Source: an uncultured Paracoccaceae bacterium (GTDB taxonomy: Bacteria; Pseudomonadota; Alphaproteobacteria; Rhodobacterales; Rhodobacteraceae). From it: a stretch of 64,000 bases of DNA. Both the position numbers and the translations under genes were made by a program. The stretch lies in assembly GCA_913041145.1 (NCBI GenBank), contig CAJWHE010000003.1, forward strand, positions 1 through 64,000. Direction: 5' to 3'. Below the pieces are notes generated by a model. The model was not told where the DNA came from and did no database searches. It saw only the letters and a program-made list of their open reading frames with translations. This document shows positions 1 to 64,000 of this stretch, one piece after another; the first letter of the stretch is position 1, and every line of letters starts with the position of its first letter.

Positions 1-112
1 CGAAGCCCCTGCAGAAGTAGAGGCAGCACCAGAAGCTCCAGCAGAAGTAGTAGCCGAAGCCCCTGCAGAAGCAGTGGCAACACCAGAAGCTCCAGCAGAA
101 GACAAAAAATAG
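1..112 (+). CDS. rpsP: 30S ribosomal protein bS16, C-terminal end (partial)
   Basis: An open frame enters from the left edge in frame 2 and stops at TAG 110-112. Only an Ala/Pro/Glu-rich tail ending in EDKK is visible, so the ribosomal core is outside the window. The assignment rests on context: rimM, trmD, rplS and rpmE follow on the same strand, which is the usual order after rpsP, and S16 of Rhodobacterales commonly carries such a low-complexity acidic tail. The tail is built from an 18-residue repeat. Another protein with an Ala/Glu-rich tail cannot be excluded from these 36 residues alone. Confidence 0.75.
   Translation, partial: EAPAEVEAAPEAPAEVVAEAPAEAVATPEAPAEDKK
2..109 (+). repeat. 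Two copies of a 54-base in-frame tandem repeat in the rpsP tail
   Basis: Bases 2-55 and 56-109 are two imperfect copies of one 54-base unit, encoding an 18-residue EAPAE-type module. More copies may lie left of the window edge. Confidence 0.8.
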
Positions 113-131
113 TTTAGCTTAAATAAAATAA

Positions 132-210
132 GTCATCGAGGTAAAAATGTCTGAAATCTCTTTTTATCTGAAAGATATTCTAGGAGCTACAACCTCGATG
201 ACAGTCCTAG
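132..210 (+). promoter_or_regulatory. Two competing RNA stems in the rpsP-rimM gap
   Basis: Stem A is a perfect 11-bp inverted repeat, gtcatcgaggt at 132-142 against 192-202. Stem B is a 6-bp repeat, ctagga at 180-185 against 205-210. The 3' arm of A lies inside the loop of B. With only two bases between the arms at 202-205 a simple pseudoknot looks sterically poor, so the stems are more likely alternatives. Stem A buries the GAGGT at 138-142 that would be the ribosome site of the short ORF at 147. The pairing is seen in the sequence; a regulatory role is inference. Confidence 0.45.
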
Positions 211-251
211 TAATAAAGAAACATTTAGTATTACAAACTAAAATGAAATGA
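147..251 (+). CDS. Possible 34-residue leader-like peptide
   Basis: A short ORF begins at ATG 147, five bases after a good Shine-Dalgarno GAGGT at 138-142, and ends at TGA 249-251. Its stop overlaps the ATG at 248 of the next small gene as ATGA, the arrangement of translational coupling. The peptide (starts MSEISFYLKD, ends QTKMK) resembles nothing I know. The DNA coding for it also contains the arms of two inverted repeats, so base pairing rather than peptide sequence may be what is selected. It could equally be chance. Confidence 0.3.
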   Translation: MSEISFYLKDILGATTSMTVLVIKKHLVLQTKMK

Positions 252-394
252 TACGTCGTACAATTATATTATTATTTTGCGCGTTAGCGTTTATAGCTGG
301 AATTAAAGTCGAAAGGTCGATGCAACTGAGCCGTTGTACAGAAGCTGGGGGCATTATACAAGATCGTGCTCTATGCATGGAGATAAAAAAGTAA
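248..394 (+). CDS. Small single-pass membrane or exported protein (48 aa)
   Basis: This ORF begins MIRRTIILLFCALAF and ends at TAA 392-394. Residues 5-19 form one hydrophobic segment after two arginines, like an uncleaved signal anchor. The remaining about 28 residues hold two cysteines (30 and 43) that would face the periplasm. There is no own Shine-Dalgarno; the start overlaps the preceding short ORF as ATGA, and the stop overlaps the rimM start as TAATG. Small proteins with this layout are found beside rimM in related Rhodobacterales as far as I recall, which supports a real gene. The function is unknown. Confidence 0.65.
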   Translation: MIRRTIILLFCALAFIAGIKVERSMQLSRCTEAGGIIQDRALCMEIKK

Positions 395-897
395 TGGAAG
401 CTAACTGGGTTATCGTGGGTGCTATTTCTGGGTCATTTGGAACAAGAGGTGAAGTCCGAGTAAAATCGTTTTGTACTAACCCAAGAGACATTGAAGCATA
501 TTCACCTCTTAATGCAGACAATAATAAAACATACACGTTGAAAATAAAAAAAGTAACAAAAGACTCATTAGTAGCAAATATTTCAGGTATAACGAATAAA
601 GAAGATGCAGATTCTCTTAAGGGGCTTAAGCTCTATGCCAATAGAGATAACTTTCCTAATCTTCTAAATGATGAATTTTATTACTCTGATCTAATCGGGC
701 TGACAGTGTTAGATCCTAATAGTCAAAAAATCGGTACAGTATCTGCAATTTTAAATCATGGCGCAAGTGACATCATAGAAATTAGGACATTAAAAAGTGA
801 CAAATTTCTTTTACCGTTCACTAAGGACTCTGTGCCAACTATCGATTTATTAAAAAAGGTAATTATAGTAAATTTAACGTCAGAAGTAGGGGGATAA
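394..897 (+). CDS. rimM: Ribosome maturation factor RimM
   Basis: RimM binds ribosomal protein S19 and helps late assembly of the 30S head. The 167-residue product has the expected N-terminal beta-barrel opening (VIVGAISGSFGTRGEV) and a C-terminal PRC-barrel region (YYSDLIGLTV, LLPF). Length matches the family. I place the start at ATG 394 rather than an upstream GTG or TTG in frame, because the first conserved residues follow at once and the ATG overlaps the previous stop as TAATG, suggesting coupled translation. It is followed after 5 bases by trmD. Confidence 0.95.
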   Translation: MEANWVIVGAISGSFGTRGEVRVKSFCTNPRDIEAYSPLNADNNKTYTLKIKKVTKDSLVANISGITNKEDADSLKGLKLYANRDNFPNLLNDEFYYSDLIGLTVLDPNSQKIGTVSAILNHGASDIIEIRTLKSDKFLLPFTKDSVPTIDLLKKVIIVNLTSEVGG

Positions 898-902
898 AAA
901 CG

Positions 903-1733
903 ATGAAATCTCCAGGGAAGTCCTTCGGTAAATTATCAATTAAACCCTCTTTAATTCCAAGAGAATTGATTAAAGCTGGTAATACCAACCATAATGCATG
1001 GATTGCTAAAGTAATCACCCTTTTTCCAGAAATCTTTCCTGGGGCCTTGAGTTCATCTTTGGTTGGAAAAGCTCTTCAAGACGGGCTTTGGGGACTGGAG
1101 GCAGTAGATCTAAGAAGATTCGGAGAGGGTAAACATCGCAATGTTGATGACACCCCGTACGGTGGTGGACCAGGTATGATATTACGCGCTGATATTATGG
1201 AAAAAGCAATAGAAAGCGCAATGTCAGAAGTACCAAAAAATAGGAAACACTGGCCTTTAGTTTATCTTTCCCCTCGTGGCGAAAGGTTTTCTCAATCAAA
1301 GGCTAAAGAGTGGGCGCAGGGCGCAGGAATAACATTAATTTGTGGCCGCTTTGAAGGTTTAGATCAAAGAGTCATAGATCATTTCAGTATAGAAGAAATA
1401 TCACTTGGAGATTTCATACTCACCGGCGGTGAGTTAGCAGCCCAGGCCTTGATTGATTCGACAGTTCGGCTTATACCCTCGGTCGTTGGGAATCAGGAAT
1501 CGATTATTGAAGAAAGTTTTCAAAACGACTTGCTAGAGTATTCTCAATATACTAGACCACCCGTCTGGCAAGGTTATGATACTCCAGAAATTCTTCTCTC
1601 TGGAGATCATGCTAAAATAAAGTGCTGGCGAAAAGAACAAGCTGAAAAGCTTACTAAAGAAAAGCGACCTGACCTCTGGCGGGCTTATTGTTTAAAAAAT
1701 AATAGGGACCCGGGCGAAGACCAAGAGCTCTAA
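903..1733 (+). CDS. trmD: tRNA (guanine-N1)-methyltransferase TrmD
   Basis: TrmD makes m1G37 in tRNAs that read CNN codons, using S-adenosylmethionine in a trefoil-knot (SPOUT) fold. Visible signatures are GGGPGM at residues 87-92, YLSPRGERFSQ, CGRFEGLDQRVID and SLGDFILTGGE. The 276-residue protein is longer than most TrmD because about 33 residues precede WIAKVITLFPE; a similar extension is usual in Rhodobacterales. The ATG lies eight bases after a GGGGG-type ribosome site inside the end of rimM, so the two genes are one operon. Confidence 0.96.
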   Translation: MKSPGKSFGKLSIKPSLIPRELIKAGNTNHNAWIAKVITLFPEIFPGALSSSLVGKALQDGLWGLEAVDLRRFGEGKHRNVDDTPYGGGPGMILRADIMEKAIESAMSEVPKNRKHWPLVYLSPRGERFSQSKAKEWAQGAGITLICGRFEGLDQRVIDHFSIEEISLGDFILTGGELAAQALIDSTVRLIPSVVGNQESIIEESFQNDLLEYSQYTRPPVWQGYDTPEILLSGDHAKIKCWRKEQAEKLTKEKRPDLWRAYCLKNNRDPGEDQEL

Positions 1734-1746
1734 GGTGCATTATAAC

Positions 1747-1765
1747 TTCGTAGAAAAACTACGAG
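1747..1765 (+). other. Small hairpin between trmD and rplS
   Basis: tcgtag at 1748-1753 pairs with ctacga at 1759-1764 around an A5 loop, and five T follow at 1768. It looks like a weak attenuator or an RNA-processing stem in the rplS leader. The stem is too short to call a terminator. Confidence 0.3.
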
Positions 1766-1787
1766 CATTTTTAAAAGGAAGAGTCTA

Positions 1788-2171
1788 ATGGACTTAATAC
1801 AAAAAATAGATGCGGACCAAATAGCTGCGCTTGAGAACAAACTTCCCGACTTTAAAGCTGGCGATACGATTCGCGTGGGATATAAAGTGACAGAGGGAAC
1901 TAGGTCTCGTATCCAAAATTATGAAGGTGTATGCATTGCCAGAAATAATGGAAAAGGCATAGCCGGTTCTTTTACAGTTAGAAAAATATCATTTGGAGAG
2001 GGAGTAGAACGTGTTTTTCCACTTCACTCAACAAACATTGATAGCTTGACTGTCATAAGAAGAGGACGCGTCAGAAGAGCTAAACTATACTATCTAAGAT
2101 CAAGAAGAGGTAAATCTGCACGTATTTCAGAAGATACAAATTATAAACCTGCCAGTAACAGTAAAACTTAA
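1788..2171 (+). CDS. rplS: 50S ribosomal protein bL19
   Basis: L19 sits at the 30S-50S interface near bridge B8. The 127-residue product carries the family core ([49 protein letters not shown]). An AAGGAAGAG ribosome site precedes the ATG. Order after trmD and before rpmE is standard for the group. The last 15 residues are a variable polar tail. Confidence 0.97.
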
Positions 2172-2183
2172 AGGAATTTGATC

Positions 2184-2405
2184 ATGAAAAAAGATACACA
2201 TCCAGACTATCACATGATTAATGTCAAAATGACAAATGGTGATATAATCAAAATGAAGTCAACCTGGGGAGCTGAGGGAGATCAGCTCTCGTTGGATATT
2301 GATCCGTCGGCGCATCCTGCTTGGACAGGTGGAAATCAAAAACTTTTAGATACTGGAGGTAGGGTTTCTAAATTCAAATCCAAATACGATGGCCTAGGAT
2401 TTTAA
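2184..2405 (+). CDS. rpmE: 50S ribosomal protein bL31
   Basis: The 73-residue L31 begins [16 protein letters not shown] and ends [11 protein letters not shown]. It has no CxxC pair, so it is the zinc-independent form. I chose ATG 2184, eight bases after AAGGAA (2171-2176), in preference to a TTG two codons upstream. The gene ends the ribosomal operon; a strong terminator follows at about 2426. Confidence 0.96.
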
Positions 2406-2425
2406 TAAATACTAATAAAATTAAT

Positions 2426-2460
2426 AAAAAAGAGCCTACAAAATGTGGGCTCTTTTTTTA
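2426..2460 (+). terminator. Rho-independent terminator after rpmE
   Basis: agagcctaca at 2431-2440 pairs with tgtgggctct at 2444-2453 with one G-U, and the stem runs directly into seven T. A-rich bases before the stem extend the pairing with the T tract. It closes the rpsP-rpmE operon. Confidence 0.9.
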
Positions 2461-2536
2461 TTAGAGTCTTTTAAAATTGGGTTAACTCAAAGCATAGTGA
2501 ATCTTTACAAAGACATCTTTGATGGAAGAGAACAAA

Positions 2537-3166
2537 ATGATTGATTTTTACACTTGGGGAACACCGAACGGTAGAAAAGTTTCTATACTGCTTGAAGAGT
2601 TAAAGTTAGATTATCAAGTAGTCCCAATAGATATTAGCAATAAAGAACAATTTACTGCGAATTTCTTAACAATAAGTCCAAATAACAAAATACCAGCAAT
2701 TTTTGATCATGATACTGGAATAAGTTTAATGGAATCTGGAGCTATCATGATTTATTTAGCTGAAAAATCCAACCAACTACTTCCAAAGGACTTAGAAAAA
2801 CGTATCAAAGTTATTGAGTGGTTAATGTGGCAAAAAGCTGGATTTGGTCCAATGTTAGGGCAAGCACATCATTTTTTACACTATAACAAAGGTAAGGCGC
2901 CCTATGCAGAGGAACGTTACCGAGCAGAAGCTAAAAGGCTCTATAGTGTATTAGAAAAGCATCTCTCCAAATCCCCATTCATAGCGGAAGAGTACTCAAT
3001 TGCTGACATTGCAATTTGGCCGTGGGTGTCACGATATGAATGGCAAGAAATAAATTTGTCAGAATTTCCTAACATCAGGTCTTGGTACAAGAAAATTTTA
3101 GCTAGAGAACCGGTTCAGAAGGGCTATAATATCCCAGCACAGCTTTCTGACATTCCAGTCGGTTAA
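2537..3166 (+). CDS. Glutathione S-transferase family protein (YghU/YfcG-like)
   Basis: The protein has an N-terminal thioredoxin-like half (FYTWGTPNGRKVSILLEEL, NNKIPAIFDHD, LMESGAIMIYLAEK) and an all-helical C-terminal half with the usual SIADIAIWPW motif. TPNGRK near the N-terminus is typical of the nu-class YfcG/YghU group, which act as glutathione-dependent disulfide reductases. The ATG at 2537 lies six bases after GGAAGAG; a TTG at 2519 would add six residues with no better ribosome site. It stands alone after the rpmE terminator, so it probably has its own promoter. Confidence 0.9.
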   Translation: MIDFYTWGTPNGRKVSILLEELKLDYQVVPIDISNKEQFTANFLTISPNNKIPAIFDHDTGISLMESGAIMIYLAEKSNQLLPKDLEKRIKVIEWLMWQKAGFGPMLGQAHHFLHYNKGKAPYAEERYRAEAKRLYSVLEKHLSKSPFIAEEYSIADIAIWPWVSRYEWQEINLSEFPNIRSWYKKILAREPVQKGYNIPAQLSDIPVG

Positions 3167-3177
3167 AAGAGTATTAG

Positions 3178-3993
3178 CTATAATGATTTTATGATAGACT
3201 TAATATCCAAATCTCCACTGAGCTTTAATACCTTTTGCCTCAGTTTTTTCATACCTTCCAGCCATTTTGAATAATTTGTTGCCTTATTCAAAAAGTATTT
3301 CTTTACTTCAGGGTGAGGTAAAATAAGAAATTCTTCTTTTAAGACACCTGAAATTATTATTTTTGCAACGTCTTCTGGAGACATGATGTCTCCTAATTCA
3401 CGTTTAGCCTGACTATCAAAGTGCCCCAGCATTGGAGTCAAAACATACTGAGGGCAAACAACTGAAACTCTCACGCCATCATCACCGTGGGTTATAGACA
3501 AAGACTCTGCAAATCCTAAAGCTGCATGTTTTGAAGTTGAATAGGCTGAATTTCCAATTTGACTTAATAATCCAGCTGCAGAAATAATCTGTAAAAAATA
3601 CCCTTTGCGTCGACTAACCATAAATGGAAGACAGGCTCGTGCGGCAAACACATGTGCCATAACATTCACTTCCCAAGAACTTTGCCAGTCCGCATTCCTT
3701 GTAGAGGTTGCGTCCCCCAGTTCTTCAAAAATAACTCCTGCATTTGAACAGAAAATATCTATTTTATTAAACTTGTCAGTTACACCTTTTACAAGATCAA
3801 TAATACTTTGTTCTACTCTGACATCGCAAAAGACTCCTAAGCCACCAACTTCCTTGGCCAACTCAACAGCACTTTTAAGATTTAGATCAGCAATTATTAC
3901 AGTTGCCCCCTCGCTACTAAACTGCCTAACCAAGGCTTTACCAATTCCACTAGCTCCGCCCGTTACAACTATTATTGATTTATTTAGCTTCAT
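3178..3993 (-). CDS. Short-chain dehydrogenase/reductase
   Basis: This is a classical SDR of about 271 residues. The nucleotide-binding TGGASGIG lies at residues 11-18, SNAG follows, and the catalytic Tyr and Lys are in YSTSK. The substrate is not predictable; similar proteins are annotated as alcohol or acyl-CoA-linked dehydrogenases. I use ATG 3993 because the Rossmann strand starts six residues later; an upstream GTG would add 16 residues with no family match. It converges with the GST gene and is divergent from the SDR at 4068. Confidence 0.9.
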   Translation of the reverse strand: MKLNKSIIVVTGGASGIGKALVRQFSSEGATVIIADLNLKSAVELAKEVGGLGVFCDVRVEQSIIDLVKGVTDKFNKIDIFCSNAGVIFEELGDATSTRNADWQSSWEVNVMAHVFAARACLPFMVSRRKGYFLQIISAAGLLSQIGNSAYSTSKHAALGFAESLSITHGDDGVRVSVVCPQYVLTPMLGHFDSQAKRELGDIMSPEDVAKIIISGVLKEEFLILPHPEVKKYFLNKATNYSKWLEGMKKLRQKVLKLSGDLDIKSIIKSL

Positions 3994-4067
3994 AACTTTA
4001 TTTATTTCAGTTAGTGCTACCAGGATAGAGACACATTCCACATGAGAATATTAGGGTAAAGAAATAA

Positions 4068-4799
4068 ATGTCAATTTTAAAAACAAAAAATGTTGCGATT
4101 ATAGGTGCTAGTGGTGCAATAGGAAAAGCGCTAGTAGAGAGTTTATCTCAAGATAATGTTACTGAAAATATCTTTGCTTTCTCAAGAAAAAAAGTTTTTT
4201 TTAATTCAAAAAAAGTACAAACTCATTTTATAGATTTTGTAGACGAGGATAGCATATCTAGAGCGTCCAGTTATATTCCAAAGCTAATACGCCTTGATCT
4301 TATAATTGTAGCAACCGGCATATTACATGATGTTAATTTACACCCAGAGAAGTCACTTAGAGATCTATCAACTGAAAAATTTCAAAAACTATTTCTAATT
4401 AATACAATTGGCCCAGCCCTAGTTGCTAAACATTTCCTTCCATTACTTAGAAGAGACGTACGCACTATTTCAGCGACCCTTTCTGCACGAGTTGGTAGTG
4501 TCTCCGATAATCAGCTTGGAGGCTGGTATGCATATCGAGCTTCTAAAGCAGCTTTAAACATTATCATCAAAAACTCCGCTATAGAAATATCTAGAAGGAA
4601 TAACAACTCAATAGTTGTTGGCATGCACCCAGGAACTGTTGCAAGTGACCTATCAAAACCTTTTCAAAAAGGCGTGCCATCAGGAAAATTATTCACCCCA
4701 GAATTAGCTGCCTCTAGATTACTAAAGGTCCTAAGCACCTTAAGCGCTAAAGATACAGGAAAGTGCTTTGCTTGGGATGGCAAGGAAATACTTCCATAG
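4068..4799 (+). CDS. SDR-family protein (CsgA/C-factor-like)
   Basis: A 243-residue SDR with a GASGAIG nucleotide-binding turn at residues 13-19 and a catalytic YRASK motif. The stretch HPGTVASDLSKPF near the C-terminus is typical of C-factor/CsgA-like SDRs, whose substrates in bacteria are mostly unknown. It is divergent from the SDR ending at 3993, with about 75 bases between the two starts for both promoters. Confidence 0.88.
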   Translation: MSILKTKNVAIIGASGAIGKALVESLSQDNVTENIFAFSRKKVFFNSKKVQTHFIDFVDEDSISRASSYIPKLIRLDLIIVATGILHDVNLHPEKSLRDLSTEKFQKLFLINTIGPALVAKHFLPLLRRDVRTISATLSARVGSVSDNQLGGWYAYRASKAALNIIIKNSAIEISRRNNNSIVVGMHPGTVASDLSKPFQKGVPSGKLFTPELAASRLLKVLSTLSAKDTGKCFAWDGKEILP

Positions 4800-4894
4800 A
4801 AAAAGTAATAATAAATAGCATTTCTAGCTCTTTTAGTTAGTATATAAAAAAAGAAAATTTAATCTTATATTAATGGCTAATTGGAGAAAAAATT

Positions 4895-5131
4895 ATGAAT
4901 TGTGTGTTTGTTCAAATTCGTTGTAAACCGGGACGAAGTCTAAAAGTGGTCAAAGCGATAACCCTTAAAGAAATTCACTCCGAGTTATACTCAACAAGTG
5001 GTGATTTTGATCTTTTTCTAAAACTTTATATCCCAGAAAATGTAGACATTAGCACTTATATTAATGATAATCTATTAAGTATAAAAGGAATCAAGCGAAC
5101 TCTTACAACTTTGACTTTTAAAGCTTTCTAA
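4895..5131 (+). CDS. Stand-alone Lrp/AsnC effector-binding (RAM) domain protein
   Basis: The 78-residue product matches only the C-terminal ligand-binding half of Lrp/AsnC regulators (FVQIRCKPGRS, SGDFDLFLKLY, IKGIKRTLTTLTF). There is no helix-turn-helix. Such SIRP-type proteins form oligomers that bind amino acids, and may act as cofactors for full-length Lrp proteins. An ORF upstream encoding a DNA-binding half is absent, so this is not a frameshifted regulator. A GGAGA ribosome site precedes the ATG. Confidence 0.85.
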   Translation: MNCVFVQIRCKPGRSLKVVKAITLKEIHSELYSTSGDFDLFLKLYIPENVDISTYINDNLLSIKGIKRTLTTLTFKAF

Positions 5132-5217
5132 AAATAAATTTATAATATTTACGAATATTTAATAATATGCGAATAATAGTATATTACCCTATAAATTAAA
5201 GGTGCGTAGTTGTTATC

Positions 5218-6147
5218 ATGAAAATAGTTTTAAAAGTTGGTGGGGCTCGAGCCGATTGGTGGAAAGACCATATGGCAGGATTACTTCCCGAATATGAAGT
5301 TATATTAGCTGAAGAAGTTGTTGATAAAGATATAATTGATTTTGCTGTTGTCTGGCTTCCAGAACCAGGTTGGTTAAAGTCATTTCCCAATCTAAAATGT
5401 ATTTTTTCAATTGGTTCTGGAATTGATCACATTTTAAAAGATAAAGAGCTTCCTCAGCATTTACCAATAGTACGGCTAACAGGAACGGACTTAAGTACAA
5501 GAATGCGGGAATATGTCGTTTTACACGTGTTAAGATTACATAGGAGGTTGCCTGAGGTAGAAGAATCTCAAAAAACTGAGGAGTGGAATCAAATCATTGA
5601 GCCTCCAGCAAATAATAGGACCGTGGGCGTAATGGGATTGGGAAATCTAGGGGCAGACTGTGCTCAAATCTTGTCAAAAATAGGCTTTAATGTTTTGGGT
5701 TGGGCAAAAAGTAAAAAGGCAATCGACGGAGTTGAGAGTTTTGTTGGAAGTTTAGGCTTTGATACATTTCTAAGTAAATCCGATATTGTTGTTTGCATGC
5801 TCCCATTAACTCCAGAAACTACAGATATAATGAATGCCTCTTTTTTTAAAAAAATGAAACATGGTGCCAGTATTATTAATGTTGCTAGGGGACCTCATCT
5901 AAATGAAGAAGACTTACTCGTAGCAATTAAAAGCAAGAAAATTCGTTCTGCCACACTGGATGTTTTTCATAATGAACCCTTGAAGAAAGGACACCCCTTT
6001 TGGAAGCATCCAGATGTACTAGTGACACCACATATCGCTAGCCTCATCGATCCAGTCGCAGGTGGAAAAGCTATTGCCGACAACATAAGAAATTTTGTTT
6101 TGGGGAATACTATTGATGAATTAATTCCGCCAGGGAAAAATTACTAA
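5218..6147 (+). CDS. GhrA-type glyoxylate/hydroxypyruvate reductase
   Basis: A D-2-hydroxyacid dehydrogenase of 309 residues. The short catalytic N-terminal domain without long insertions (VVWLPEPG) is that of GhrA. The NAD(P)-binding GLGNLG is near residue 140, followed by the active-site Arg in ARGPHL, Glu in HNEPL and His in TPHIAS. It would reduce glyoxylate or hydroxypyruvate in the cytoplasm. The stop lies nine bases from the stop of the convergent GGT homologue. Confidence 0.9.
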   Translation: MKIVLKVGGARADWWKDHMAGLLPEYEVILAEEVVDKDIIDFAVVWLPEPGWLKSFPNLKCIFSIGSGIDHILKDKELPQHLPIVRLTGTDLSTRMREYVVLHVLRLHRRLPEVEESQKTEEWNQIIEPPANNRTVGVMGLGNLGADCAQILSKIGFNVLGWAKSKKAIDGVESFVGSLGFDTFLSKSDIVVCMLPLTPETTDIMNASFFKKMKHGASIINVARGPHLNEEDLLVAIKSKKIRSATLDVFHNEPLKKGHPFWKHPDVLVTPHIASLIDPVAGGKAIADNIRNFVLGNTIDELIPPGKNY

Positions 6148-6156
6148 AATTAATTT

Positions 6157-7752
6157 CTATGCTCTTGGAACTTTACTGATAACTTGAGATTTCTCAGTAA
6201 AATCATGTAAGCCCTCAGAAACCGCCCCAGACGTTGGGCTATTCTTATCACTTATTCCATAAGTTTTTCCTGTTTTATTATCCCGGTAAACGCCACTAGG
6301 ACAAGAGTACAGTTTTGGAAATACTAAATTTTGAGCGACATTAATCTTAAAGTGCCTGCCAAGTTGATTTATTGTTTCCTCCCCAAGGATTGGGTCCACT
6401 GTAATAAGGTCTGTCTCATTCACATCTATTCTTGGTAAATTAAAGGCATCCTCTAACGATAGTCCATAATCAATCAAAAATGCTGTTAATTGCATGGTAC
6501 ATGGCACGATATGGTTAGCTCCAGAAGCACCCACAGAAAATTTTGCTTCACCATCTTTAACGCATACTGTCGGACACATATTCGACGAATTTATTCTTTT
6601 TCCACCAGCCATTGACGTAGGGTATCCTGGTCTGGGGTCAAAATATGACACCGAATTATTCATTAATATACCAGTTCTAGGTAAAACAACTTTTGAACCA
6701 AAGCGGTTGAGCAACGTATATGTTAACGCGACCATATTACCTTCCGAGTCAACGGCACTCATATGAGAGGTGCAACCGTGATTAATAGTTCGTCCAAGTT
6801 TTTCTTTATGGCTTTTAAAAGCTTTATTTAAAGCTTTAGCATATGAAATATAAGTATTAGCACCCAATGGATCTCTATGATTTAAGTTTTTCTCCACATA
6901 CTCGAGAGCGTCATTTAAACGTTGACCTCCACTCGTTACTCCTGGTGTGTACAAATCATGTCCACGATGTCTGCCTCTTAGAGGTTCACTTTCTAATGGG
7001 ATATAGTTGTGTAAGTCTTCCAAAGTAATACAACTACCTCCTTCATTTAAATCAGCAACTAACTCATTCGCTATATTTCCCCTATAAAATTCATCAGGAC
7101 CATTTTCTGACAGAGATCGTAGAGTTTTTTTAAGATTTCCAAGATCTAAAACCTGTTCAGGTTGAGGCGGAAAACCAGAAGGAAGGTAAACATCTGAAGA
7201 AGCCTTAAATTTTGAAAGCTCAGCTGCCGTCAAGGAGATCTGAAGATTCGTAAACCAGTCAACTGGAAGTCCCTGCTCAGCCAAGTCGATAGCTGACTGT
7301 AAAACATTGTCAAATCCCAGCCTTCCATATTTTTGTTGCGCTTCAGATAGACCGGCGACCGCACCAGGAACTGTTATAGATCTATACCCATCAACATTTT
7401 GATTATTAACCACTCCAGGGAACCCCATTATCGATTCAGGCACCTCAGGGTCTAAAGGATAATCATCAAATGAAATTTCAGAGGGTAAAGTTCCCTGAAA
7501 ATCGATGGCTATAGCTTTTTTCTCTTCAGCAAGCCAAATTACGATATAGCCACTGCCACCCAGACCACACATCCACGGTTCCACTGCGTTTAGAGCAAAA
7601 GCACAAGAAACTGCTGCGTCGATAGCATTTCCACCTCTCGCTAATGTATCAGCACCAGCAGCAGAAGCCCGCCAATTTTGAGAAGCTACTACCCCCCCAT
7701 CGGATTTAATAGCATTCTTTCGAATGTCCCATTGTTCTATATTTCTATTCAT
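6157..7752 (-). CDS. Gamma-glutamyltransferase-family Ntn hydrolase, atypical
   Basis: The 531-residue protein has the GGT fold: NAIDAAV and GLGGSGY near the N-terminus, the self-cleavage/catalytic Thr at residue 328 (CTSHMS), VALTYTLLNRFGS, ILMNNSVSYFDP and the GG-SSN-PT region. Two features depart from true GGT. The Arg that holds the gamma-glutamyl carboxylate (RE in IDFRE of E. coli) is Gln 86 here (IDFQG), and no signal peptide is present although GGT is normally periplasmic. The family fold is clear; the substrate may well not be glutathione. It is divergent from a GntR regulator and near a TRAP transporter. Confidence 0.85.
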   Translation of the reverse strand: MNRNIEQWDIRKNAIKSDGGVVASQNWRASAAGADTLARGGNAIDAAVSCAFALNAVEPWMCGLGGSGYIVIWLAEEKKAIAIDFQGTLPSEISFDDYPLDPEVPESIMGFPGVVNNQNVDGYRSITVPGAVAGLSEAQQKYGRLGFDNVLQSAIDLAEQGLPVDWFTNLQISLTAAELSKFKASSDVYLPSGFPPQPEQVLDLGNLKKTLRSLSENGPDEFYRGNIANELVADLNEGGSCITLEDLHNYIPLESEPLRGRHRGHDLYTPGVTSGGQRLNDALEYVEKNLNHRDPLGANTYISYAKALNKAFKSHKEKLGRTINHGCTSHMSAVDSEGNMVALTYTLLNRFGSKVVLPRTGILMNNSVSYFDPRPGYPTSMAGGKRINSSNMCPTVCVKDGEAKFSVGASGANHIVPCTMQLTAFLIDYGLSLEDAFNLPRIDVNETDLITVDPILGEETINQLGRHFKINVAQNLVFPKLYSCPSGVYRDNKTGKTYGISDKNSPTSGAVSEGLHDFTEKSQVISKVPRA

Positions 7753-7939
7753 CTTGAAAACCTCCCCCTAAACTCTCACAAAACATTATCAATTTTTAGA
7801 TAAAAATAAGAAGCAAGATTTCTTTCTTTTTATTTTTTTTCGATTATGTAATGAGTACATAAGTGTATTTGCGAAAATTTTAGTTTATTCGTATAAGTAA
7901 TACAATTATAATAATTAAGAAATGCGAATAGGAACCTTT
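7753..7939. promoter_or_regulatory. Divergent promoter region with candidate GntR operators
   Basis: The AT-rich gap between the GGT homologue and the GntR gene holds two short palindromes with five-base spacers: ATGTA-atgag-TACAT at 7846-7860 and GTAT-aagta-ATAC at 7891-7903. FadR-subfamily GntR proteins bind palindromes of this size, so autoregulation and control of the divergent gene are plausible. This is inference from symmetry and place. Confidence 0.4.
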
Positions 7940-8662
7940 ATGAATCAACCCACTCTAGTTAATATTAACAAATTAAATCTGATGGATTCTAAACCTTCAA
8001 CATTAGCCATGAAGGTGTACCGCGAAATACATCAAGATATTAGAAGTGGAGAGCTTCCACCCAAACAACATTTGAAAACAGACCTGTTAAAGGATAAATA
8101 TAACACTGGGACTAGTCCCTTGCGTGAAGCGTTAGCAAGACTGGCATCAGAAAGTTTTGTAACAGCAGCTGGGAAGTCAGGATACAAGGTATCCCCAATC
8201 TCTACTTATGACTACGAACAATTAATCGGTCTTCGTAGATACCTTGAGGTAAAGGCCTTGAAATCCTCAATGATACTGGGAGACGTTGATTGGGAAGCAG
8301 GAATACTAGTAGCCTATCACAGAATGATAAAGTTAACAAAACTAGATTTAGAGGATGGGCGTATGTATAATGAAAAGAAAGAGGAGTTGCATAGGAATTA
8401 TCATTTTGCACTACTCGCTTCCTGTGAATCTTGGTGGGAACTCAAAATTATAACTAATTTAACGAACCATATTGAACGATATCGTAGAGTTTTAGGGATT
8501 ACATTAAATACCTCAAGCTCAGATTATCACAAAGTACAAAGTGAGCACCATCTTTTAATGTCAGCCGTGATCTCTAAGGATTTTAAAGAGGCCTCATCTA
8601 TTTTAGACCAACATAGAAAGAGAACATACGACTTGATAAGAGAGAAATTGGAAACAGTATAA
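7940..8662 (+). CDS. GntR-family (FadR/FCD subfamily) transcriptional regulator
   Basis: About 240 residues: an N-terminal winged helix-turn-helix (YREIHQDIRSGELPP, TSPLREALARLASE) followed by an all-helical FCD effector domain (residues about 85-230) with the usual Asp/His metal-site spacing, including HRNYHFALL and EHHLL. FCD regulators usually respond to carboxylic acids. ATG 7940 lies five bases after AGGAA (7930-7934); an ATG at 7922 has no ribosome site. It sits 11 bases before the RraA-like gene and next to a TRAP operon, so it likely controls that uptake and catabolism. Confidence 0.92.
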   Translation: MNQPTLVNINKLNLMDSKPSTLAMKVYREIHQDIRSGELPPKQHLKTDLLKDKYNTGTSPLREALARLASESFVTAAGKSGYKVSPISTYDYEQLIGLRRYLEVKALKSSMILGDVDWEAGILVAYHRMIKLTKLDLEDGRMYNEKKEELHRNYHFALLASCESWWELKIITNLTNHIERYRRVLGITLNTSSSDYHKVQSEHHLLMSAVISKDFKEASSILDQHRKRTYDLIREKLETV

Positions 8663-8673
8663 AAGGTAAAAAA

Positions 8674-9342
8674 ATGAGTTATATATTAAACGAAATGCCT
8701 CAACAGATAAACAAAAAGCTAGTTGAAAAGTGTTCTAGAGCTGAAACTGCCACCATAGGTCATATTCGAAATATGGGTTTTGCTGATCGCAGAATACAGA
8801 ATGTCCTAAATAATAACTTAACCATCTCAGGGACTGCGGTAACACTCGCCATACCTGGACAGGATTCAACGTTGTTACATCACATCATTCAATTTCTGCG
8901 ACCTGGTGATATTTTATGCATAGACAGATTGGGAGATGATAAACATGCCTGTTTAGGGGGGGGCGTCGCCGCTGCCATAGTCGCTTCTGGATGCATTGGA
9001 GTAATCCTTGATGGCCCATGCACCGATGTACCTGAAATTGAGGAATACAAACTCCCTGTTTGGTGCAAAGGAACCTCTCCCATAACAACTCGGATATATG
9101 ACAATGGTGGTTCTTTCAACGTACCTATCTCTGTTGGTGGTGCAGTAATAAACCCAGGGGATTTGGTCCTTGCTGATTTTTCAGGAGTATTGATAATGAG
9201 CCCCTCAGATGCTGAGGCAGATGTAGACTGGGCCCTAGCAAAAATGAGTGTCGAGTTTGATGGTCATAAGAAAATGCTAGCAGGTGAAAAGCTAGGAGCC
9301 TTATCTGGTGCTTCTCAGAAAGTAGAAAATAAACTTAAATAA
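8674..9342 (+). CDS. RraA-like / HMG-aldolase-family protein, variant active site
   Basis: A 222-residue protein of the RraA/4-hydroxy-4-methyl-2-oxoglutarate aldolase fold, with GDILCIDRLGD, GGGVAAAIVASGCIGVILDGPCTDVPEI and FADFSGVLIMSP-like elements (here LADFSGVLIM). In the aldolases, an RD pair in this last loop binds pyruvate and the metal. Here the Asp (118) is kept but the Arg is Thr 117. A role as aldolase or decarboxylase of a C4 to C6 oxoacid taken up by the neighbouring TRAP system is possible but unproven. Shine-Dalgarno AAGGT precedes ATG. Its stop directly abuts the stop of convergent dctM. Confidence 0.82.
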   Translation: MSYILNEMPQQINKKLVEKCSRAETATIGHIRNMGFADRRIQNVLNNNLTISGTAVTLAIPGQDSTLLHHIIQFLRPGDILCIDRLGDDKHACLGGGVAAAIVASGCIGVILDGPCTDVPEIEEYKLPVWCKGTSPITTRIYDNGGSFNVPISVGGAVINPGDLVLADFSGVLIMSPSDAEADVDWALAKMSVEFDGHKKMLAGEKLGALSGASQKVENKLK

Positions 9343-10638
9343 TTATCTAATTGGGATATCTGGGCCTAATAGAAGATTTGGAAGCCATAAGCTTATTTGT
9401 GGGACATAAGTAATTAATAGAAGTGTTAGCATTAGTGGTATCAAAAATGGGAGGACGGCCATAGTAACCTTTTCAAAAGGAACATTCCCTACTTCAACCA
9501 TAATATAAAGACCAATGCCCATAGGGGGTGTAGCAATACCAATCAGTAACCCTAACTGAATGATAATACCAAAATGAACTCTATCAATTCCAAAACTGTC
9601 TGTTATCGGGAGCAACATTGGAACAAGCATTAGTTTTGCTGGAACCCCTTCTACAACACAACCTACTAGAATAATAAAAACTAATAACATAAGAAGAAAC
9701 ACACTCGAGGAGTCCGTTATAGAAAAAACGGCTTCTCCAATTTTTTGTGGCACTTGTTCGATTGCTAACAACCAACCCATAGCAATCGAAAATCCGATGA
9801 TTATCATTATAACTGATGTCATCAACATAGTATCAGTTAGCGCATCCCAAAGTTTTTTAAATGTCAAAGTCTTATAAAATAATCCAAGAATCATAGAATA
9901 AATACACGCAAGAACTCCCGCTTCTGTGGCAGTTACAAAACCACCTAGGATAGACCCTAAAATAATTCCTGGTGCTACTAAGGCTAATATTCCATCGATT
10001 CCAGCTTTATGAACCTCAGCACATGTAGCTTTTTCTTGCGTAGGGAAATCATGTTTAATCGCCAATATGCGATTAAAAATCATTAGTGACCCACCTACTA
10101 TTAGCCCAGGCATGAGGCCCGCTAGAAACATCCTCTCAACAGATTGTTGTGCCAAAAATGCATATATTACTAAGCCGATTGATGGTGGGATTATGGGCCC
10201 AACTACTGCCGAGCATACAGTTAAGGCTGCTGCAAACTCTGGTTTATAACCACGTTCCTTCATTGCTTTAATTTCGATCGCTCCCAGACCAGCACAATCA
10301 GCAACAGCCGCTCCCGACACACCCGCAAAAATCATAGAGGAGAGAACGTTGACTTGTGCTAACCCTGCTTTAAAATGACCAACTAAAGCATTTGCAAAAT
10401 GAAATATTCGATCCGTCATTCCAACAGTATTCATTAAATTTCCAGCCATAATAAAAAATGGAACAGCCGCTAATGAAGGCTTATTTACACCCTCTAATAT
10501 TTGTTGAGGAATAATATAAAGTGCGTCGGAAAAGTCACTTGTCAGAAAAGTCACCAACACTGCGGCTCCAATTGCCATAGAAACAGGGACATCTAAAAGT
10601 ATTAAAGCAATAAAACCTATAAAAAGAAGTACAAACAT
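9343..10638 (-). CDS. dctM: TRAP transporter large permease subunit (DctM)
   Basis: The 431-residue membrane protein has about 12 hydrophobic segments and the DctM signatures FFIMAGNLMN, GVSGAAVADCAGLGAIEIKAM and PPSIGLVIYA. With DctQ and DctP it drives sodium-linked uptake of an organic acid across the inner membrane. It is the last gene of dctP-dctQ-dctM, starting two bases after dctQ ends, with an AAGGG ribosome site in the end of dctQ. The substrate cannot be read from the permease. Confidence 0.95.
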   Translation of the reverse strand: MFVLLFIGFIALILLDVPVSMAIGAAVLVTFLTSDFSDALYIIPQQILEGVNKPSLAAVPFFIMAGNLMNTVGMTDRIFHFANALVGHFKAGLAQVNVLSSMIFAGVSGAAVADCAGLGAIEIKAMKERGYKPEFAAALTVCSAVVGPIIPPSIGLVIYAFLAQQSVERMFLAGLMPGLIVGGSLMIFNRILAIKHDFPTQEKATCAEVHKAGIDGILALVAPGIILGSILGGFVTATEAGVLACIYSMILGLFYKTLTFKKLWDALTDTMLMTSVIMIIIGFSIAMGWLLAIEQVPQKIGEAVFSITDSSSVFLLMLLVFIILVGCVVEGVPAKLMLVPMLLPITDSFGIDRVHFGIIIQLGLLIGIATPPMGIGLYIMVEVGNVPFEKVTMAVLPFLIPLMLTLLLITYVPQISLWLPNLLLGPDIPIR

Positions 10639-10640
10639 CT

Positions 10641-11237
10641 TTAACCCTTATCCTCAAAAGTAGAATTAGTTTGGTCTTCTATACCAACATAAATTTTTAA
10701 TATTGTTATGACTGAATTTAATAAAATTAAAAAACAAGATACACCTAGAGGTATGGACAATGTATATCTCTCTAATTCACCCCAAGGAGTAATAACTCCG
10801 TCTATTACTCCTACCTGGCTAGAAAGGATTGTTGGCATCTGTAGTAACATGACTAACATTAAGACTATAATTAATAGAGGCACCCCTATTTGAGTAACTT
10901 TCATCATTGAAGGTCCAATTTTTACGACTAAAAAATTGACAGAAATATCTTTGCCTCTTCGGTATACAACATAAAAACCTATAAAGGACATCCAAACAAA
11001 AAATTGCATTGTCCACGGCCAAATCCAATAAGTGGAAATAGTTGAAAAGGCTGCAATGTCAAACCAACCTAAACTCTTGTTAATTAATCTTAGAATAATT
11101 GTAGCTGCCGTGCCGACTAACATAAGACATAAACACACGTTAGCAAATATCAAAAACAGATCTGATATTCTTCTTAGTTGTAAATCTGTTGCCTGGACCA
11201 CTAGTTTTAGTGGACCAGGTTTAATTTCTGAATTCAT
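10641..11237 (-). CDS. dctQ: TRAP transporter small permease subunit (DctQ)
   Basis: A 198-residue protein with four predicted membrane helices and the conserved W-x-WPWTMQFFVWMSFIGFYVVYRRGKDISV-type central segment of DctQ. It bridges the binding protein and DctM. At about 200 residues it is slightly longer than many DctQ because of polar tails at both ends. Middle gene of the TRAP operon, 24 bases after dctP. Confidence 0.93.
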   Translation of the reverse strand: MNSEIKPGPLKLVVQATDLQLRRISDLFLIFANVCLCLMLVGTAATIILRLINKSLGWFDIAAFSTISTYWIWPWTMQFFVWMSFIGFYVVYRRGKDISVNFLVVKIGPSMMKVTQIGVPLLIIVLMLVMLLQMPTILSSQVGVIDGVITPWGELERYTLSIPLGVSCFLILLNSVITILKIYVGIEDQTNSTFEDKG

Positions 11238-11261
11238 AAAATCAACTCGTTAACATACTAG

Positions 11262-12254
11262 TTACCTAGTTGCCTCGACAGTTGCTAAGAACCCTTCAGG
11301 AAGTTCACCAGCAGCATCTTTTTTCTTATACCAATCTGCCATAATACTAACGAAAGGTGCTCTATCGATATCAACCATCGTGACGCCCGTAGCCTTCATT
11401 CGAACAATCGATTCATCCGCTGCCTTATTCATTACTTCGAAGCTGAATGAACCCGTGTCTGTATAGGCTTTGTTAACAGCAGCTTTTAAATTATCTGGCA
11501 GACTATCATATGACTCTTTATGCACCATAAATCCAATGGATTGATAGTACTCGTCATGTTTAATGATATGTGGTGCCACTTCATAAAATCTCATTGATTC
11601 CACAAGTGCAATTGGGCTGTTAACCGCGCTTACGATACCTTTTTGAATTGACTGATATACATCTGTCCAAGCAAGTGTTTTCACATCTGCTCCAATTGTG
11701 GTCCACGTAGCAACCGCATCTTTATTTGGGTGCATCCTTAATTTTAGACCCGCCATATCAGCAAACTCTTTTACATCTCTAGTCGTAACCATTACTCGAT
11801 ATGGACCTCTAAGAATAGCGGTAGGATCACCAAGAAGCATAACTCCTGCTTCATCTGCAGCTTTATCATACCAACCCTTAACCATATCAGTATTCATAAA
11901 CCTCACCCAATGATCTCGATCATCAAAAAGGAAAGCCGGACTTGTCCAAGTAATGTCATTCACCCACTTCTTCATATATGTTGAACCTTCAGCATACATG
12001 TGCACGGTCCCAATCTTCAACTGCTCCATCACAGCATTTGTTTTCCCAAGCTGTTCGTTAGGAAACATTTTGATTTTCATTTCACCGTTAGAGTATTGAT
12101 CAACAAGATCACTAAACTTTTGAAACACTACACCTTCAGGACTGTCAGGTGGCATTTTATGTGCCATCCTCCACGAAACGTCTGCGAATGAACTCGTTAA
12201 ACTAAATGTTAAGGCTAAACTTAATGTTAAAAAAAATGATAAAATTCTGTGCAT
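11262..12254 (-). CDS. dctP: TRAP transporter substrate-binding protein (DctP)
   Basis: The 330-residue protein begins with a signal peptide (hydrophobic residues about 5-22, cleavage near SSFA-DVSW) and continues as a DctP family receptor: WRMAHKMPPDSPEGVVFQKF, FPNEQLGKTNAVMEQLKIG and GLKLRMHPNKDAVATWTTIGADV. The Arg in LKLRMHP is the residue that usually binds the ligand carboxylate, so an organic acid is likely. First gene of the operon; GGAGGT lies six bases before ATG. Confidence 0.94.
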   Translation of the reverse strand: MHRILSFFLTLSLALTFSLTSSFADVSWRMAHKMPPDSPEGVVFQKFSDLVDQYSNGEMKIKMFPNEQLGKTNAVMEQLKIGTVHMYAEGSTYMKKWVNDITWTSPAFLFDDRDHWVRFMNTDMVKGWYDKAADEAGVMLLGDPTAILRGPYRVMVTTRDVKEFADMAGLKLRMHPNKDAVATWTTIGADVKTLAWTDVYQSIQKGIVSAVNSPIALVESMRFYEVAPHIIKHDEYYQSIGFMVHKESYDSLPDNLKAAVNKAYTDTGSFSFEVMNKAADESIVRMKATGVTMVDIDRAPFVSIMADWYKKKDAAGELPEGFLATVEATR

Positions 12255-12457
12255 TTTGAACCTCCATACTTTAATGCTTTGACTATAAAAACTTAGATAA
12301 ATTTTCGTTTATACTTAAATCTTCTAATAAATAGCTAATTATATAAATATATTAATAATATATTAAAACAAATAACAAGAGAAAACTCTTATATAAAAGC
12401 ATATATCGGTAAGCTTATATAGCATATGGCCTGTAAAGACATTTAGGTAGAGTTAAT
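12255..12457. other. Gene-free AT-rich gap upstream of dctP
   Basis: The 203 bases between dctP and the MFS gene hold no credible ORF. They would contain the TRAP operon promoter. I see only AT-rich runs and weak symmetry. Confidence 0.5.
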
Positions 12458-13672
12458 TTATGCAGTAGCTTCAGTGCTTTCGTGAACAGAAACTTCCTTA
12501 ATGGGTAGATGAATAAGTGCTGCAAAAACTGCTAACAGTGCATCGATCAACCAAACAACTGTGTAATCTCCTGACAGATCAAAGAAATAACCACCAAGGT
12601 AGGCCCCAATAAATGCTCCAATTTGATGCGAAAATAATGCTAACCCGAATAAAGTAGCCATAAATTTTGGTCCAAACATTCTTCCAACTAAAGCAGCAGT
12701 TGGTGGGACGGTAGACAGGTAAGTAAAACCTAAGGCTGCCGAAAAAGCGATCACTGAAAAGCTATCTTTTGAACTAAATAAAAATAAAATTATAATTACT
12801 GCTCGTGCCCCGTAGATGTACGCTAGAAAGACTTTCATACTACGTTTTGAAATATACCAACCTGCAAACAAGCTACCCAGTATATTAAAGAAACCAATTA
12901 TTGCTAAAGACCAGCCCGAAACTGTTGGAGCCAAGCCACAGATTGCAATAACTCCCGGCATGTGGGTAATTATAAATGCAACATGAAATCCACAGGTGAA
13001 AAAACCTACAACTAAGTACACATAACTAGGTGTTTTAAAAGCAAGCTTAAGGGTTTCGATCAACGTCATCGATGAGGCAACAGTTTTTATCACCTTTTTA
13101 TTATTTATATTTTCCGGCAGAGTACGAAGTATCCAACAAAAAGGAAGGATTAATACAAGTAAAATTGCTAACGCATTTATACTGGTTTGCCATCCATAAT
13201 TCACTATTATTAACGCGGCTAGCGGTGCAAAAATAAACTGCCCGACAGAACCTCCTGCATTAATTATCCCAAAAGCATATCCAGCTTTCTCAGGTGGAAG
13301 CAATTTGTTAACAGCAGACATAACAACAGGTAAGCCAGCTATGCCAGCCCCTCCTGCAGACAGAATGCCTACAGATAAAGCGAGAGTAAGCGGTGTATCT
13401 GAAATTGGTATTAAAAATAAACCAAGTGCAGACAAGATAATACCTATCAACAGTGTTTTTCCTGATCCAAACTTATCAGATATTGCCCCGCCAATTGGAC
13501 CTATTGCTCCACTGACTAGCTGGCCCAGAGCAAATGCAAAGCTGATTTGCAAATAATTCAATGTATCCTTAAAGCTGATCCCCTCAATTGACAGAGGAAT
13601 TGTTTGCCTTCCACCAAAGACTACTGAATTAATCACAGCCGCCGCAAAAATAACATAAAATAAATTCTTCAT
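12458..13672 (-). CDS. MFS transporter
   Basis: A 404-residue polytopic protein with about 12 membrane segments. The MFS loop 2-3 signature is present as GGAISDKFGSGKTL, and residues 125-175 carry the typical fourth and fifth helix pattern (GYAFGIINAGGSVGQFIFAPL). Overall it resembles the oxalate/formate-antiporter-like group of monocarboxylate MFS carriers. It lies between the TRAP and kynurenine clusters on the same strand, 110 bases downstream of kynA, so export or uptake of a tryptophan catabolite is possible but only a guess. Confidence 0.9.
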   Translation of the reverse strand: MKNLFYVIFAAAVINSVVFGGRQTIPLSIEGISFKDTLNYLQISFAFALGQLVSGAIGPIGGAISDKFGSGKTLLIGIILSALGLFLIPISDTPLTLALSVGILSAGGAGIAGLPVVMSAVNKLLPPEKAGYAFGIINAGGSVGQFIFAPLAALIIVNYGWQTSINALAILLVLILPFCWILRTLPENINNKKVIKTVASSMTLIETLKLAFKTPSYVYLVVGFFTCGFHVAFIITHMPGVIAICGLAPTVSGWSLAIIGFFNILGSLFAGWYISKRSMKVFLAYIYGARAVIIILFLFSSKDSFSVIAFSAALGFTYLSTVPPTAALVGRMFGPKFMATLFGLALFSHQIGAFIGAYLGGYFFDLSGDYTVVWLIDALLAVFAALIHLPIKEVSVHESTEATA

Positions 13673-13782
13673 TAATTAGCACTCATTTTAAAAAACTGAC
13701 CTCAAAGGTTTATTATAATCACAAAATAATACTGTCTATTTCAAACTAACTTGAAATAATCGGAAATTGAATCTCATAATTC

Positions 13783-14721
13783 TTACAAATTTGTTCGTAT
13801 TGACCACAGCTCCGGAAAAAATCGGTGACCAGTAACCTCTTGCAACCAGCCCACTCCAGCGGAGCCACCAGTTCCAGGTTTATATCCAATGATCTTTTGA
13901 ACTGTTAGGAAATGTCTCCATCTGTAAATAGAAAAATTCTCATCCAACGAAGTTAACTTTTCTCCTAAAGTATAAAGGTCGTTATCTAGCGAAGCATCTT
14001 TATAAATATCCAGCCAGGCCGTTTCAACAGAATCGTTTGCTTTATAGGGCTCACTCCAGTCCCTATTTAGCATAGCCTCATCTATTTTTAAGCTCCTTCG
14101 ATTCAATAAAGCGATGACGTCATCATATAAGCTACGCGAATGTAGCGCTTTATCAATTTCTGGCCAAACATGGGAAACATTCTTGTGTGCTGCAGCTAAC
14201 CTTTTACTTTTATTTCCTAAGACGAACTCGACATGTCTATACATAAATGAAAGTTGCCCTGAGGCCGTCCCAAGATTATTGCGAAACTCACTAAAACCTT
14301 CGGTAGAAATCGTAGATAATACATTCCAAGTATCTGCAAGATACTTGGTGTAAGCTATTGCCCTTTCTAAAATTTGCATCGCATTACCCAAGTTATCTTC
14401 ACGAATCTGAATTTGAGCATTTTTAAGTTCAAAGTGAAGACCACGAAAAATCATCTCCTTAATTTGTCCCATTACAATAAAACACATCTCATCATAACCC
14501 TCACTTCGCGGATGTTGCAGTGAAAGCAATATGTCGATACTTTGATAGTCTATATAGGGATTGGTTCTACCTTCGAAATCTACAAGAGGTTTCCCACTAG
14601 TTTTTGCAACAACTGACTCCCGACTTTGATCAGAACCCATCTCCATAGGCCGTGGCTCTATAGAAGTATCGACTCCAATAGGGTCAACTACGTGGGTAAC
14701 ATATGGTGTATATTTTGGCAC
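13783..14721 (-). CDS. kynA: Tryptophan 2,3-dioxygenase
   Basis: The heme enzyme opens the indole ring of L-tryptophan to N-formylkynurenine, the first step of the kynurenine pathway. Family motifs visible are NPYIDYQSIDILLSLQHPRS, FIVMGQIKEMIF, LHFELKNA, WRHFLTVQKIIGYKPGTGG and the C-terminal RFFPELWSIR. The 312-residue protein includes a roughly 45-residue polar N-terminus. The start is a GTG immediately after the stop of the preceding formamidase (TAAGTG), with no clear ribosome site; an ATG 26 codons further in is an alternative. Confidence 0.94.
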   Translation of the reverse strand: MPKYTPYVTHVVDPIGVDTSIEPRPMEMGSDQSRESVVAKTSGKPLVDFEGRTNPYIDYQSIDILLSLQHPRSEGYDEMCFIVMGQIKEMIFRGLHFELKNAQIQIREDNLGNAMQILERAIAYTKYLADTWNVLSTISTEGFSEFRNNLGTASGQLSFMYRHVEFVLGNKSKRLAAAHKNVSHVWPEIDKALHSRSLYDDVIALLNRRSLKIDEAMLNRDWSEPYKANDSVETAWLDIYKDASLDNDLYTLGEKLTSLDENFSIYRWRHFLTVQKIIGYKPGTGGSAGVGWLQEVTGHRFFPELWSIRTNL

Positions 14722-15606
14722 TTAACTATTAACTTTCGTTATTAATCTATAAAATTCGTCTCCTAGTATTGTATCTCTTTTTGTTAGATCCAATATAACA
14801 TCAAAATGATTTCGAGACGGTACTTCAAAAGCTTTCACACTTACACCATAATCAACTAGTTTCTTAGAAAACACATTGCTTTGCCCTTTGAACTCTGCCG
14901 TTTCATTCTCACCCCAAACAATAAGGGTATCCGGGAAGTTTTCTAAATCCTTAAGCATTGGACTCATAGAGTTTGCAACAGCTCTATCCATTTTAATAGC
15001 ATCATTTATGCTAGTTTGAATTATAGGTTCTAACTCATATACTCCTGAGACTAAAATAGTTGAAGCTATCCTTAAAGAACTATTATCTTTAGCCTTCATA
15101 GCCTCTAGTACACACATAGAAGCAAGGTGTGCTCCTGCCGAACTTCCTGCTAAGACGATTTTATTGGGATCAAAATTATATTTAGACCCAATACTTTTCA
15201 AGTAACGCAATGCCCTAATACATTCATCTACGATTTCTCGAATAGTGACGTGAGGGCAAAGTGTATAATCTACTGCAGCAAAGGCTATCCCTTCCGATAG
15301 AATGTCCTTTGCTGCGAAAAGTGACTCTTTCTTAGACAACTCCTGCCAATAACCGCCGTGGAGAAAAACTAATAATGGGACTGGTTTATCTTTTGGAGTG
15401 TTTTCTGGCAAAATAAGGTCAACCGAATTTGATTGCATTGGCCCATAAAAGCACTCAATTATAATATTAGAAGACGCGACGTCATCACTTCTTTTTATAT
15501 ACTCATTGATAAAAGGAAGATAATTTCCTCCGATTACTGAACTGGGAGAGTACTCTTCTTCCAATTGTTCCGCGTTTAAATTTTGCCAATTTAAATCTTC
15601 AACCAA
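14722..15606 (-). CDS. Alpha/beta hydrolase, probable kynurenine formamidase (AFMID type)
   Basis: A 294-residue esterase-fold protein with the oxyanion motif HGGYW and the nucleophile elbow AGSSAG, followed by an Asp region and a C-terminal His (SRNHFDVILDL). HGGYWQ is typical of the AFMID kynurenine formamidases, distinct from the metal-dependent KynB. Its place between kynU and kynA supports hydrolysis of N-formylkynurenine to kynurenine. Translation appears to begin at TTG 15606, eight bases after GGAAG; the family N-terminus fits. Confidence 0.87.
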   Translation of the reverse strand: MVEDLNWQNLNAEQLEEEYSPSSVIGGNYLPFINEYIKRSDDVASSNIIIECFYGPMQSNSVDLILPENTPKDKPVPLLVFLHGGYWQELSKKESLFAAKDILSEGIAFAAVDYTLCPHVTIREIVDECIRALRYLKSIGSKYNFDPNKIVLAGSSAGAHLASMCVLEAMKAKDNSSLRIASTILVSGVYELEPIIQTSINDAIKMDRAVANSMSPMLKDLENFPDTLIVWGENETAEFKGQSNVFSKKLVDYGVSVKAFEVPSRNHFDVILDLTKRDTILGDEFYRLITKVNS

Positions 15607-15732
15607 ACTAAGTTCTTCCCTAAATTTTTTTCTGCTGTAGTTGAATTATTTTTAAACCTCTATCTAAGTGTAAAAAAAAACTAAAAAATTCAGAGACTTA
15701 TATACTTATAAATCTACTGTGGTTTACAAATT

Positions 15733-17016
15733 TTAAGTTACCAAAGACCTCACAGAGTAAACTGGATCTTTCCAAAGTTCCTTATGTAAAATATCAGACA
15801 AAATATCGACAGCTCTCCAGACATTTTCATAAGATGTATATAAAGGGGTGAAGCCAAACCTAATGATGTTGGGCGCCCTAAAGTCTCCTATGACATCTAA
15901 AGCAATAAGTGCTTGCATTATTTCCCACCCATTTGGATGCGTAAATGAAACTTGGCTACCCCGTTTCTGAGCATCTTTTGGGCTGTACAGTTCCAAACCA
16001 AAACCACTACATTTGCGATCTACAAGTTCGATGAATAATTGAGTTAGATTTTGAGATTTCTTTCTTAACTCCAAAAAATTTACTGTCTCAAAAATATCTA
16101 AACTTTTCTCTAAAGCCAGATAAGATAATATTGCAGGCGAACCGCATCGAAATTTTTCAATCGTTTCTGCAGGCTCATAGTTAATATCAAAAGAAAAAGG
16201 GTTTGCGTGACCTTGCCAGCCTGTCAGTGTATTGGTCGCTTGTTTTAAGTGTCGCTCAGCCACAAACAAATAAGCGGGACCACCATGCCCAGAATTCAAA
16301 TATTTGTATGTGCACCCTATTGCAAAGTCCGCATTACAGGAATTTAAATCTACTGGAAGAGCACCTAAACTATGGGCTAGATCCCAAATAATCAAAGCAC
16401 CATGCTCATGAGCTTTTCGTGTAATGCGCTCCATATCATGTATTTCACCAGTTTTATAATTAACATGGGTTAAAGTAACTACCGCAGTCTTGTCATTAAT
16501 TTCCGCAATTATTTCTTCATCGGTGTGCCCAGCCAAGACTAAATTAGTTTCGGGGAAAAAATTATTTAATACTCCCTGAACAACATGAATATCAGAAGGA
16601 AAATTTCCCTTTTCAGATAAAACTTCCGACCTCTCTGACCTCATTTTAAGGGCTGCGACTAACGTTTTAAATAAATTTAAAGATGTAGAATCAACTATAA
16701 GAACTTCACCAGCATTTGCTCCCATCATAGGAGCCAACCGATTCCCTAGCGTAAGAGGCATGTTATGCCAACCTTTTCCATTCCAACTTCTTATCAACCC
16801 AGTTCCCCAACCATCTCGAATTTCTTTATTAAAATAGTCAGGAATACCTTTAGGCATTGCACCAAGAGAGTTTCCATCGAGGTATATAAGCCCTTCAGGA
16901 AGATCAAATTTTTTTGCCTGATCAGCCAGAGGATCTTGAATATCAAGCTCTTTAATATCCTGAAAAGATAGGTTTTTAGAACTTAAATTTTCATTAAAAT
17001 AATATAAATCACTCAT
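15733..17016 (-). CDS. kynU: Kynureninase
   Basis: A PLP enzyme that splits kynurenine to anthranilate and alanine. The 427-residue protein has the family core: LDGNSLGAMPKG, GWGTGLIRSWN, VDSTSLNLFKT, WDLAHSLGALPVDLN and the PLP lysine in CTYKYLNSGHGG. Near the C-terminus FRAPNIIRFGFTPLYTSY is also typical. It is the first gene of kynU-formamidase-kynA, with a 126-base AT-rich gap after it. No 3-hydroxylase gene is present, so the product would be anthranilate. Confidence 0.95.
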   Translation of the reverse strand: MSDLYYFNENLSSKNLSFQDIKELDIQDPLADQAKKFDLPEGLIYLDGNSLGAMPKGIPDYFNKEIRDGWGTGLIRSWNGKGWHNMPLTLGNRLAPMMGANAGEVLIVDSTSLNLFKTLVAALKMRSERSEVLSEKGNFPSDIHVVQGVLNNFFPETNLVLAGHTDEEIIAEINDKTAVVTLTHVNYKTGEIHDMERITRKAHEHGALIIWDLAHSLGALPVDLNSCNADFAIGCTYKYLNSGHGGPAYLFVAERHLKQATNTLTGWQGHANPFSFDINYEPAETIEKFRCGSPAILSYLALEKSLDIFETVNFLELRKKSQNLTQLFIELVDRKCSGFGLELYSPKDAQKRGSQVSFTHPNGWEIMQALIALDVIGDFRAPNIIRFGFTPLYTSYENVWRAVDILSDILHKELWKDPVYSVRSLVT

Positions 17017-17481
17017 CTAAATCCAATTTCTATAAAATTATTTTGTTAAGTCTTAATCCACTAGTTATATTCATTCCATTTAGATTTTTCAATCAGTTCA
17101 GTGTAGTTTATCGAAATTAAAGAACAAAAGGTGGGGTTTGCCACTGAAAAATTTAAATCCTCACATACATTACTTTAAATGGCTCAAAAAGTTCCCCAGA
17201 TAAGTAGGGCTTTTAAAGATTCGCCTCATTCCATCACGGCTCATGAGTAAAAACAGCATAAGTAATCTCAATTTTCTGAAACTTGTTAATTGCACTGCGC
17301 CCTAGCCGCCATAAGCTTGAATCATTACTCTTCGATTCGCGTGTCTTGGTACATATTACAGAGCTTAAGCATCCCTCAGTTAGACTAAAAACTCTGTTAA
17401 TTTGTTCCAACCTAATACTTCGTTGTGAGTAGAATTAGAAATTATTTTTTCTAATTAAATCAAACCACTATAGTGATATAG
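17017..17481. other. Gene-free stretch between kynU and tRNA-Ser
   Basis: No intact gene is visible in these 465 bases. On the minus strand a frame near 17165-17320 is open for about 43 codons after an in-frame TAG and ends before 17160; its product resembles nothing I recognise. An inverted repeat ccactat/atagtgg (17465-17484) and another at about 17434-17456 (ttagaaa/tttctaa) lie just past the 3' end of the tRNA and could end its transcript. The place, 3' of a tRNA gene, is one where integrated elements often leave debris, but no repeat of the tRNA end is seen. Confidence 0.5.
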
Positions 17482-17571
17482 TGGCAGAGACGAAGGGATT
17501 CGAACCCTCGAGACCCTTCCGGGCCTACTCCCTTAGCAGGGGAGCGCCTTCGACCGCTCGGCCACGTCTCC
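17482..17571 (-). tRNA. tRNA-Ser (anticodon GCU)
   Basis: On the minus strand the gene starts GGAGACG at 17571 and ends with an encoded CCA (17484-17482). The acceptor stem pairs GGAGACG with CGTCTCT (one G-U). The D arm reads GGCCGAGCGGTCGAAGGC, the anticodon loop CTGCTAA has GCT at 17537-17535, a long variable arm follows as expected for serine, and the T loop is GGTTCGAATCC. It reads AGU and AGC codons. Confidence 0.97.
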
Positions 17572-17704
17572 ACCGACCGCTATACTAGGTTGAAGCCAAG
17601 GATAAAAGTGGATTCTTTTACCTTATGTATCTTTAGTAAATAGTCAGATAATTTTTAAGATCGATATTGAATTTTTATCAGGAGACTTCTTTTTGAAGCA
17701 AAAC

Positions 17705-18571
17705 TTATTCTCTTTTCTTTATCTGCCATGTAGCGTAGGCAAACAACGCCAACACAACAATTGAGCCTCCAACTATAGACATTAAACCAGGGTTTTCACC
17801 AATTACCCACCACAGGATTAAAGGAGCAAGGCAAACCTCCAGCAGGTTTATCATAGAAACTTCTGGAGCAGGTAAATATCTTGGACCTATAGTTAATAAA
17901 GAAATAGCCACAGGTAACATCAAAACCCCTCCTAACATCAATAATATCCACTGGTTTCCTGAAAGAGGAGAGAAGTCTGCTAAAGGGTACGCAAGGGCAG
18001 CAGAAATAAAAAAAGATAAGCCAATTGCAGGTATCATATTAATACGTCTTGCACCCCTAACAGCTACATAGAAAGCTGCTATGCAAAGCGCGTTGAAAAA
18101 TGCGATAGTATCTCCAAAAAAAGTTCCAGTAGCAGTTGAACCAAGTGAAACTATAAAAATACCAAAGCAAACTACGACTAAAGTAATCAACATAGAGCTT
18201 GAAGCTTTCTCTTTTAGAAAGATCCAAGATAGGGCAACTCCCATGACCGGAGCAGTAGAATATAAGATAAGCGCATTTGCGGCACTGGTATGATCTAACG
18301 AAACGCAAAACAGCACCATCCCCACACCTTGAAACCCAGCGACTAATAAGCCTTTGTATCCAAGGGATCTAAATACAGATAAAGTTTTTGATCCATAAAC
18401 AGCAAGGCAGCAAAAGAAAACAGTGAGGCCTGCAAATAATCCTCTCCAAAAAGCAATCGTAAATCCATCTGCAGCAGTCAATCGAAAAAGAAGCGTATCA
18501 GGAGTTAATACCAAGGTACCCAGCACAGTAATTAAAATACCAAATGTTCGAGGATTACTTTTTTTAAGCAT
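17705..18571 (-). CDS. EamA/DMT-family transporter
   Basis: The 288-residue protein has ten hydrophobic segments in two repeated EamA halves (for example FWRGLFAGLTVFFCCL in the first and PEVSMINLLEVCLAPLILWWVIGE in the second, a hallmark of the group). Members export amino acids or other metabolites; the substrate here is unknown. I use ATG 18571; a GTG 15 codons upstream has no better ribosome site. It stands between tRNA-Ser and the CoA-transferase pair. Confidence 0.9.
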   Translation of the reverse strand: MLKKSNPRTFGILITVLGTLVLTPDTLLFRLTAADGFTIAFWRGLFAGLTVFFCCLAVYGSKTLSVFRSLGYKGLLVAGFQGVGMVLFCVSLDHTSAANALILYSTAPVMGVALSWIFLKEKASSSMLITLVVVCFGIFIVSLGSTATGTFFGDTIAFFNALCIAAFYVAVRGARRINMIPAIGLSFFISAALAYPLADFSPLSGNQWILLMLGGVLMLPVAISLLTIGPRYLPAPEVSMINLLEVCLAPLILWWVIGENPGLMSIVGGSIVVLALFAYATWQIKKRE

Positions 18572-18709
18572 CTTGAAATAATTACCTAATACTATCTGAC
18601 TGTTTATAATCAGCACTCGAGTTATAAAGGGTCAAATATACTCTAAGTACATAGATTCACATGGAAGTATAAAAAACTTTAAGTCTAAATAGTACTATTA
18701 TTGTTGAAA

Positions 18710-19867
18710 TTAATTAATTATCTTTTGGATTAGGGACTCATCACAACCAATTTCTTGTAAAATTTGTAAGGTATGTTCTCCCAATTTAGGTGGTGGCATC
18801 TCAACTAAGTTATCTGAAGAAATAGGATTTCTAACAAATCTCATTTTCTGCTTTGTAATCCCTACTTCAATCTCGGAAAAGGCACTATACTCTTCAGAAA
18901 TTAAGTTATTAGATATACTTTCTATATTTTCAATTACAGAGCAAGGAATTGAGTTTTTAATAAGTAGATCGATCCAATAACTGGAAGGTTTTTCCTGCAA
19001 ATAACTACCAAGAACTTCATCTAACGCATCTCTATTCTCCAAACGAGTCTCCGCTCCTTGAAACCGTGGGTCATTAAGTAAACTTGGAAATCCAATAGCT
19101 TTACAAAAAGGCGCCCAATCCTTTTGACTACCCAACCCTATAACAATATCTTGATCTGCAGTTGGGTAAGGTTCAAAGGGTGTTGCTGAGGGATGTCTGG
19201 ACCCAATAGGACCTGGTACAACACCCGTATTCAAATGTCGGGCAAATGCATTTTCTAAACATGCCCACTGACAGGCTAACATAGAGACGTCTAAGTGATT
19301 TATATCACTTTTAGCCTGGGCATCCCTCTCATAAAGGCGTTGTAGGATACCAATAACAGCAAACATCGCTGCGGATATATCTCCGACAGAGAACCCTACG
19401 CGGGTAGGATTTCCTCCCTGTTCTCCATTGATACTCATCATCCCACTCATAGCTTGAACGACTATGTCATATGCTGGGCGATCAGATAAACTCCCTTTCT
19501 GTCCAAAACCAGAAATCGACGCAGAAATTAATTTTGGATTTATTGCTTTCAATTCTTGGTCACTACATCCCAAGCGATCACGAACACCAGGCCGCATATT
19601 TTCTACAAACACATCAGCTGATGCAAGAAGTTTACGCAGCACTGCCTTTCCATCGTCTGTTTTTAAATCAAGCTTAATTGAACGCTTATTACGATTGACA
19701 GAAGCAAAATACAAACCAACTCCATCCTTAAAGGGAGGGGTAGTTCGAGAAGTGTCACCATTTGGATTTTCGACCTTAATTACATCCGCACCCAGGCTCG
19801 CCAATAGCCATGTACAAAAAGGACCAGAAAGAACACTCGTCATATCTACAACACGTATTCCCTTCAT
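18710..19867 (-). CDS. CaiB/BaiF (family III) CoA-transferase
   Basis: A 385-residue class III CoA-transferase. Visible are the N-terminal VVDMTSVLSGPFCTWLLASLGADVIKVE, VNRNKRSIKLDLK, ENMRPGV and the catalytic Asp at about residue 163 (VGDISAAM). It moves CoA between acyl-CoA and a free carboxylic acid; substrates cannot be assigned. The start overlaps the stop of the upstream crotonase homologue as ATGA, so the two are translated together and probably act on the same acyl-CoA. Confidence 0.93.
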   Translation of the reverse strand: MKGIRVVDMTSVLSGPFCTWLLASLGADVIKVENPNGDTSRTTPPFKDGVGLYFASVNRNKRSIKLDLKTDDGKAVLRKLLASADVFVENMRPGVRDRLGCSDQELKAINPKLISASISGFGQKGSLSDRPAYDIVVQAMSGMMSINGEQGGNPTRVGFSVGDISAAMFAVIGILQRLYERDAQAKSDINHLDVSMLACQWACLENAFARHLNTGVVPGPIGSRHPSATPFEPYPTADQDIVIGLGSQKDWAPFCKAIGFPSLLNDPRFQGAETRLENRDALDEVLGSYLQEKPSSYWIDLLIKNSIPCSVIENIESISNNLISEEYSAFSEIEVGITKQKMRFVRNPISSDNLVEMPPPKLGEHTLQILQEIGCDESLIQKIIN

Positions 19868-20511
19868 TTTTCTGATACCATTATACGTGACTTAATTTTT
19901 ACCTGATGGTTTCTATCAGAGGATTTTGCTATTTCAAAAAGCTTTTCAGATTCAGAATTAAACTCAGAAAAATCTAATACTCTATCAACCAAGCCCCAAT
20001 GCAAGGCCTCGTCTGAGTCAATAGTTTGACCACCAAGCAATATAATTGAAGTGCGTCCTTTCCCTATAAGTGAGTACAGACTATTAACGTCATACTGTCC
20101 TGGTAACACGTTATTTTTAAAAACTGGGTACGCAAAACGGGCCGTTGGAACAGACACTCTAATGTCACATCCTAAAGCTAACGATAGGCCACCCCCCATG
20201 CAATGGCCATTTAACAAGGCAACCGTCATAACAGGAATTTTTCTAAGACTCTCTGCCATTCTACTCCAACCATCCGGAGTATCATCACCACCAGTAACCA
20301 GTTCCGAAAGATCAGCGCCGGCGCAGAATACTCTATCCCCAGCTCCCGTGACCACAACTCCCAAGAGATTATCATCTGCAGCCGCCCGGTTAAAAATAAC
20401 TGTTAACTCATCCAACATTTCATTAGTCAGTGAATTTGCTTTCTGGGGGCGATTAACAGTAACTGTTAAAATATTCTTATCTCGACTTTGAAGTATAAGG
20501 TTATCAACCAT
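19864..20511 (-). CDS. Crotonase-superfamily protein lacking the two hydratase glutamates
   Basis: The 215-residue protein has the crotonase fold: VTVNRPQKANSLT, the oxyanion-hole segments FCAGADLSEL and NGHCMGGGLSLALGCDIRV, and GLVDRVL. It is about 40 residues shorter than typical enoyl-CoA hydratases, missing the last helices. By alignment to rat enoyl-CoA hydratase, Glu144 is Ser 110 and Glu164 is Val 130. Hydratase activity is therefore unlikely; decarboxylase, thioesterase or isomerase chemistry, or a non-catalytic role, remains open. Overlaps the CoA-transferase start by four bases. Confidence 0.87.
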   Translation of the reverse strand: MVDNLILQSRDKNILTVTVNRPQKANSLTNEMLDELTVIFNRAAADDNLLGVVVTGAGDRVFCAGADLSELVTGGDDTPDGWSRMAESLRKIPVMTVALLNGHCMGGGLSLALGCDIRVSVPTARFAYPVFKNNVLPGQYDVNSLYSLIGKGRTSIILLGGQTIDSDEALHWGLVDRVLDFSEFNSESEKLFEIAKSSDRNHQVKIKSRIMVSEK

Positions 20512-20561
20512 TTCTATCTCCTTAAAAAAATAATCATAAAAGATAACAAAGGGAATTCAAA

Positions 20562-21257
20562 TCACTTTTCTTTGAAAAGATTATCTAGGAATTTATAGAA
20601 CCACTTCGCTTGTGCAGCGTCACTCTTGTACATCAATCTCGTTTGCTCTTTCGAAGTCTGTTGGCCAATATACCTTGACCAATCCTCCTTTTGCCATCTC
20701 CGAAAACCTTCAATCGTAACTTCAGGATGAAACTGTAATCCATACACTTTCTCTCCATACTTAAATGCTTGATTTGGAAACAACTTACTGCCAGCCAATC
20801 TAATTGCTCCTGCGGGAATACCAAAAGTGTGGGAATGTGCCTGCGTAACAAAAAGAGGTTCTTGCAGAAAACCACAAGCGAATGCTTCTGGTGTGGGCTC
20901 GACTTGATAATAACCAAATTCACTCGTTTTACTATCAAGAGGACCAACCTTAGCCCCTAGGTGGTATGCTATTTGTTGGGCACCCTGACAAATTCCTAAC
21001 ATAGGTATATCAGCAGTTAAACAATCTCTAATCCACCGATATTCATCCTCAAGGAACAGAAAATCTTTTGTATCGAACACATTATATTGGCCACCATAAA
21101 GAACAGTTCCAATCACTGATTCATCTATGTCTTCAATAAGCTCTCCCTTAAAAGGTTTAAATATTTTGACATCTAAACTGTTAACACAGGCCCAACTAAC
21201 AACTCTGTCATCTGTTGGACCATCTCCATGCTTTATTAGAACTAATTTTTTTCTCAC
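20562..21257 (-). CDS. Class I glutamine amidotransferase-like protein
   Basis: A free-standing GATase1 domain of 231 residues. The nucleophile Cys 90 (GICQGAQ), and His 177 with Glu 179 (LQFHPEV) form an intact triad. It belongs to the GMP-synthase-like group of stand-alone amidotransferases, some of which hydrolyse gamma-glutamyl amides such as gamma-glutamyl-polyamines; the substrate here is open. Translation starts at GTG 21257, five bases after GGGAGG. About 50 bases separate it from the crotonase homologue downstream, so one transcript is likely. Confidence 0.9.
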   Translation of the reverse strand: MRKKLVLIKHGDGPTDDRVVSWACVNSLDVKIFKPFKGELIEDIDESVIGTVLYGGQYNVFDTKDFLFLEDEYRWIRDCLTADIPMLGICQGAQQIAYHLGAKVGPLDSKTSEFGYYQVEPTPEAFACGFLQEPLFVTQAHSHTFGIPAGAIRLAGSKLFPNQAFKYGEKVYGLQFHPEVTIEGFRRWQKEDWSRYIGQQTSKEQTRLMYKSDAAQAKWFYKFLDNLFKEK

Positions 21258-21298
21258 CTAGGCCTCCCAGATATAACTTCAGCGATTCAAATTATAGT

Positions 21299-22396
21299 TT
21301 AAGCATTAAACAGAAAGTGTAAAACGTCTCCATCTTTGACAGTATAACTTTTCCCCTCAACCCTCATTTTACCAGCTTCCTTTGCCTTTTGTTCACCATT
21401 AAAAGAAACAAAATCATTAAAGGCGATAGTTTCAGCACGAATGAAACCCCTTTCAAAGTCACCGTGAATTACACCAGCTGCCTGTGGTGCTAACGTACCA
21501 TGCTTAACTGTCCAAGCCCTGGCTTCTTTTGGACCTACAGTAAAGTAAGTTTCTAATTGCAATAAATCATACCCTGCTCGAATTAATCTGTCCAAGCCTG
21601 CCTCATCCAAACCCATTTCATTTAAAAATAACTCTGCCTCATCTTGATCTAACTGACTAATTTCTTCTTCAATTTGAGCGCTAATTATAACTACCCCAGA
21701 GTTTTGTTTCTTAGCCATTTCAAATACTTTTTGAGTAAAGGAGTTCCCACTCGAAGCACTGTCTTCACCAACGTTACAAACAAATAGAATAGGTTTTGCT
21801 GTCAATAACTGGAGCATTGTCCAAGTTTTTAGGTCATCTTCATCTACCAAAACAGTTCTAGCTGGTAACCCATCCTCCAATGCCACCAGGGCGACTTTTA
21901 GAAGGCGCTCTTGCTGAATTGCTTCTTTATCACCACCTCTAACTTTACGGATTAAGCCTTGAAGACGTTTCTCAATACTTTCAATATCAGCTAACATTAA
22001 TTCTGTTTCGATAGTCTCTGCATCTGAAACTGGATCGATACGGTCGCTTACATGGGTAACATCATCATCCTCGAAACAACGCAGGACATGTGCAATTGCA
22101 TCAACCTCACGAATATTTGCTAAAAATTGATTTCCCAAACCTTCTCCTTTTGAAGCACCCTTAACTAAACCTGCTATATCTACGAATGTCATTCGGGTTG
22201 GGATAATTTGTTTCGACTCAGCTATCTTTGCCAACTCATCTAGACGTCTGTCGGGGACACCAACCTCTCCGATGTTTGGTTCGATAGTACAAAAGGGAAA
22301 GTTAGCAGCTTGAGCCGCTGCCGTTTTAGTCAGTGCATTAAACAATGTTGATTTCCCAACATTAGGCAATCCAACAATACCCATTTTAAATCCCAT
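21299..22396 (-). CDS. ychF: Redox-regulated ATPase YchF (OLA1 family)
   Basis: A 365-residue P-loop protein of the Obg-related YchF group that binds ribosomes and prefers ATP to GTP. Signatures are [18 protein letters not shown], the switch [20 protein letters not shown], an NVGEDSA in place of the NKxD specificity motif, and the C-terminal TGS domain ([28 protein letters not shown]). ATG 22396 lies six or seven bases after AAGG. Divergent from trpA with about 130 bases between. Confidence 0.97.
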
Positions 22397-22525
22397 TTTT
22401 TTTCCTTAATATTAATATAATTTTGTTGGATTTACGTTCTTGATACACATAACGTCAAGGAGAGCATTGATTCTTACTGCAATATTAGTACAAACTTTCA
22501 ATATAAAATCAAAAAGGTAACATAA

Positions 22526-23317
22526 ATGGCCCGTATAGACGACACTTTTTCAGCTTTAAGAGCTAATAGGAAGAAAGCATTCGTTGCCTATATTATGGCA
22601 GGTGATCCAGATTATAATGAATCCAAGGAGCTGCTCATGGGACTTCCTGAAGCCGGTGTAGACATAATTGAGCTGGGCTTACCTTTTACTGACCCAATGG
22701 CTGATGGTCCAACAATCCAGCTAGCGGGTCAACGAGCTTTAAATTCTGGACAAAATCTTGAGAAAACTCTGCAAATGGTACAGGATTTTAGAAGCAAAAA
22801 TAATGTCACTCCAATAATCATAATGGGTTACTATAACCCTATTTATTCTTATGGCGTGGATAAGTTTTTATCTAAAGCAAAGCTGGTAGGCGTTGATGGA
22901 CTTATTATTGTAGACCTTCCTCCTGAAGAAGATAGTGAACTATGCATTCCAGCTAAAAATATAGGGCTTAATTTTATTCGGTTAGCAACACCGACCACAG
23001 ATGAAAATAGGCTTCCTGCAGTCCTAAAAAATACATCAGGGTTTGTTTACTATGTTTCAATAACTGGCATAACTGGTGTGGCCAATGCAAGTTCTGCAAA
23101 TGTTTCTCCAGAAATTTCTCGAATTAAAAAAGAGACAGATCTACCTGTGGTGGTTGGTTTTGGAATTAAAACTCCCGAAGCAGCATTAGAAATGGCAAAA
23201 GTAGCAGATGGCGTTGTGGTTGGCTCAGCTATAGTAGAAAAAATCGCACAAGGCGAATCAAACAAAAGCGTATTGGCCTTTGTTAAATCACTGGCAGAGG
23301 GCGTTCATGATGCTTAA
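22526..23317 (+). CDS. trpA: Tryptophan synthase alpha subunit
   Basis: TrpA cleaves indole-3-glycerol phosphate to indole and glyceraldehyde 3-phosphate and channels indole to TrpB. The 263-residue TIM barrel keeps the catalytic Glu ([14 protein letters not shown]) and Asp ([12 protein letters not shown]), and the phosphate loop [12 protein letters not shown] and VGSAIV. It stands apart from trpB and trpF (27-29 kb), an arrangement known in Rhodobacterales. Shine-Dalgarno AAGGT lies upstream. Confidence 0.97.
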
Positions 23318-23374
23318 CTACAAAAATATTTTGTTCCAGTATCGCTAACAATCATTTATTAAAGGTTTCCAGAC

Positions 23375-24538
23375 ATGACTGTAATAACTGAAATAACAGA
23401 TCTTAAGAGAATTTACAAAAATCGTGTCCCAAAAATGTTTTACGATTATTGTGAAACTGGAAGTTGGACGGAACAAACTTTTCGTGAGAATTCAACAGAC
23501 TTTGAAAAAATACGCTTAAGGCAACGCGTAGCAGTTGATATGGAAGGTCGATCGACTGCATCTAAAATGGTTGGAAGAGATGTGACGATGCCAGTAGCCT
23601 TAGCTCCTGTAGGTCTTACGGGGATGCAGCACGCAAACGGAGAAATACTTGCTGCCAAAGCAGCCGAATCTTTCGGTGTTCCCTTTACTTTATCAACGAT
23701 GTCAATCTGCTCTATTGAGGATGTAGCCGAACACACGACAGTCCCCTTTTGGTTTCAACTATATGTAATGCGTGATGACGAGTTTATTACAAATCTTATA
23801 GATAGAGCAAAACGAGCAAACTGCGAAGCATTACTACTTACACTAGATCTTCAAATTTTAGGTCAAAGGCATAAAGACCTTAAGAATGGTTTATCAATAC
23901 CTCCAAAATTAAACCCTACTGTTTTAATGGATTTGATGACAAAATGGACTTGGGCCATAAAAATGTTAGGAGCAAAACGTCGAACTTTTGGAAATATTGT
24001 TGGCCACGCGAAAAGTGTAAATGATATCTCTAGTCTAGCAAGCTGGACCAGTGAACAATTCGACCCAAAGTTAGACTGGGACACCGTCAAACAATACAGG
24101 AAACAGTGGGATGGAAAGTTTATTCTTAAAGGGATTCTGGATGCTGAAGATGCAAAGAAAGCCTTAGAAATCGGAGCAGATGCGATTATTGTATCTAATC
24201 ACGGTGGAAGACAGCTAGATGGCGCATTAAGTTCCATTCGTGTACTTCCAGAAATACTAGACGCTGTTGGTGACAAAATAGAGGTTCATTTAGACAGCGG
24301 AATTAGGTCTGGTCAAGATGTTCTTAAAGCCCTAGCCCTGGGTGCAACTGGGACATATATAGGGCGGGCGTATATATATGGTCTTGGAGCGCTCGGCCAA
24401 CTAGGTGTGGAAACTGCTTTATCAATCATTCAGAAGGAATTGGACACAACTATGGCATTGTGTGGAGAAAAAAATATACATTCTTTAAATCGATCAAACC
24501 TTCTTATTCCAAAGGATTTTTTTCATAAGTACTCATGA
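23375..24538 (+). CDS. FMN-dependent alpha-hydroxy-acid oxidase/dehydrogenase (LldD family), copy 1
   Basis: A 387-residue enzyme of the glycolate oxidase/L-lactate dehydrogenase family. The substrate Tyr (MFYDYCETGSW), the FMN-binding LAPVGLTGMQH, the active-site SNHGGRQLDGA with catalytic His, and HLDSGIRSGQDVLKALALGA are present. It oxidises an L-2-hydroxy acid, probably lactate, with electrons going to the quinone pool or oxygen; exact substrate unresolved. A second family member lies at 41.4 kb. Confidence 0.92.
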   Translation: MTVITEITDLKRIYKNRVPKMFYDYCETGSWTEQTFRENSTDFEKIRLRQRVAVDMEGRSTASKMVGRDVTMPVALAPVGLTGMQHANGEILAAKAAESFGVPFTLSTMSICSIEDVAEHTTVPFWFQLYVMRDDEFITNLIDRAKRANCEALLLTLDLQILGQRHKDLKNGLSIPPKLNPTVLMDLMTKWTWAIKMLGAKRRTFGNIVGHAKSVNDISSLASWTSEQFDPKLDWDTVKQYRKQWDGKFILKGILDAEDAKKALEIGADAIIVSNHGGRQLDGALSSIRVLPEILDAVGDKIEVHLDSGIRSGQDVLKALALGATGTYIGRAYIYGLGALGQLGVETALSIIQKELDTTMALCGEKNIHSLNRSNLLIPKDFFHKYS

Positions 24539-24572
24539 ATTTTTAATAAATAATATCAAAAAAAGGATAAAA

Positions 24573-25148
24573 ATGCCCATAAAAACTATACTATTCTTAC
24601 TACTTTTTTTTCCATCGATTATATTAGCGCACTCACCAATCATAACCAAAAATAATCAAGTAATGACAAAAAGTAATCCCTTTGTTATCTCCAAACCCGA
24701 ACACTCAAAGGCCATTTTTTCTGAACTAAATGGATCAGAGCATTATTATAAAATTGAAAGTGATATTCCCTTCAATTTTTATGCTGGAATTACTGTACCA
24801 AAACTTGAAACCTGTGATCAACAAAATTACTTTTCCTTCAAGGTACTTGGAGCTGACTTTAAAGAAATAGATGGTAGAGATGGCGGAAGCTTTGTTTGGT
24901 GGGCTTGGTATGAAAAATACGGTAAGTCATGGTACTGGGTTGGACCCGAAATTGGTGAAAACTTTGCTTCTAATAGAACATATAACCCCGGCACATATTA
25001 TGTTAAAGTATTCAATCAAACAAATACTGGAAAATACGCGTTAGCAGTCGGGGATATAGAAAAATTTGGATTGGCATCAATTCCAAAGTTATTATTAACG
25101 GTTAGAAAATTAAAAAAGGTTTTCTGGGCAGAAAGTAATTGTAGATAG
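24573..25148 (+). CDS. Secreted protein of unknown function
   Basis: The 191-residue product begins with a signal peptide (MPIKTILFLLLFFPSIILA-HS). The mature part is rich in aromatic residues (FVWWAWYEKYGKSWYWVGP) and ends with a segment resembling bacterial pre-peptidase-type beta domains (YNPGTYYVKVFNQTNTGKYALAVGD). I know no function. A good AAGGA site precedes ATG. The short distance to the hydroxy-acid oxidase upstream suggests a shared transcript. A periplasmic beta-sandwich, possibly ligand-binding, is the most that can be said. Confidence 0.75.
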   Translation: MPIKTILFLLLFFPSIILAHSPIITKNNQVMTKSNPFVISKPEHSKAIFSELNGSEHYYKIESDIPFNFYAGITVPKLETCDQQNYFSFKVLGADFKEIDGRDGGSFVWWAWYEKYGKSWYWVGPEIGENFASNRTYNPGTYYVKVFNQTNTGKYALAVGDIEKFGLASIPKLLLTVRKLKKVFWAESNCR

Positions 25149-25278
25149 TTAAATGTCGTTCTGATTGTTATCTCAATATCAAGTGGTACCAGGGTAATTA
25201 AATAAAAATTAATTCTTTACCATTATATAAAATAAAAGCTTTCCAAACTAAAAATACTTAATTATACGCTTGGTTTCA

Positions 25279-25308
25279 CGCGGCTCTACACCCTTGGAGG
25301 AGACCGCA
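25279..25308 (+). other. Leader hairpin before rplY
   Basis: gcggctc pairs with gagaccgc (one bulge) around a cct/agg-containing loop about 20 bases ahead of the rplY ribosome site. Ribosomal protein leaders often fold this way. No autoregulation can be shown from sequence. Confidence 0.3.
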
Positions 25309-25327
25309 TAATTATTGGAGAATGAAA

Positions 25328-25990
25328 ATGGCTGATGAGACACCAAATCTTATCGCCGAGGCACGTTCGAGGACAGGCAAGGGGGCCGCTCGATCAGCAC
25401 GCCGTAATGGTATGGTGCCCGGTGTAGTTTACGGTGGAGGAGTAGATCCACTACCTATAAATATCCCTTACAATATACTATTAAGAAAATTAAAAGCAGG
25501 GCGTTTTCTATCAACGCTATTCGACTTAAAAGTTGAAGGTCACGATGATGTTCGTGTGATATGTCGAAACGTACAAAGAAACGTTGTCAAAGACTTACCA
25601 ACTCATGTTGACTTCATGCGGTTAAAAAGAGACACGCGAATAAACTTGTTTATTCAGGTTAATTTTACTGGCGAAGATGTTTGTCTAGGCTTAAAACGTG
25701 GTGGTGTCTTGACTGTTATACGCCCAGAAGTTGAATTAATGGTTACAGCTGGTGAGATACCTGAAAACATCGAAGTTGATCTTTCAAACTTATCCGTAGG
25801 TGATGCTGTAACGATTTCCTCTGTAACATTACCTTCTGGAACAAAAGCTATAATTGATCGTGACTTTGTTATTGCTACTATTCAGGCTCCATCAAGTCTA
25901 AAATCTTCAGGAACAGATGACGATGATGATGCCGAAGTGGTAGAAGGCTCTGAGGAATCGGACGATAAAGCCGAAGGTGCAGAAGATTAA
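25328..25990 (+). CDS. rplY: 50S ribosomal protein bL25 (Ctc/TL5 type)
   Basis: The long, two-domain L25 form binds 5S rRNA. The 220-residue protein has the N-terminal domain ([28 protein letters not shown]) and the CTC-type C-terminal domain ([26 protein letters not shown]), then a strongly acidic tail rich in Asp and Glu. I place the start at ATG 25328, seven bases after GGAG 25317-25320; ATG 25322 is too close to that site. Followed by pth as in most alphaproteobacteria. Confidence 0.96.
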
Positions 25991-26000
25991 TCTTTTAAAA

Positions 26001-26044
26001 AACTTACTAAATGCATAGTGAAAAATATGCGTTTGGTAAAAGTT
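26001..26044 (+). other. Long hairpin between rplY and pth
   Basis: aactt-actaaatgcata (26001-26017) pairs with tatgcgtttggtaaaagtt (26026-26044): 17 pairs including two G-U, a two-base bulge, and an eight-base loop. No T tract follows, so it is not a classic terminator; RNA processing or partial attenuation between rplY and pth is a fair guess. Confidence 0.55.
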
Positions 26045-26084
26045 GATCTATTAAATCGCACTAATTTCAGGTAAGTGAAGTCTC

Positions 26085-26768
26085 ATGATGTTATTTGTTG
26101 GACTTGGAAACCCTGGAGATCAGTACACAAAAAATCGGCATAATGTTGGTTTTATGGCCGTATCGCGCATAGCAGAAATCTACAATTTTTCCCCTTGGAA
26201 GAATAAATTTCAAGGTTCTATAAGTAACGGCTTATTAAGCACGCAAAAAATTATTATTTTAAAGCCTAATACTTTTATGAATTTGAGTGGACAATCTGTA
26301 GGTGAAGTTAGTAGGTTTTATAAAATACCAGCTAGTAAAGTTATTGTATTTCATGATGAAATAGACTTCCCACTAGGAAAACTAAAAATAAAAAGTGGAG
26401 GTGGCCACGCCGGACACAATGGATTGCGCTCTATAAATGAGCACATTGGTTCAGGTTATATAAGAATTAGAATTGGTGTTGGGCACCCTGGAAACAAAAA
26501 TGCTGTAGCAAATTACGTACTTGGTGATTTTTCAAAAGTAGAACAAGAAATAATTACACAAATAATAGAAGTAATTTCGACAGAAGCTGAAGATCTTATT
26601 TCAGAAAATACAGCCAATTTTGGTAAATCAATATCTGAAAAAATACAAAGAAAGACAACCAAAGATAAGGCAATTGTAAAAGCAACTGTTTGTAACCCTA
26701 ACAGGGTTACTCAAGAGACCAAAAGGAGTTCTTTACAGAATCTTTTTGATAGATTTAGGAAGGAGTAA
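26085..26768 (+). CDS. pth: Peptidyl-tRNA hydrolase
   Basis: Pth frees tRNA from stalled peptidyl-tRNA. The 227-residue protein carries GLGNPGDQYTKNRHNVGF with the catalytic His, KPNTFMNLSGQSV, FHDEIDFPLGKLKIKSGGGHAGHNGLRS and RIRIGVGHPG. Length exceeds the E. coli protein (194) through a basic C-terminal extension, frequent in alphaproteobacteria. Two adjacent ATGs (26085, 26088) could start it. DUF2237 follows after 4 bases. Confidence 0.96.
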   Translation: MMLFVGLGNPGDQYTKNRHNVGFMAVSRIAEIYNFSPWKNKFQGSISNGLLSTQKIIILKPNTFMNLSGQSVGEVSRFYKIPASKVIVFHDEIDFPLGKLKIKSGGGHAGHNGLRSINEHIGSGYIRIRIGVGHPGNKNAVANYVLGDFSKVEQEIITQIIEVISTEAEDLISENTANFGKSISEKIQRKTTKDKAIVKATVCNPNRVTQETKRSSLQNLFDRFRKE

Positions 26769-26772
26769 AAAA

Positions 26773-27141
26773 ATGGATCAATTTCCATCATTAAATGTCT
26801 ATGGTAAAAAACTTATCGAGTGCTCCAACGAGCCCCTAACGGGTTACTTTAGGACAGGTTGTTGTGATACAGGCTCTTCTGATGCAGGAAAACACACTGT
26901 ATGCGCTATAATGACAGATGAATTCCTAGCAATGTCAAAATACCTTGGTAATGACCTCTCAACACCTCGCCCAGAATTTAACTTTCCAGGGTTAAAAGCC
27001 GGGGATCAATGGTGTTTGTGCGCTGAACGTTTTCTGCAAGCCCATGAAGAGGGTGCAGCACCAAAAGTTAACCTTGGTGCAACTCATCAAGAAACCTTGA
27101 AAATTGTTAAAATTGAAATTTTGGAGTTACACACTTCTTAA
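26773..27141 (+). CDS. DUF2237 family protein
   Basis: A 122-residue protein of the DUF2237 family: MDQFPSLNVYGKKLIEC, then TGYFRTGCCDTGSSDAGKHTVCA and FPGLKAGDQWCLCAERF, with several conserved cysteines and histidines. The biochemical role is unknown. ATG 26773 follows AGGAG (26761-26765) that overlaps the end of pth, so it belongs to the rplY-pth unit. Its stop lies nine bases from the stop of convergent trpB. Confidence 0.9.
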   Translation: MDQFPSLNVYGKKLIECSNEPLTGYFRTGCCDTGSSDAGKHTVCAIMTDEFLAMSKYLGNDLSTPRPEFNFPGLKAGDQWCLCAERFLQAHEEGAAPKVNLGATHQETLKIVKIEILELHTS

Positions 27142-27150
27142 CTAATAGTA

Positions 27151-28380
27151 TTAAGAAAAATCCATATCAAAATTTAAGGCTTTAGCTACAGTAAAAATAT
27201 CTTTATCTCCTCTACCACACATATTCATACAAATTATATGATCAGAGGGTAGCTTTGGGGCTATTTTTCCAACATGTGCTAAAGCATGACTAGGCTCTAA
27301 AGCTGGTATAATTCCTTCAAGCTCACAACATAATTGAAAAGAAGTTAAGGCTTCCTTATCAGTAATTGACACATAATTTACTCTACCCGACTCATGTAAC
27401 CATGCGTGCTCTGGACCAATGCCTGGATAATCGAGGCCAGCAGAAATCGAAAAACCTTCTAAGATTTGTCCATCATCATCTTGCAAAAGGTACGTTCTGT
27501 TTCCATGAAGAACCCCAGGTCGGCCACCTGTTAATGAAGCACAATGTTCCATTTTTGAGTTAACACCTTTTCCTCCGGCTTCAACACCAATTATTGACAC
27601 CTTAAGATCGTCTAAAAATGGATAGAATAAACCCATTGCATTCGATCCACCACCAATAGCCGCAACCAATGTATCAGGAGCCCTACCCTCCTGTTCTAGC
27701 ATTTGGGTTTTTGTTTCTTTCCCAATTATAGATTGAAAGTCTCGTACCATTTCTGGGTAAGGATGAGGCCCAGCAACAGTTCCAATACAGTAAAATGTGT
27801 CTTCCACGTTAGTCACCCAGTCTCTTAGAGCATCATTCATTGCATCTTTTAAGGTTCCTCTTCCAGAGGTTACAGGGATAACTTCGGCACCTAGGAGTTT
27901 CATACGAAATACATTTGGTGCTTGTCTCTCAACATCATGCGCTCCCATATAAACAACGCACTTAAGACCAAACTTAGCGCACACTGTTGCTGTCGCCACT
28001 CCATGCTGCCCTGCTCCAGTCTCTGCGATAATACGTTTTTTATTCATTCTACGTGCTAAGAGTATTTGACCTAAAACGTTATTTATTTTATGAGCCCCAG
28101 TGTGATTTAACTCATCTCGTTTCATATAGATCTTTGCGCCAGAGAAGTGGTTAGTTAATCTCTCACAAAAATATAACGGTGAGGGGCGTCCAACATAATT
28201 GGCCCAAAGATCATCCATCTCCTTCCAGAAATTAGAATCTATTTTTGCATTTTCGTACTCTTTTTCTAACTCCAAAATAAGTGGCATTAAGGTTTCTGAA
28301 ACAAACCTTCCACCAAAATCACCAAAACGACCAGACTCATCAGGACCCACCGTAAAACTATTTAACAAATCACCTGTCAT
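27151..28380 (-). CDS. trpB: Tryptophan synthase beta subunit
   Basis: The PLP enzyme condenses indole with serine. The 409-residue protein has the PLP lysine in HTGAHKINN, the phosphate loop GGGSNAMG and the substrate loop [12 protein letters not shown] choose ATG 28380, with GAGGAA six bases before it, rather than an upstream in-frame start nine codons earlier. The first codons overlap the 3' end of trpF by 11 bases. Gene order trpF-trpB with trpA elsewhere. Confidence 0.97.
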
Positions 28381-29023
28381 AATTTTTTCCTCTAACAGTG
28401 TTAACAAAATTATATATTAACTTCGTGTCTTTAATTCCAGGACTAGATTCAACCCCAGAAGACACATCCACTTGTTTAGCTCCACTGATTTCTATCGCTT
28501 CCTGTACATTGTTAGTATCTAAACCTCCAGCCAACATCCAAGGCACCTTCCAGTCAAACCCTGAAATTAATTCCCAATCAAAAGTTACTCCGTTACCACC
28601 CGGAGGGCTTAGCTTATCAGGTTTCTCTGCATCTATTAATAATTGATCAGCTACAGATGAGAAATCTTTAATTTTTACTAAATCTTGTTTTGTCCTTAAA
28701 CTAACTGACTTTATAATAGGAACTTTAAAAATAGACCGAATTTTTGAAACCCTCCCAGGTAGCTCCTCACCATGTAGTTGCAACAAATCAACAGGGAAAC
28801 TTGAAAATAAATTTTCAAGTTCTGAATCTAGAGGATCAACTATTAAAGCAACTTTTAAAACTTCCGGAGGAACCAGGGTGGCTATTCTTGCAGCCTCAGA
28901 TAATTCTAAGTTTCTTTTCGAACTCTTGTGAAAAACAAAGCCAACATAGTCAACACTAGACCTTATACATGGCGCTACATCTTTAGGGTTTGTTAAACCA
29001 CATATTTTAATCTTCACAGTCAT
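28370..29023 (-). CDS. trpF: Phosphoribosylanthranilate isomerase
   Basis: TrpF converts phosphoribosylanthranilate to CdRP in tryptophan synthesis. The 217-residue barrel has the general-base Cys (IKICGLTNP), the Asp acid region near [15 protein letters not shown] and the phosphate-binding [11 protein letters not shown]. The C-terminus overlaps trpB. Eighteen bases separate it from lapA upstream, so lapA-trpF-trpB may share a transcript. Confidence 0.96.
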
Positions 29024-29041
29024 TAAAAAATTTTCCTAAAA

Positions 29042-29398
29042 TTAATACTTACCTTTGTCCAATAAGTTAATGATATCGTCTGACTCCTTCGGGAAATGGA
29101 TATTGGTAGAATCCGGATGACCTGTCAGGGCTTTTTTCTCCAAGGTTTTAGTTTTTTTCTTCTTACGGGTCTTAACTCCGCGAAACCATTCACTTATAAT
29201 TCCTAAGAACACACCAGCTAGGGTTACAATTAATAACAATATAAAAAGAGGCACCTCAAATATTAAACCTTTTTGATAAAAAAAATCTAGTTCAGAAGGA
29301 ATAAACTTAAACCTTACTACTTCTTGGTTAGATAAACATAATAGTAGTAAGAGAACTCCAAAAAGACATACAAATAAGCCGCGAATATACCTCATCAA
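29042..29398 (-). CDS. lapA: LapA/DUF1049 inner-membrane protein
   Basis: The 118-residue protein has two membrane segments (residues about 5-22 and 47-70) separated by the NQEVVRFKF beta-type loop of the LapA domain. A polar, lysine-rich cytoplasmic tail follows. In E. coli LapA assists LapB in controlling LpxC turnover; the tetratricopeptide part (LapB) is not next to it here. It overlaps ihfB by four bases (ATGA). Order ihfB-lapA-trpF-trpB is characteristic of Rhodobacterales. Confidence 0.85.
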
Positions 29399-29685
29399 CT
29401 ATCGTTATTGCCATTCAATCGATCTCTTAGCAATTTTCCCGTTTTAAAGAATGGAATATGTTTACTATCAACGCTTACTGCATCCCCTGTCTTCGGGTTT
29501 CTGCCAGTGCGTGCCTCTCTCTTTTTTACCGAAAAGGCACCAAACCCACGTAACTCAACTCTGTTTCCCGAGGATATACTTGAAATGATTTCGTCGAAAA
29601 TAGTGGTGACTATTCTCTCCGCATCAGCAACATTCAATGCTGGATTATCTTCGGCAATCTTTTGAACTAATTCAGAGCGTATCAT
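29395..29685 (-). CDS. ihfB: Integration host factor subunit beta
   Basis: A 96-residue HU/IHF-fold DNA-bending protein. [30 protein letters not shown] contains the beta arm with the intercalating Pro (RNPKTG); the C-terminal [13 protein letters not shown] is typical for IHF beta. It sits downstream of rpsA as in many proteobacteria and starts its own unit with lapA and trp genes. Confidence 0.96.
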
Positions 29686-29942
29686 TTTCTAACTCCTATA
29701 AAGTACTTTAAGGCATAAAGTGTTCTAGAAATAATTATACCCCTACATGTGCGATTGATAAAAGGGACAAGATCAAAAAAAAGTGATGTAGATCAAAAAA
29801 AAGTACTATTCACCTAAATAATTTCTTTTTTCTCTTTTTTTTCATTTTATAGATGTCTTAGTTTTTTAAACTATCAAGGAAATAACTAAACGATTCGAAA
29901 AAAAGGCCCAACTAAGTCAGGCCTTTTTAGGAGTACTATTTT
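29686..29942. promoter_or_regulatory. ihfB upstream region with 20-base-phased A tracts
   Basis: Between rpsA and ihfB the 15-base word agatcaaaaaaaagt occurs twice, at 29770-29784 and 29790-29804, exactly 20 bases apart. Phased A tracts bend DNA, and their place upstream of ihfB suggests a promoter element or regulator site. The rpsA terminator lies farther left at 29900-29928. Confidence 0.45.
29897..29928 (-). terminator. Rho-independent terminator after rpsA
   Basis: aaaaaggcc (29900-29908) pairs with ggccttttt (29920-29928). On the minus strand the stem is followed by about eight T, 15 bases after the rpsA stop. The stem is symmetric enough to work for both strands, but the longer T tract serves rpsA. 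Confidence 0.9.
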
Positions 29943-31625
29943 TTATTTATCATCATTTTTCAATGCAGCCCCAAGAATATCTCCAAGTGACGCACCCGAA
30001 TCGGAGGAACCATATTGTTCAACAGCCTCTTTTTCTTCCGCTATTTCTCGAGCCTTAATAGAAAGACCCAATTTACGAGTTTTACTATCAATATTTGTAA
30101 CTCGTACGTCGATTTTATCTCCAACTCCAAAACGGTCAGGACGCTGCTCTGCCCGGTCTCGAGACAAATCAGTTCGGCGAATAAACGATTTCATCCCCTC
30201 GTAATCGACTTCAATTCCACCATCTTCAACAGCGGTGACCGTTACAGTTATAATTGCACCTCGCTTAACTCCTTCAGTAGCACCCTTAAACGGATCACTA
30301 CCCAAACCTTTTATAGATAATGACACTCTCTCTTTTTCAATATCGATTTCAGTAACTACCGCCTTAACGTTATCTCCTTTTCGAAACTCTCCAAGTGACT
30401 GCTCGCCGCCACCTTCCCAAGAAATATCAGATAAGTGGACCATTCCATCTATATCATTTTCTAAACCAACAAATAATCCAAATTCTGTTATATTTTTAAC
30501 TTCTCCCTCAATCTCTGAACCTTGAGGGAAAGTTTCCGCGAAAACCTCCCATGGATTACGAATAGTCTGCTTTAAACCCAAACTAACTCGACGCTTTATA
30601 CTATCTATTTCTAGTACCATGACTTCAACTTCTTGCGAAGTCGAAACAATTTTTCCAGGGTGAACATTTTTTTTAGTCCAACTCATCTCAGACACATGAA
30701 CCAAACCCTCTACTCCAGCCTCTAGCTCTACAAAAGCACCATAGTCAGTTATATTAGTTACTTTACCAGTATGTACTGACTCAACAGTATATTTTTCTTG
30801 TACTATATTCCAAGGGTCATCTTCTAATTGCTTCATTCCTAAACTAATGCGGTGGGTTTCTTTATTAATTTTTATGACTTGAACTTTTACTGTCTCACCA
30901 ATGGTCATAACTTCTCGCGGGTCATTAACCCTTCTCCATGCCATATCAGTAACGTGAAGTAATCCATCAACACCGCCCAAATCAATAAAGGCCCCATATT
31001 CAGTGATATTTTTTACAATTCCATCTACTGTGTCGCCCTCTTTTAGATTACCAACAACCTCAGCTCTTTGTTCCGCTCTAGATTCTTCGAGAATAGCCCT
31101 TCGGGATACAACAATATTACCCCTTTTTCTATCCATTTTAAGTATAATGAAAGGTTGTTTCATGCCCATCAATGGTGCAGCGTCTCGCACAGGCCTGACG
31201 TCAACTTGGGATCCCGGAAGAAAAGCGACAGCTCCCCCTAAATCAACAGTAAAGCCACCTTTTACACGACCAAATATTACACCATCAACTCTAAGAGTAT
31301 CTGAGTGCGCTGTTTCTAACCGATCCCAGGCCTCTTCACGACGAGCCTTTTCACGACTAACGGATGCTTCTCCTCTAGAGTTTTCTACTCTATCAAGAAA
31401 AACTTCAACTTCTTGACCAATTACAAGCTCTGGGGTTTCTCCAAGACTTTCAAATTCCTTAAGATCAATTCGACCTTCCATCTTGTAACCAATGTCTATT
31501 ATTGCTTGGCCTGCTTCAACAGCTATAACCTTACCTTTTACTACTGATCCTTCTTTTGGTGTGTCTGTTTCGAAGCTATCTTTAAGGAGTGCTTCGAATT
31601 CCTCCATCGTTGCTGATTGCGTCAT
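29943..31625 (-). CDS. rpsA: 30S ribosomal protein bS1
   Basis: S1 brings mRNA to the 30S subunit. The 560-residue protein contains six S1 OB-fold repeats; clear copies include VDGIVKNITEYGAFIDLGGVDGLLHVTDMAW, TGKVTNITDYGAFVELEAG and EGEVKNITEFGLFVGLENDIDGMVHLSDISW-type units. The end SLGDILGAALKNDDK is common in the order. AAGGAAG lies ten bases before ATG. cmk is upstream. Confidence 0.97.
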   Translation of the reverse strand: MTQSATMEEFEALLKDSFETDTPKEGSVVKGKVIAVEAGQAIIDIGYKMEGRIDLKEFESLGETPELVIGQEVEVFLDRVENSRGEASVSREKARREEAWDRLETAHSDTLRVDGVIFGRVKGGFTVDLGGAVAFLPGSQVDVRPVRDAAPLMGMKQPFIILKMDRKRGNIVVSRRAILEESRAEQRAEVVGNLKEGDTVDGIVKNITEYGAFIDLGGVDGLLHVTDMAWRRVNDPREVMTIGETVKVQVIKINKETHRISLGMKQLEDDPWNIVQEKYTVESVHTGKVTNITDYGAFVELEAGVEGLVHVSEMSWTKKNVHPGKIVSTSQEVEVMVLEIDSIKRRVSLGLKQTIRNPWEVFAETFPQGSEIEGEVKNITEFGLFVGLENDIDGMVHLSDISWEGGGEQSLGEFRKGDNVKAVVTEIDIEKERVSLSIKGLGSDPFKGATEGVKRGAIITVTVTAVEDGGIEVDYEGMKSFIRRTDLSRDRAEQRPDRFGVGDKIDVRVTNIDSKTRKLGLSIKAREIAEEKEAVEQYGSSDSGASLGDILGAALKNDDK

Positions 31626-31736
31626 TGAGATTTATCTTCCTTTTTAATTAACATTTTACTGGCCGAGCGGTTGTATCCACCGGTCTTTAGGTTTCAATTT
31701 GGTCTTACTCAAAAATAGTAACATTAAGTAATCTTT

Positions 31737-32354
31737 TTAAGTACTTAATCTTATAGCTTTTGAGATTGTATTAACTGCTAATGCGACAGACGCGTCTATA
31801 GACAATTCTGTAGTATCAAGCAAGACCGCATCTTCTGCTTTTAGTAAAGGAGAAACTTTTCTCTCTCTATCAGCCAAATCTCTAGCTCTTAACTCTGATA
31901 TCAGGGATTCGATGGTAAGATCTTTATCTTTTATGGAGAGTTCCTGAAACCGCCTTGCAGCTCTTATTTCTTCCGACGCTGTTATATAAAGCTTTACCTC
32001 CGCATTTGGGCAAATTACTGTTCCTATATCTCTACCATCCAGAACGGCACCACCACATCTCCTAGAGAAATTTCGTTGATATTCGACTAATGCATCTCTA
32101 ACTTGCCTATCTGATGCAACCTGAGAAGCAGCCTTAGAAACAGCTTCTGTTCTTAAACCATCCACTTCTATTTCATGATAGTTAAGTTTTTCTATTGCTT
32201 CTAAGGGGTCAAAACCACTTAAAACTTTTAAACCAATAAATCTATATATCAAACCAGTATCTAAGTAGGAAAATCCAAAATACTCAGAGAGTTTTCGAGA
32301 TATTGTACCTTTCCCTGAAGCCGCCGGTCCATCTATTGCAACAGTAAATTTCAT
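31737..32354 (-). CDS. cmk: Cytidylate kinase
   Basis: Phosphorylates CMP and dCMP. The 205-residue protein starts with the P-loop VAIDGPAASGKGTISRKL and has LDTGLIYR, VLDGRDIGTVICPNAEVKLYITAS and RARDLADRERKVSPL. Length is a little below the 225-residue average because the insertion of the NMP domain is short. It sits between aroA and rpsA, the usual proteobacterial order. Confidence 0.96.
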   Translation of the reverse strand: MKFTVAIDGPAASGKGTISRKLSEYFGFSYLDTGLIYRFIGLKVLSGFDPLEAIEKLNYHEIEVDGLRTEAVSKAASQVASDRQVRDALVEYQRNFSRRCGGAVLDGRDIGTVICPNAEVKLYITASEEIRAARRFQELSIKDKDLTIESLISELRARDLADRERKVSPLLKAEDAVLLDTTELSIDASVALAVNTISKAIRLST

Positions 32355-32435
32355 CTTACTTATAATACCTTAGTCATTTAAATTCATATCAACTTCTTGC
32401 TTCTAGAGCTAGGAATACTTTTGATCATCAATATA

Positions 32436-33779
32436 CTATAGTTCTTCTAATTGGCCTCCCAGATTTGTTATCAAGTCCTTAAAATTTGGAAATGATGTAG
32501 TCACCGGAGAGTAATCGTCTATCGTTATTGGATTTTTTGTTGCTAGTCCTAAGCAAAGAAAGGACATAGCAACTCTGTGGTCTAAAAAAGTCACGCAATC
32601 GGCACCCCCTGGAACCCCCAGTGGACCTTTCCCATATACACTTAAAGTATCATCCTCTTGTTCGACATTCACTCCTGAATCCGTTAAGCCTCGTGCCATT
32701 GCGTCAATTCTATCACTTTCTTTTACTCTCAACTCTTTTACCCCAAGCATAGTAGTTTTACCTTCAGCAAAAGAAGCTACTACTGATAATATCGGATACT
32801 CGTCTATCATTGATGCAGCCCTGTCTGGTGGGACTTCAACTCCACGCAAGGCAGAAAACCTAACCCTAAGATCTGCTACTGGCTCTCCCCCCTCACTTTT
32901 TCTGTTAATGTATTTAATATTAGCACCCATTTCCTCTAAAGTTTTAAATAGCCCAGCTCTGGTAGGGTTCAACGCTATATTAGGCACTAAAACATCTGAC
33001 CCCTCAGTAATAAGAGCGGCACAAATTGGAAAAGCTGCGGAACTAGGGTCCCTTGGTACACTTATTAACTGACTCTTAAGCTCGGGGTAACCATCAAGAA
33101 CTATCCGTCGACCATCTTTACTGTCCTGAATGTCTATCGTTGCACCAAAACCCTTTAACATTCTCTCAGTATGATCTCTGGTTAACTCTTTCTCCACCAC
33201 AACAGTCTGACCTGGTGCATTCAGTCCTGCCAACAAAATTGCTGATTTAACTTGAGCTGATGCGATGGGCATAGAAAAGCATATTGGGGTTGGATCCTTT
33301 GCGCCTACAGAGGTTAGCGGTAGTCTCGCCCCACTTCTTCCATAAAATTGTGTTCCAAACTGCTTTAATGGATTTATTACTCGACCCATAGGCCTTTTTG
33401 TCAAGGATGAGTCACCTGAAAAAGTCGCCGTAATAGGAGAAGTCGCCATGGCACCTAGTATTAATCTCACTCCAGTACCTGAGTTTCCACAATCTATAAT
33501 TTTTTTTGGCTCAGCAAAACCTCCTACCCCGACACCATCCACATACCAATTTCCATTATCATGTTTTACAACATGTGCCCCAAAGCTCCTCATCGCTTCA
33601 GCTGTATCTAAGACATCCTCTCCCTCCAAAAGACCTTCAATCTCCGTGCAACCTATCGATAGTGCACCTAGAATTAAAGAACGATGCGATATGGATTTAT
33701 CACCCGGGATTATAGCCGTTCCAGACAGAGGATTACCACTAACTGACCTCATTGATATAAAATTATTTTGGTTAGACAA
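32436..33779 (-). CDS. aroA: 3-phosphoshikimate 1-carboxyvinyltransferase (EPSP synthase)
   Basis: The shikimate-pathway enzyme joins shikimate 3-phosphate and PEP. The 447-residue sequence is close to the class II type of rhizobia and agrobacteria: [57 protein letters not shown] and DEYPILSV. In the PEP loop it reads GNSGTGVRL, with Gly where the agrobacterial tolerant enzyme has Ala. The start is TTG 33779, seven bases after AGAGGG; an ATG nine codons inside has no ribosome site. Confidence 0.95.
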
Positions 33780-33842
33780 AATATAACCCTCTAAATATTA
33801 AGTTTCAAAAGCTTTAGTAATTCAAAATTTATACCGTTGAAC

Positions 33843-34556
33843 TCAGTTTTTTTCAAATGTTGCGTAATATGATTTTCTATTTTGTAACTTAGCCTTTTTT
33901 TCATATCTTGTAGGAAACCAATCTGACCACGGTAAATCAAATTTGTCACCATTTTGTTTTATCAACTTAAAGTCAAGTTTCAAAACCTCCCGTTTAGTGT
34001 GTTTAAAATAGTCCTCAATATCCGTTGCTACCCGAAGCTCCGCACATTCATTCATTACTCTTAATAATGGAATCAAGTATTCGGGATTTACAAACCGGCG
34101 GCGCTTATGTCTTCTTTTAGGCCAAGGATCAGGATACAACAAGAAAACTTTAGCTAACGAATTAGATGGAAGTACATCAAATAGGTCTCGCACATCACCA
34201 GCATAAACGAAAATATTCTTTATTTTTTGTCTCTTAACTTTTCCTAAAAATGACACAACGCCGTTTATGTACGGCTCACAACCGATGAATGACACTTCTG
34301 GATGACATTTTGCCTGATAAATTAAGTGCTCACCAGAACCAAAGCCGACCTCAAGCCAAACGGGTTTGCTGCCAAAATATGACTTAATGTCTAATTGGTT
34401 TCTTTTTGGGTTATCTTCTACACTAACTGACGTTAAAGAAATATTTTTTAATTCTGTTTTTAGTAACTCTTTTTGTGCTTTAGTAATTCCGTGCCCTTTG
34501 AACCTACCATAAAAGTTTCGGCGAACTTCATCATTGACAGGAGTAACGGAGCTCAA
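33843..34556 (-). CDS. trmB: tRNA (guanine-N7)-methyltransferase TrmB
   Basis: Makes m7G46 in tRNA. The 237-residue Rossmann-fold protein has the SAM-binding WLEVGFGSGEHL, FIGCEPYINGV, the NSLAKVFLLYPDPWPKRRHKRRRFVNPEYL catalytic region in two overlapping parts, and the C-terminal PTRYEKKA. Translation starts at TTG 34556, eight bases after AAAGG, and no internal ATG occurs before the conserved core. It lies directly downstream of metK. Confidence 0.95.
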   Translation of the reverse strand: MSSVTPVNDEVRRNFYGRFKGHGITKAQKELLKTELKNISLTSVSVEDNPKRNQLDIKSYFGSKPVWLEVGFGSGEHLIYQAKCHPEVSFIGCEPYINGVVSFLGKVKRQKIKNIFVYAGDVRDLFDVLPSNSLAKVFLLYPDPWPKRRHKRRRFVNPEYLIPLLRVMNECAELRVATDIEDYFKHTKREVLKLDFKLIKQNGDKFDLPWSDWFPTRYEKKAKLQNRKSYYATFEKN

Positions 34557-34576
34557 AATAATTTACCTTTTATTGT

Positions 34577-35758
34577 CTATAACTCTTGTTTAAAAGACTC
34601 TATTAAATCTGTTTTTTCCCAGCTAAACCCGCCATCAATATCTGGCTGACGACCAAAATGGCCGTAGGCTGCAGTTCGTTGATAAATAGGCTTATTTAAG
34701 CCTAAATGTTTCCGGATACCTCTTGGCGTTAAGTCCATCACTTTGGTAACAGCTTTTGAAATTTCAATATCATCAATGATTCCTGTCCCATAAGTATCGC
34801 AAAAAATAGATAAAGGCTCTGCAACACCAATAGCATAACTAAGTTGCAAGCAACATCGACTTGCAATCCCTGCCGCAACTATATTCTTAGCCAAATAACG
34901 TGCTGCATATGCTGCAGATCTATCAACCTTAGTAGGATCTTTTCCAGAAAACGCTCCTCCACCATGTGGAGCTGCTCCTCCATATGTATCAACAATAATT
35001 TTTCGGCCTGTTAATCCAGCGTCTCCATCAGGCCCTCCGATAACAAATTTACCAGTTGGATTAACCCACCAAAGTGTTTCAGAAGTTATCCAGTCGGCTG
35101 GAATAATTTCTCTTATATAGGGCTCAACCACATCCTTAACATCAGATGATGTCATAAGTGGGTCTAAATGCTGAGTTGAAAGTACGATTGACGAAACCCC
35201 CTGAGGCTTACCATCACGATAACGTACGGTCAGCTGAGATTTAGCATCTGGCCCCAATATTGGTTCAGTCCCATCTTTTCGGACCTCTGCCAAGCGACGT
35301 AAAATTGCATGCGAATAATGTATCGGTGCAGGCATTAACTCTGGCGTCTCATCAATAGCATAGCCAAACATTAAACCTTGATCTCCAGCTCCCTCATCTT
35401 TTTCATTAGAAGCATTTACTCCTTGAGCTATATGAGCTGATTGTTCATGAAGTAAGTTGGTAATTTCTACGTTTTTCCAATGGAACTTTTCTTGTTCGTA
35501 CCCGATATCTTTAATACAACCCCTAACAATATTTTCTATCTGCCCCATATGATCCTTGAGCATTTCCTTATCTCTTAAACCAACCTCTCCCCCTACAATA
35601 ACTCTATTTGTAGTTGCAAAAGTTTCTGCGCCAACTCTGGCTTCAGGCTCAGCTTCAATAAAAGCATCCAAGACAGCATCTGATATTCTATCACATAATT
35701 TGTCAGGGTGTCCCTCAGAAACAGATTCCGAGGTAAAGAGATGTTCTTGTTCTTGCAT
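34577..35758 (-). CDS. metK: S-adenosylmethionine synthetase
   Basis: MetK makes SAM from methionine and ATP. The 393-residue protein has [55 protein letters not shown] and [20 protein letters not shown] choose ATG 35758, six bases after GGAG; a TTG four codons upstream lies inside the ribosome site and the riboswitch. The Shine-Dalgarno is part of the SAM/SAH riboswitch pseudoknot, so SAM is expected to shut translation. trmB, a SAM user, follows. Confidence 0.97.
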
Positions 35759-35762
35759 AAGG

Positions 35763-35809
35763 TGCTCCAATGTTAAAAAAAGATCACGTCAGGTAGCCGT
35801 TGAGATCTT
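35763..35809 (-). promoter_or_regulatory. SAM/SAH riboswitch upstream of metK
   Basis: Minus-strand 35809-35763 fits the SAM/SAH class as I recall its consensus: P1 stem (35809-35802 with 35787-35780), loop CAACGGCTACCTGACGTG and, after a short linker, ATTGGAGCA. The GGAGC (35768-35764), which is also the metK Shine-Dalgarno, can pair with GCT-A-CC (35797-35792) to form the H-type pseudoknot. Two departures are a U-U mismatch in P1 (35803/35786) and A where the loop usually has the second U of CUUCC. Binding would hide the ribosome site when SAM is abundant. Confidence 0.88.
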
Positions 35810-35810
35810 A

Positions 35811-35845
35811 CTAAGCCCAGACTCGTAGATAAATTGGGCCCTTAG
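35811..35845 (-). other. Hairpin between lnt and the metK riboswitch
   Basis: ctaag-ccca (35811-35819) pairs with tggg-cc-cttag (35835-35845), nine pairs with a two-base bulge. No T tract follows on the minus strand. It may end or stabilise the lnt transcript just before the riboswitch. Confidence 0.4.
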
Positions 35846-35853
35846 GTCAATAA

Positions 35854-37344
35854 TTAATACGCTCTCTTTCTTAAAAAACTTAATATAAGAATAGAGAGAA
35901 AGAGAAAAATTATTATAGGCCAGTCCAAAAATTTTGCATAAATTGTTTCAGTCCTAGGGCTTGGGATATTTACATCAATATATGTCGCCTCGTTCATGCT
36001 TGTTTTTGCAATAACTTCTCCTCTAGAATTTAAAACAGCCGAAATTCCGGTATTAGCAACGCGTATTAAAGGTAAACCCTGTTCAATTGCTCTCAGCTTC
36101 GCTTGGGCTAAATGTTGAAAAGGTCCCGAAAAGCTTCCAAACCAAGCATCATTTGTAATCTGAAGGATTAATCTAGCACGATTTTTTGAACTCACATTTC
36201 TAGGGAAAATTAATTCATAACAGATCAAAGGAATAACACTGCCAATTTCTGGAATCTCTAGGAATCGTTCACCCGTTCCCTCTACATAACCAGCCCCGTC
36301 TGCAGAAGCTAAACCCCTTAAACCCCAGGCACTGAACACCTCTCCAAAAGGAATGTATTCTCCAAAAGGCACAAGGTGTTTTTTATGGTATGTTGCCAGC
36401 AAGCGGCCTTTGGAGCCGACCAAAGCCAAAGCATTGCGAATACCCCCTTCGACTCGATCATTCGCACCTATTATAACGGGAACATCTGAGGCCGCTTTAG
36501 ATATATTCTGCAGGCTCTCTTTGGACTCTCTTAAAAGGAATGGAACTGAGGTTTCTGGCCATACAATTAAATCCAACGGTTCGGTTGAAGGTTCCTTGGT
36601 AAAATTTAACTGCCTTTGCCAAAACACAGGAACCATTTTTGTATCCCACTTTAAATTTTGAGGTGCATTAGGTTGAATCAACCGAACGATTTTCCCTGTA
36701 GGAGGATAATCTGGTGTTTGAAGGATTAAATATCCGTAACTCCACGAACCCACTAATAAAAAACTGGGTAAAATAACTCTAATAACCTTATATGATTTTA
36801 AAACTAGTGGAAGGCCTGAAATTAAAAGTGTTATCATTGTTAATCCATGCGGACCAACAACAGCACTCAATTGCGATATGGGGTGATCACTCCAGACATA
36901 CCCAATAAGTGACCAAGGAAACCCTGAAAATAGTTTAGTTCTTAGCAACTCAGCAGTTGTTAATAAAACTATTAGGGGTAAGACAATATCACCTCGATAT
37001 CTTAACAATGCTGATAGTCCATAAGCTAGCGCCCAAAATAACGACAACCCAGATGACATCAAAAGTAGAGCAAAGGGTGCTAACCAACTCTGATTTGAGC
37101 CCTCCAACAAAAATGGTTCAGTAATCCAAAACAATGAAATAGTAAAATAACCAAGTCCTGTGAAAAAACCGACTAAACCAGCCAACCTGAAATTCCCACA
37201 TTTTTGAGCAAGGAGAAAAGAAAGAAGCAGTGCGCACAAAGAAATTGGCCAGATTGACCATGGAGCCTGACCCAAAGCAGCCAAAGAACCTAAACCGAAT
37301 GCAAAACTTTCACTGATATATCTTTTATATTTCAATTTTTTCAA
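35854..37344 (-). CDS. lnt: Apolipoprotein N-acyltransferase
   Basis: Lnt adds the third acyl chain to lipoproteins in the inner membrane. The 496-residue protein has about seven membrane segments in the first 200 residues and one at the end, with a periplasmic nitrilase domain between. The catalytic triad is intact: Glu in LIVWPETSVPF, Lys in YHKKHLVPFGEYIPFGE, Cys in PLICYELIFPRNV. The start is uncertain: frame opens at TTG 37344 without a clear ribosome site. Located between corC and metK. Confidence 0.94.
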   Translation of the reverse strand: MKKLKYKRYISESFAFGLGSLAALGQAPWSIWPISLCALLLSFLLAQKCGNFRLAGLVGFFTGLGYFTISLFWITEPFLLEGSNQSWLAPFALLLMSSGLSLFWALAYGLSALLRYRGDIVLPLIVLLTTAELLRTKLFSGFPWSLIGYVWSDHPISQLSAVVGPHGLTMITLLISGLPLVLKSYKVIRVILPSFLLVGSWSYGYLILQTPDYPPTGKIVRLIQPNAPQNLKWDTKMVPVFWQRQLNFTKEPSTEPLDLIVWPETSVPFLLRESKESLQNISKAASDVPVIIGANDRVEGGIRNALALVGSKGRLLATYHKKHLVPFGEYIPFGEVFSAWGLRGLASADGAGYVEGTGERFLEIPEIGSVIPLICYELIFPRNVSSKNRARLILQITNDAWFGSFSGPFQHLAQAKLRAIEQGLPLIRVANTGISAVLNSRGEVIAKTSMNEATYIDVNIPSPRTETIYAKFLDWPIIIFLFLSILILSFLRKRAY

Positions 37345-37379
37345 AACTTTTTTGTCAAAAGTAATTTTAGTTAATCTAC

Positions 37380-38255
37380 CTATGGCATTATAACTCTAAT
37401 TCGTTTTATACGCCTGGGATCTGCATCTAAGATTATAAATTCTGCACCAGAGGGATGTTTTACAATTTCATACCTTGCTGGCACCCGACCTATCAGTACA
37501 AACACTAAACCACCCAATGTATCAATTTCATCATCCATTTCATCGTCAGATAACCTTAGACCAATTTCTTCCTCAAATTCTTCTAAAGGTGCTCTAGCTT
37601 GAACAACATAATGCCCCGGTTTTTCTAGCTTCCACAAATCTACCTCTTCGATATCATGTTCATCCTCAATTTCTCCTACCACTTGTTCAATCAAATCCTC
37701 GATTGTCACAAGACCATCAACACCGCCATACTCGTCTATCACCAATGCTAAATGTTTTCTCTCTGCTTGCATTTTTGATAATAAAACACCGATCGTCATT
37801 GAGGGAGGCACGAACAAAACTGGTCTAACCATCGCTTTTATATTGAATTCTTTTGACGCTCCGTTAAAACCATATCTTAAAGATAAGTCCTTTAAATGTA
37901 ACAAACCCACTGGGTTATCCAACGTATCTTTAAACACAGGTAACCTGGTTAAGCCACTATCTCTGAAAACTTTTACCACCTCATTTAAACTTACATCAAC
38001 CGGTACAGAAACAATTTCTGCACGAGGTATTGCTACATCCTCTACATGCTTTAAACTTAAATTTCGAACATCCAGGTTAGATAACGGAACTTCCAGACTA
38101 GGAGTAACTGCAACAGTCTTAGAAAAGACCCTAACTCTTCGAAAAATTTTATAGAGTAACTCCATTACACGACTAGTTTGTTCGTGGTGATTATTTGTCT
38201 GACTGGCACGCGCGCTATGCGCTGCGGTCGACGAACCTTCTTTATTATCGCCCAT
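37380..38255 (-). CDS. corC: CBS-domain hemolysin-related protein (CorC)
   Basis: The 291-residue protein has a CBS pair (about residues 65-190: VPRAEIVSVPVDVSLNEVVKVF and DEYGGVDGLVTIEDLIEQVVGEI-type elements) followed by a CorC_HlyC domain (LGGLVFVLIGRVPARYE). It lacks the DUF21 membrane part. Linked to Mg/Co efflux in enterobacteria, but the true role is debated. ATG 38255 follows AAGGA; the TTG at 38312 would overlap ybeY. Operon with ybeY and phoH upstream and lnt downstream. Confidence 0.93.
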   Translation of the reverse strand: MGDNKEGSSTAAHSARASQTNNHHEQTSRVMELLYKIFRRVRVFSKTVAVTPSLEVPLSNLDVRNLSLKHVEDVAIPRAEIVSVPVDVSLNEVVKVFRDSGLTRLPVFKDTLDNPVGLLHLKDLSLRYGFNGASKEFNIKAMVRPVLFVPPSMTIGVLLSKMQAERKHLALVIDEYGGVDGLVTIEDLIEQVVGEIEDEHDIEEVDLWKLEKPGHYVVQARAPLEEFEEEIGLRLSDDEMDDEIDTLGGLVFVLIGRVPARYEIVKHPSGAEFIILDADPRRIKRIRVIMP

Positions 38256-38292
38256 TTTTCCTTTTCCAAAAATAATGTTTAATATGATATTC

Positions 38293-38790
38293 TTATTTGT
38301 ATGGGTCTTCAATACCTAGTTTTTTTAGTATGCGGATCTCAATACCTTCCATTAATACTGCATCTTTCTCCAAAATATGATCAAAGCCAAGTAAATGCAT
38401 AGTGCCATGGACAGCTAAATGTGTTAAGTGGTCAGTGGGCAGTCGACCAGCGAGCTTTGCCTCTTCAACGCAAAAATTGTAAGCAAATGCTAGATCCCCC
38501 AACTCATTTTCGTGTTTTTCTAAAAATTTTGGTTTTGGGGGTAATATGCCTGGTTTTTGAGCTAACCTTTCCTCAGCAGGCCAGCTTAACACATTAGTAA
38601 CTTCTTCTTTATTCCTAAACTCTGAATTTAAAGTAGCAATTCGACTGTCACTACACCCCAACACACTGATCTGAAAGCGGCTATCAATTCCTAATTGTTC
38701 TAAAGTTACTGAACACGCTCTTTCTATTAGTTTTATAAAGCTCAGACTATTCCAGCCGTCATCTTCAATAGAAACTTCAACCTTTGCCAT
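38293..38790 (-). CDS. ybeY: Endoribonuclease YbeY
   Basis: YbeY takes part in 16S rRNA 3' end maturation and ribosome quality control. The 165-residue protein has the metal-binding HLAVHGTMHLLGFDH (H-x3-H-x5-H) and the upstream NVLSWPAEE and LGDLAFAYN. It overlaps the end of phoH by 14 bases; ybeZ-ybeY-ybeX-lnt is the classic order and is kept here. Confidence 0.96.
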   Translation of the reverse strand: MAKVEVSIEDDGWNSLSFIKLIERACSVTLEQLGIDSRFQISVLGCSDSRIATLNSEFRNKEEVTNVLSWPAEERLAQKPGILPPKPKFLEKHENELGDLAFAYNFCVEEAKLAGRLPTDHLTHLAVHGTMHLLGFDHILEKDAVLMEGIEIRILKKLGIEDPYK

Positions 38791-39787
38791 TTACTTCTTC
38801 ATATGCTTCTATAATTTTAGCTACCAAACTATGTCGAACAACATCTCTTGATGTAAAGTATCTGAAAGCAACATCTGTAAGTTTTTTCAAAAGCTCTTCC
38901 GCCTCCCATAATCCAGATTTTGTTCCCCGTGGAAGATCAATTTGTGTCCGATCACCAGTAACCACCATTCTAGAACCTTGACCAAGTCGCGTTAAAAACA
39001 TTTTCATTTGCATGGTTGTTGCATTTTGGGCTTCATCTAAAACTACAAATGCATTGGTTAAGGTTCTACCCCGCATGAATGCAAGTGGCGCTATCTCTAT
39101 CTTCTTGTCCTCTATTAACTTAGAGGTCTGCTTCCCAGGAAGAAAGTCGTTTAAAGCATCATAAAGTGGTTGCATAAACGGGTCTACTTTATCCTTCATG
39201 TCTCCCGGCAAAAATCCCAATCGCTCTCCAGCTTCTACGGCTGGCCTACTTAGTATAATTTTATCTACCTTTCCTGCCATGAGCATATTAACTCCAACAG
39301 CTACCGCTAAATATGTTTTTCCTGTTCCAGCGGGGCCGATACCAAATACCAAATCGTTTTCGAACAAGGCCATTACATAATTTTTTTGTGCCTGCGTGCG
39401 GGGAACAACTAGCTTCTTTCGCGTCTTAACTCCAAAACCACCTTCTGCTATCGTTTTTGTTCCGCTATTATCGTCTAATTTTTTTTGCCCAGTACTGTTA
39501 AGCATATGTAACTCTGTCTCGATATCAAACGAGTCTAAGCCTTTTTTTTCTTCCAAACGTAAATAAAAACCTTTTAATACCCGAGCAGCCTCTTCTTTGG
39601 ACTCTCCTACAACAAAAAGCTGATTACCTTTCCTAATAATGTCGACTGATAAGGCAGATTCAATTTTAGATATATTTTGATCAAATTCTCCACATAAATC
39701 TATAAGTAATCTGTTATCCGAAAATTCAAGAGAAAGTTGATCACCCCCCTTACCATTTTTCAATTGCTTCAAAGAATTAATCTTCAA
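38777..39787 (-). CDS. ybeZ: PhoH-like ATPase (YbeZ)
   Basis: A 336-residue P-loop protein: a KH-like N-terminus, then LVFGIGPAGTGKTYLAVAVG (Walker A), VDKIILSRPAVEAGERLGFLPGD and FVVLDEAQNATTMQMKMFLTR. YbeZ partners YbeY in RNA processing. Translation starts at TTG 39787, six bases after a strong AAGGAG, and there is no ATG nearby. A 125-base gap separates it from miaB. Confidence 0.95.
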   Translation of the reverse strand: MKINSLKQLKNGKGGDQLSLEFSDNRLLIDLCGEFDQNISKIESALSVDIIRKGNQLFVVGESKEEAARVLKGFYLRLEEKKGLDSFDIETELHMLNSTGQKKLDDNSGTKTIAEGGFGVKTRKKLVVPRTQAQKNYVMALFENDLVFGIGPAGTGKTYLAVAVGVNMLMAGKVDKIILSRPAVEAGERLGFLPGDMKDKVDPFMQPLYDALNDFLPGKQTSKLIEDKKIEIAPLAFMRGRTLTNAFVVLDEAQNATTMQMKMFLTRLGQGSRMVVTGDRTQIDLPRGTKSGLWEAEELLKKLTDVAFRYFTSRDVVRHSLVAKIIEAYEEVNGKG

Positions 39788-39912
39788 TTATCACTCCTTA
39801 GATTAGGTTCAAATACTTCAGGCTCACAATAAAATTAAGCAAACCTTGTCTCCTTTTTATAGAAGACAAAAAAGATGTTATCCCAAATGTTTCTAAAATC
39901 AAGACAGGTAAT

Positions 39913-41235
39913 TCAAATGAGTAACTCTCCAGAAAGAGAATTTGTTAAACTTTCAACAACTTTTACTGGTTTTACTGTTCCAATAAACTCCGTTGGAGCT
40001 ACCACATGCACAGCATGTAAATACTCAGATTTTCCTATAAGTTGCCCTACTTTTCGACCAGGCTTTTCGAATAATACAGAAAGTGTTTTACCTACCATGT
40101 TACTTTGAACTTCTTTTTGCTGAATCGTTAATAGGGCCTGTAACTTATGCAACCGCTCAACTGCAATTTCTTTAGGGACTGCATCTTTTTCAGCAGCAGG
40201 TGTTCCTGGCCGTGCGGAGTATCTAAAAGAGTAGGCCTGCCCAAACTTAACCTCACGCACTAGATCAAGTGTCTCTTGAAAATCTAAATCAGTTTCTCCA
40301 GGAAAACCTACTATGAAATCTCCTGACAAAAGGAGGTCTGACCTAATAGATCGAAGTGATTTAATAATCTGTTTATAACTCTTTGATGTATGTTTTCGGT
40401 TCATTGCCTTTAATATTCGATCAGATCCAGATTGCACAGGCAAATGAAGATAAGGCATTAATTTTTCATGAGTTCCAAAAGCACTTATCAACTCTTCGTC
40501 CATATCATTAGGGTGCGAAGTGGTGAACCTAATACGCAATAAATCTTGAATTGTTGATAATTCTTCTATCAGACGTGTCAGACTCCAGCTCTGACCTTCA
40601 AACTCTCCATGGTAAGCGTTAACATTTTGACCTAAAAGAGTAACCTCCCTTACGCCTCTACTAACAAGTTCTTTTGCTTCTTTTACTACTCTAGTTGGAT
40701 CCCTACTAACCTCAACCCCACGGGTATAGGGCACAACACAGAATGAACAAAATTTATCACAACCTTCTTGCACTGTTAAGAAAGCCGATGGCCCACGCTT
40801 AGACAATGGCCGTTTTGGTAAATGTAAAAACTTATCTTCAACAGGAAAATCGGTATCTAAAGCTTTTTTATTTTTATGCACCTTATCTATTAAAGAAGGT
40901 AATCTATGATATGCTTGTGGACCAACAACCAGATCAACAATTGGTTGTCTATTTATTATCTCTTGGCCTTCTGCTTGCGCCACACAACCTGCAACACCAA
41001 TCTTTAAATTTGGGTTTTCGGTTTTTAAAGTTTTTAAACGCCCTAGTTCTGAGTAAACCTTTTCTGCGGCTTTTTCACGGATATGACATGTATTGAGTAA
41101 TATCATATCTGCCTGGTTAATATTATCTGTTTGAGTATAACCTTTGCCCTGAAAACTTTCGATCATTCGTTCACTATCATAAACGTTCATTTGGCAACCG
41201 TATGTCTTAACAAAGACTTTTTTTATATCTACCAT
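39913..41235 (-). CDS. miaB: tRNA-2-methylthio-N6-dimethylallyladenosine synthase MiaB
   Basis: A radical-SAM methylthiotransferase acting on i6A37. The N-terminal UPF0004 domain has the three Fe-S cysteines (KTYGCQMNVYDS, NTCHIRE, VAGCVAQ); the radical-SAM CxxxCxxC is CDKFCSFC; and a TRAM domain closes the 440 residues (VLFEKPGRKVGQLIGKSEYLHAVHV). It heads the miaB-ybeZ-ybeY-corC-lnt run. Confidence 0.97.
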   Translation of the reverse strand: MVDIKKVFVKTYGCQMNVYDSERMIESFQGKGYTQTDNINQADMILLNTCHIREKAAEKVYSELGRLKTLKTENPNLKIGVAGCVAQAEGQEIINRQPIVDLVVGPQAYHRLPSLIDKVHKNKKALDTDFPVEDKFLHLPKRPLSKRGPSAFLTVQEGCDKFCSFCVVPYTRGVEVSRDPTRVVKEAKELVSRGVREVTLLGQNVNAYHGEFEGQSWSLTRLIEELSTIQDLLRIRFTTSHPNDMDEELISAFGTHEKLMPYLHLPVQSGSDRILKAMNRKHTSKSYKQIIKSLRSIRSDLLLSGDFIVGFPGETDLDFQETLDLVREVKFGQAYSFRYSARPGTPAAEKDAVPKEIAVERLHKLQALLTIQQKEVQSNMVGKTLSVLFEKPGRKVGQLIGKSEYLHAVHVVAPTEFIGTVKPVKVVESLTNSLSGELLI

Positions 41236-41423
41236 TTAAAACCTTGAATCCTCTAATTAGTAGCACTTAACCTAGAACTGCATCTCTTGCAATTGTTCGG
41301 TTTTTACGTTCCTAATTTTTTAATTTTATCACTTTTAAGATTGACCTATCCCATTTTGATTGAATAAGGAGGTAATTACTATATTGGGATATGTCTGGGT
41401 TTAAAATTCATAAAGGACATTTT

Positions 41424-42572
41424 ATGAGACTATCAAATTGCCATAATTTTAAAGATTTTCGAAAGTTAGCAAAAAAGAGACTACCTGCACCGATTTTCCA
41501 CTATATTGATGGCGCAGCAGATGATGAGATCACTTACAAAAGGAATACTTCTGCATATGATGATGTAGACTTAATACCAAGCGTATTAGCTGGTGTTGAA
41601 AAAGTTGATCTTTCAACAACCATTTTTGGAAAAAAAATTGATATGCCACTCTTTTGTGCTCCTACGGCTGTCCAACGATTATTCCATCACGACGGCGAGC
41701 GTGCTGTAGCAAAAGCTGCTGAAAAATATGGAACTATGTTTGGTGTGTCGTCTTTAGGCACAGTAAGCGTTGAGGAAATAAGCGAGTTAATAAACACTCC
41801 CAAAATGTTTCAATTTTATTTTCATAAAGATCGTGGGCTAAACGATAGTATGATTGAGAGAGCTAAAGAATCAAAATTTGATGTCCTAGCACTTACAGTA
41901 GATACTATTACTGGAGGGAATCGTGAGCGTGATCTTAGAACTGGATTCAGTATACCTCCTAAACTAACTCCTGCCAGTATGCTAAGCTTTATTCTTAAAC
42001 CAAAATGGGGTATAAATTTTTTAACCAAAGCTAAATTTGAATTACCACATCTTCAAGATTATGTAGCAGCTGGAACTAATGCTACGACATCAATAGGGTC
42101 ATATTTTTCTAATATGCTAGACCAATCGATGAACTGGAACGATGCTGAAAAACTATGTTCTCAATGGGGAGGGCATTTTGCATTAAAAGGTATTATGAGT
42201 GTCGAAGATGCGAAAAGGGCCGTCGATATTGGCTGTACTGGGATTATGGTGTCAAACCATGGTGGCCGCCAACTAGATGGTTCCCGAGCACCCTTTGACC
42301 AGTTAGCTGAAATAGTTGATGCTGTTGGTGATAAAATTGATGTGATTTGTGAAGGTGGTATTCAACGAGGCACTCATGTTCTAAAAGCGTTATCTATCGG
42401 AGCTAAAGCATGTTCTGGTGGAAGGCTATATCTTTATGCACTGGCTGCAGCAGGACAGGCAGGCGTAGAACGAGCTTTAGGCCAATATCGGTCTGAATTA
42501 GAGCGAGATATGAAACTTATGGGGTGTACATCTGTAGATCAGCTTAATCGATCTAACCTAAGGTTTCGTTAA
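41424..42572 (+). CDS. FMN-dependent alpha-hydroxy-acid oxidase/dehydrogenase (LldD family), copy 2
   Basis: A 382-residue LldD-family protein with PIFHYIDGAADDEIT (substrate Tyr), LFCAPTAVQRLFHHDGE, the active-site MVSNHGGRQLDGSRA and DVICEGGIQRGTHVLKAL. It is distinct from copy 1 in active-site loops (HYIDGAADDE against YDYCETGSWT), which suggests different hydroxy-acid substrates; this copy looks closer to classical L-lactate dehydrogenases. ATG 41424 lies seven bases after AAAGGA; an in-frame ATG at 41391 has none. Confidence 0.92.
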   Translation: MRLSNCHNFKDFRKLAKKRLPAPIFHYIDGAADDEITYKRNTSAYDDVDLIPSVLAGVEKVDLSTTIFGKKIDMPLFCAPTAVQRLFHHDGERAVAKAAEKYGTMFGVSSLGTVSVEEISELINTPKMFQFYFHKDRGLNDSMIERAKESKFDVLALTVDTITGGNRERDLRTGFSIPPKLTPASMLSFILKPKWGINFLTKAKFELPHLQDYVAAGTNATTSIGSYFSNMLDQSMNWNDAEKLCSQWGGHFALKGIMSVEDAKRAVDIGCTGIMVSNHGGRQLDGSRAPFDQLAEIVDAVGDKIDVICEGGIQRGTHVLKALSIGAKACSGGRLYLYALAAAGQAGVERALGQYRSELERDMKLMGCTSVDQLNRSNLRFR

Positions 42573-42678
42573 TATTAAATTATTAAAGTTTATAACTTAT
42601 AAACAGTATTACTTTACTAAAGTACTCTGATCAGGCATTCACTGAAACCGGTTGATCTTAAATTTAAAAAAAAGTCTT

Positions 42679-43278
42679 ATGGTAAAAAACTCATCAGAAA
42701 AAAATGAACATGGCCTTTCTGCAACTTCAATAGTTGACAGTATTAAAAGCCTACCAAAAAATCTTTTACCACCCGTTGAGAAATGGAATCCTCCTTTTTG
42801 TGGAAACTTAGATATCCGTATAGCTCGGGATGGAACCTGGTTTTACCTTGGCACACCGATTGGTAGACCAGAACTTGTTAAACTATTCTCATCAATTCTT
42901 AAAAAGGAAGAAGATAAGTATTTTCTAGTCACCCCTGTAGAAAAAGTGGGAATTACCGTAGATGATGCACCCTTTGTTGCCGTTGATTTTAATCAACAAA
43001 ATCAAGGTGGATCAAACGTTCTAATTTTTGAGACCCAAGTAGGAGACGAAATTATTGCTGGACCGTTAAACCCAATATGGGTCAGCATAAACCAAGAAAC
43101 TAAAGAACCCTCACCATACATATTGGTTAGAAGAAATTTGGAAGCCCTAATAGATCGAAAAAGTTTCTATCGTCTGGCTGATATAGGTTCCCATACTGAG
43201 ATAGAAAATCAAAATTGGTTTGGTGTTTGGTCAAGTAATAAGTTTTTTCCTCTTATTCTATCAGATGAGTTAGAGTAA
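42679..43278 (+). CDS. DUF1285 family protein
   Basis: A 199-residue protein of the DUF1285 family: PPVEKWNPPFCGNLDIRIARDGTWFYLGTPIGRPELVKLFSSIL and YFLVTPVEKVGITVDDAPFVAVDF. The fold is known as two small beta domains but the function is not. I take ATG 42679, as the frame upstream depends on a TTG; neither has a strong ribosome site. Its stop is three bases from the stop of convergent polA. Confidence 0.88.
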   Translation: MVKNSSEKNEHGLSATSIVDSIKSLPKNLLPPVEKWNPPFCGNLDIRIARDGTWFYLGTPIGRPELVKLFSSILKKEEDKYFLVTPVEKVGITVDDAPFVAVDFNQQNQGGSNVLIFETQVGDEIIAGPLNPIWVSINQETKEPSPYILVRRNLEALIDRKSFYRLADIGSHTEIENQNWFGVWSSNKFFPLILSDELE

Positions 43279-43281
43279 GAA

Positions 43282-46074
43282 TTAATGAGCTTCTGCCCAA
43301 CTTTGTCCGACACCTGCCTCCACGGTTAATGGAACTGTCATCTTGACGGTGGGCTCACCTGCCTTTTCCATAACAGATTTTACGATAGATATTGTTTTAT
43401 CAATTGCATCATCAGCCACTTCGAAAATTAACTCATCATGGACCTGAAGTAGCATTTTAGCTGGTAAATCCTTTATTGCATTAGGCATCCTTATCATTGC
43501 CCTACGTATTATATCTGCCGCCGTTCCCTGAATAGGTGCATTGATAGCCGCTCTCCACGCAAAACCTGAATGAGGTCCCTTAACATTAATATTGGGTGTA
43601 TTTATTCTTCTGCCAAATAAAGTCTGTACATAGCCATTCTCCTTTGCAAACTCTTTGGTCTGATCCATATAAACCTTAATACCAGGAAACCTTTCAAAGT
43701 ACCGGTCGATAAATGCTTGAGCTTTTGCTCGTGGAATCCTAAGGTTTCTTGCCAAACCAAAGCCAGATATTCCATATATTACACCAAAGTTGATTGCTTT
43801 AGCTTGACGCCTAATAGAGGGATCCATTCCTTCTAACGGAACATCAAACATCTCAGATGCTGTAAGTGCATGGATATCCACACCATCCCTAAAAGCTTTT
43901 TTAAGTTCATCTATACCTGCAATTTCTGCCAAAACTCTTAACTCTATTTGACTATAATCAAGGCTAACAAGTTTAAAGCCTGGTTCGGCAATAAATGCCT
44001 CTCTAATCTTTCGTCCTTCATCAGACCGTATTGGAATATTTTGTAGATTTGGGTCACTTGAAGAAAAGCGACCAGTATTTGTACCTGAAATTAGATAGGA
44101 AGTATGAACTCTCCCAGTATCTTTGTTTATATGTTCTTGAAGCGCATCCGTATAAGTGGATTTCAGTTTTGCCAATTGGCGCCAATCCAAAACAAGCCCT
44201 GGCAAAGCGTGCTCAGTCGAAAGGTCTTCCAAAATATCTGCCCCAGTACTGTAAGCGCCAGTCTTACCTTTTGTTCCACCTGAAAATTTCATTTTTTCAA
44301 AAAGAATTTCACCAAGTTGCTTTGGCGACCCAAGGTTAAATGTTTCCCCTGCTAACTCATGAATTTCATATTCTAAACTAGCCATTTTTTGAGCAAATGA
44401 GTTTGACATTCTACTCAAAATATCTCGGTCAACCTTTACCCCAGTTAATTCCATATTAGCCAAAATTGGAACTAATGGTCTTTCTAAACTTTCATAAATA
44501 TTCGTGACACGTTTTTTGTGAAGTTCAGATTTGAACAAACACCATAGCCTCATTGTTATATCTGCGTCCTCTGAAGCATATTTAACTGCCTCAGGTACTG
44601 TCACTCGATCAAAAGTAATTACTGCCTTTCCAGACCCTAAAAGTGATTTGATTGGGATTGGCTTATAATTTAGATATCGTTCACTTAAACTGTCCATTGA
44701 GTGATTATGCAGTCCTGCGTTTAATGAATAGCTTAACAACATCGTGTCATCAATTGGAGAAATATTAATACCTAGCAAATATAAAATTTTTGCATCATAT
44801 TTCATATTTTGACCTATTTTAAGAATACTTTCATCTTCCAGAACAGGCCTTAGTAAATTTAGTGTAGTTTCAAAATCGAGCTGACCATCAACCAATACCT
44901 CTGCTCCAAATAAATCATTATTATTTTCTACATGGGACAAGGGAATATAACATGCATGGCCAGGTTTAATACACAATGATATCCCAACCAAATCAGCCAT
45001 CATTTCATTTAAAGAGGTAGTTTCAGTATCAATTGCCACGTAACCAATCTCATAGATATTGGATATCCATTTATTTAAAGTCTCTATCTCGGTGATATGT
45101 TCGTATAAGACGTCATTAAAATCACTTAATCCCATATCTTCTGGTAAAAGTTCGGAGGGGGTTTTATCAACCTCAGGTTGTGCAATCTTAAACTTTGTAG
45201 CTATTCTATTCGTTAATGTACGAAACTCCATCTCATGAAGGAATTTTATAAGCTTTTCTGGGTCAGGCTCTCGAACCTCCAAGTCGTCTATAGTGAAGCC
45301 AATAGGCGTAGAGATATCCAACTTAACCAAACGCTTGGATAGTTTGATTTGTTCTGCAAAATTAATAAGAGCTTCACGTCGTTTTGGTTGCTTAATCTCT
45401 CCTGCTCTCTCTAATAGGGTTTCTAAATCTCCAAACTCATTAATTAATAAGGCTGCAGTCTTTATACCAATACCGGGGGCTCCAGGAACGTTATCAGTAG
45501 AGTCCCCAGCTAGAGCTTGTACATCTATTACCTTCTCCGGAAACACTCCAAACTTCTCAAAAACTCCATCTCTATCAATAGTCTTATTTTTCATGGCATC
45601 AAACATCTCAACACCATCCCCAACCAGCTGCATTAAATCTTTATCACTCGATATAATGGTGCATATCCCTCCAAGGGATCTTGCTTGAATCGCTAAGGTA
45701 GCTATAATATCATCAGCTTCATACCCGACCATCTCCTCACAAGCTATATTAAAAGCCTCAGTGGCTAGACGAGTTAAGGGCATCTGAGGTCTTAAATCTT
45801 CAGGCATTGCCTCCCGATTAGCCTTGTATTTGTCATAAATGTCATTTCGAAAAGTATGACTTCCCTTATCAAAGATTACAGCAATATGTGTCGGAGCATT
45901 CGCACCAGTATTACCTTCAATATACCTTTGAAGCATATTACAGAAACCACTTACCGCTCCTATTGGAAGCCCGTCAGACTTACGTGTTAATGGTGGCAGA
46001 GCATGATAAGCACGAAAAATAAAAGCTGACCCATCAATTAAGTGCAGATGATGACCTTTACCAAAGCTCATCAT
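43282..46074 (-). CDS. polA: DNA polymerase I
   Basis: A 930-residue three-domain Pol I: 5'-3' exonuclease (about 1-290; FDKGSHTFR, YEADDIIATLA), 3'-5' proofreading domain with the acidic residues present (VAIDTETTSLN, GQNMKYDAKIL, YASEDADITMRLW), and polymerase domain with motif A (LDYSQIELRVLAEI), motif B (RRQAKAINFGVIYG) and motif C (QVHDELIFE). The first ATG (46074) overlaps the stop of the upstream zinc-finger gene as TAATG, supporting this start. It works in gap repair and Okazaki fragment processing. Confidence 0.97.
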   Translation of the reverse strand: MMSFGKGHHLHLIDGSAFIFRAYHALPPLTRKSDGLPIGAVSGFCNMLQRYIEGNTGANAPTHIAVIFDKGSHTFRNDIYDKYKANREAMPEDLRPQMPLTRLATEAFNIACEEMVGYEADDIIATLAIQARSLGGICTIISSDKDLMQLVGDGVEMFDAMKNKTIDRDGVFEKFGVFPEKVIDVQALAGDSTDNVPGAPGIGIKTAALLINEFGDLETLLERAGEIKQPKRREALINFAEQIKLSKRLVKLDISTPIGFTIDDLEVREPDPEKLIKFLHEMEFRTLTNRIATKFKIAQPEVDKTPSELLPEDMGLSDFNDVLYEHITEIETLNKWISNIYEIGYVAIDTETTSLNEMMADLVGISLCIKPGHACYIPLSHVENNNDLFGAEVLVDGQLDFETTLNLLRPVLEDESILKIGQNMKYDAKILYLLGINISPIDDTMLLSYSLNAGLHNHSMDSLSERYLNYKPIPIKSLLGSGKAVITFDRVTVPEAVKYASEDADITMRLWCLFKSELHKKRVTNIYESLERPLVPILANMELTGVKVDRDILSRMSNSFAQKMASLEYEIHELAGETFNLGSPKQLGEILFEKMKFSGGTKGKTGAYSTGADILEDLSTEHALPGLVLDWRQLAKLKSTYTDALQEHINKDTGRVHTSYLISGTNTGRFSSSDPNLQNIPIRSDEGRKIREAFIAEPGFKLVSLDYSQIELRVLAEIAGIDELKKAFRDGVDIHALTASEMFDVPLEGMDPSIRRQAKAINFGVIYGISGFGLARNLRIPRAKAQAFIDRYFERFPGIKVYMDQTKEFAKENGYVQTLFGRRINTPNINVKGPHSGFAWRAAINAPIQGTAADIIRRAMIRMPNAIKDLPAKMLLQVHDELIFEVADDAIDKTISIVKSVMEKAGEPTVKMTVPLTVEAGVGQSWAEAH

Positions 46075-46253
46075 TAAATCTTTTGCTGATAAGATTTATG
46101 AATTATTTTCTTGTCGCAATATGGGCATTCTACCCACCCTTTTTCCTGTGCAATTTGCAACCATACTCTTGGGTGGCCTAGAGCACCATCACCACCATCA
46201 CAAAAAACACGGTATTTATCTACAATTTCTGTTTCGGGTGGGTCAGTTATCAT
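46074..46253 (-). CDS. Small zf-CHCC zinc-finger protein
   Basis: The 59-residue protein has the CHCC zinc-finger pattern of NDUFS6-like proteins (FCDGGDGALGHPRVWLQI, then GWVECPYCDKK). The alphaproteobacterial homologues are small stand-alone proteins, linked by homology to complex I accessory subunits. ATG 46253 lies six bases after AAGGA; the longer open frame upstream is not coding. The stop overlaps the polA start. Confidence 0.88.
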   Translation of the reverse strand: MITDPPETEIVDKYRVFCDGGDGALGHPRVWLQIAQEKGWVECPYCDKKIIHKSYQQKI

Positions 46254-46302
46254 TTTAAATCCTTTATTTATCTTGTAACATGATAAGTATCTTAATTGCG
46301 CT

Positions 46303-46689
46303 TTAGGAAGTGGGCCTTTGCAACATTCGACCCAAAGGTTGCCCCCCAAGAATATGCAAATGATAGTGTGGAACCTCCTGGACTCCAAATCTACCAGAAT
46401 TAGAGATTAAACGATACCCATTACCTCCATTACCCGGTGATAGTCCCAATGATACACAAATTTTGGCAACTACTTTATTAAAATCGATAATTTCATTATC
46501 AGACGCTTCCATAACAAAATGATCAAAGCACACGTAAGGCCCCCGTGGAATTACTAAAATATGTTCAGGGACTTGGGGAGCCACATCTTTAAAAGCCAAA
46601 CTAAATTCAGTGCTTAGAATGGTAGAATTTGGTATCTCATTTCGTAAGATTTTTGCAAAAATATTTTGATCGTCATACTCGTAATTCAC
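46303..46689 (-). CDS. HIT-family (HINT-like) hydrolase
   Basis: The 128-residue protein has the histidine triad HYHLHILGG, NIFAKILRNEIP and HILVIPRGP, typical of bacterial HINT purine-nucleoside phosphoramidases. GTG 46689 starts it, seven bases after AAGGG. It lies 49 bases upstream of the zinc-finger gene, so HIT, zinc finger and polA may share a transcript. Confidence 0.93.
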   Translation of the reverse strand: MNYEYDDQNIFAKILRNEIPNSTILSTEFSLAFKDVAPQVPEHILVIPRGPYVCFDHFVMEASDNEIIDFNKVVAKICVSLGLSPGNGGNGYRLISNSGRFGVQEVPHYHLHILGGQPLGRMLQRPTS

Positions 46690-46753
46690 GTTAAGACCCT
46701 TTTACATCTACTTTTACAATTAAACTAACAAACTTATCTCAAGTAAGGCAATA

Positions 46754-47749
46754 TCAAATTAATGCATCGGACTCAAAGAGTTTAATCAACCCTTCTTTTG
46801 GGCGTGCGCCAAATTGAGTCACCATATTAGATCCAGCAGCACAGCCCATTTGGCCAGAAGTTTTAATACCGTATCCATTTACTATTCCCCACAAAAAACC
46901 CGCAGCGAATAAATCTCCTGCACCCGTGGTGTCAATAATTTTTACGGACTTTGCCTGAACATGAGTTAACTCTCCTTTGTGGACGATGTAAGCACCATTT
47001 GCTCCATCTGTGCACGCAACAGTTTCCACCTCTTTTGACGAAAGATTAAGAGCATCAAATAAGTCCTCACACATATAAAGTGCCAGTAATTCAGCTCTAT
47101 TACAAAAAAGTAAATCTACACTTTCTGTAATTACTTTATTAAATGCATCTTTGTGTCTTTGGACGCAAAATGGATCAGATAAAGTCAGCGATATTTTCCC
47201 ATTATTTCCTTTACAGGCTGTGATAGCTTTTGAAAAAGCTTCATGGCTCTCTGGTCCATCAAAACGATAACCTTCTAAATAAATCCATTCACAATTCATC
47301 ATCTTTTCACAATCGATATCACTAGGACTTAGGAACTCGGTGACGCCCAAGTATGTGTTTAATGTTCGTTCGCCGTCAGGCGTTATTAACACAACACAGC
47401 GCCCTGTATCCTGCGGATGCTCCCTAGGAGCAAAAGGGGTGCTATAATTAACTCCAAGAGAATGCATATCAGCTGCAAAAACTTTACCCAGCTTATCATT
47501 TTTGATTTTACCCACGTAGGCTGTTTTAACACCAGCTTCAGCAATACTGGCAATTGTATTCGCTGCAGATCCACCTCCAACTTCTTTTGATGGTTTTATT
47601 AACGAACAAAGGTGAACACCTCGATCTCTATCAGTAAGCTGCATAACACCCTTATTGATTTTATTTTCTATCAAGAAACTTTCATCAACCTCCGCCAACA
47701 CATCAACCATTGCATTACCTACCCCAATAACCTGATAAGGTTTTTTCAT
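46754..47749 (-). CDS. PfkB-family carbohydrate/nucleoside kinase (adenosine-kinase-like)
   Basis: A 331-residue ribokinase-fold protein: VIGVGNAMVDVLAEV, GGGSAANTIASIAEAG, and the catalytic DTTGAGDLFAAGFLWG near the C-terminus. The N-terminal variant NAMVDVLAEVDESFL is that of the alphaproteobacterial adenosine-kinase-like group, but sugar substrates cannot be excluded. AAGGAGA lies six bases before ATG. The leader holds a 7-bp hairpin. Confidence 0.9.
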   Translation of the reverse strand: MKKPYQVIGVGNAMVDVLAEVDESFLIENKINKGVMQLTDRDRGVHLCSLIKPSKEVGGGSAANTIASIAEAGVKTAYVGKIKNDKLGKVFAADMHSLGVNYSTPFAPREHPQDTGRCVVLITPDGERTLNTYLGVTEFLSPSDIDCEKMMNCEWIYLEGYRFDGPESHEAFSKAITACKGNNGKISLTLSDPFCVQRHKDAFNKVITESVDLLFCNRAELLALYMCEDLFDALNLSSKEVETVACTDGANGAYIVHKGELTHVQAKSVKIIDTTGAGDLFAAGFLWGIVNGYGIKTSGQMGCAAGSNMVTQFGARPKEGLIKLFESDALI

Positions 47750-47781
47750 GTTAACTCTCCTTAAAATTTATCATAAGCATC

Positions 47782-47800
47782 AAAGGTGTAACTCACCTTT
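47782..47800 (-). other. Hairpin in the leader of the PfkB-family kinase
   Basis: aaaggtg (47782-47788) pairs with cacctttt-type cacctt t (47794-47800), loop of five. It sits about 35 bases ahead of the kinase start. No T tract follows on the minus strand. Confidence 0.35.
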
Positions 47801-47943
47801 AATATCACATCTAGTGTATAGTTATTTTGTTAAATCATAAAATTAGCTTCTTTAAAATATTGATTAATTTGTAGTCATACATATGTCTGTACTTATTTAT
47901 ACAAACAAGGTCACAACAAAAGGTTTCTTAAGTCTCTTGGATA

Positions 47944-47971
47944 TTTTATTTTGAAAAAATTCAAAATAAAA
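47944..47971 (-). terminator. AT-rich perfect hairpin after the enolase-superfamily gene
   Basis: ttttattttgaa (47944-47955) pairs perfectly with ttcaaaataaaa (47960-47971), 12 bp with a four-base loop, starting ten bases after the stop at 47982. Low GC and lack of a following T tract make strong termination doubtful. Confidence 0.4.
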
Positions 47972-47981
47972 GGGTATTCGC

Positions 47982-49214
47982 CTAATCCACTCTAGCTGGA
48001 GAACCACCTAAAAAATTATTACCAGTTTGATAATTACAAGGGTCTTCTTGCATCTCTAAGTGCAAGCCAGATCCAGTGTAAGGGTTTTCTGTTGCAACTT
48101 TTTCATCAAAATTAATACCTAATCCTGGACCTTCAGGAGGCACAATAAAACCATTTTCTACTTTTATGGAACCACTTATAAGTTTTTTGTGAAATGGCGT
48201 CTCTATTGTTTCAGCAATCAATAGGTTTGGTATGGAGGTAGCTAAATGAATATTTGCTGCCCACTCCACAGGACCAGCGTATAAATGTGGTGCCATTTCT
48301 GCATTAAAAATCTCAGCTAACCCAGCCACTTTTTTCATTTCCCAAATCCCACCAGCTCTACCTAACGCTGGTTGTAGAATTTTTATTCCTCCAGTTCGAA
48401 GCAGTGCCCCAAACTCCGCTTTTGTTGTTAACCGTTCTCCAGCAGCAATTGGAATACTAGTAGCTTTAGCTACTTCTGAAAATTCAAGGAAATTATCTGG
48501 AGGTATAGGCTCTTCAAACCATAATGGTGAGTAAGGCTCCAAAGCCTGAGCAAGCCTAATCGCTCCCGATGTAGTGAACTGACCATGTGTCCCAAAAAGT
48601 AAATCTGCTCTATCGCCAATCGCCTCCCTAATAGCCTTACAGAAGGCTACGGACAAAGATATATCTGTCATAGCTGGCTGGTGACCACCTCGCAATGTAT
48701 ATGGGCCTGCTGGATCAAATTTAACCGCCGTATATCCATTATTGACAGCCTCTAAAGCCGCTTCTGCCGCTAAATCTGGAGATGTCCAAAATTTATATAG
48801 ATCGTGATGTGGTAACGGGTAAAGATAGGTATAAGCTCTAATACGTTGATTAATCTTACCACCTAAAAGTGCGTAGATTGGTCGATTTCTGGACTTACCC
48901 AAAATATCCCAACATGCAATCTCCAAGCCTGAAAAAGCCCCCATTACCGTCAAATCAGGTCTTTGGGTAAAGCCTGAAGAATATGCCCTTCTAAACATTA
49001 ACTCTATATTCTCAGGGTTTTCATTTAACATGTGACGTTCGAAAACATCCTTAATAACAGCGATCATTACTTCTGGAGACACACTAGAGGCATACACTTC
49101 ACCATATCCAACAACACCACAATCAGTAATTAATTTTGTAAAAATCCAATACCGACCACCCCAACCTGGTGCTGGAGGTGCAACAATAAAAACTTCGAGA
49201 TCTTTTAATTTCAT
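47982..49214 (-). CDS. Mandelate racemase/muconate-lactonizing (enolase) superfamily protein
   Basis: The 410-residue protein has the enolase-superfamily capping domain and barrel: DLTVMGAFSGLEIACWDILGK, AVKFDPAGPY, LLFGTHGQFT, LWFEEPIPP, AAGERL and APHLYAGPVEWAAN. The two ligand glutamates are clear, but the usual first Asp (as in xDFHGR of D-galactonate dehydratase) is replaced (FGTHGQF). An acid-sugar dehydratase role is possible. I use ATG 49214, eight bases after GGAG, over the ATG two codons upstream, which is too close. Neighbouring zinc ADH may act in the same pathway. Confidence 0.85.
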   Translation of the reverse strand: MKLKDLEVFIVAPPAPGWGGRYWIFTKLITDCGVVGYGEVYASSVSPEVMIAVIKDVFERHMLNENPENIELMFRRAYSSGFTQRPDLTVMGAFSGLEIACWDILGKSRNRPIYALLGGKINQRIRAYTYLYPLPHHDLYKFWTSPDLAAEAALEAVNNGYTAVKFDPAGPYTLRGGHQPAMTDISLSVAFCKAIREAIGDRADLLFGTHGQFTTSGAIRLAQALEPYSPLWFEEPIPPDNFLEFSEVAKATSIPIAAGERLTTKAEFGALLRTGGIKILQPALGRAGGIWEMKKVAGLAEIFNAEMAPHLYAGPVEWAANIHLATSIPNLLIAETIETPFHKKLISGSIKVENGFIVPPEGPGLGINFDEKVATENPYTGSGLHLEMQEDPCNYQTGNNFLGGSPARVD

Positions 49215-49253
49215 TGGCATTTCTCCATTAGTAAAAGCATAAAAATAATTATT

Positions 49254-50339
49254 TTAAAAAATTATTACATTACGCCTTGCAGAACCCGTTTTTGTATCTG
49301 CTATAGCTTCGTTAATCTGTTCTATAGACCACTTTCCTGAAACAAGTTCATCTAACTTCAATCGCCCTTGATGATACAGATCAATAATCCATGGGATATC
49401 CCTTTTTAAGACGATATCACCCATTTTTGAACCCTTCATACCTTGAGATAATGCTCCCAAAATCACCAACTCATATTCAGCTTTTTGACCAGAGTGGGGC
49501 ATTCCAACAATATAAATATTTCCACCTGGACTAAGATAGCGAGCTGCACTCTCATAAGCACTAATCGACCCCACTGTTACAAAGACCGAAGTTACCATTT
49601 CTCCATTTGTTATTTTATTTATAGCCTTCCAAGGTTTTTCTTGATCAGCCAATAAAACGTCTGTTGCGCCAAACTCTTTAGCCACTTCCAATTTTTCTTT
49701 CACAACATCCATGACAATAATTCGTCTAGCTCCCGAAATTTTTGCCGCCTGTATCGTATTGAGCCCTACTCCACCCGCACCAACTACTACTACATTATCA
49801 CCCGGCCGCGTTTTCGCAGTATTTACTACCGCCCCTATACCAGTAATCACCCCACAGGAAAGCAAACAAGCAGCTTCGCTTGGTATAAATTCCGGAATTT
49901 TTACAATTTGACTCTGATCAACAACAGCTTTTTCAGCAAAAGCACCACACGCCAAACCGTGTTCCAACTGACTACCATCTAGCATTGTAATAGGCCCATT
50001 AGCACGATCATATGGTTCACTGCATTGCGTGGGGGCCCCAGTAGAGCAAGGGATACAATCTCCACAAGCTCGAATTAAAGTTAAAAGGACTCTATCATTT
50101 ATCTCATAACCGTAGGTTCCAGTCCCAAGTTTAGAAATTTTTCCTACAGCTTCATGACCATATACAGCAGGTAAAGTACCACCCCAACCGCCATCAATGC
50201 ATGAGATATCAGAGTAGCATACGGCACAAGCCTCTAATGTTACCTCAATCTCACCATCCTGCGGGTCACGTAAAATAATATTTTCAATCGAAAGTGGTTT
50301 TCCAAATTCTTTACAAACAGCAGCTTTGATAACACCCAT
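49254..50339 (-). CDS. Zinc-dependent alcohol dehydrogenase
   Basis: A medium-chain dehydrogenase of 361 residues. The catalytic zinc Cys (ACAVCYSD), GHEAVG, the structural zinc set CGDCIPCSTGAPTQC (C-x2-C-x2-C-x7-C) and the NAD fold VVVGAGGVGLNTIQAAK are all present. ATG 50339 lies eight bases after AAGGA; a longer frame upstream lacks one. The substrate is unknown. It probably shares a transcript with the enolase-superfamily gene (39-base gap) and is divergent from pobA. Confidence 0.92.
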   Translation of the reverse strand: MGVIKAAVCKEFGKPLSIENIILRDPQDGEIEVTLEACAVCYSDISCIDGGWGGTLPAVYGHEAVGKISKLGTGTYGYEINDRVLLTLIRACGDCIPCSTGAPTQCSEPYDRANGPITMLDGSQLEHGLACGAFAEKAVVDQSQIVKIPEFIPSEAACLLSCGVITGIGAVVNTAKTRPGDNVVVVGAGGVGLNTIQAAKISGARRIIVMDVVKEKLEVAKEFGATDVLLADQEKPWKAINKITNGEMVTSVFVTVGSISAYESAARYLSPGGNIYIVGMPHSGQKAEYELVILGALSQGMKGSKMGDIVLKRDIPWIIDLYHQGRLKLDELVSGKWSIEQINEAIADTKTGSARRNVIIF

Positions 50340-50456
50340 CTTTTTAATCCTTATTATTAATAGAACAATTGCCTTCCACTCCTTAACATGCAACTAAATT
50401 TTAACAATAACTTAAGTATTAACTAATTAAAGCAGTTAAAACCTATGGAGACCGTT
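50340..50456. promoter_or_regulatory. Divergent ADH/pobA promoter region
   Basis: The gap holds a near-palindrome around cttaag at about 50406-50420 (aataacttaagtatta) that could bind a regulator of either gene. No regulator gene (for example PobR) lies in the window. Confidence 0.3.
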
Positions 50457-51626
50457 ATGAGAACTCAAGTTGCTATAATAGGTGGGGGACCTTCTGGCTT
50501 ACTTCTATCTCATCTACTAGATCAGGTAGGTATAGATTCCATAATTTTAGAAAAGAAAAGTCGAAACCACGTATTAAGTAGAGTTAGAGCAGGTGTTCTC
50601 GAATGGGGTACAGTGGAAATGCTCCGAAATGCAGGATTAGGTGGCCGAATGGATAAAGAAGGATTTATCCATAAGGGGACCTATCTTTCATCACAAAATA
50701 AGGGTTTTAGGGTAGACTTTCAAAAACTAGTCAAAAACAAGGTGATGGTGTACGGGCAGACAGAAGTGACTGCAGACCTATACGCGTCCAGTGATAAAAG
50801 AAGCAAGATAATTATTCATGATGTAGAAAATATAACAATCCATAATGTCCAAACTGAATCTGGACACTTAACTTACCACAAGGATGGAACCGAATACAGA
50901 ATTGATTGGGATTTCTTGGCAGGCTGTGATGGTTTTCATGGAGTAAGCCGTAAATCCATTCCAGTTAATATTCTTAAAGAGTATGAAAGAGTCTATCCTT
51001 TTGGTTGGTTAGGGGTACTATCCGAAACTCCACCAGTGAGCGATGAGCTAATCTACGCCAATCACTCCCGTGGCTTTGCCCTCTGTTCAATGCGAAATAA
51101 AAACCTTAGCCGTTACTATATTCAAGCTCCAGTTAGCGATTCTTTAGATAAATGGGATGACAAAACATTTTGGGATGAGTTAAAAAAAAGAATACCGGAG
51201 GAAGCGGCAGATAATCTTATTACAGATAAATCGATTGAAAAATCAATTGCTCCCCTCAGGTCCTTTGTAGCAAATCCTATGAAATGGGGACGTCTATTTC
51301 TTGTCGGTGATGCGGCTCATATTGTTCCACCAACTGGTGCAAAAGGCCTAAACCTTGCTGTATCCGATGTACATTACCTATTTGAGGCACTTAAACTTTA
51401 TTATCTAGAGAAATCAGAGGACGGTATTAATAAATACTCGGAGAAAGCATCCGAGCGGGTTTGGAAAGCAGTACGTTTTTCTTGGTGGATGACTACCCAA
51501 CTTCATCGGTTTCCAAATCAAACAAAGTTTGATCAACAAATTCAAGAATCTGAATTAAAGTATTTAGAAGAATCTAATGCTGCACAGGTAGTCTTTGCCG
51601 AAAACTACGTTGGCCTGCCATATTGA
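50457..51626 (+). CDS. pobA: 4-hydroxybenzoate 3-monooxygenase
   Basis: The FAD enzyme hydroxylates 4-hydroxybenzoate to protocatechuate with NADPH and oxygen. The 389-residue protein has the FAD loop VAIIGGGPSGLLLSHL (residues 5-20), SRVRAGVLEWGTVEMLRNAGL, CDGFHGVSRKSIP and RLFLVGDAAHIVPPTGAKGLNLAV. Length equals the family norm. ATG 50457 lies six bases after GGAG. pcaD follows eight bases later. Confidence 0.96.
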   Translation: MRTQVAIIGGGPSGLLLSHLLDQVGIDSIILEKKSRNHVLSRVRAGVLEWGTVEMLRNAGLGGRMDKEGFIHKGTYLSSQNKGFRVDFQKLVKNKVMVYGQTEVTADLYASSDKRSKIIIHDVENITIHNVQTESGHLTYHKDGTEYRIDWDFLAGCDGFHGVSRKSIPVNILKEYERVYPFGWLGVLSETPPVSDELIYANHSRGFALCSMRNKNLSRYYIQAPVSDSLDKWDDKTFWDELKKRIPEEAADNLITDKSIEKSIAPLRSFVANPMKWGRLFLVGDAAHIVPPTGAKGLNLAVSDVHYLFEALKLYYLEKSEDGINKYSEKASERVWKAVRFSWWMTTQLHRFPNQTKFDQQIQESELKYLEESNAAQVVFAENYVGLPY

Positions 51627-51633
51627 GAGAATT

Positions 51634-52416
51634 ATGCCCTATATTAAAAAAAATGACATAAGTATAAATTACCTCGACGAAGGCGACCCAAGCGGTTTTC
51701 CAATAATATTTTCAAACTCTCTTGGAACAAACCTTCATCTTTGGGATGAGATAATACCACATTTAAACCCTAAATTTAGATTAGTACGATATGATAAACG
51801 AGGGCATGGAAATTCTAGCTCACCAAAACCACCATACGATATGGATTGTTTAGTCTCTGATGTAGAATTTTTAATAAACTCTTTGAATATAGAAAAATGT
51901 GTTTTTGTTGGACTTTCTATTGGAGGAATGATTGCACAAGGGCTGGCAGCTAGACGGCCTAATCTAATAAAAGTCTTAGTACTGTCAAATACAGCCAGCA
52001 AAATTGGTACAAAAGATCTTTGGGAAGACCGTATTAAAGCTGTGGAGACAAATGGACTGTCAAATATGGTTAACTCAGTAATGGAGAGATGGTTCTCTAA
52101 AAATTTCTTTGAAAGTCACAAGGTAGAAAGATGGAGAAATATGTTTCTGGATACTCCTCCAAATGGCTATGTAGGATGTTGTGCTGCAATATCCAACACT
52201 GACTTTTACGAACAAACCTCAACTTTAAGGATGCCAACCTTGGCAATCGCTGGTGGCGAGGATGGGTCAACTCCTCCAGATTTGGTTAAAGAGACACAAA
52301 ATCTAATTAAAGGAAGTGAGTTTTATTTAATAAAAGGAGCAGGTCATCTACCTTGTGTTGAAAAACCTAAAGAGTATGCACATAAATTAAACGACTTTAT
52401 CAATAGTAACACCTAA
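51634..52416 (+). CDS. pcaD: 3-oxoadipate enol-lactonase
   Basis: PcaD hydrolyses 3-oxoadipate enol-lactone in the beta-ketoadipate pathway. The 260-residue alpha/beta hydrolase has RYDKRGHGNSS, the nucleophile Ser 95 in GLSIGGM, AARRPNLIKVLVLSNTASKIGT (typical of PcaD) and His in GAGHLPCVEKP. The start I use is ATG 51634. The other genes of the route (pcaHG, pcaB, pcaC, pcaIJ) are not in the window. Its stop overlaps the stop of the convergent PLP lyase by four bases. Confidence 0.93.
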   Translation: MPYIKKNDISINYLDEGDPSGFPIIFSNSLGTNLHLWDEIIPHLNPKFRLVRYDKRGHGNSSSPKPPYDMDCLVSDVEFLINSLNIEKCVFVGLSIGGMIAQGLAARRPNLIKVLVLSNTASKIGTKDLWEDRIKAVETNGLSNMVNSVMERWFSKNFFESHKVERWRNMFLDTPPNGYVGCCAAISNTDFYEQTSTLRMPTLAIAGGEDGSTPPDLVKETQNLIKGSEFYLIKGAGHLPCVEKPKEYAHKLNDFINSNT

Positions 52417-53393
52417 AAAGAATTACCATACTTTTCTAATGCTGACCTAAAGAGACCCTCATCAACATTTCCACCTGACGCTATAACAATTACATCATCT
52501 CCATCTACCTCTTTTTTCTTAAAGATTGCAGAAGCTAGTGCAACAGCACCTCCAGGTTCTAAGACTATCTTTAGACGGGAATACGCAATGGCCATCGTTT
52601 TTAAACAATCTTCATCCGATACTACCAACCCTGAGCTACAATATTTTTGCATTATTGGAAATGTTAAGTCGCCCGGTTGAGGGGTAACAATCGCATCACA
52701 TATAGAGCCTGATCCATCCTTGTTTTTTATAATTTTTCCAGCAGCTAAAGACTTGGTTACATCGTCATAACCAACTGGTTCCACAGGCCTTACCGAAATA
52801 TTTGGTGCATAATGAGCAATCCCGATAGCTACACCGGAGGTTAATCCACCACCACCACAACAAACTAACAAATTCTTAGCATCTACATCTAATTCTTTAG
52901 CCTGTTCGATAATCTCAAGCCCAACTGTTCCCTGACCGGCAATAACCTGGGGCTCATCATAAGGCTTAATCAACGTTAAACCACGATCTTTTGAAATTTT
53001 TTCTCCTATTTCTTCTCTACTTTCTTTAACTCTATCGTAAAGAACGATTTCAGCACCCAAAGCTCTAGTGTTATCAATTTTCATTTTTGGTGCATCAGTG
53101 GGCATAATAATTAAAGCCGAAATTCCGTGGTTTTTTGCCGCTAATGCAACACCTTGCGCGTGATTCCCACTAGAAAAAGCTAAAACACCATTTTTTCTCT
53201 CTTCTTCCTCCATAGCTGATACAGCTGACCAGGCGCCTCTAAACTTAAAGGATCCTGTATGTTGAAGCGTTTCTGCTTTTACAAACACTCTTCTACCAGC
53301 GAGCTCATCTATAAATGGTGAGGAAAGTAATGGTGTAACCCGTGCGTGGCCTTTTAACCGCTTTCTTGCAGCTTCAATCATATCAATATTCAT
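52413..53393 (-). CDS. PLP-dependent threonine dehydratase/serine racemase-family enzyme
   Basis: A fold-type II PLP enzyme of 326 residues. PLP Lys 50 in GSFKFRGA, AFSSGNHAQGVALAA, the phosphate loop VCCGGGGLTSG and ASGGNVD are present, and there is no regulatory ACT domain. That fits serine racemase, threo-3-hydroxyaspartate ammonia-lyase or catabolic threonine dehydratase; I cannot choose. GGAG lies seven bases before ATG. It is 18 bases after the haloacid dehalogenase gene upstream. Confidence 0.92.
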   Translation of the reverse strand: MNIDMIEAARKRLKGHARVTPLLSSPFIDELAGRRVFVKAETLQHTGSFKFRGAWSAVSAMEEEERKNGVLAFSSGNHAQGVALAAKNHGISALIIMPTDAPKMKIDNTRALGAEIVLYDRVKESREEIGEKISKDRGLTLIKPYDEPQVIAGQGTVGLEIIEQAKELDVDAKNLLVCCGGGGLTSGVAIGIAHYAPNISVRPVEPVGYDDVTKSLAAGKIIKNKDGSGSICDAIVTPQPGDLTFPIMQKYCSSGLVVSDEDCLKTMAIAYSRLKIVLEPGGAVALASAIFKKKEVDGDDVIVIASGGNVDEGLFRSALEKYGNSF

Positions 53394-53411
53394 ATTAATT
53401 CTCCAACCTTA

Positions 53412-54095
53412 TTATACTACCAACGTAGCTATATCTGAGAGATCCTTCATTATGACTAAGTTACCAGAAGGCAACCGATCTGTTGGATCATTAGATCGGT
53501 TGACCCAGCCTGTTTGAAAACCAAAGCTTGCGGCTGCGCAAGCATCCCAGCAATTGGACGATACAAATAGTACTTCTCTTATTTCACAGCCAAACCGTTT
53601 CTCAACTAATTCATAAATGCTAATATCTGGTTTAAATACGCCGACGTCTTCTACACTGATAACTTCATTTAATAGATCAGAAATTCCTGCAGATTGAACA
53701 GCCCCATTCAACATATCAGGGGACCCGTTTGACAAAATTCCTGTTAATATATGATTACTTCTTAAATCTGATAACATTTGGGAAACCTCAGGGTACGCAG
53801 TCAGGTTAAAGTATAGTTTTAAGAGCTCTTTTCGAAGATCAACATCATCACTTAAATTATTAGCCTCTAACGCCCAATCCAAACCATCTTGGGTAATAGA
53901 CCAAAAGTCTATATGTTTATTCATAATTGTCCTTAACCAAGAATACTGTAACTGCTTCTGTCTCCAGTCATTAGCCAATTTAACCCAGCAGTTTTTTAAC
54001 CGCTCTCTACCAGGTTGAAGTGCTAGCTCCCTAGCTGCCGACGCCACATCAAAAAGGGTGCCATAAGCATCAAATACACAAACTTTAATAGACAT
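53412..54095 (-). CDS. Type II (S)-2-haloacid dehalogenase
   Basis: A HAD-superfamily protein of 227 residues with all motifs of L-2-haloacid dehalogenases: nucleophile Asp 9 in VFDAYGTLFD, SNGSP, Lys in DVGVFKPD, and the SSNCWDACAA loop that separates haloacid dehalogenases from phosphatases. It would hydrolyse short 2-haloalkanoates to hydroxy acids. Followed closely by the PLP lyase, so co-expression is likely. Confidence 0.92.
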   Translation of the reverse strand: MSIKVCVFDAYGTLFDVASAARELALQPGRERLKNCWVKLANDWRQKQLQYSWLRTIMNKHIDFWSITQDGLDWALEANNLSDDVDLRKELLKLYFNLTAYPEVSQMLSDLRSNHILTGILSNGSPDMLNGAVQSAGISDLLNEVISVEDVGVFKPDISIYELVEKRFGCEIREVLFVSSNCWDACAAASFGFQTGWVNRSNDPTDRLPSGNLVIMKDLSDIATLVV

Positions 54096-54145
54096 TAATT
54101 TTTATCTTTCTTGGCAACTAATAACTTTTAAAATTAAAAATTTAG

Positions 54146-54934
54146 TTAAATATTTTCACTTAATGGCATACCTAAAACATGGTACCCACCGTCAACACGA
54201 ATAATTTCTCCTGTCGTGTATAGTCCCATTTCAGAAGCAAGATACACAGCTGTCCCGCCCACTGCGTTTAGGGTCGCATTAGAGCGTAGTGGTGCATTAG
54301 ACTCAGTATGACGGAATGTTTTTCTAGCACCACCAATCGCAGCCCCTGCTAAAGTTTTCATCGGACCAGGACTAATTGCATTTACTCTAATATTATTGGG
54401 ACCTAAATCATTGGCTAAATATCTAACGGAGCTTTCAAGTGCGGCCTTTGCCGCGCCCATAACATTATAAAAAGGAGTTACTCGGTTTGAGCCCTGATAA
54501 GTCAATGTGAGCAGTGTTCCTCCATTTGGCATCAGCGGAACTGCTCGTCTAGCGATATCAATAAATGAAAAGCATGATATCGAAAGGGAGTTTATAAAGT
54601 TCTCTTTGGACGTATCAATAAACCTACCAGTCAACTCATTCTTGTCTGAGTAAGCAATAGCATGGATAATAAAATCTAAACTACCCCATCTATCCCGAAT
54701 TAGGTTAAAGCATTTTTCCATTGAATCTTCATCAGAAACATCAACATCTACTAATAGATCAGAGCCCAGGCTTTCCGCCAATGGCTTTACTCGCCTACCA
54801 AACGCCTCGCCCTGATATGAAAATGCTAACTCAGCCCCCTCAGATGCCATAGCTGAAGCTATTCCCCAAGCAATTGATCTTTCATTTGCCACTCCCATTA
54901 TAAGACCACGCTTACCGTTCATTAAATCAGCCAT
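54146..54934 (-). CDS. fabI: Enoyl-[acyl-carrier-protein] reductase (NADH), FabI
   Basis: The last reduction of each fatty-acid elongation cycle. The 262-residue atypical SDR starts GKRGLIMGVANERSIAWGIA and has the FabI-type Tyr-x6-Lys (YNVMGAAK), with SPGPMKTLAGAAI. It lies six bases after fabB in the fabA-fabB-fabI unit. The triclosan target family. Confidence 0.96.
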   Translation of the reverse strand: MADLMNGKRGLIMGVANERSIAWGIASAMASEGAELAFSYQGEAFGRRVKPLAESLGSDLLVDVDVSDEDSMEKCFNLIRDRWGSLDFIIHAIAYSDKNELTGRFIDTSKENFINSLSISCFSFIDIARRAVPLMPNGGTLLTLTYQGSNRVTPFYNVMGAAKAALESSVRYLANDLGPNNIRVNAISPGPMKTLAGAAIGGARKTFRHTESNAPLRSNATLNAVGGTAVYLASEMGLYTTGEIIRVDGGYHVLGMPLSENI

Positions 54935-54940
54935 GTTAAC

Positions 54941-56170
54941 CTACCCATAAAATTTACTTAACAACATAGAACCATTAGTCCCTCCAAATCCAAAAGAGTT
55001 AGTCATAACAGTATCCAATTTAGCATTCTCTACTAAATTAGTTGCAATTTCTGCTGCCATTAATGCTGGATCTAGGGTGTTAACATTTATTGAAGGCGCT
55101 ATAAAATCATTTTCTAACATCAGCAAACAATAAATTGCCTCGAGTGCTCCAGCCGCACCTTGAGCATGCCCCGTCATAGACTTTGTAGAAGATATTAATG
55201 GTACTGAACCCTGATTAAACACTCTTCTAACTGCTTCCACCTCACCAACATCTCCTACTGGAGTAGAAGTTCCATGGGCATTTATGTAGCTAATTGATCT
55301 TTCTATCGGAAGTGTCCCTAGAGCCAGACGCATTGCCCGCTCTCCACCTTCTCCAGATGGTGCCACCATATCATGGCCATCAGAGGTGGCAGCGAAACCA
55401 GTAATTTCTGCATAAATCTTTGCACCTCGCGCCTTAGCATGCTCTAACTCTTCAAGAACTACCATGCCTCCACCACCCGCTATTACAAACCCATCACGAT
55501 TAGCATCAAAAGCTCTGGAAGCTTTATCTGGTGTATCATTATATTTTGAAGACATAGCCCCCATAGCATCAAAAAGGCACGAAAGGGTCCAATCTAGTTC
55601 TTCTGCACCACCAGCAAACATAACATCTTGTTTGCCCATTTGAATTTGTTCAGAAGCCACCCCAATGCAATGCAATGAAGTAGAGCATGCGGACGTAATT
55701 GAATAATTTATTCCTTTTATTTGAAAGGCAGTTGCGAGATTGGCAGAAACTGTTGATGACATACACTTTGGTACAGCAAAAGGGCCTATTCGTTTCGTGG
55801 ACCCCTTTTCTAATACTGTTTGGTGGGCCGCAAGTATTGAAGAGGTGGATGGCCCTCCAGAGCCAGCAATTAAACCTGTACGATAATTCACGACATCTTT
55901 TGAATCTAACCCAGCATCTTCAATAGCTTGAGTCATTGCAATATGAGCATATGCTGCCCCAGGCCCCATAAATCTTAGAATTCTTTTATCTATTTTCTCT
56001 GATACATCAATCTTTAGATTTCCAGATACTTGACTGCGAAAACCTCTCTCCGACATCTCTTCTGAAAACTCTATACCAGAGATCCCATTCTTAAGTGAAT
56101 TAAGGACTTCCGAAGAAGAGTTACCAATTGGAGAAACAACTCCTAGACCAGTAATAACAACACGACGCAT
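54941..56170 (-). CDS. fabB: 3-oxoacyl-[acyl-carrier-protein] synthase I
   Basis: Condensing enzyme needed for unsaturated fatty acids. The 409-residue thiolase-fold protein has the nucleophile Cys in [12 protein letters not shown] and the two His in [11 protein letters not shown] and [17 protein letters not shown] lies before ATG. It stands between fabA and fabI as in other alphaproteobacteria. Confidence 0.96.
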
Positions 56171-56184
56171 AGATATCTCCTATT

Positions 56185-56691
56185 TTAGTCAGAAAATAAA
56201 CCGACCTTCATATTTTCGGCAGTATAAATTTCCTGCCCATCTGCGAGCATTCTTCCATTAGCTATGCCCATCTTTAATCTTCGATCTATCACCCTTGTAA
56301 AGTCAACATGATAGGTAACAGTTTGTGTTTCGGGGGTAACCATTCCAGTAAACTTCACTTCACCCACGCCTAAAGCTCTGCCTCGACCTACCATTCCTCT
56401 CCAACCCAGGTTGAAGCCCGTCAACTGCCAAAGAGCATCTAACCCTAGACACCCGGGCATAACTGGGTCGCCTGGAAAGTGGCACTTAAAAAACCAAAGT
56501 GACGGGTCTATATCGTATTCGGCAACTACATGCCCTTTATTATCAACTCCACGATCTGAACTTATATCGACTACTCTGTCCATCATTAGCATTGGTGGCA
56601 TTGGTAGCTGCGGATTTCCGGGACCGAACAGCTCACCCGAAGCACATTTCAAAAGGCCTTCTTTATTAAAACTCACTGGAAAATCTGACAC
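56185..56691 (-). CDS. fabA: 3-hydroxydecanoyl-[acyl-carrier-protein] dehydratase/isomerase
   Basis: FabA makes the cis double bond of unsaturated fatty acids. The 168-residue hot-dog protein has the catalytic His in [13 protein letters not shown] and Asp in [10 protein letters not shown], plus [13 protein letters not shown]. The start is GTG 56691, with AAGGTGGAG just before. First gene of fabA-fabB-fabI, divergent from irr. Confidence 0.96.
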
Positions 56692-56862
56692 TCTACTCCA
56701 CCTTCTATATCTTTTTATTTTGATTTTATGATAGCCTGTAACACTTGCGTCTAGTCTCGTGCAAGGGCTAGCAACACATTCTAAATAATCATTATTGTAT
56801 ATTTATATTAAGAAATATATATAACTGTACTAAGTATTGTAGGATTATTGGAATCTAACTTG
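56692..56862. promoter_or_regulatory. fabA/irr divergent promoter region
   Basis: An AT-rich gap of 171 bases for two divergent promoters. It contains one TTCTAAA (56779-56785), half of the iron-control-element palindrome known for Irr, but no full copy. Confidence 0.35.
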
Positions 56863-57285
56863 ATGGACACAGCAATAGTAAAACAAGAGACTACTTGGCT
56901 CACAGATGCAGGCCTTAGACCCACACGTCAACGCTTAGCTCTTGCTAACTTACTAGTTGGTGATGGACAGCATAGGCATGTTACTGCAGAAATACTGTAT
57001 TCTGCAGTAAAAGAATCTGATGAAAGCGTGTCTTTAGCTACTATCTATAACACATTAAAAGTTTTTTCAGATGCAGGACTAATTAGAGAAATACTAGTAG
57101 ATGGCTCTAAGTCGTATTTTGATACCCGAATTGATGATCATCCTCACTTTTATTGGGAAGATGAGAGTAAACTTACAGATGCCCCCAAAGACCAATTAGA
57201 AATTTCAAGTCTACCAAAAGCACCATCTGGAACTAAAGTTTCAAAGGTTGATGTTGTTATTAGATTAAGAAAAACTAAATTTTAA
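56863..57285 (+). CDS. irr: Iron response regulator Irr (Fur family)
   Basis: A 140-residue Fur-family protein. The winged helix reads LRPTRQRLALANLL and SLATIYNTLKVFSDAGL, and the HPHFYWEDESKL segment matches the histidine-containing heme-responsive region of Irr. No Cys-Pro heme regulatory motif and no cysteine at all are present, as in Rhodobacterales Irr. Irr represses iron-demanding genes when heme is scarce. ATG 56863 fits the family start; a TTG at 56848 is less likely. The irr-fabA divergent pair is conserved in the order. Confidence 0.93.
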   Translation: MDTAIVKQETTWLTDAGLRPTRQRLALANLLVGDGQHRHVTAEILYSAVKESDESVSLATIYNTLKVFSDAGLIREILVDGSKSYFDTRIDDHPHFYWEDESKLTDAPKDQLEISSLPKAPSGTKVSKVDVVIRLRKTKF

Positions 57286-57342
57286 AGCTCTTTCTATGCC
57301 ATGCGTAAATTAATAAAAATAACTTCGTGAAGGCATAAGATC

Positions 57343-58443
57343 ATGCAAATCTATAATCCATTCAAGAAATTTAAAACACCAACAACCGTTTCTGAGGTTT
57401 TCAGTGAAACTGAAGTAGAGTTAGCAAACAGAAACTCTGGTATGCCTTTGGAGAGCTTAGAGTACGACATTACACCAATCGGCCAACATTACCTACTCAC
57501 ACATTTTGATATCCCACACCTAAATAGTGATGAGTATATCATTTCTTTTTCTGGTGACTTCTCAAATCCATATTCACTTAGCTATGATGAAATCAAATCA
57601 CTCCCAGCAGAGACACTACCAGTAACTTTAGAGTGCGCTGGAAATGGTCGGGCCGGTGTTGATCCAAGAAGTTTTTCAATGCCATGGAAGTACGGAGCAG
57701 TTGGGACTTCCGAATGGACAGGGACACAGTTAAGACCTTTATTAAAAGAGGCCTGCGTAAAGTCTGATGTCGTCGAGATCTCATTTACAGGAGCTGATCG
57801 TGGATATGACTCTGGCAAAGCACATAATTTTGCTCGAAGTCTAACCTTAGAACAAATTAAAGAGCTAGACGTGTTGCTTGTTTATCAAATGAACGGCATA
57901 CCCTTGCTCCCTCAGCACGGAGCTCCATTAAGGATCATTGTTCCAGGCTGGTATGGAATGGCTAGTGTAAAATGGTTAACAGACATCAAGGCACTTAAAA
58001 AACCATTTGATGGATATCAACAAATTGGAACATACCGGTTTCGTCAGAGTAGAGAAGAAGTTGGCGAACCCATAACAGAAATGCGGGTAAAATCTCTTAT
58101 GAAACCACCAGGCATACCGGACTGGACCTCCCGTAAAAGATTAGTTTCGCCTGGCTTAATACCGTTGATAGGGCGTGCATGGTCAGGTGGAGGTAAAAAA
58201 ATTATTAAGGTTGAAGTTTTAATTAATAACAAATGGGCTGAAGCTAAGTTAAGCAATCAGCATTCAAAATATTCATGGACAAAATGGATGCTAGATTGGT
58301 CAGCAAAGCCAGGTCACTATATTCTAAGCTGTAGGGCTACAGACGAAACAGGAGACACACAGCCGGTAAACCCTGTCTTTGATGTCGGTGGGTTTGCAAA
58401 TAATTCTATCCAGAAAACAGAAGTATTTGTAAATAATTATTAG
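57343..58443 (+). CDS. Sulfite-oxidase-fold molybdopterin oxidoreductase, substrate uncertain
   Basis: The 366-residue protein has the Mo-pterin domain (LECAGNGR with the Mo-ligand Cys 98; GADRGYDSG; PQHGAPLRIIVPGWYGMASVKWL) and the C-terminal dimerisation domain (GRAWSGGGKKIIKVEV). It lacks a heme domain and a Tat signal, so it is probably cytoplasmic. The region of the sulfite-binding Arg (human Arg160, in FVRNH) reads YLLTH here. This subgroup is widespread but its substrate is not established; calling it sulfite oxidase would go too far. Confidence 0.87.
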   Translation: MQIYNPFKKFKTPTTVSEVFSETEVELANRNSGMPLESLEYDITPIGQHYLLTHFDIPHLNSDEYIISFSGDFSNPYSLSYDEIKSLPAETLPVTLECAGNGRAGVDPRSFSMPWKYGAVGTSEWTGTQLRPLLKEACVKSDVVEISFTGADRGYDSGKAHNFARSLTLEQIKELDVLLVYQMNGIPLLPQHGAPLRIIVPGWYGMASVKWLTDIKALKKPFDGYQQIGTYRFRQSREEVGEPITEMRVKSLMKPPGIPDWTSRKRLVSPGLIPLIGRAWSGGGKKIIKVEVLINNKWAEAKLSNQHSKYSWTKWMLDWSAKPGHYILSCRATDETGDTQPVNPVFDVGGFANNSIQKTEVFVNNY

Positions 58444-58458
58444 TATTTTAAATTATCT

Positions 58459-59247
58459 TCAGACAGATTTAATTAACCCACCATCACAGCGAATTTGACT
58501 TCCTGTTATATAACTTGCAGATTTACTGGCCAAAAAGGTTGCAACAGCAGAGAATTCAGCCACAGTTCCGTAGCGAGCCAAAGGGATTGTAGCCATAGAG
58601 GCCTTTCTAACTTCCTCAAGTGTTGAATTGTTTCGCTTAGCTGCTGCTATATCAATTTCACCGACACGTGCGGTATCAATCCTACCTGGCAATAACATAT
58701 TAACAGTTATGCCTTCCGCAGCTAAATCGTTAGATAGAGACTTAGACCAGCCAACTAATGAAGCTCTTACAAGGTTCGACAATGCTAAGTTAGCAATCGG
58801 TTGAATTAAACCAGAGGACCCTATTGTTATTATTCGACCCCATTTTTGTTCACGCATATGAGGTAATAACTTATCTGTAATTTGTACTACCCTGGTAACC
58901 ATTGCCTCTAGCTGGCCGGGTAATGCAGCAATATCAACATCCACCATTTTCCCAGGGGGTGGCCCACCTGTGTTGTTAACTAATATATCTGCTCCCCCCA
59001 AAAACTTTTGGACTGCGGCGTAAATAAGCGTAACTGATTCCAGTTGATTCAAGTCTACTCTTACGTAATATGCTTTACCCCCATTACGATTATTGATCTT
59101 CTCTATATTTTCTTTTAATTTATCTTCTGATCTTCCAGTTAAAAGGACATTAACACCTTCATCTGCCAATGCTTCTGCAATCCCCAGCCCAAGACCTCTA
59201 CTAGAAGACATTACTAACGCGTTTTTTTTGTCTAATCCCATATCCAT
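58459..59247 (-). CDS. SDR-fold protein lacking the YxxxK motif
   Basis: A 262-residue SDR relative. The cofactor loop reads SSSRGLGLGIAEAL and NNTGGPPPG, and the C-terminus ends with the FabG-like YITGSQIRCDGG. At the catalytic site, where YxxxK is expected, it has SNLVR (Ser 157, Arg 161). A known large subgroup annotated as 3-oxoacyl-ACP reductase shares this. Reductase activity by the normal mechanism is doubtful. ATG 59247 follows GAGGG; longer frames upstream are not coding. Confidence 0.87.
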   Translation of the reverse strand: MDMGLDKKNALVMSSSRGLGLGIAEALADEGVNVLLTGRSEDKLKENIEKINNRNGGKAYYVRVDLNQLESVTLIYAAVQKFLGGADILVNNTGGPPPGKMVDVDIAALPGQLEAMVTRVVQITDKLLPHMREQKWGRIITIGSSGLIQPIANLALSNLVRASLVGWSKSLSNDLAAEGITVNMLLPGRIDTARVGEIDIAAAKRNNSTLEEVRKASMATIPLARYGTVAEFSAVATFLASKSASYITGSQIRCDGGLIKSV

Positions 59248-59375
59248 TGAACAGTCCCTCATTATTATAAAGTTTATACTAGCTAATGGCCTGATAGCGT
59301 TGTTAGCGTTAACGCACAACAATACAATTAACTGTAAATAAGATTTTAATCTTATTTTCTAGAACATGAAACTTA

Positions 59376-60986
59376 CTAAAGTTGATTAAACTTCACATCT
59401 CGACCGGGAGCCGCTGCAAGCAATTCTTTAGTATATGGATGTTGAGGGTTATTATAAACATCAGTAGTTTTTCCCTGTTCAACCACCTTACCATGTTGCA
59501 TTACTACTACTCTGTCGCAAACTTGTGCTGCAACACGTAAATCATGAGTGATAAATAGCATTGCCATGCCAAAACGCTGTCTAATATCAAGAAATAAATC
59601 TAAAACTTGCCTTTGAACAGACACATCAAGAGCTGATACTGCCTCATCAGCTACTATAAGTTTTGGTTCCATTACAACTGCCCGAGCTATACAAATACGT
59701 TGCCGTTGACCTCCCGAAAATTGATGTGGAAACCTCCCCATTGCATCAGGCGAAATACCAACAATTTCTAGAACCTCGCGTGCCTTAGCAACGGCCTCAG
59801 TCCTCCCCATACCAAAGTTCATTGGACCCTCTATAAGGGATTGCTCAATTGTCCTTCTTGGATTCAAGGAGCGATAAGGGTCTTGGAATACAATTTGAAA
59901 TTCGTTCCTTTGGGGCCTTAAATGACTTCTAGAAAGGGTAGAAATATCTTTTCCATTAATCATTATACCCCCGTCTGTGGGATCAATTAGTCTAACAAGA
60001 CATCTAGCTAATGTGGATTTCCCAGAACCAGACTCTCCAACGATTCCAACTAGCTCTCCACCATGGAGGTCTAAGGAAACGTCCTGAACGGCTTTTACCG
60101 TTCTGCCTCTACCAAATATACCTAAACTTCCGTAAGTTTTATGTACTGATGACATCTGAACAACTTTTGTATCTTGGACATTTTCCATAGATCTATCTGG
60201 TGGATCTAGAGACGGCACAGAATTAATTAACATCTGCGTATAAGGGTGTTCAGGAGAATGAAGGATTTTGTCTCGGCTTCCCTCTTCAACAACAAGGCCA
60301 TTTTGCATAACGACTACCCTGTCAGCAATATCAGCTACCACACCAAAATCATGCGTAATAAATAGAACACCCATTCCCTTAATTCGCTGAATTTCCTTCA
60401 CTAATGCTAAAACTTCAGCCTGTGTAGTCACGTCCAAAGCAGTAGTTGGCTCATCAGCTATTAGAAGGTTTGGTTCAAGAACAAGTGCCATTGCAATCAT
60501 AATTCGCTGACGCTGCCCCCCTGAAAGCTGGTGCGGATAGGTATTAAATATTTTTGATGGATCAGGTAATTTTACTGCATCCATTGCTTCGAGTATAATT
60601 TTTTTTCGTTCTTGTTCGTTATGCTTCGTATGGATAGTGAGAAGCTCTTCTATTTGCTTTCCTACCTTCATAACTGGGTTCAAGGCTGTCATAGGCTCTT
60701 GAAAAATCATCCCTATCCGGCTACCTCGAAACTTTCTCATTTCGGCGTTATCTTTAGTTAAAAGATCTTCACCTTCTAGTAAGATTTTTCCAGCTGTAGG
60801 GGTCAATTCTTTACGGGGTATAAGTCCCATAATCGTAAATGCAGTAACAGACTTACCCGAACCAGATTCTCCAACAACACAAACAATTTCACCTTTATCA
60901 ACGTTAAGACTAACATCCTCTATGGCGAACTCTCTGTCTGCTCCCTTTGGAAGTTTCACTGTTAGGTTTTCAATCTTTAAGACCAT
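59376..60986 (-). CDS. Dipeptide/oligopeptide ABC transporter, fused ATP-binding subunits
   Basis: A 536-residue fusion of DppD-like and DppF-like ATPases. Half one has Walker A GESGSGKSVTAF near residue 40, LSGGQRQRIMIAMAL and DEPTTALD; half two has GESGSGKSTLAR near residue 316, FSGGQRQRICIARAV and DEAVSALD. Both keep the oligopeptide-type C-terminal extension (HPYTQMLINSVP, HPYTKELLAAAPG). It powers the DppB-DppC permease encoded just upstream. GsiA-type fusions are similar. Confidence 0.95.
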   Translation of the reverse strand: MVLKIENLTVKLPKGADREFAIEDVSLNVDKGEIVCVVGESGSGKSVTAFTIMGLIPRKELTPTAGKILLEGEDLLTKDNAEMRKFRGSRIGMIFQEPMTALNPVMKVGKQIEELLTIHTKHNEQERKKIILEAMDAVKLPDPSKIFNTYPHQLSGGQRQRIMIAMALVLEPNLLIADEPTTALDVTTQAEVLALVKEIQRIKGMGVLFITHDFGVVADIADRVVVMQNGLVVEEGSRDKILHSPEHPYTQMLINSVPSLDPPDRSMENVQDTKVVQMSSVHKTYGSLGIFGRGRTVKAVQDVSLDLHGGELVGIVGESGSGKSTLARCLVRLIDPTDGGIMINGKDISTLSRSHLRPQRNEFQIVFQDPYRSLNPRRTIEQSLIEGPMNFGMGRTEAVAKAREVLEIVGISPDAMGRFPHQFSGGQRQRICIARAVVMEPKLIVADEAVSALDVSVQRQVLDLFLDIRQRFGMAMLFITHDLRVAAQVCDRVVVMQHGKVVEQGKTTDVYNNPQHPYTKELLAAAPGRDVKFNQL

Positions 60987-61020
60987 CTTATATAGCTTTC
61001 TTTACGGTGTTATTAGTCGT

Positions 61021-61884
61021 TTACATCTTCTTCGCAATTCGCGGATCTAACGTATCTCTCAGACCATCTCCTACAATATTCACAGACATAACTGTCACAC
61101 CTAACGCCACTCCAGGGAAAAATATTATCCAAGGGCAGAGTTGGAAATAAGTTCTTCCCTCAGACATTATGTTACCCCAACTAGGAATTTCTGGTGGAAT
61201 ACCAGCTCCAAGGAAACCCAATATACTTTCCGTTAACATTGCAGACGCACACACATATGTAGCCTGAACAATTAAGGGGGCAATTGTGTTTGGTAGAATA
61301 TGTCTTATCATAATACTAGGGAGCTTTGTTCCTGCAGCTATTGCTGCCTCCACATAAGCTTCCTCTCGAACGGTAAGCACAACAGAGCGAACTAAACGAA
61401 CTACCCTTGGTATTTCTGGAATAGTAATAGCTACGATCACTGTGAATAATGTGGCACCTGTTAGAGATATTAGTGCTATAGCAAGAAGAATACCAGGTAT
61501 CGCCATAAGGCCATCCATAACTCTCATTATGATTGCATCAAGTACCCGTATATAACCAGCCAAAAGGCCCAACACTAAACCAAAACCTACTGCAACCACG
61601 GCAACAGCCACGCCCACTGAAAGTGATATCCTGCCACCCCAAATAGATCTTGCAAATATATCTCTACCCAAAGGATCTGTTCCAAACCACATGTCAGCAC
61701 TGGGTGGTTTAATTCTTATCATAGGGTTTATTGAGGTAGGACTTTCTGTAAATATTGGCCCAAATAATGCGATCAAGGTTAACACAGCTAAGATAACTAA
61801 ACCTGTCATTAACCCCTTGTTTCCATATATTATTTTGAAGATACTAGGATCTTCTTTTAATGTAAGTGCTGATGTATCTGCCAT
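61021..61884 (-). CDS. dppC: Dpp/Opp-type ABC transporter permease (DppC)
   Basis: The 287-residue permease has an N-terminal membrane segment, the OppC-like FGTDPLGRDIFARSIWGGRISL and the EAA loop VEAAIAAGTKLPSIMIRHILPN. Six membrane segments are expected. Its ATG overlaps the stop of dppB as TAATG, showing coupled translation. Confidence 0.95.
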   Translation of the reverse strand: MADTSALTLKEDPSIFKIIYGNKGLMTGLVILAVLTLIALFGPIFTESPTSINPMIRIKPPSADMWFGTDPLGRDIFARSIWGGRISLSVGVAVAVVAVGFGLVLGLLAGYIRVLDAIIMRVMDGLMAIPGILLAIALISLTGATLFTVIVAITIPEIPRVVRLVRSVVLTVREEAYVEAAIAAGTKLPSIMIRHILPNTIAPLIVQATYVCASAMLTESILGFLGAGIPPEIPSWGNIMSEGRTYFQLCPWIIFFPGVALGVTVMSVNIVGDGLRDTLDPRIAKKM

Positions 61885-62825
61885 TAGTATCTTATCCTTG
61901 GGTCTATAAGTGTATAACTTAGATCGATTAATAAATTGATAAAAATGTATATGAAACTAAAGAATAGAATTAAGCCTTGGATCACACCATAATCGCGAGA
62001 TAGGACTGCATCCAGCACTAAGCGCCCAAGCCCTGGTATGTTATAAACACTTTCTGTTACAACCACCCCACCAATCATGAGAGCAATACTTATTCCAAGA
62101 ACTGTTACTATCGGAACTGCCGCATTTGGTAATGCGTGTCTCAGTAAAATCTTGAATTCACTTTGACCCTTTGCACGGGCAGTTCTGACATAATCTTCAT
62201 TAAGAACCTCCACAACTGAAGCTCGCGTCATTCGCGATATCAGAGCAATATATATAACACTTAGAGTGACAGCGGGCATTGTTATGTGTTTTACAAACTG
62301 TAAAAAACTGTCGTCAAAGGGACTTCGGTATCCCTGAACCGGCAACCATCGTAATTCCATAGCAAAAATATAAACTAGGATATATCCAAGTACAAAAACA
62401 GGTATTGAAAACCCTGCCACTGAAAAAACCATAACAAATTTATCAACCCAACTACCAGCTTTATAAGCTGCCAACGTACCTAAGGGGACAGCCACTAAAA
62501 TGGTAAGAATTATTGTTGTTGCCGCCAATAACAGGGTCGGCTCTAGTCTTTGTGATATTAACTTTGTTACTTGCATATTAGAGTGGTATGATTTTCCAAG
62601 ATCACCAGAAGCAAGTTGCACAAACCATTTACCCATTTGAACAGGTATAGGATCTGCAAGCCCAAGTTTAATCCGAATCTCCTGAATATCTTCGGCCGTG
62701 GCGTAATCTCCAGCGATAACTGACGCCGGGTCTCCAGGACCCAAACGAATTATACAAAAAACGAATAATGCTACTACAACCATCACTGGGATTGTGGCAA
62801 GGATTCGCTTTATAACGTAAAACAT
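61884..62825 (-). CDS. dppB: Dpp/Opp-type ABC transporter permease (DppB)
   Basis: The 313-residue permease starts MFYVIKRILATIPVMVVVALFVFCIIRLGPGDPA, has the EAA loop DYVRTARAKGQSEFKILLRHALPNA, and VVTESVYNIPGLGRL near the end. About six membrane segments. It follows the substrate-binding protein after an 85-base gap holding a strong hairpin. Confidence 0.95.
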   Translation of the reverse strand: MFYVIKRILATIPVMVVVALFVFCIIRLGPGDPASVIAGDYATAEDIQEIRIKLGLADPIPVQMGKWFVQLASGDLGKSYHSNMQVTKLISQRLEPTLLLAATTIILTILVAVPLGTLAAYKAGSWVDKFVMVFSVAGFSIPVFVLGYILVYIFAMELRWLPVQGYRSPFDDSFLQFVKHITMPAVTLSVIYIALISRMTRASVVEVLNEDYVRTARAKGQSEFKILLRHALPNAAVPIVTVLGISIALMIGGVVVTESVYNIPGLGRLVLDAVLSRDYGVIQGLILFFSFIYIFINLLIDLSYTLIDPRIRY

Positions 62826-62867
62826 TAGTTATCTCCGACTATTATGAATGTTTCTAATTTTTAGATA

Positions 62868-62895
62868 GCTGATCGCCCAAATACGGGCGACCAGC
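62868..62895 (-). other. Hairpin between the binding-protein and dppB genes
   Basis: gctgatcgccc (62868-62878) pairs with gggcgaccagc (62885-62895), 11 pairs with one G-U and a six-base loop. On the minus strand no T tract follows. Such hairpins in SBP-permease gaps stabilise the upstream mRNA and lower permease expression. The stem is GC-rich against an AT-rich background. Confidence 0.65.
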
Positions 62896-62909
62896 GTTTT
62901 TTAGAAGTC

Positions 62910-64000
62910 TTATTTAGAGATGTTCCAGAAGAACTGTACTGGAGACTTAATAAGACCTTTCACGTTGTTACGATATGCAACAGGTGAAAAGAACTGACCT
63001 AAGTGACCAGAGAACGCATTTGTCCAAGCTTGATTTTGAACAATAGACGATAGCTCTTGTTGCTCTGCCAAAGAACCCGCAACGAAGAATTTAGTCCGCG
63101 CAGCTTCAGATACTGGATCTGTCGGCCAACCGAACCAACCAGCGTCAGGGTTTCCTGAAAACGCGATAGAAGTTGGGTTCATAATGTCAGCACCAATCCA
63201 CCAAGTGTGGAAAATATTCCATCCACCTTCAGATACTGGATCTCTTTTTGCTCTACGAGAAGTAAGTGTTGACCAGTCCATAGCTTGTACTTCAACTGTA
63301 AATCCAGCTTCTCTAAGCTTTTGCGCTGTAACCAATGAGAAGTTCGAAAGAACTGGAATATCAGTTGGCTGCATGATTATTACTGGAGTACCATCATAAC
63401 CTGCTGCTGTAAGCGCTGCTTTTGCTTTACCAGTGTCTGCAACCTGAATGATGTCATTTGCTATGTCAGATGCCATGGGCGTACCACATGGGAAGACTGA
63501 GTAACAAGTTGACCAGTAGGCTTGATCACCAACTGCAGCTGCCAAGTAATCTTCTTGTTTAACAGCCATCAAAGCAGCACGTCTGATTTCAACGTTATCA
63601 AATGGAGGTAGAACATGGTTGAACCTTAAGAAACCGATATTTCCTAGTGGATCATTAACCTCTACTGTTATATCAGGGTTAGCTGACATAAGTGGCGCAA
63701 GGTCATTTGCTGGAGACTCAAAAAAGTCAACTTCACCAGTTTGTAAAGCGTTCATAGCTGTCATTTGGTCTGGGAAGTATGTCCAGATAACTTTATCAAC
63801 AAGTGCTAACTTACCACCAGCGGCAGCTGATGCTGGCTCACTACGTGGGTTATAACCCTCAAATTTCGTGTACTCAACTGTGCTACCAGGCACCCAATCA
63901 TCTTTACTAAACATGAAAGGTCCAGATCCTGTGAAGTCAGTGATCTGCTCGAAAGCATCTGTCGCAGCGACTGAAGCTGGCATCATGAATGGAACATTAG
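62910..64000 (-). CDS. ABC transporter substrate-binding protein, family 5 (DppA-like), partial
   Basis: C-terminal part of an extracellular solute-binding protein 5. The frame runs unbroken past the ATG at 63986 to the right edge (reading NVPFMMPASVA), so the true start and signal peptide lie beyond the window. FTGSGPFMFSKDDW, MNALQTGEVDFFESP, GNIGFLRFNHVLPPFDNVEIRRA and the C-terminal FFSPVAYRNNVKGL are family features. It feeds the DppB-DppC-ATPase system downstream. The ligand could be a peptide or another small nutrient. Confidence 0.93.
   Translation of the reverse strand, partial: NVPFMMPASVAATDAFEQITDFTGSGPFMFSKDDWVPGSTVEYTKFEGYNPRSEPASAAAGGKLALVDKVIWTYFPDQMTAMNALQTGEVDFFESPANDLAPLMSANPDITVEVNDPLGNIGFLRFNHVLPPFDNVEIRRAALMAVKQEDYLAAAVGDQAYWSTCYSVFPCGTPMASDIANDIIQVADTGKAKAALTAAGYDGTPVIIMQPTDIPVLSNFSLVTAQKLREAGFTVEVQAMDWSTLTSRRAKRDPVSEGGWNIFHTWWIGADIMNPTSIAFSGNPDAGWFGWPTDPVSEAARTKFFVAGSLAEQQELSSIVQNQAWTNAFSGHLGQFFSPVAYRNNVKGLIKSPVQFFWNISK

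Follow-up and report, generated by a model that had tools for sequence, protein, structure and literature searches.

A probable SAM/SAH riboswitch with two lineage-specific substitutions upstream of metK in an uncultured Paracoccaceae bacterium

Background

SAM-II and SAH riboswitches are ligand-stabilised pseudoknots that control SAM metabolism genes in Proteobacteria. In the SAM/SAH family (Rfam RF01727), the ligand sits between the P1 helix and the pseudoknot and locks the sequence GGAGC to the loop, which hides the Shine-Dalgarno (SD). The described system closest to the locus reported here is the SK209-52 RNA of Roseobacter sp. SK209-2-6 (structures 6YMM and 6HAG). SK209 RNA binds SAH and SAM with a Kd of ~4-9 uM (PMC2864571), and the published occurrences of SAM-SAH are only before metK in Rhodobacterales (PMC2864571; PMC4239095). 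In the crystal structure, numbered as the Rfam model plus 2, the ligand is contacted by C15-G24, G16, U23 and G46, which are C13-G22, G14, U21 and G44 of the model (PMC7367207). Model position 18 (crystal U20) is extruded from the pseudoknot helix without ligand contact, and a dye attached at U20 changes binding little (PMC7367207). In an NMR-based model the same position is flexible and at most joins the neighbouring U-A pair in a triple (PMC10390503).

Results

Identity and position of the element

The stretch of DNA analysed, here called the window, comprises 64,000 nucleotides of contig CAJWHE010000003.1. A preliminary description made from the letters alone had placed a SAM/SAH riboswitch before metK at 35763-35809 and had proposed a covariance-model scan as a check. 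When the 64-kb window was run against 4227 Rfam families with cmscan, RF01727 matched at 35811-35763 on the minus strand over the full model (1-49), with an E-value of 9.9e-7. The score of 45.5 bits, against a gathering score of 40 bits, makes the element a member of the family. The span first given therefore ends 2 nt short of the full model, although what was said about the sequence within it is correct. No competing Rfam family matched at 35763-35811, no SAM-II or SAH riboswitch was matched in the window, and no further RF01727 copy was found elsewhere in the 2.4 Mb genome or in 14 control genomes. A single occurrence of the core CAACGGCTNCCTG is present in the window, where 0.1 occurrences are expected with one mismatch allowed. 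The aptamer sequence is GUAAGAUCUCAACGGCUACCUGACGUGAUCUUUUUUUAACAUUGGAGCA; CCUU separates it from the metK ATG, a gap of 4 nt. The only non-standard pair flagged in the alignment to the model is a U-U at 9-26. The features of the element and its gene are as follows.

35763..35811, minus strand: SAM/SAH riboswitch aptamer (RF01727, model 1-49), by cmscan, above the cut-off
35802..35808, minus strand: P1 5' strand (model 4-10, U9 at 35803), by model alignment and covariation in relatives
35781..35787, minus strand: P1 3' strand (model 25-31, U26 at 35786), by model alignment and relatives
35792..35797, minus strand: pseudoknot 5' strand GCUACC (model 15-20), by model alignment, relatives and crystal structure (PMC7367207)
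35764..35768, minus strand: GGAGC, pseudoknot 3' strand and metK SD, by sequence and near-invariance among relatives
34577..35758, minus strand: metK, S-adenosylmethionine synthetase, 393 aa, ATG start (Pfam PF00438, PF02772, PF02773)

The metK product carries all three S-adenosylmethionine synthetase domains. We place its start at the ATG at 35758-35756, because this codon lies downstream of the SD and agrees with the metK starts of relatives; the TTG at 35770 reported by the ORF lister is a mechanical call within the aptamer. The nearest metK, 99% identical, is in a Rhodobacteraceae MAG, a sister genome, and the next close genes, in Litoreibacter and relatives, are 78-79% identical. The element lies directly upstream of metK. 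The assignment to Rhodobacterales and the proposed control of this gene are both supported.

Intrinsic terminators were searched for on the minus strand of the metK leader and none was found, so that control is most likely translational rather than transcriptional. With a probability of about 0.93, we take the element to be a functional SAM/SAH-class translational riboswitch, with metK under its own predicted promoter. It is a genuine member of a known family and is probably working.

Distribution in the genus and family

The element is present in all four species of the genus, and two of these copies fall below the cut-off, at 39.9 and 37.7 bits. In our Rhodobacteraceae sample it was found in 213 of the 249 genomes at E <= 0.001, with 206 above the cut-off, in agreement with the published restriction to metK in Rhodobacterales (PMC2864571; PMC4239095). 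Calling the class "rare", as had been done for this locus, is thus true of bacteria at large but not of Rhodobacteraceae. The most divergent family copies, L142 (G077, 36.5 bits) and L144 (G075, 28.6 bits), both keep the core.

For comparison of individual positions, 136 distinct aptamers were collected from the genus, the family and named genomes; 135 are true members and one (L113) is a false match. This set is non-random, being made up of the best and weakest family matches and the nearest metK loci. In one case (L090) the fuzzy scan ended early, at a nearby GGAAC.

The ligand site, the pseudoknot and position 18

With A18 bulged, five pseudoknot pairs can form in the window between the loop and the GGAGC of the SD: G15-C48, C16-G47, U17-A46, C19-G45 and C20-G44. 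The significant RF01727 match of the proposed scan confirms the element of the preliminary description. The base following the 5' strand, U21 at 35791, is the ligand-pairing base, and in the model alignment the window has the consensus base at every ligand-contacting position (C13-G22, G14, U21 and G44). Across the ~135 distinct relatives, the positions of the ligand site and of the pseudoknot are nearly invariant, and covariation therefore gives no test of the pseudoknot helix. The double role proposed for GGAGC, as pseudoknot strand and SD, is supported by its sequence at 35768-35764 and by this near-invariance.

The A reported in place of the second U of CUUCC is real and inherited. It is model position 18, at 35794, where the 136 rows have U in 130, A in five and C in one. 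The A carriers are the four members of the genus and Thalassovita aquimarina (L094); the C is found in a different genus (L116). Both L094 and L116 have an otherwise consensus core and metK downstream. In strict pattern searches, 2 of 397 genomes had a base other than U at this position, and 194 of 394 had U. On these sequences, A18 is fixed in the genus and of separate origin in T. aquimarina, so that change at this position is rare but has arisen more than once.

The preliminary description saw in this change a trial of how much variation the ligand site tolerates. That reading of A18 is not supported and is rejected on the published structures, in which position 18 is extruded (PMC7367207) or flexible (PMC10390503) and the bases named as ligand contacts are elsewhere. 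In true members U17 is constant and position 18 is variable, a pattern consistent with the crystal register, in which 17 pairs with A46 and 18 is extruded. Position 18 may not be wholly neutral, given the predominance of U and the triple of the NMR-based model.

The P1 helix and its U-U mismatch

P1, a helix of about seven pairs in the family, has six standard pairs in the window and the U-U at 35803/35786. Among the 135 true members, 132 have A-U, C-G, G-C or U-A at 9-26, against a shuffle mean of ~91; the pair covaries, and P1 is thus a real helix. U-U is confined to the window and two sister species, and the fourth species has G-C. The mismatch noted earlier is genuine and inherited. The predicted P1 hairpin has -7.0 kcal/mol, compared to -11.2 with A-U restored, a cost of ~4.2 kcal/mol in the energy model; the hairpin energy itself is not better than that of shuffles.

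The metK of the sister species G003 differs from that of the window at 33% of fourfold sites, yet all 28 of the 28 inner P1 and core bases compared (12 from P1, 16 from the core) are identical, which has an estimated neutral chance of ~1 in 10^5 (0.67^28). This identity despite the divergence indicates that the mismatched form is kept and is not drifting.

Another reading is that the genus has a retuned variant. Here A18 and the softened P1 would alter affinity, the preference between SAM and SAH, or the speed of folding, and the SAM/SAH level that switches metK off would not be that of other Rhodobacteraceae. U-U and A18 are conserved together in three species. In SK209 RNA, single-atom P1x mutants have ~4-6 fold lower affinity and pseudoknot-weakening mutants ~50-fold or more, and P1x and PK mutations shift the Kd from 11 uM into the range of 42-1000 uM or more (PMC10516623). 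However, no ligand contact is altered, and A18 occurs with a fully paired P1 in L094, so that the two changes are not coupled. We regard retuning as unlikely. The softer P1 could lower affinity somewhat.

Less likely still is a decaying riboswitch, with the SD and parts of the aptamer retained in the genus and tight ligand control lost. Such decay could account for a U-U mismatch in three of the four species, for the two sister copies under 40 bits, and for the additional C24 to A change in G002. Against it, core and P1 are identical across the 33% fourfold divergence with every ligand contact kept, and within the model a longer linker is the main difference between G003 and the window. The C24A change, in the extended P1 of the G002 copy (L003 308-355), may not be real, since the poor quality of this contig makes a sequencing error likely. 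The contig has very low coverage, and its metK frame appears broken at codon 33, yet the match runs on over 1184 nt.

A predicted promoter upstream of the aptamer

The upstream DNA of 134 relatives was aligned on the aptamer. The motif TTG[AC]C-N16-18-TA is present in 99 of them, 94 with a spacer of exactly 17, compared to a mean of 1 and a maximum of 4 in shuffled upstream DNA, and its end is nearly always 14-21 nt before model position 10. In the window, the predicted elements are as follows, and all four genus members have their equivalents.

35845..35850, minus strand: predicted -35 element TTGACC, from the motif in relatives
35822..35827, minus strand: predicted -10 element TACGAG, lacking T at -7, from relatives and the alphaproteobacterial promoter type (PMC8407463)
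35812..35817, minus strand: predicted transcription start zone, 4-9 nt before P1 (35808), placed from the -10 element

The last base of the -10 element, which the search left unconstrained, is T in none of the 99, and loss of the T at -7 is a reported habit of alphaproteobacterial promoters (PMC8407463). A generic promoter scan reported no promoter at the metK leader, because it demands this T. A literature search for this group returned no mapped metK start sites. As predicted from sequence conservation, this promoter would start the metK transcript a few bases before P1.

In the fold of lowest energy for the 98-nt leader, upstream UAAGGGCCCAAU (~35833-35844) forms a long-range pairing with AUUGGAGCACCUUA that would hide the SD without ligand. 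This alternative is very unlikely: its energy is no better than that of shuffles (z -0.5), it is not preserved in L003, and it depends on a strand within the -35/-10 spacer that would be absent from the transcript of the conserved promoter.

An inverted repeat adjoins P1 and spans the promoter spacer (arms 35811-35819 and 35835-35845). It lies mostly in promoter DNA and its hairpin energy is not better than that of shuffles. Compared to the window, G001 (L002) has one compensatory and two compatible changes in it, and G003 and G002 have differently shaped hairpins. The repeat may act as an operator or a read-through hairpin, or may be due to chance.

Discussion

For the favoured reading, a translational SAM/SAH riboswitch, the following sequence of events can be proposed. 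metK would have a promoter of its own directly behind lnt, and its RNA would begin only a few bases ahead of P1. At high SAM or SAH, we infer that the ligand adenine pairs with U21 and is stacked with P1 on one side and the pseudoknot helix on the other; the loop GCU and CC would then hold the GGAGC, and translation of SAM synthetase would be blocked. At low ligand, GGAG would be free. A18 is bulged from the pseudoknot helix and should have little effect. The U-U mismatch lies five steps below the ligand; it would make P1 less stable and might reduce affinity to a modest degree or accelerate unfolding. As read from the alignment, both lineage-specific substitutions are outside the ligand pocket and probably of limited consequence.

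The locus contributes natural variants to a family whose structure has been solved. The occurrence of A and C at the extruded position, next to an invariant U17, favours the crystal register, in which 17 is paired and 18 is not. Within our sample the U-U is found in this genus alone, and it suggests that P1 can soften near the loop while the element is retained. The predicted promoter would place the aptamer right at the 5' terminus of metK transcripts family-wide, which bears on models of co-transcriptional folding.

Compared to known systems, the element shares with SK209-52 the P1 helix, the CAACGGCU-CCUGRCG loop, the H-type pseudoknot with GGAGC as SD, the place directly before metK and the Rhodobacteraceae host. 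It differs in the A at the extruded position (crystal U20), the U-U in the second P1 pair from the loop, and an AT-rich P1. The metK leader of T. aquimarina has the same A18 before the same gene, but its P1 is fully paired, with A-U at 9-26. SAM-II and SAH riboswitches differ from the window element in both sequence and fold.
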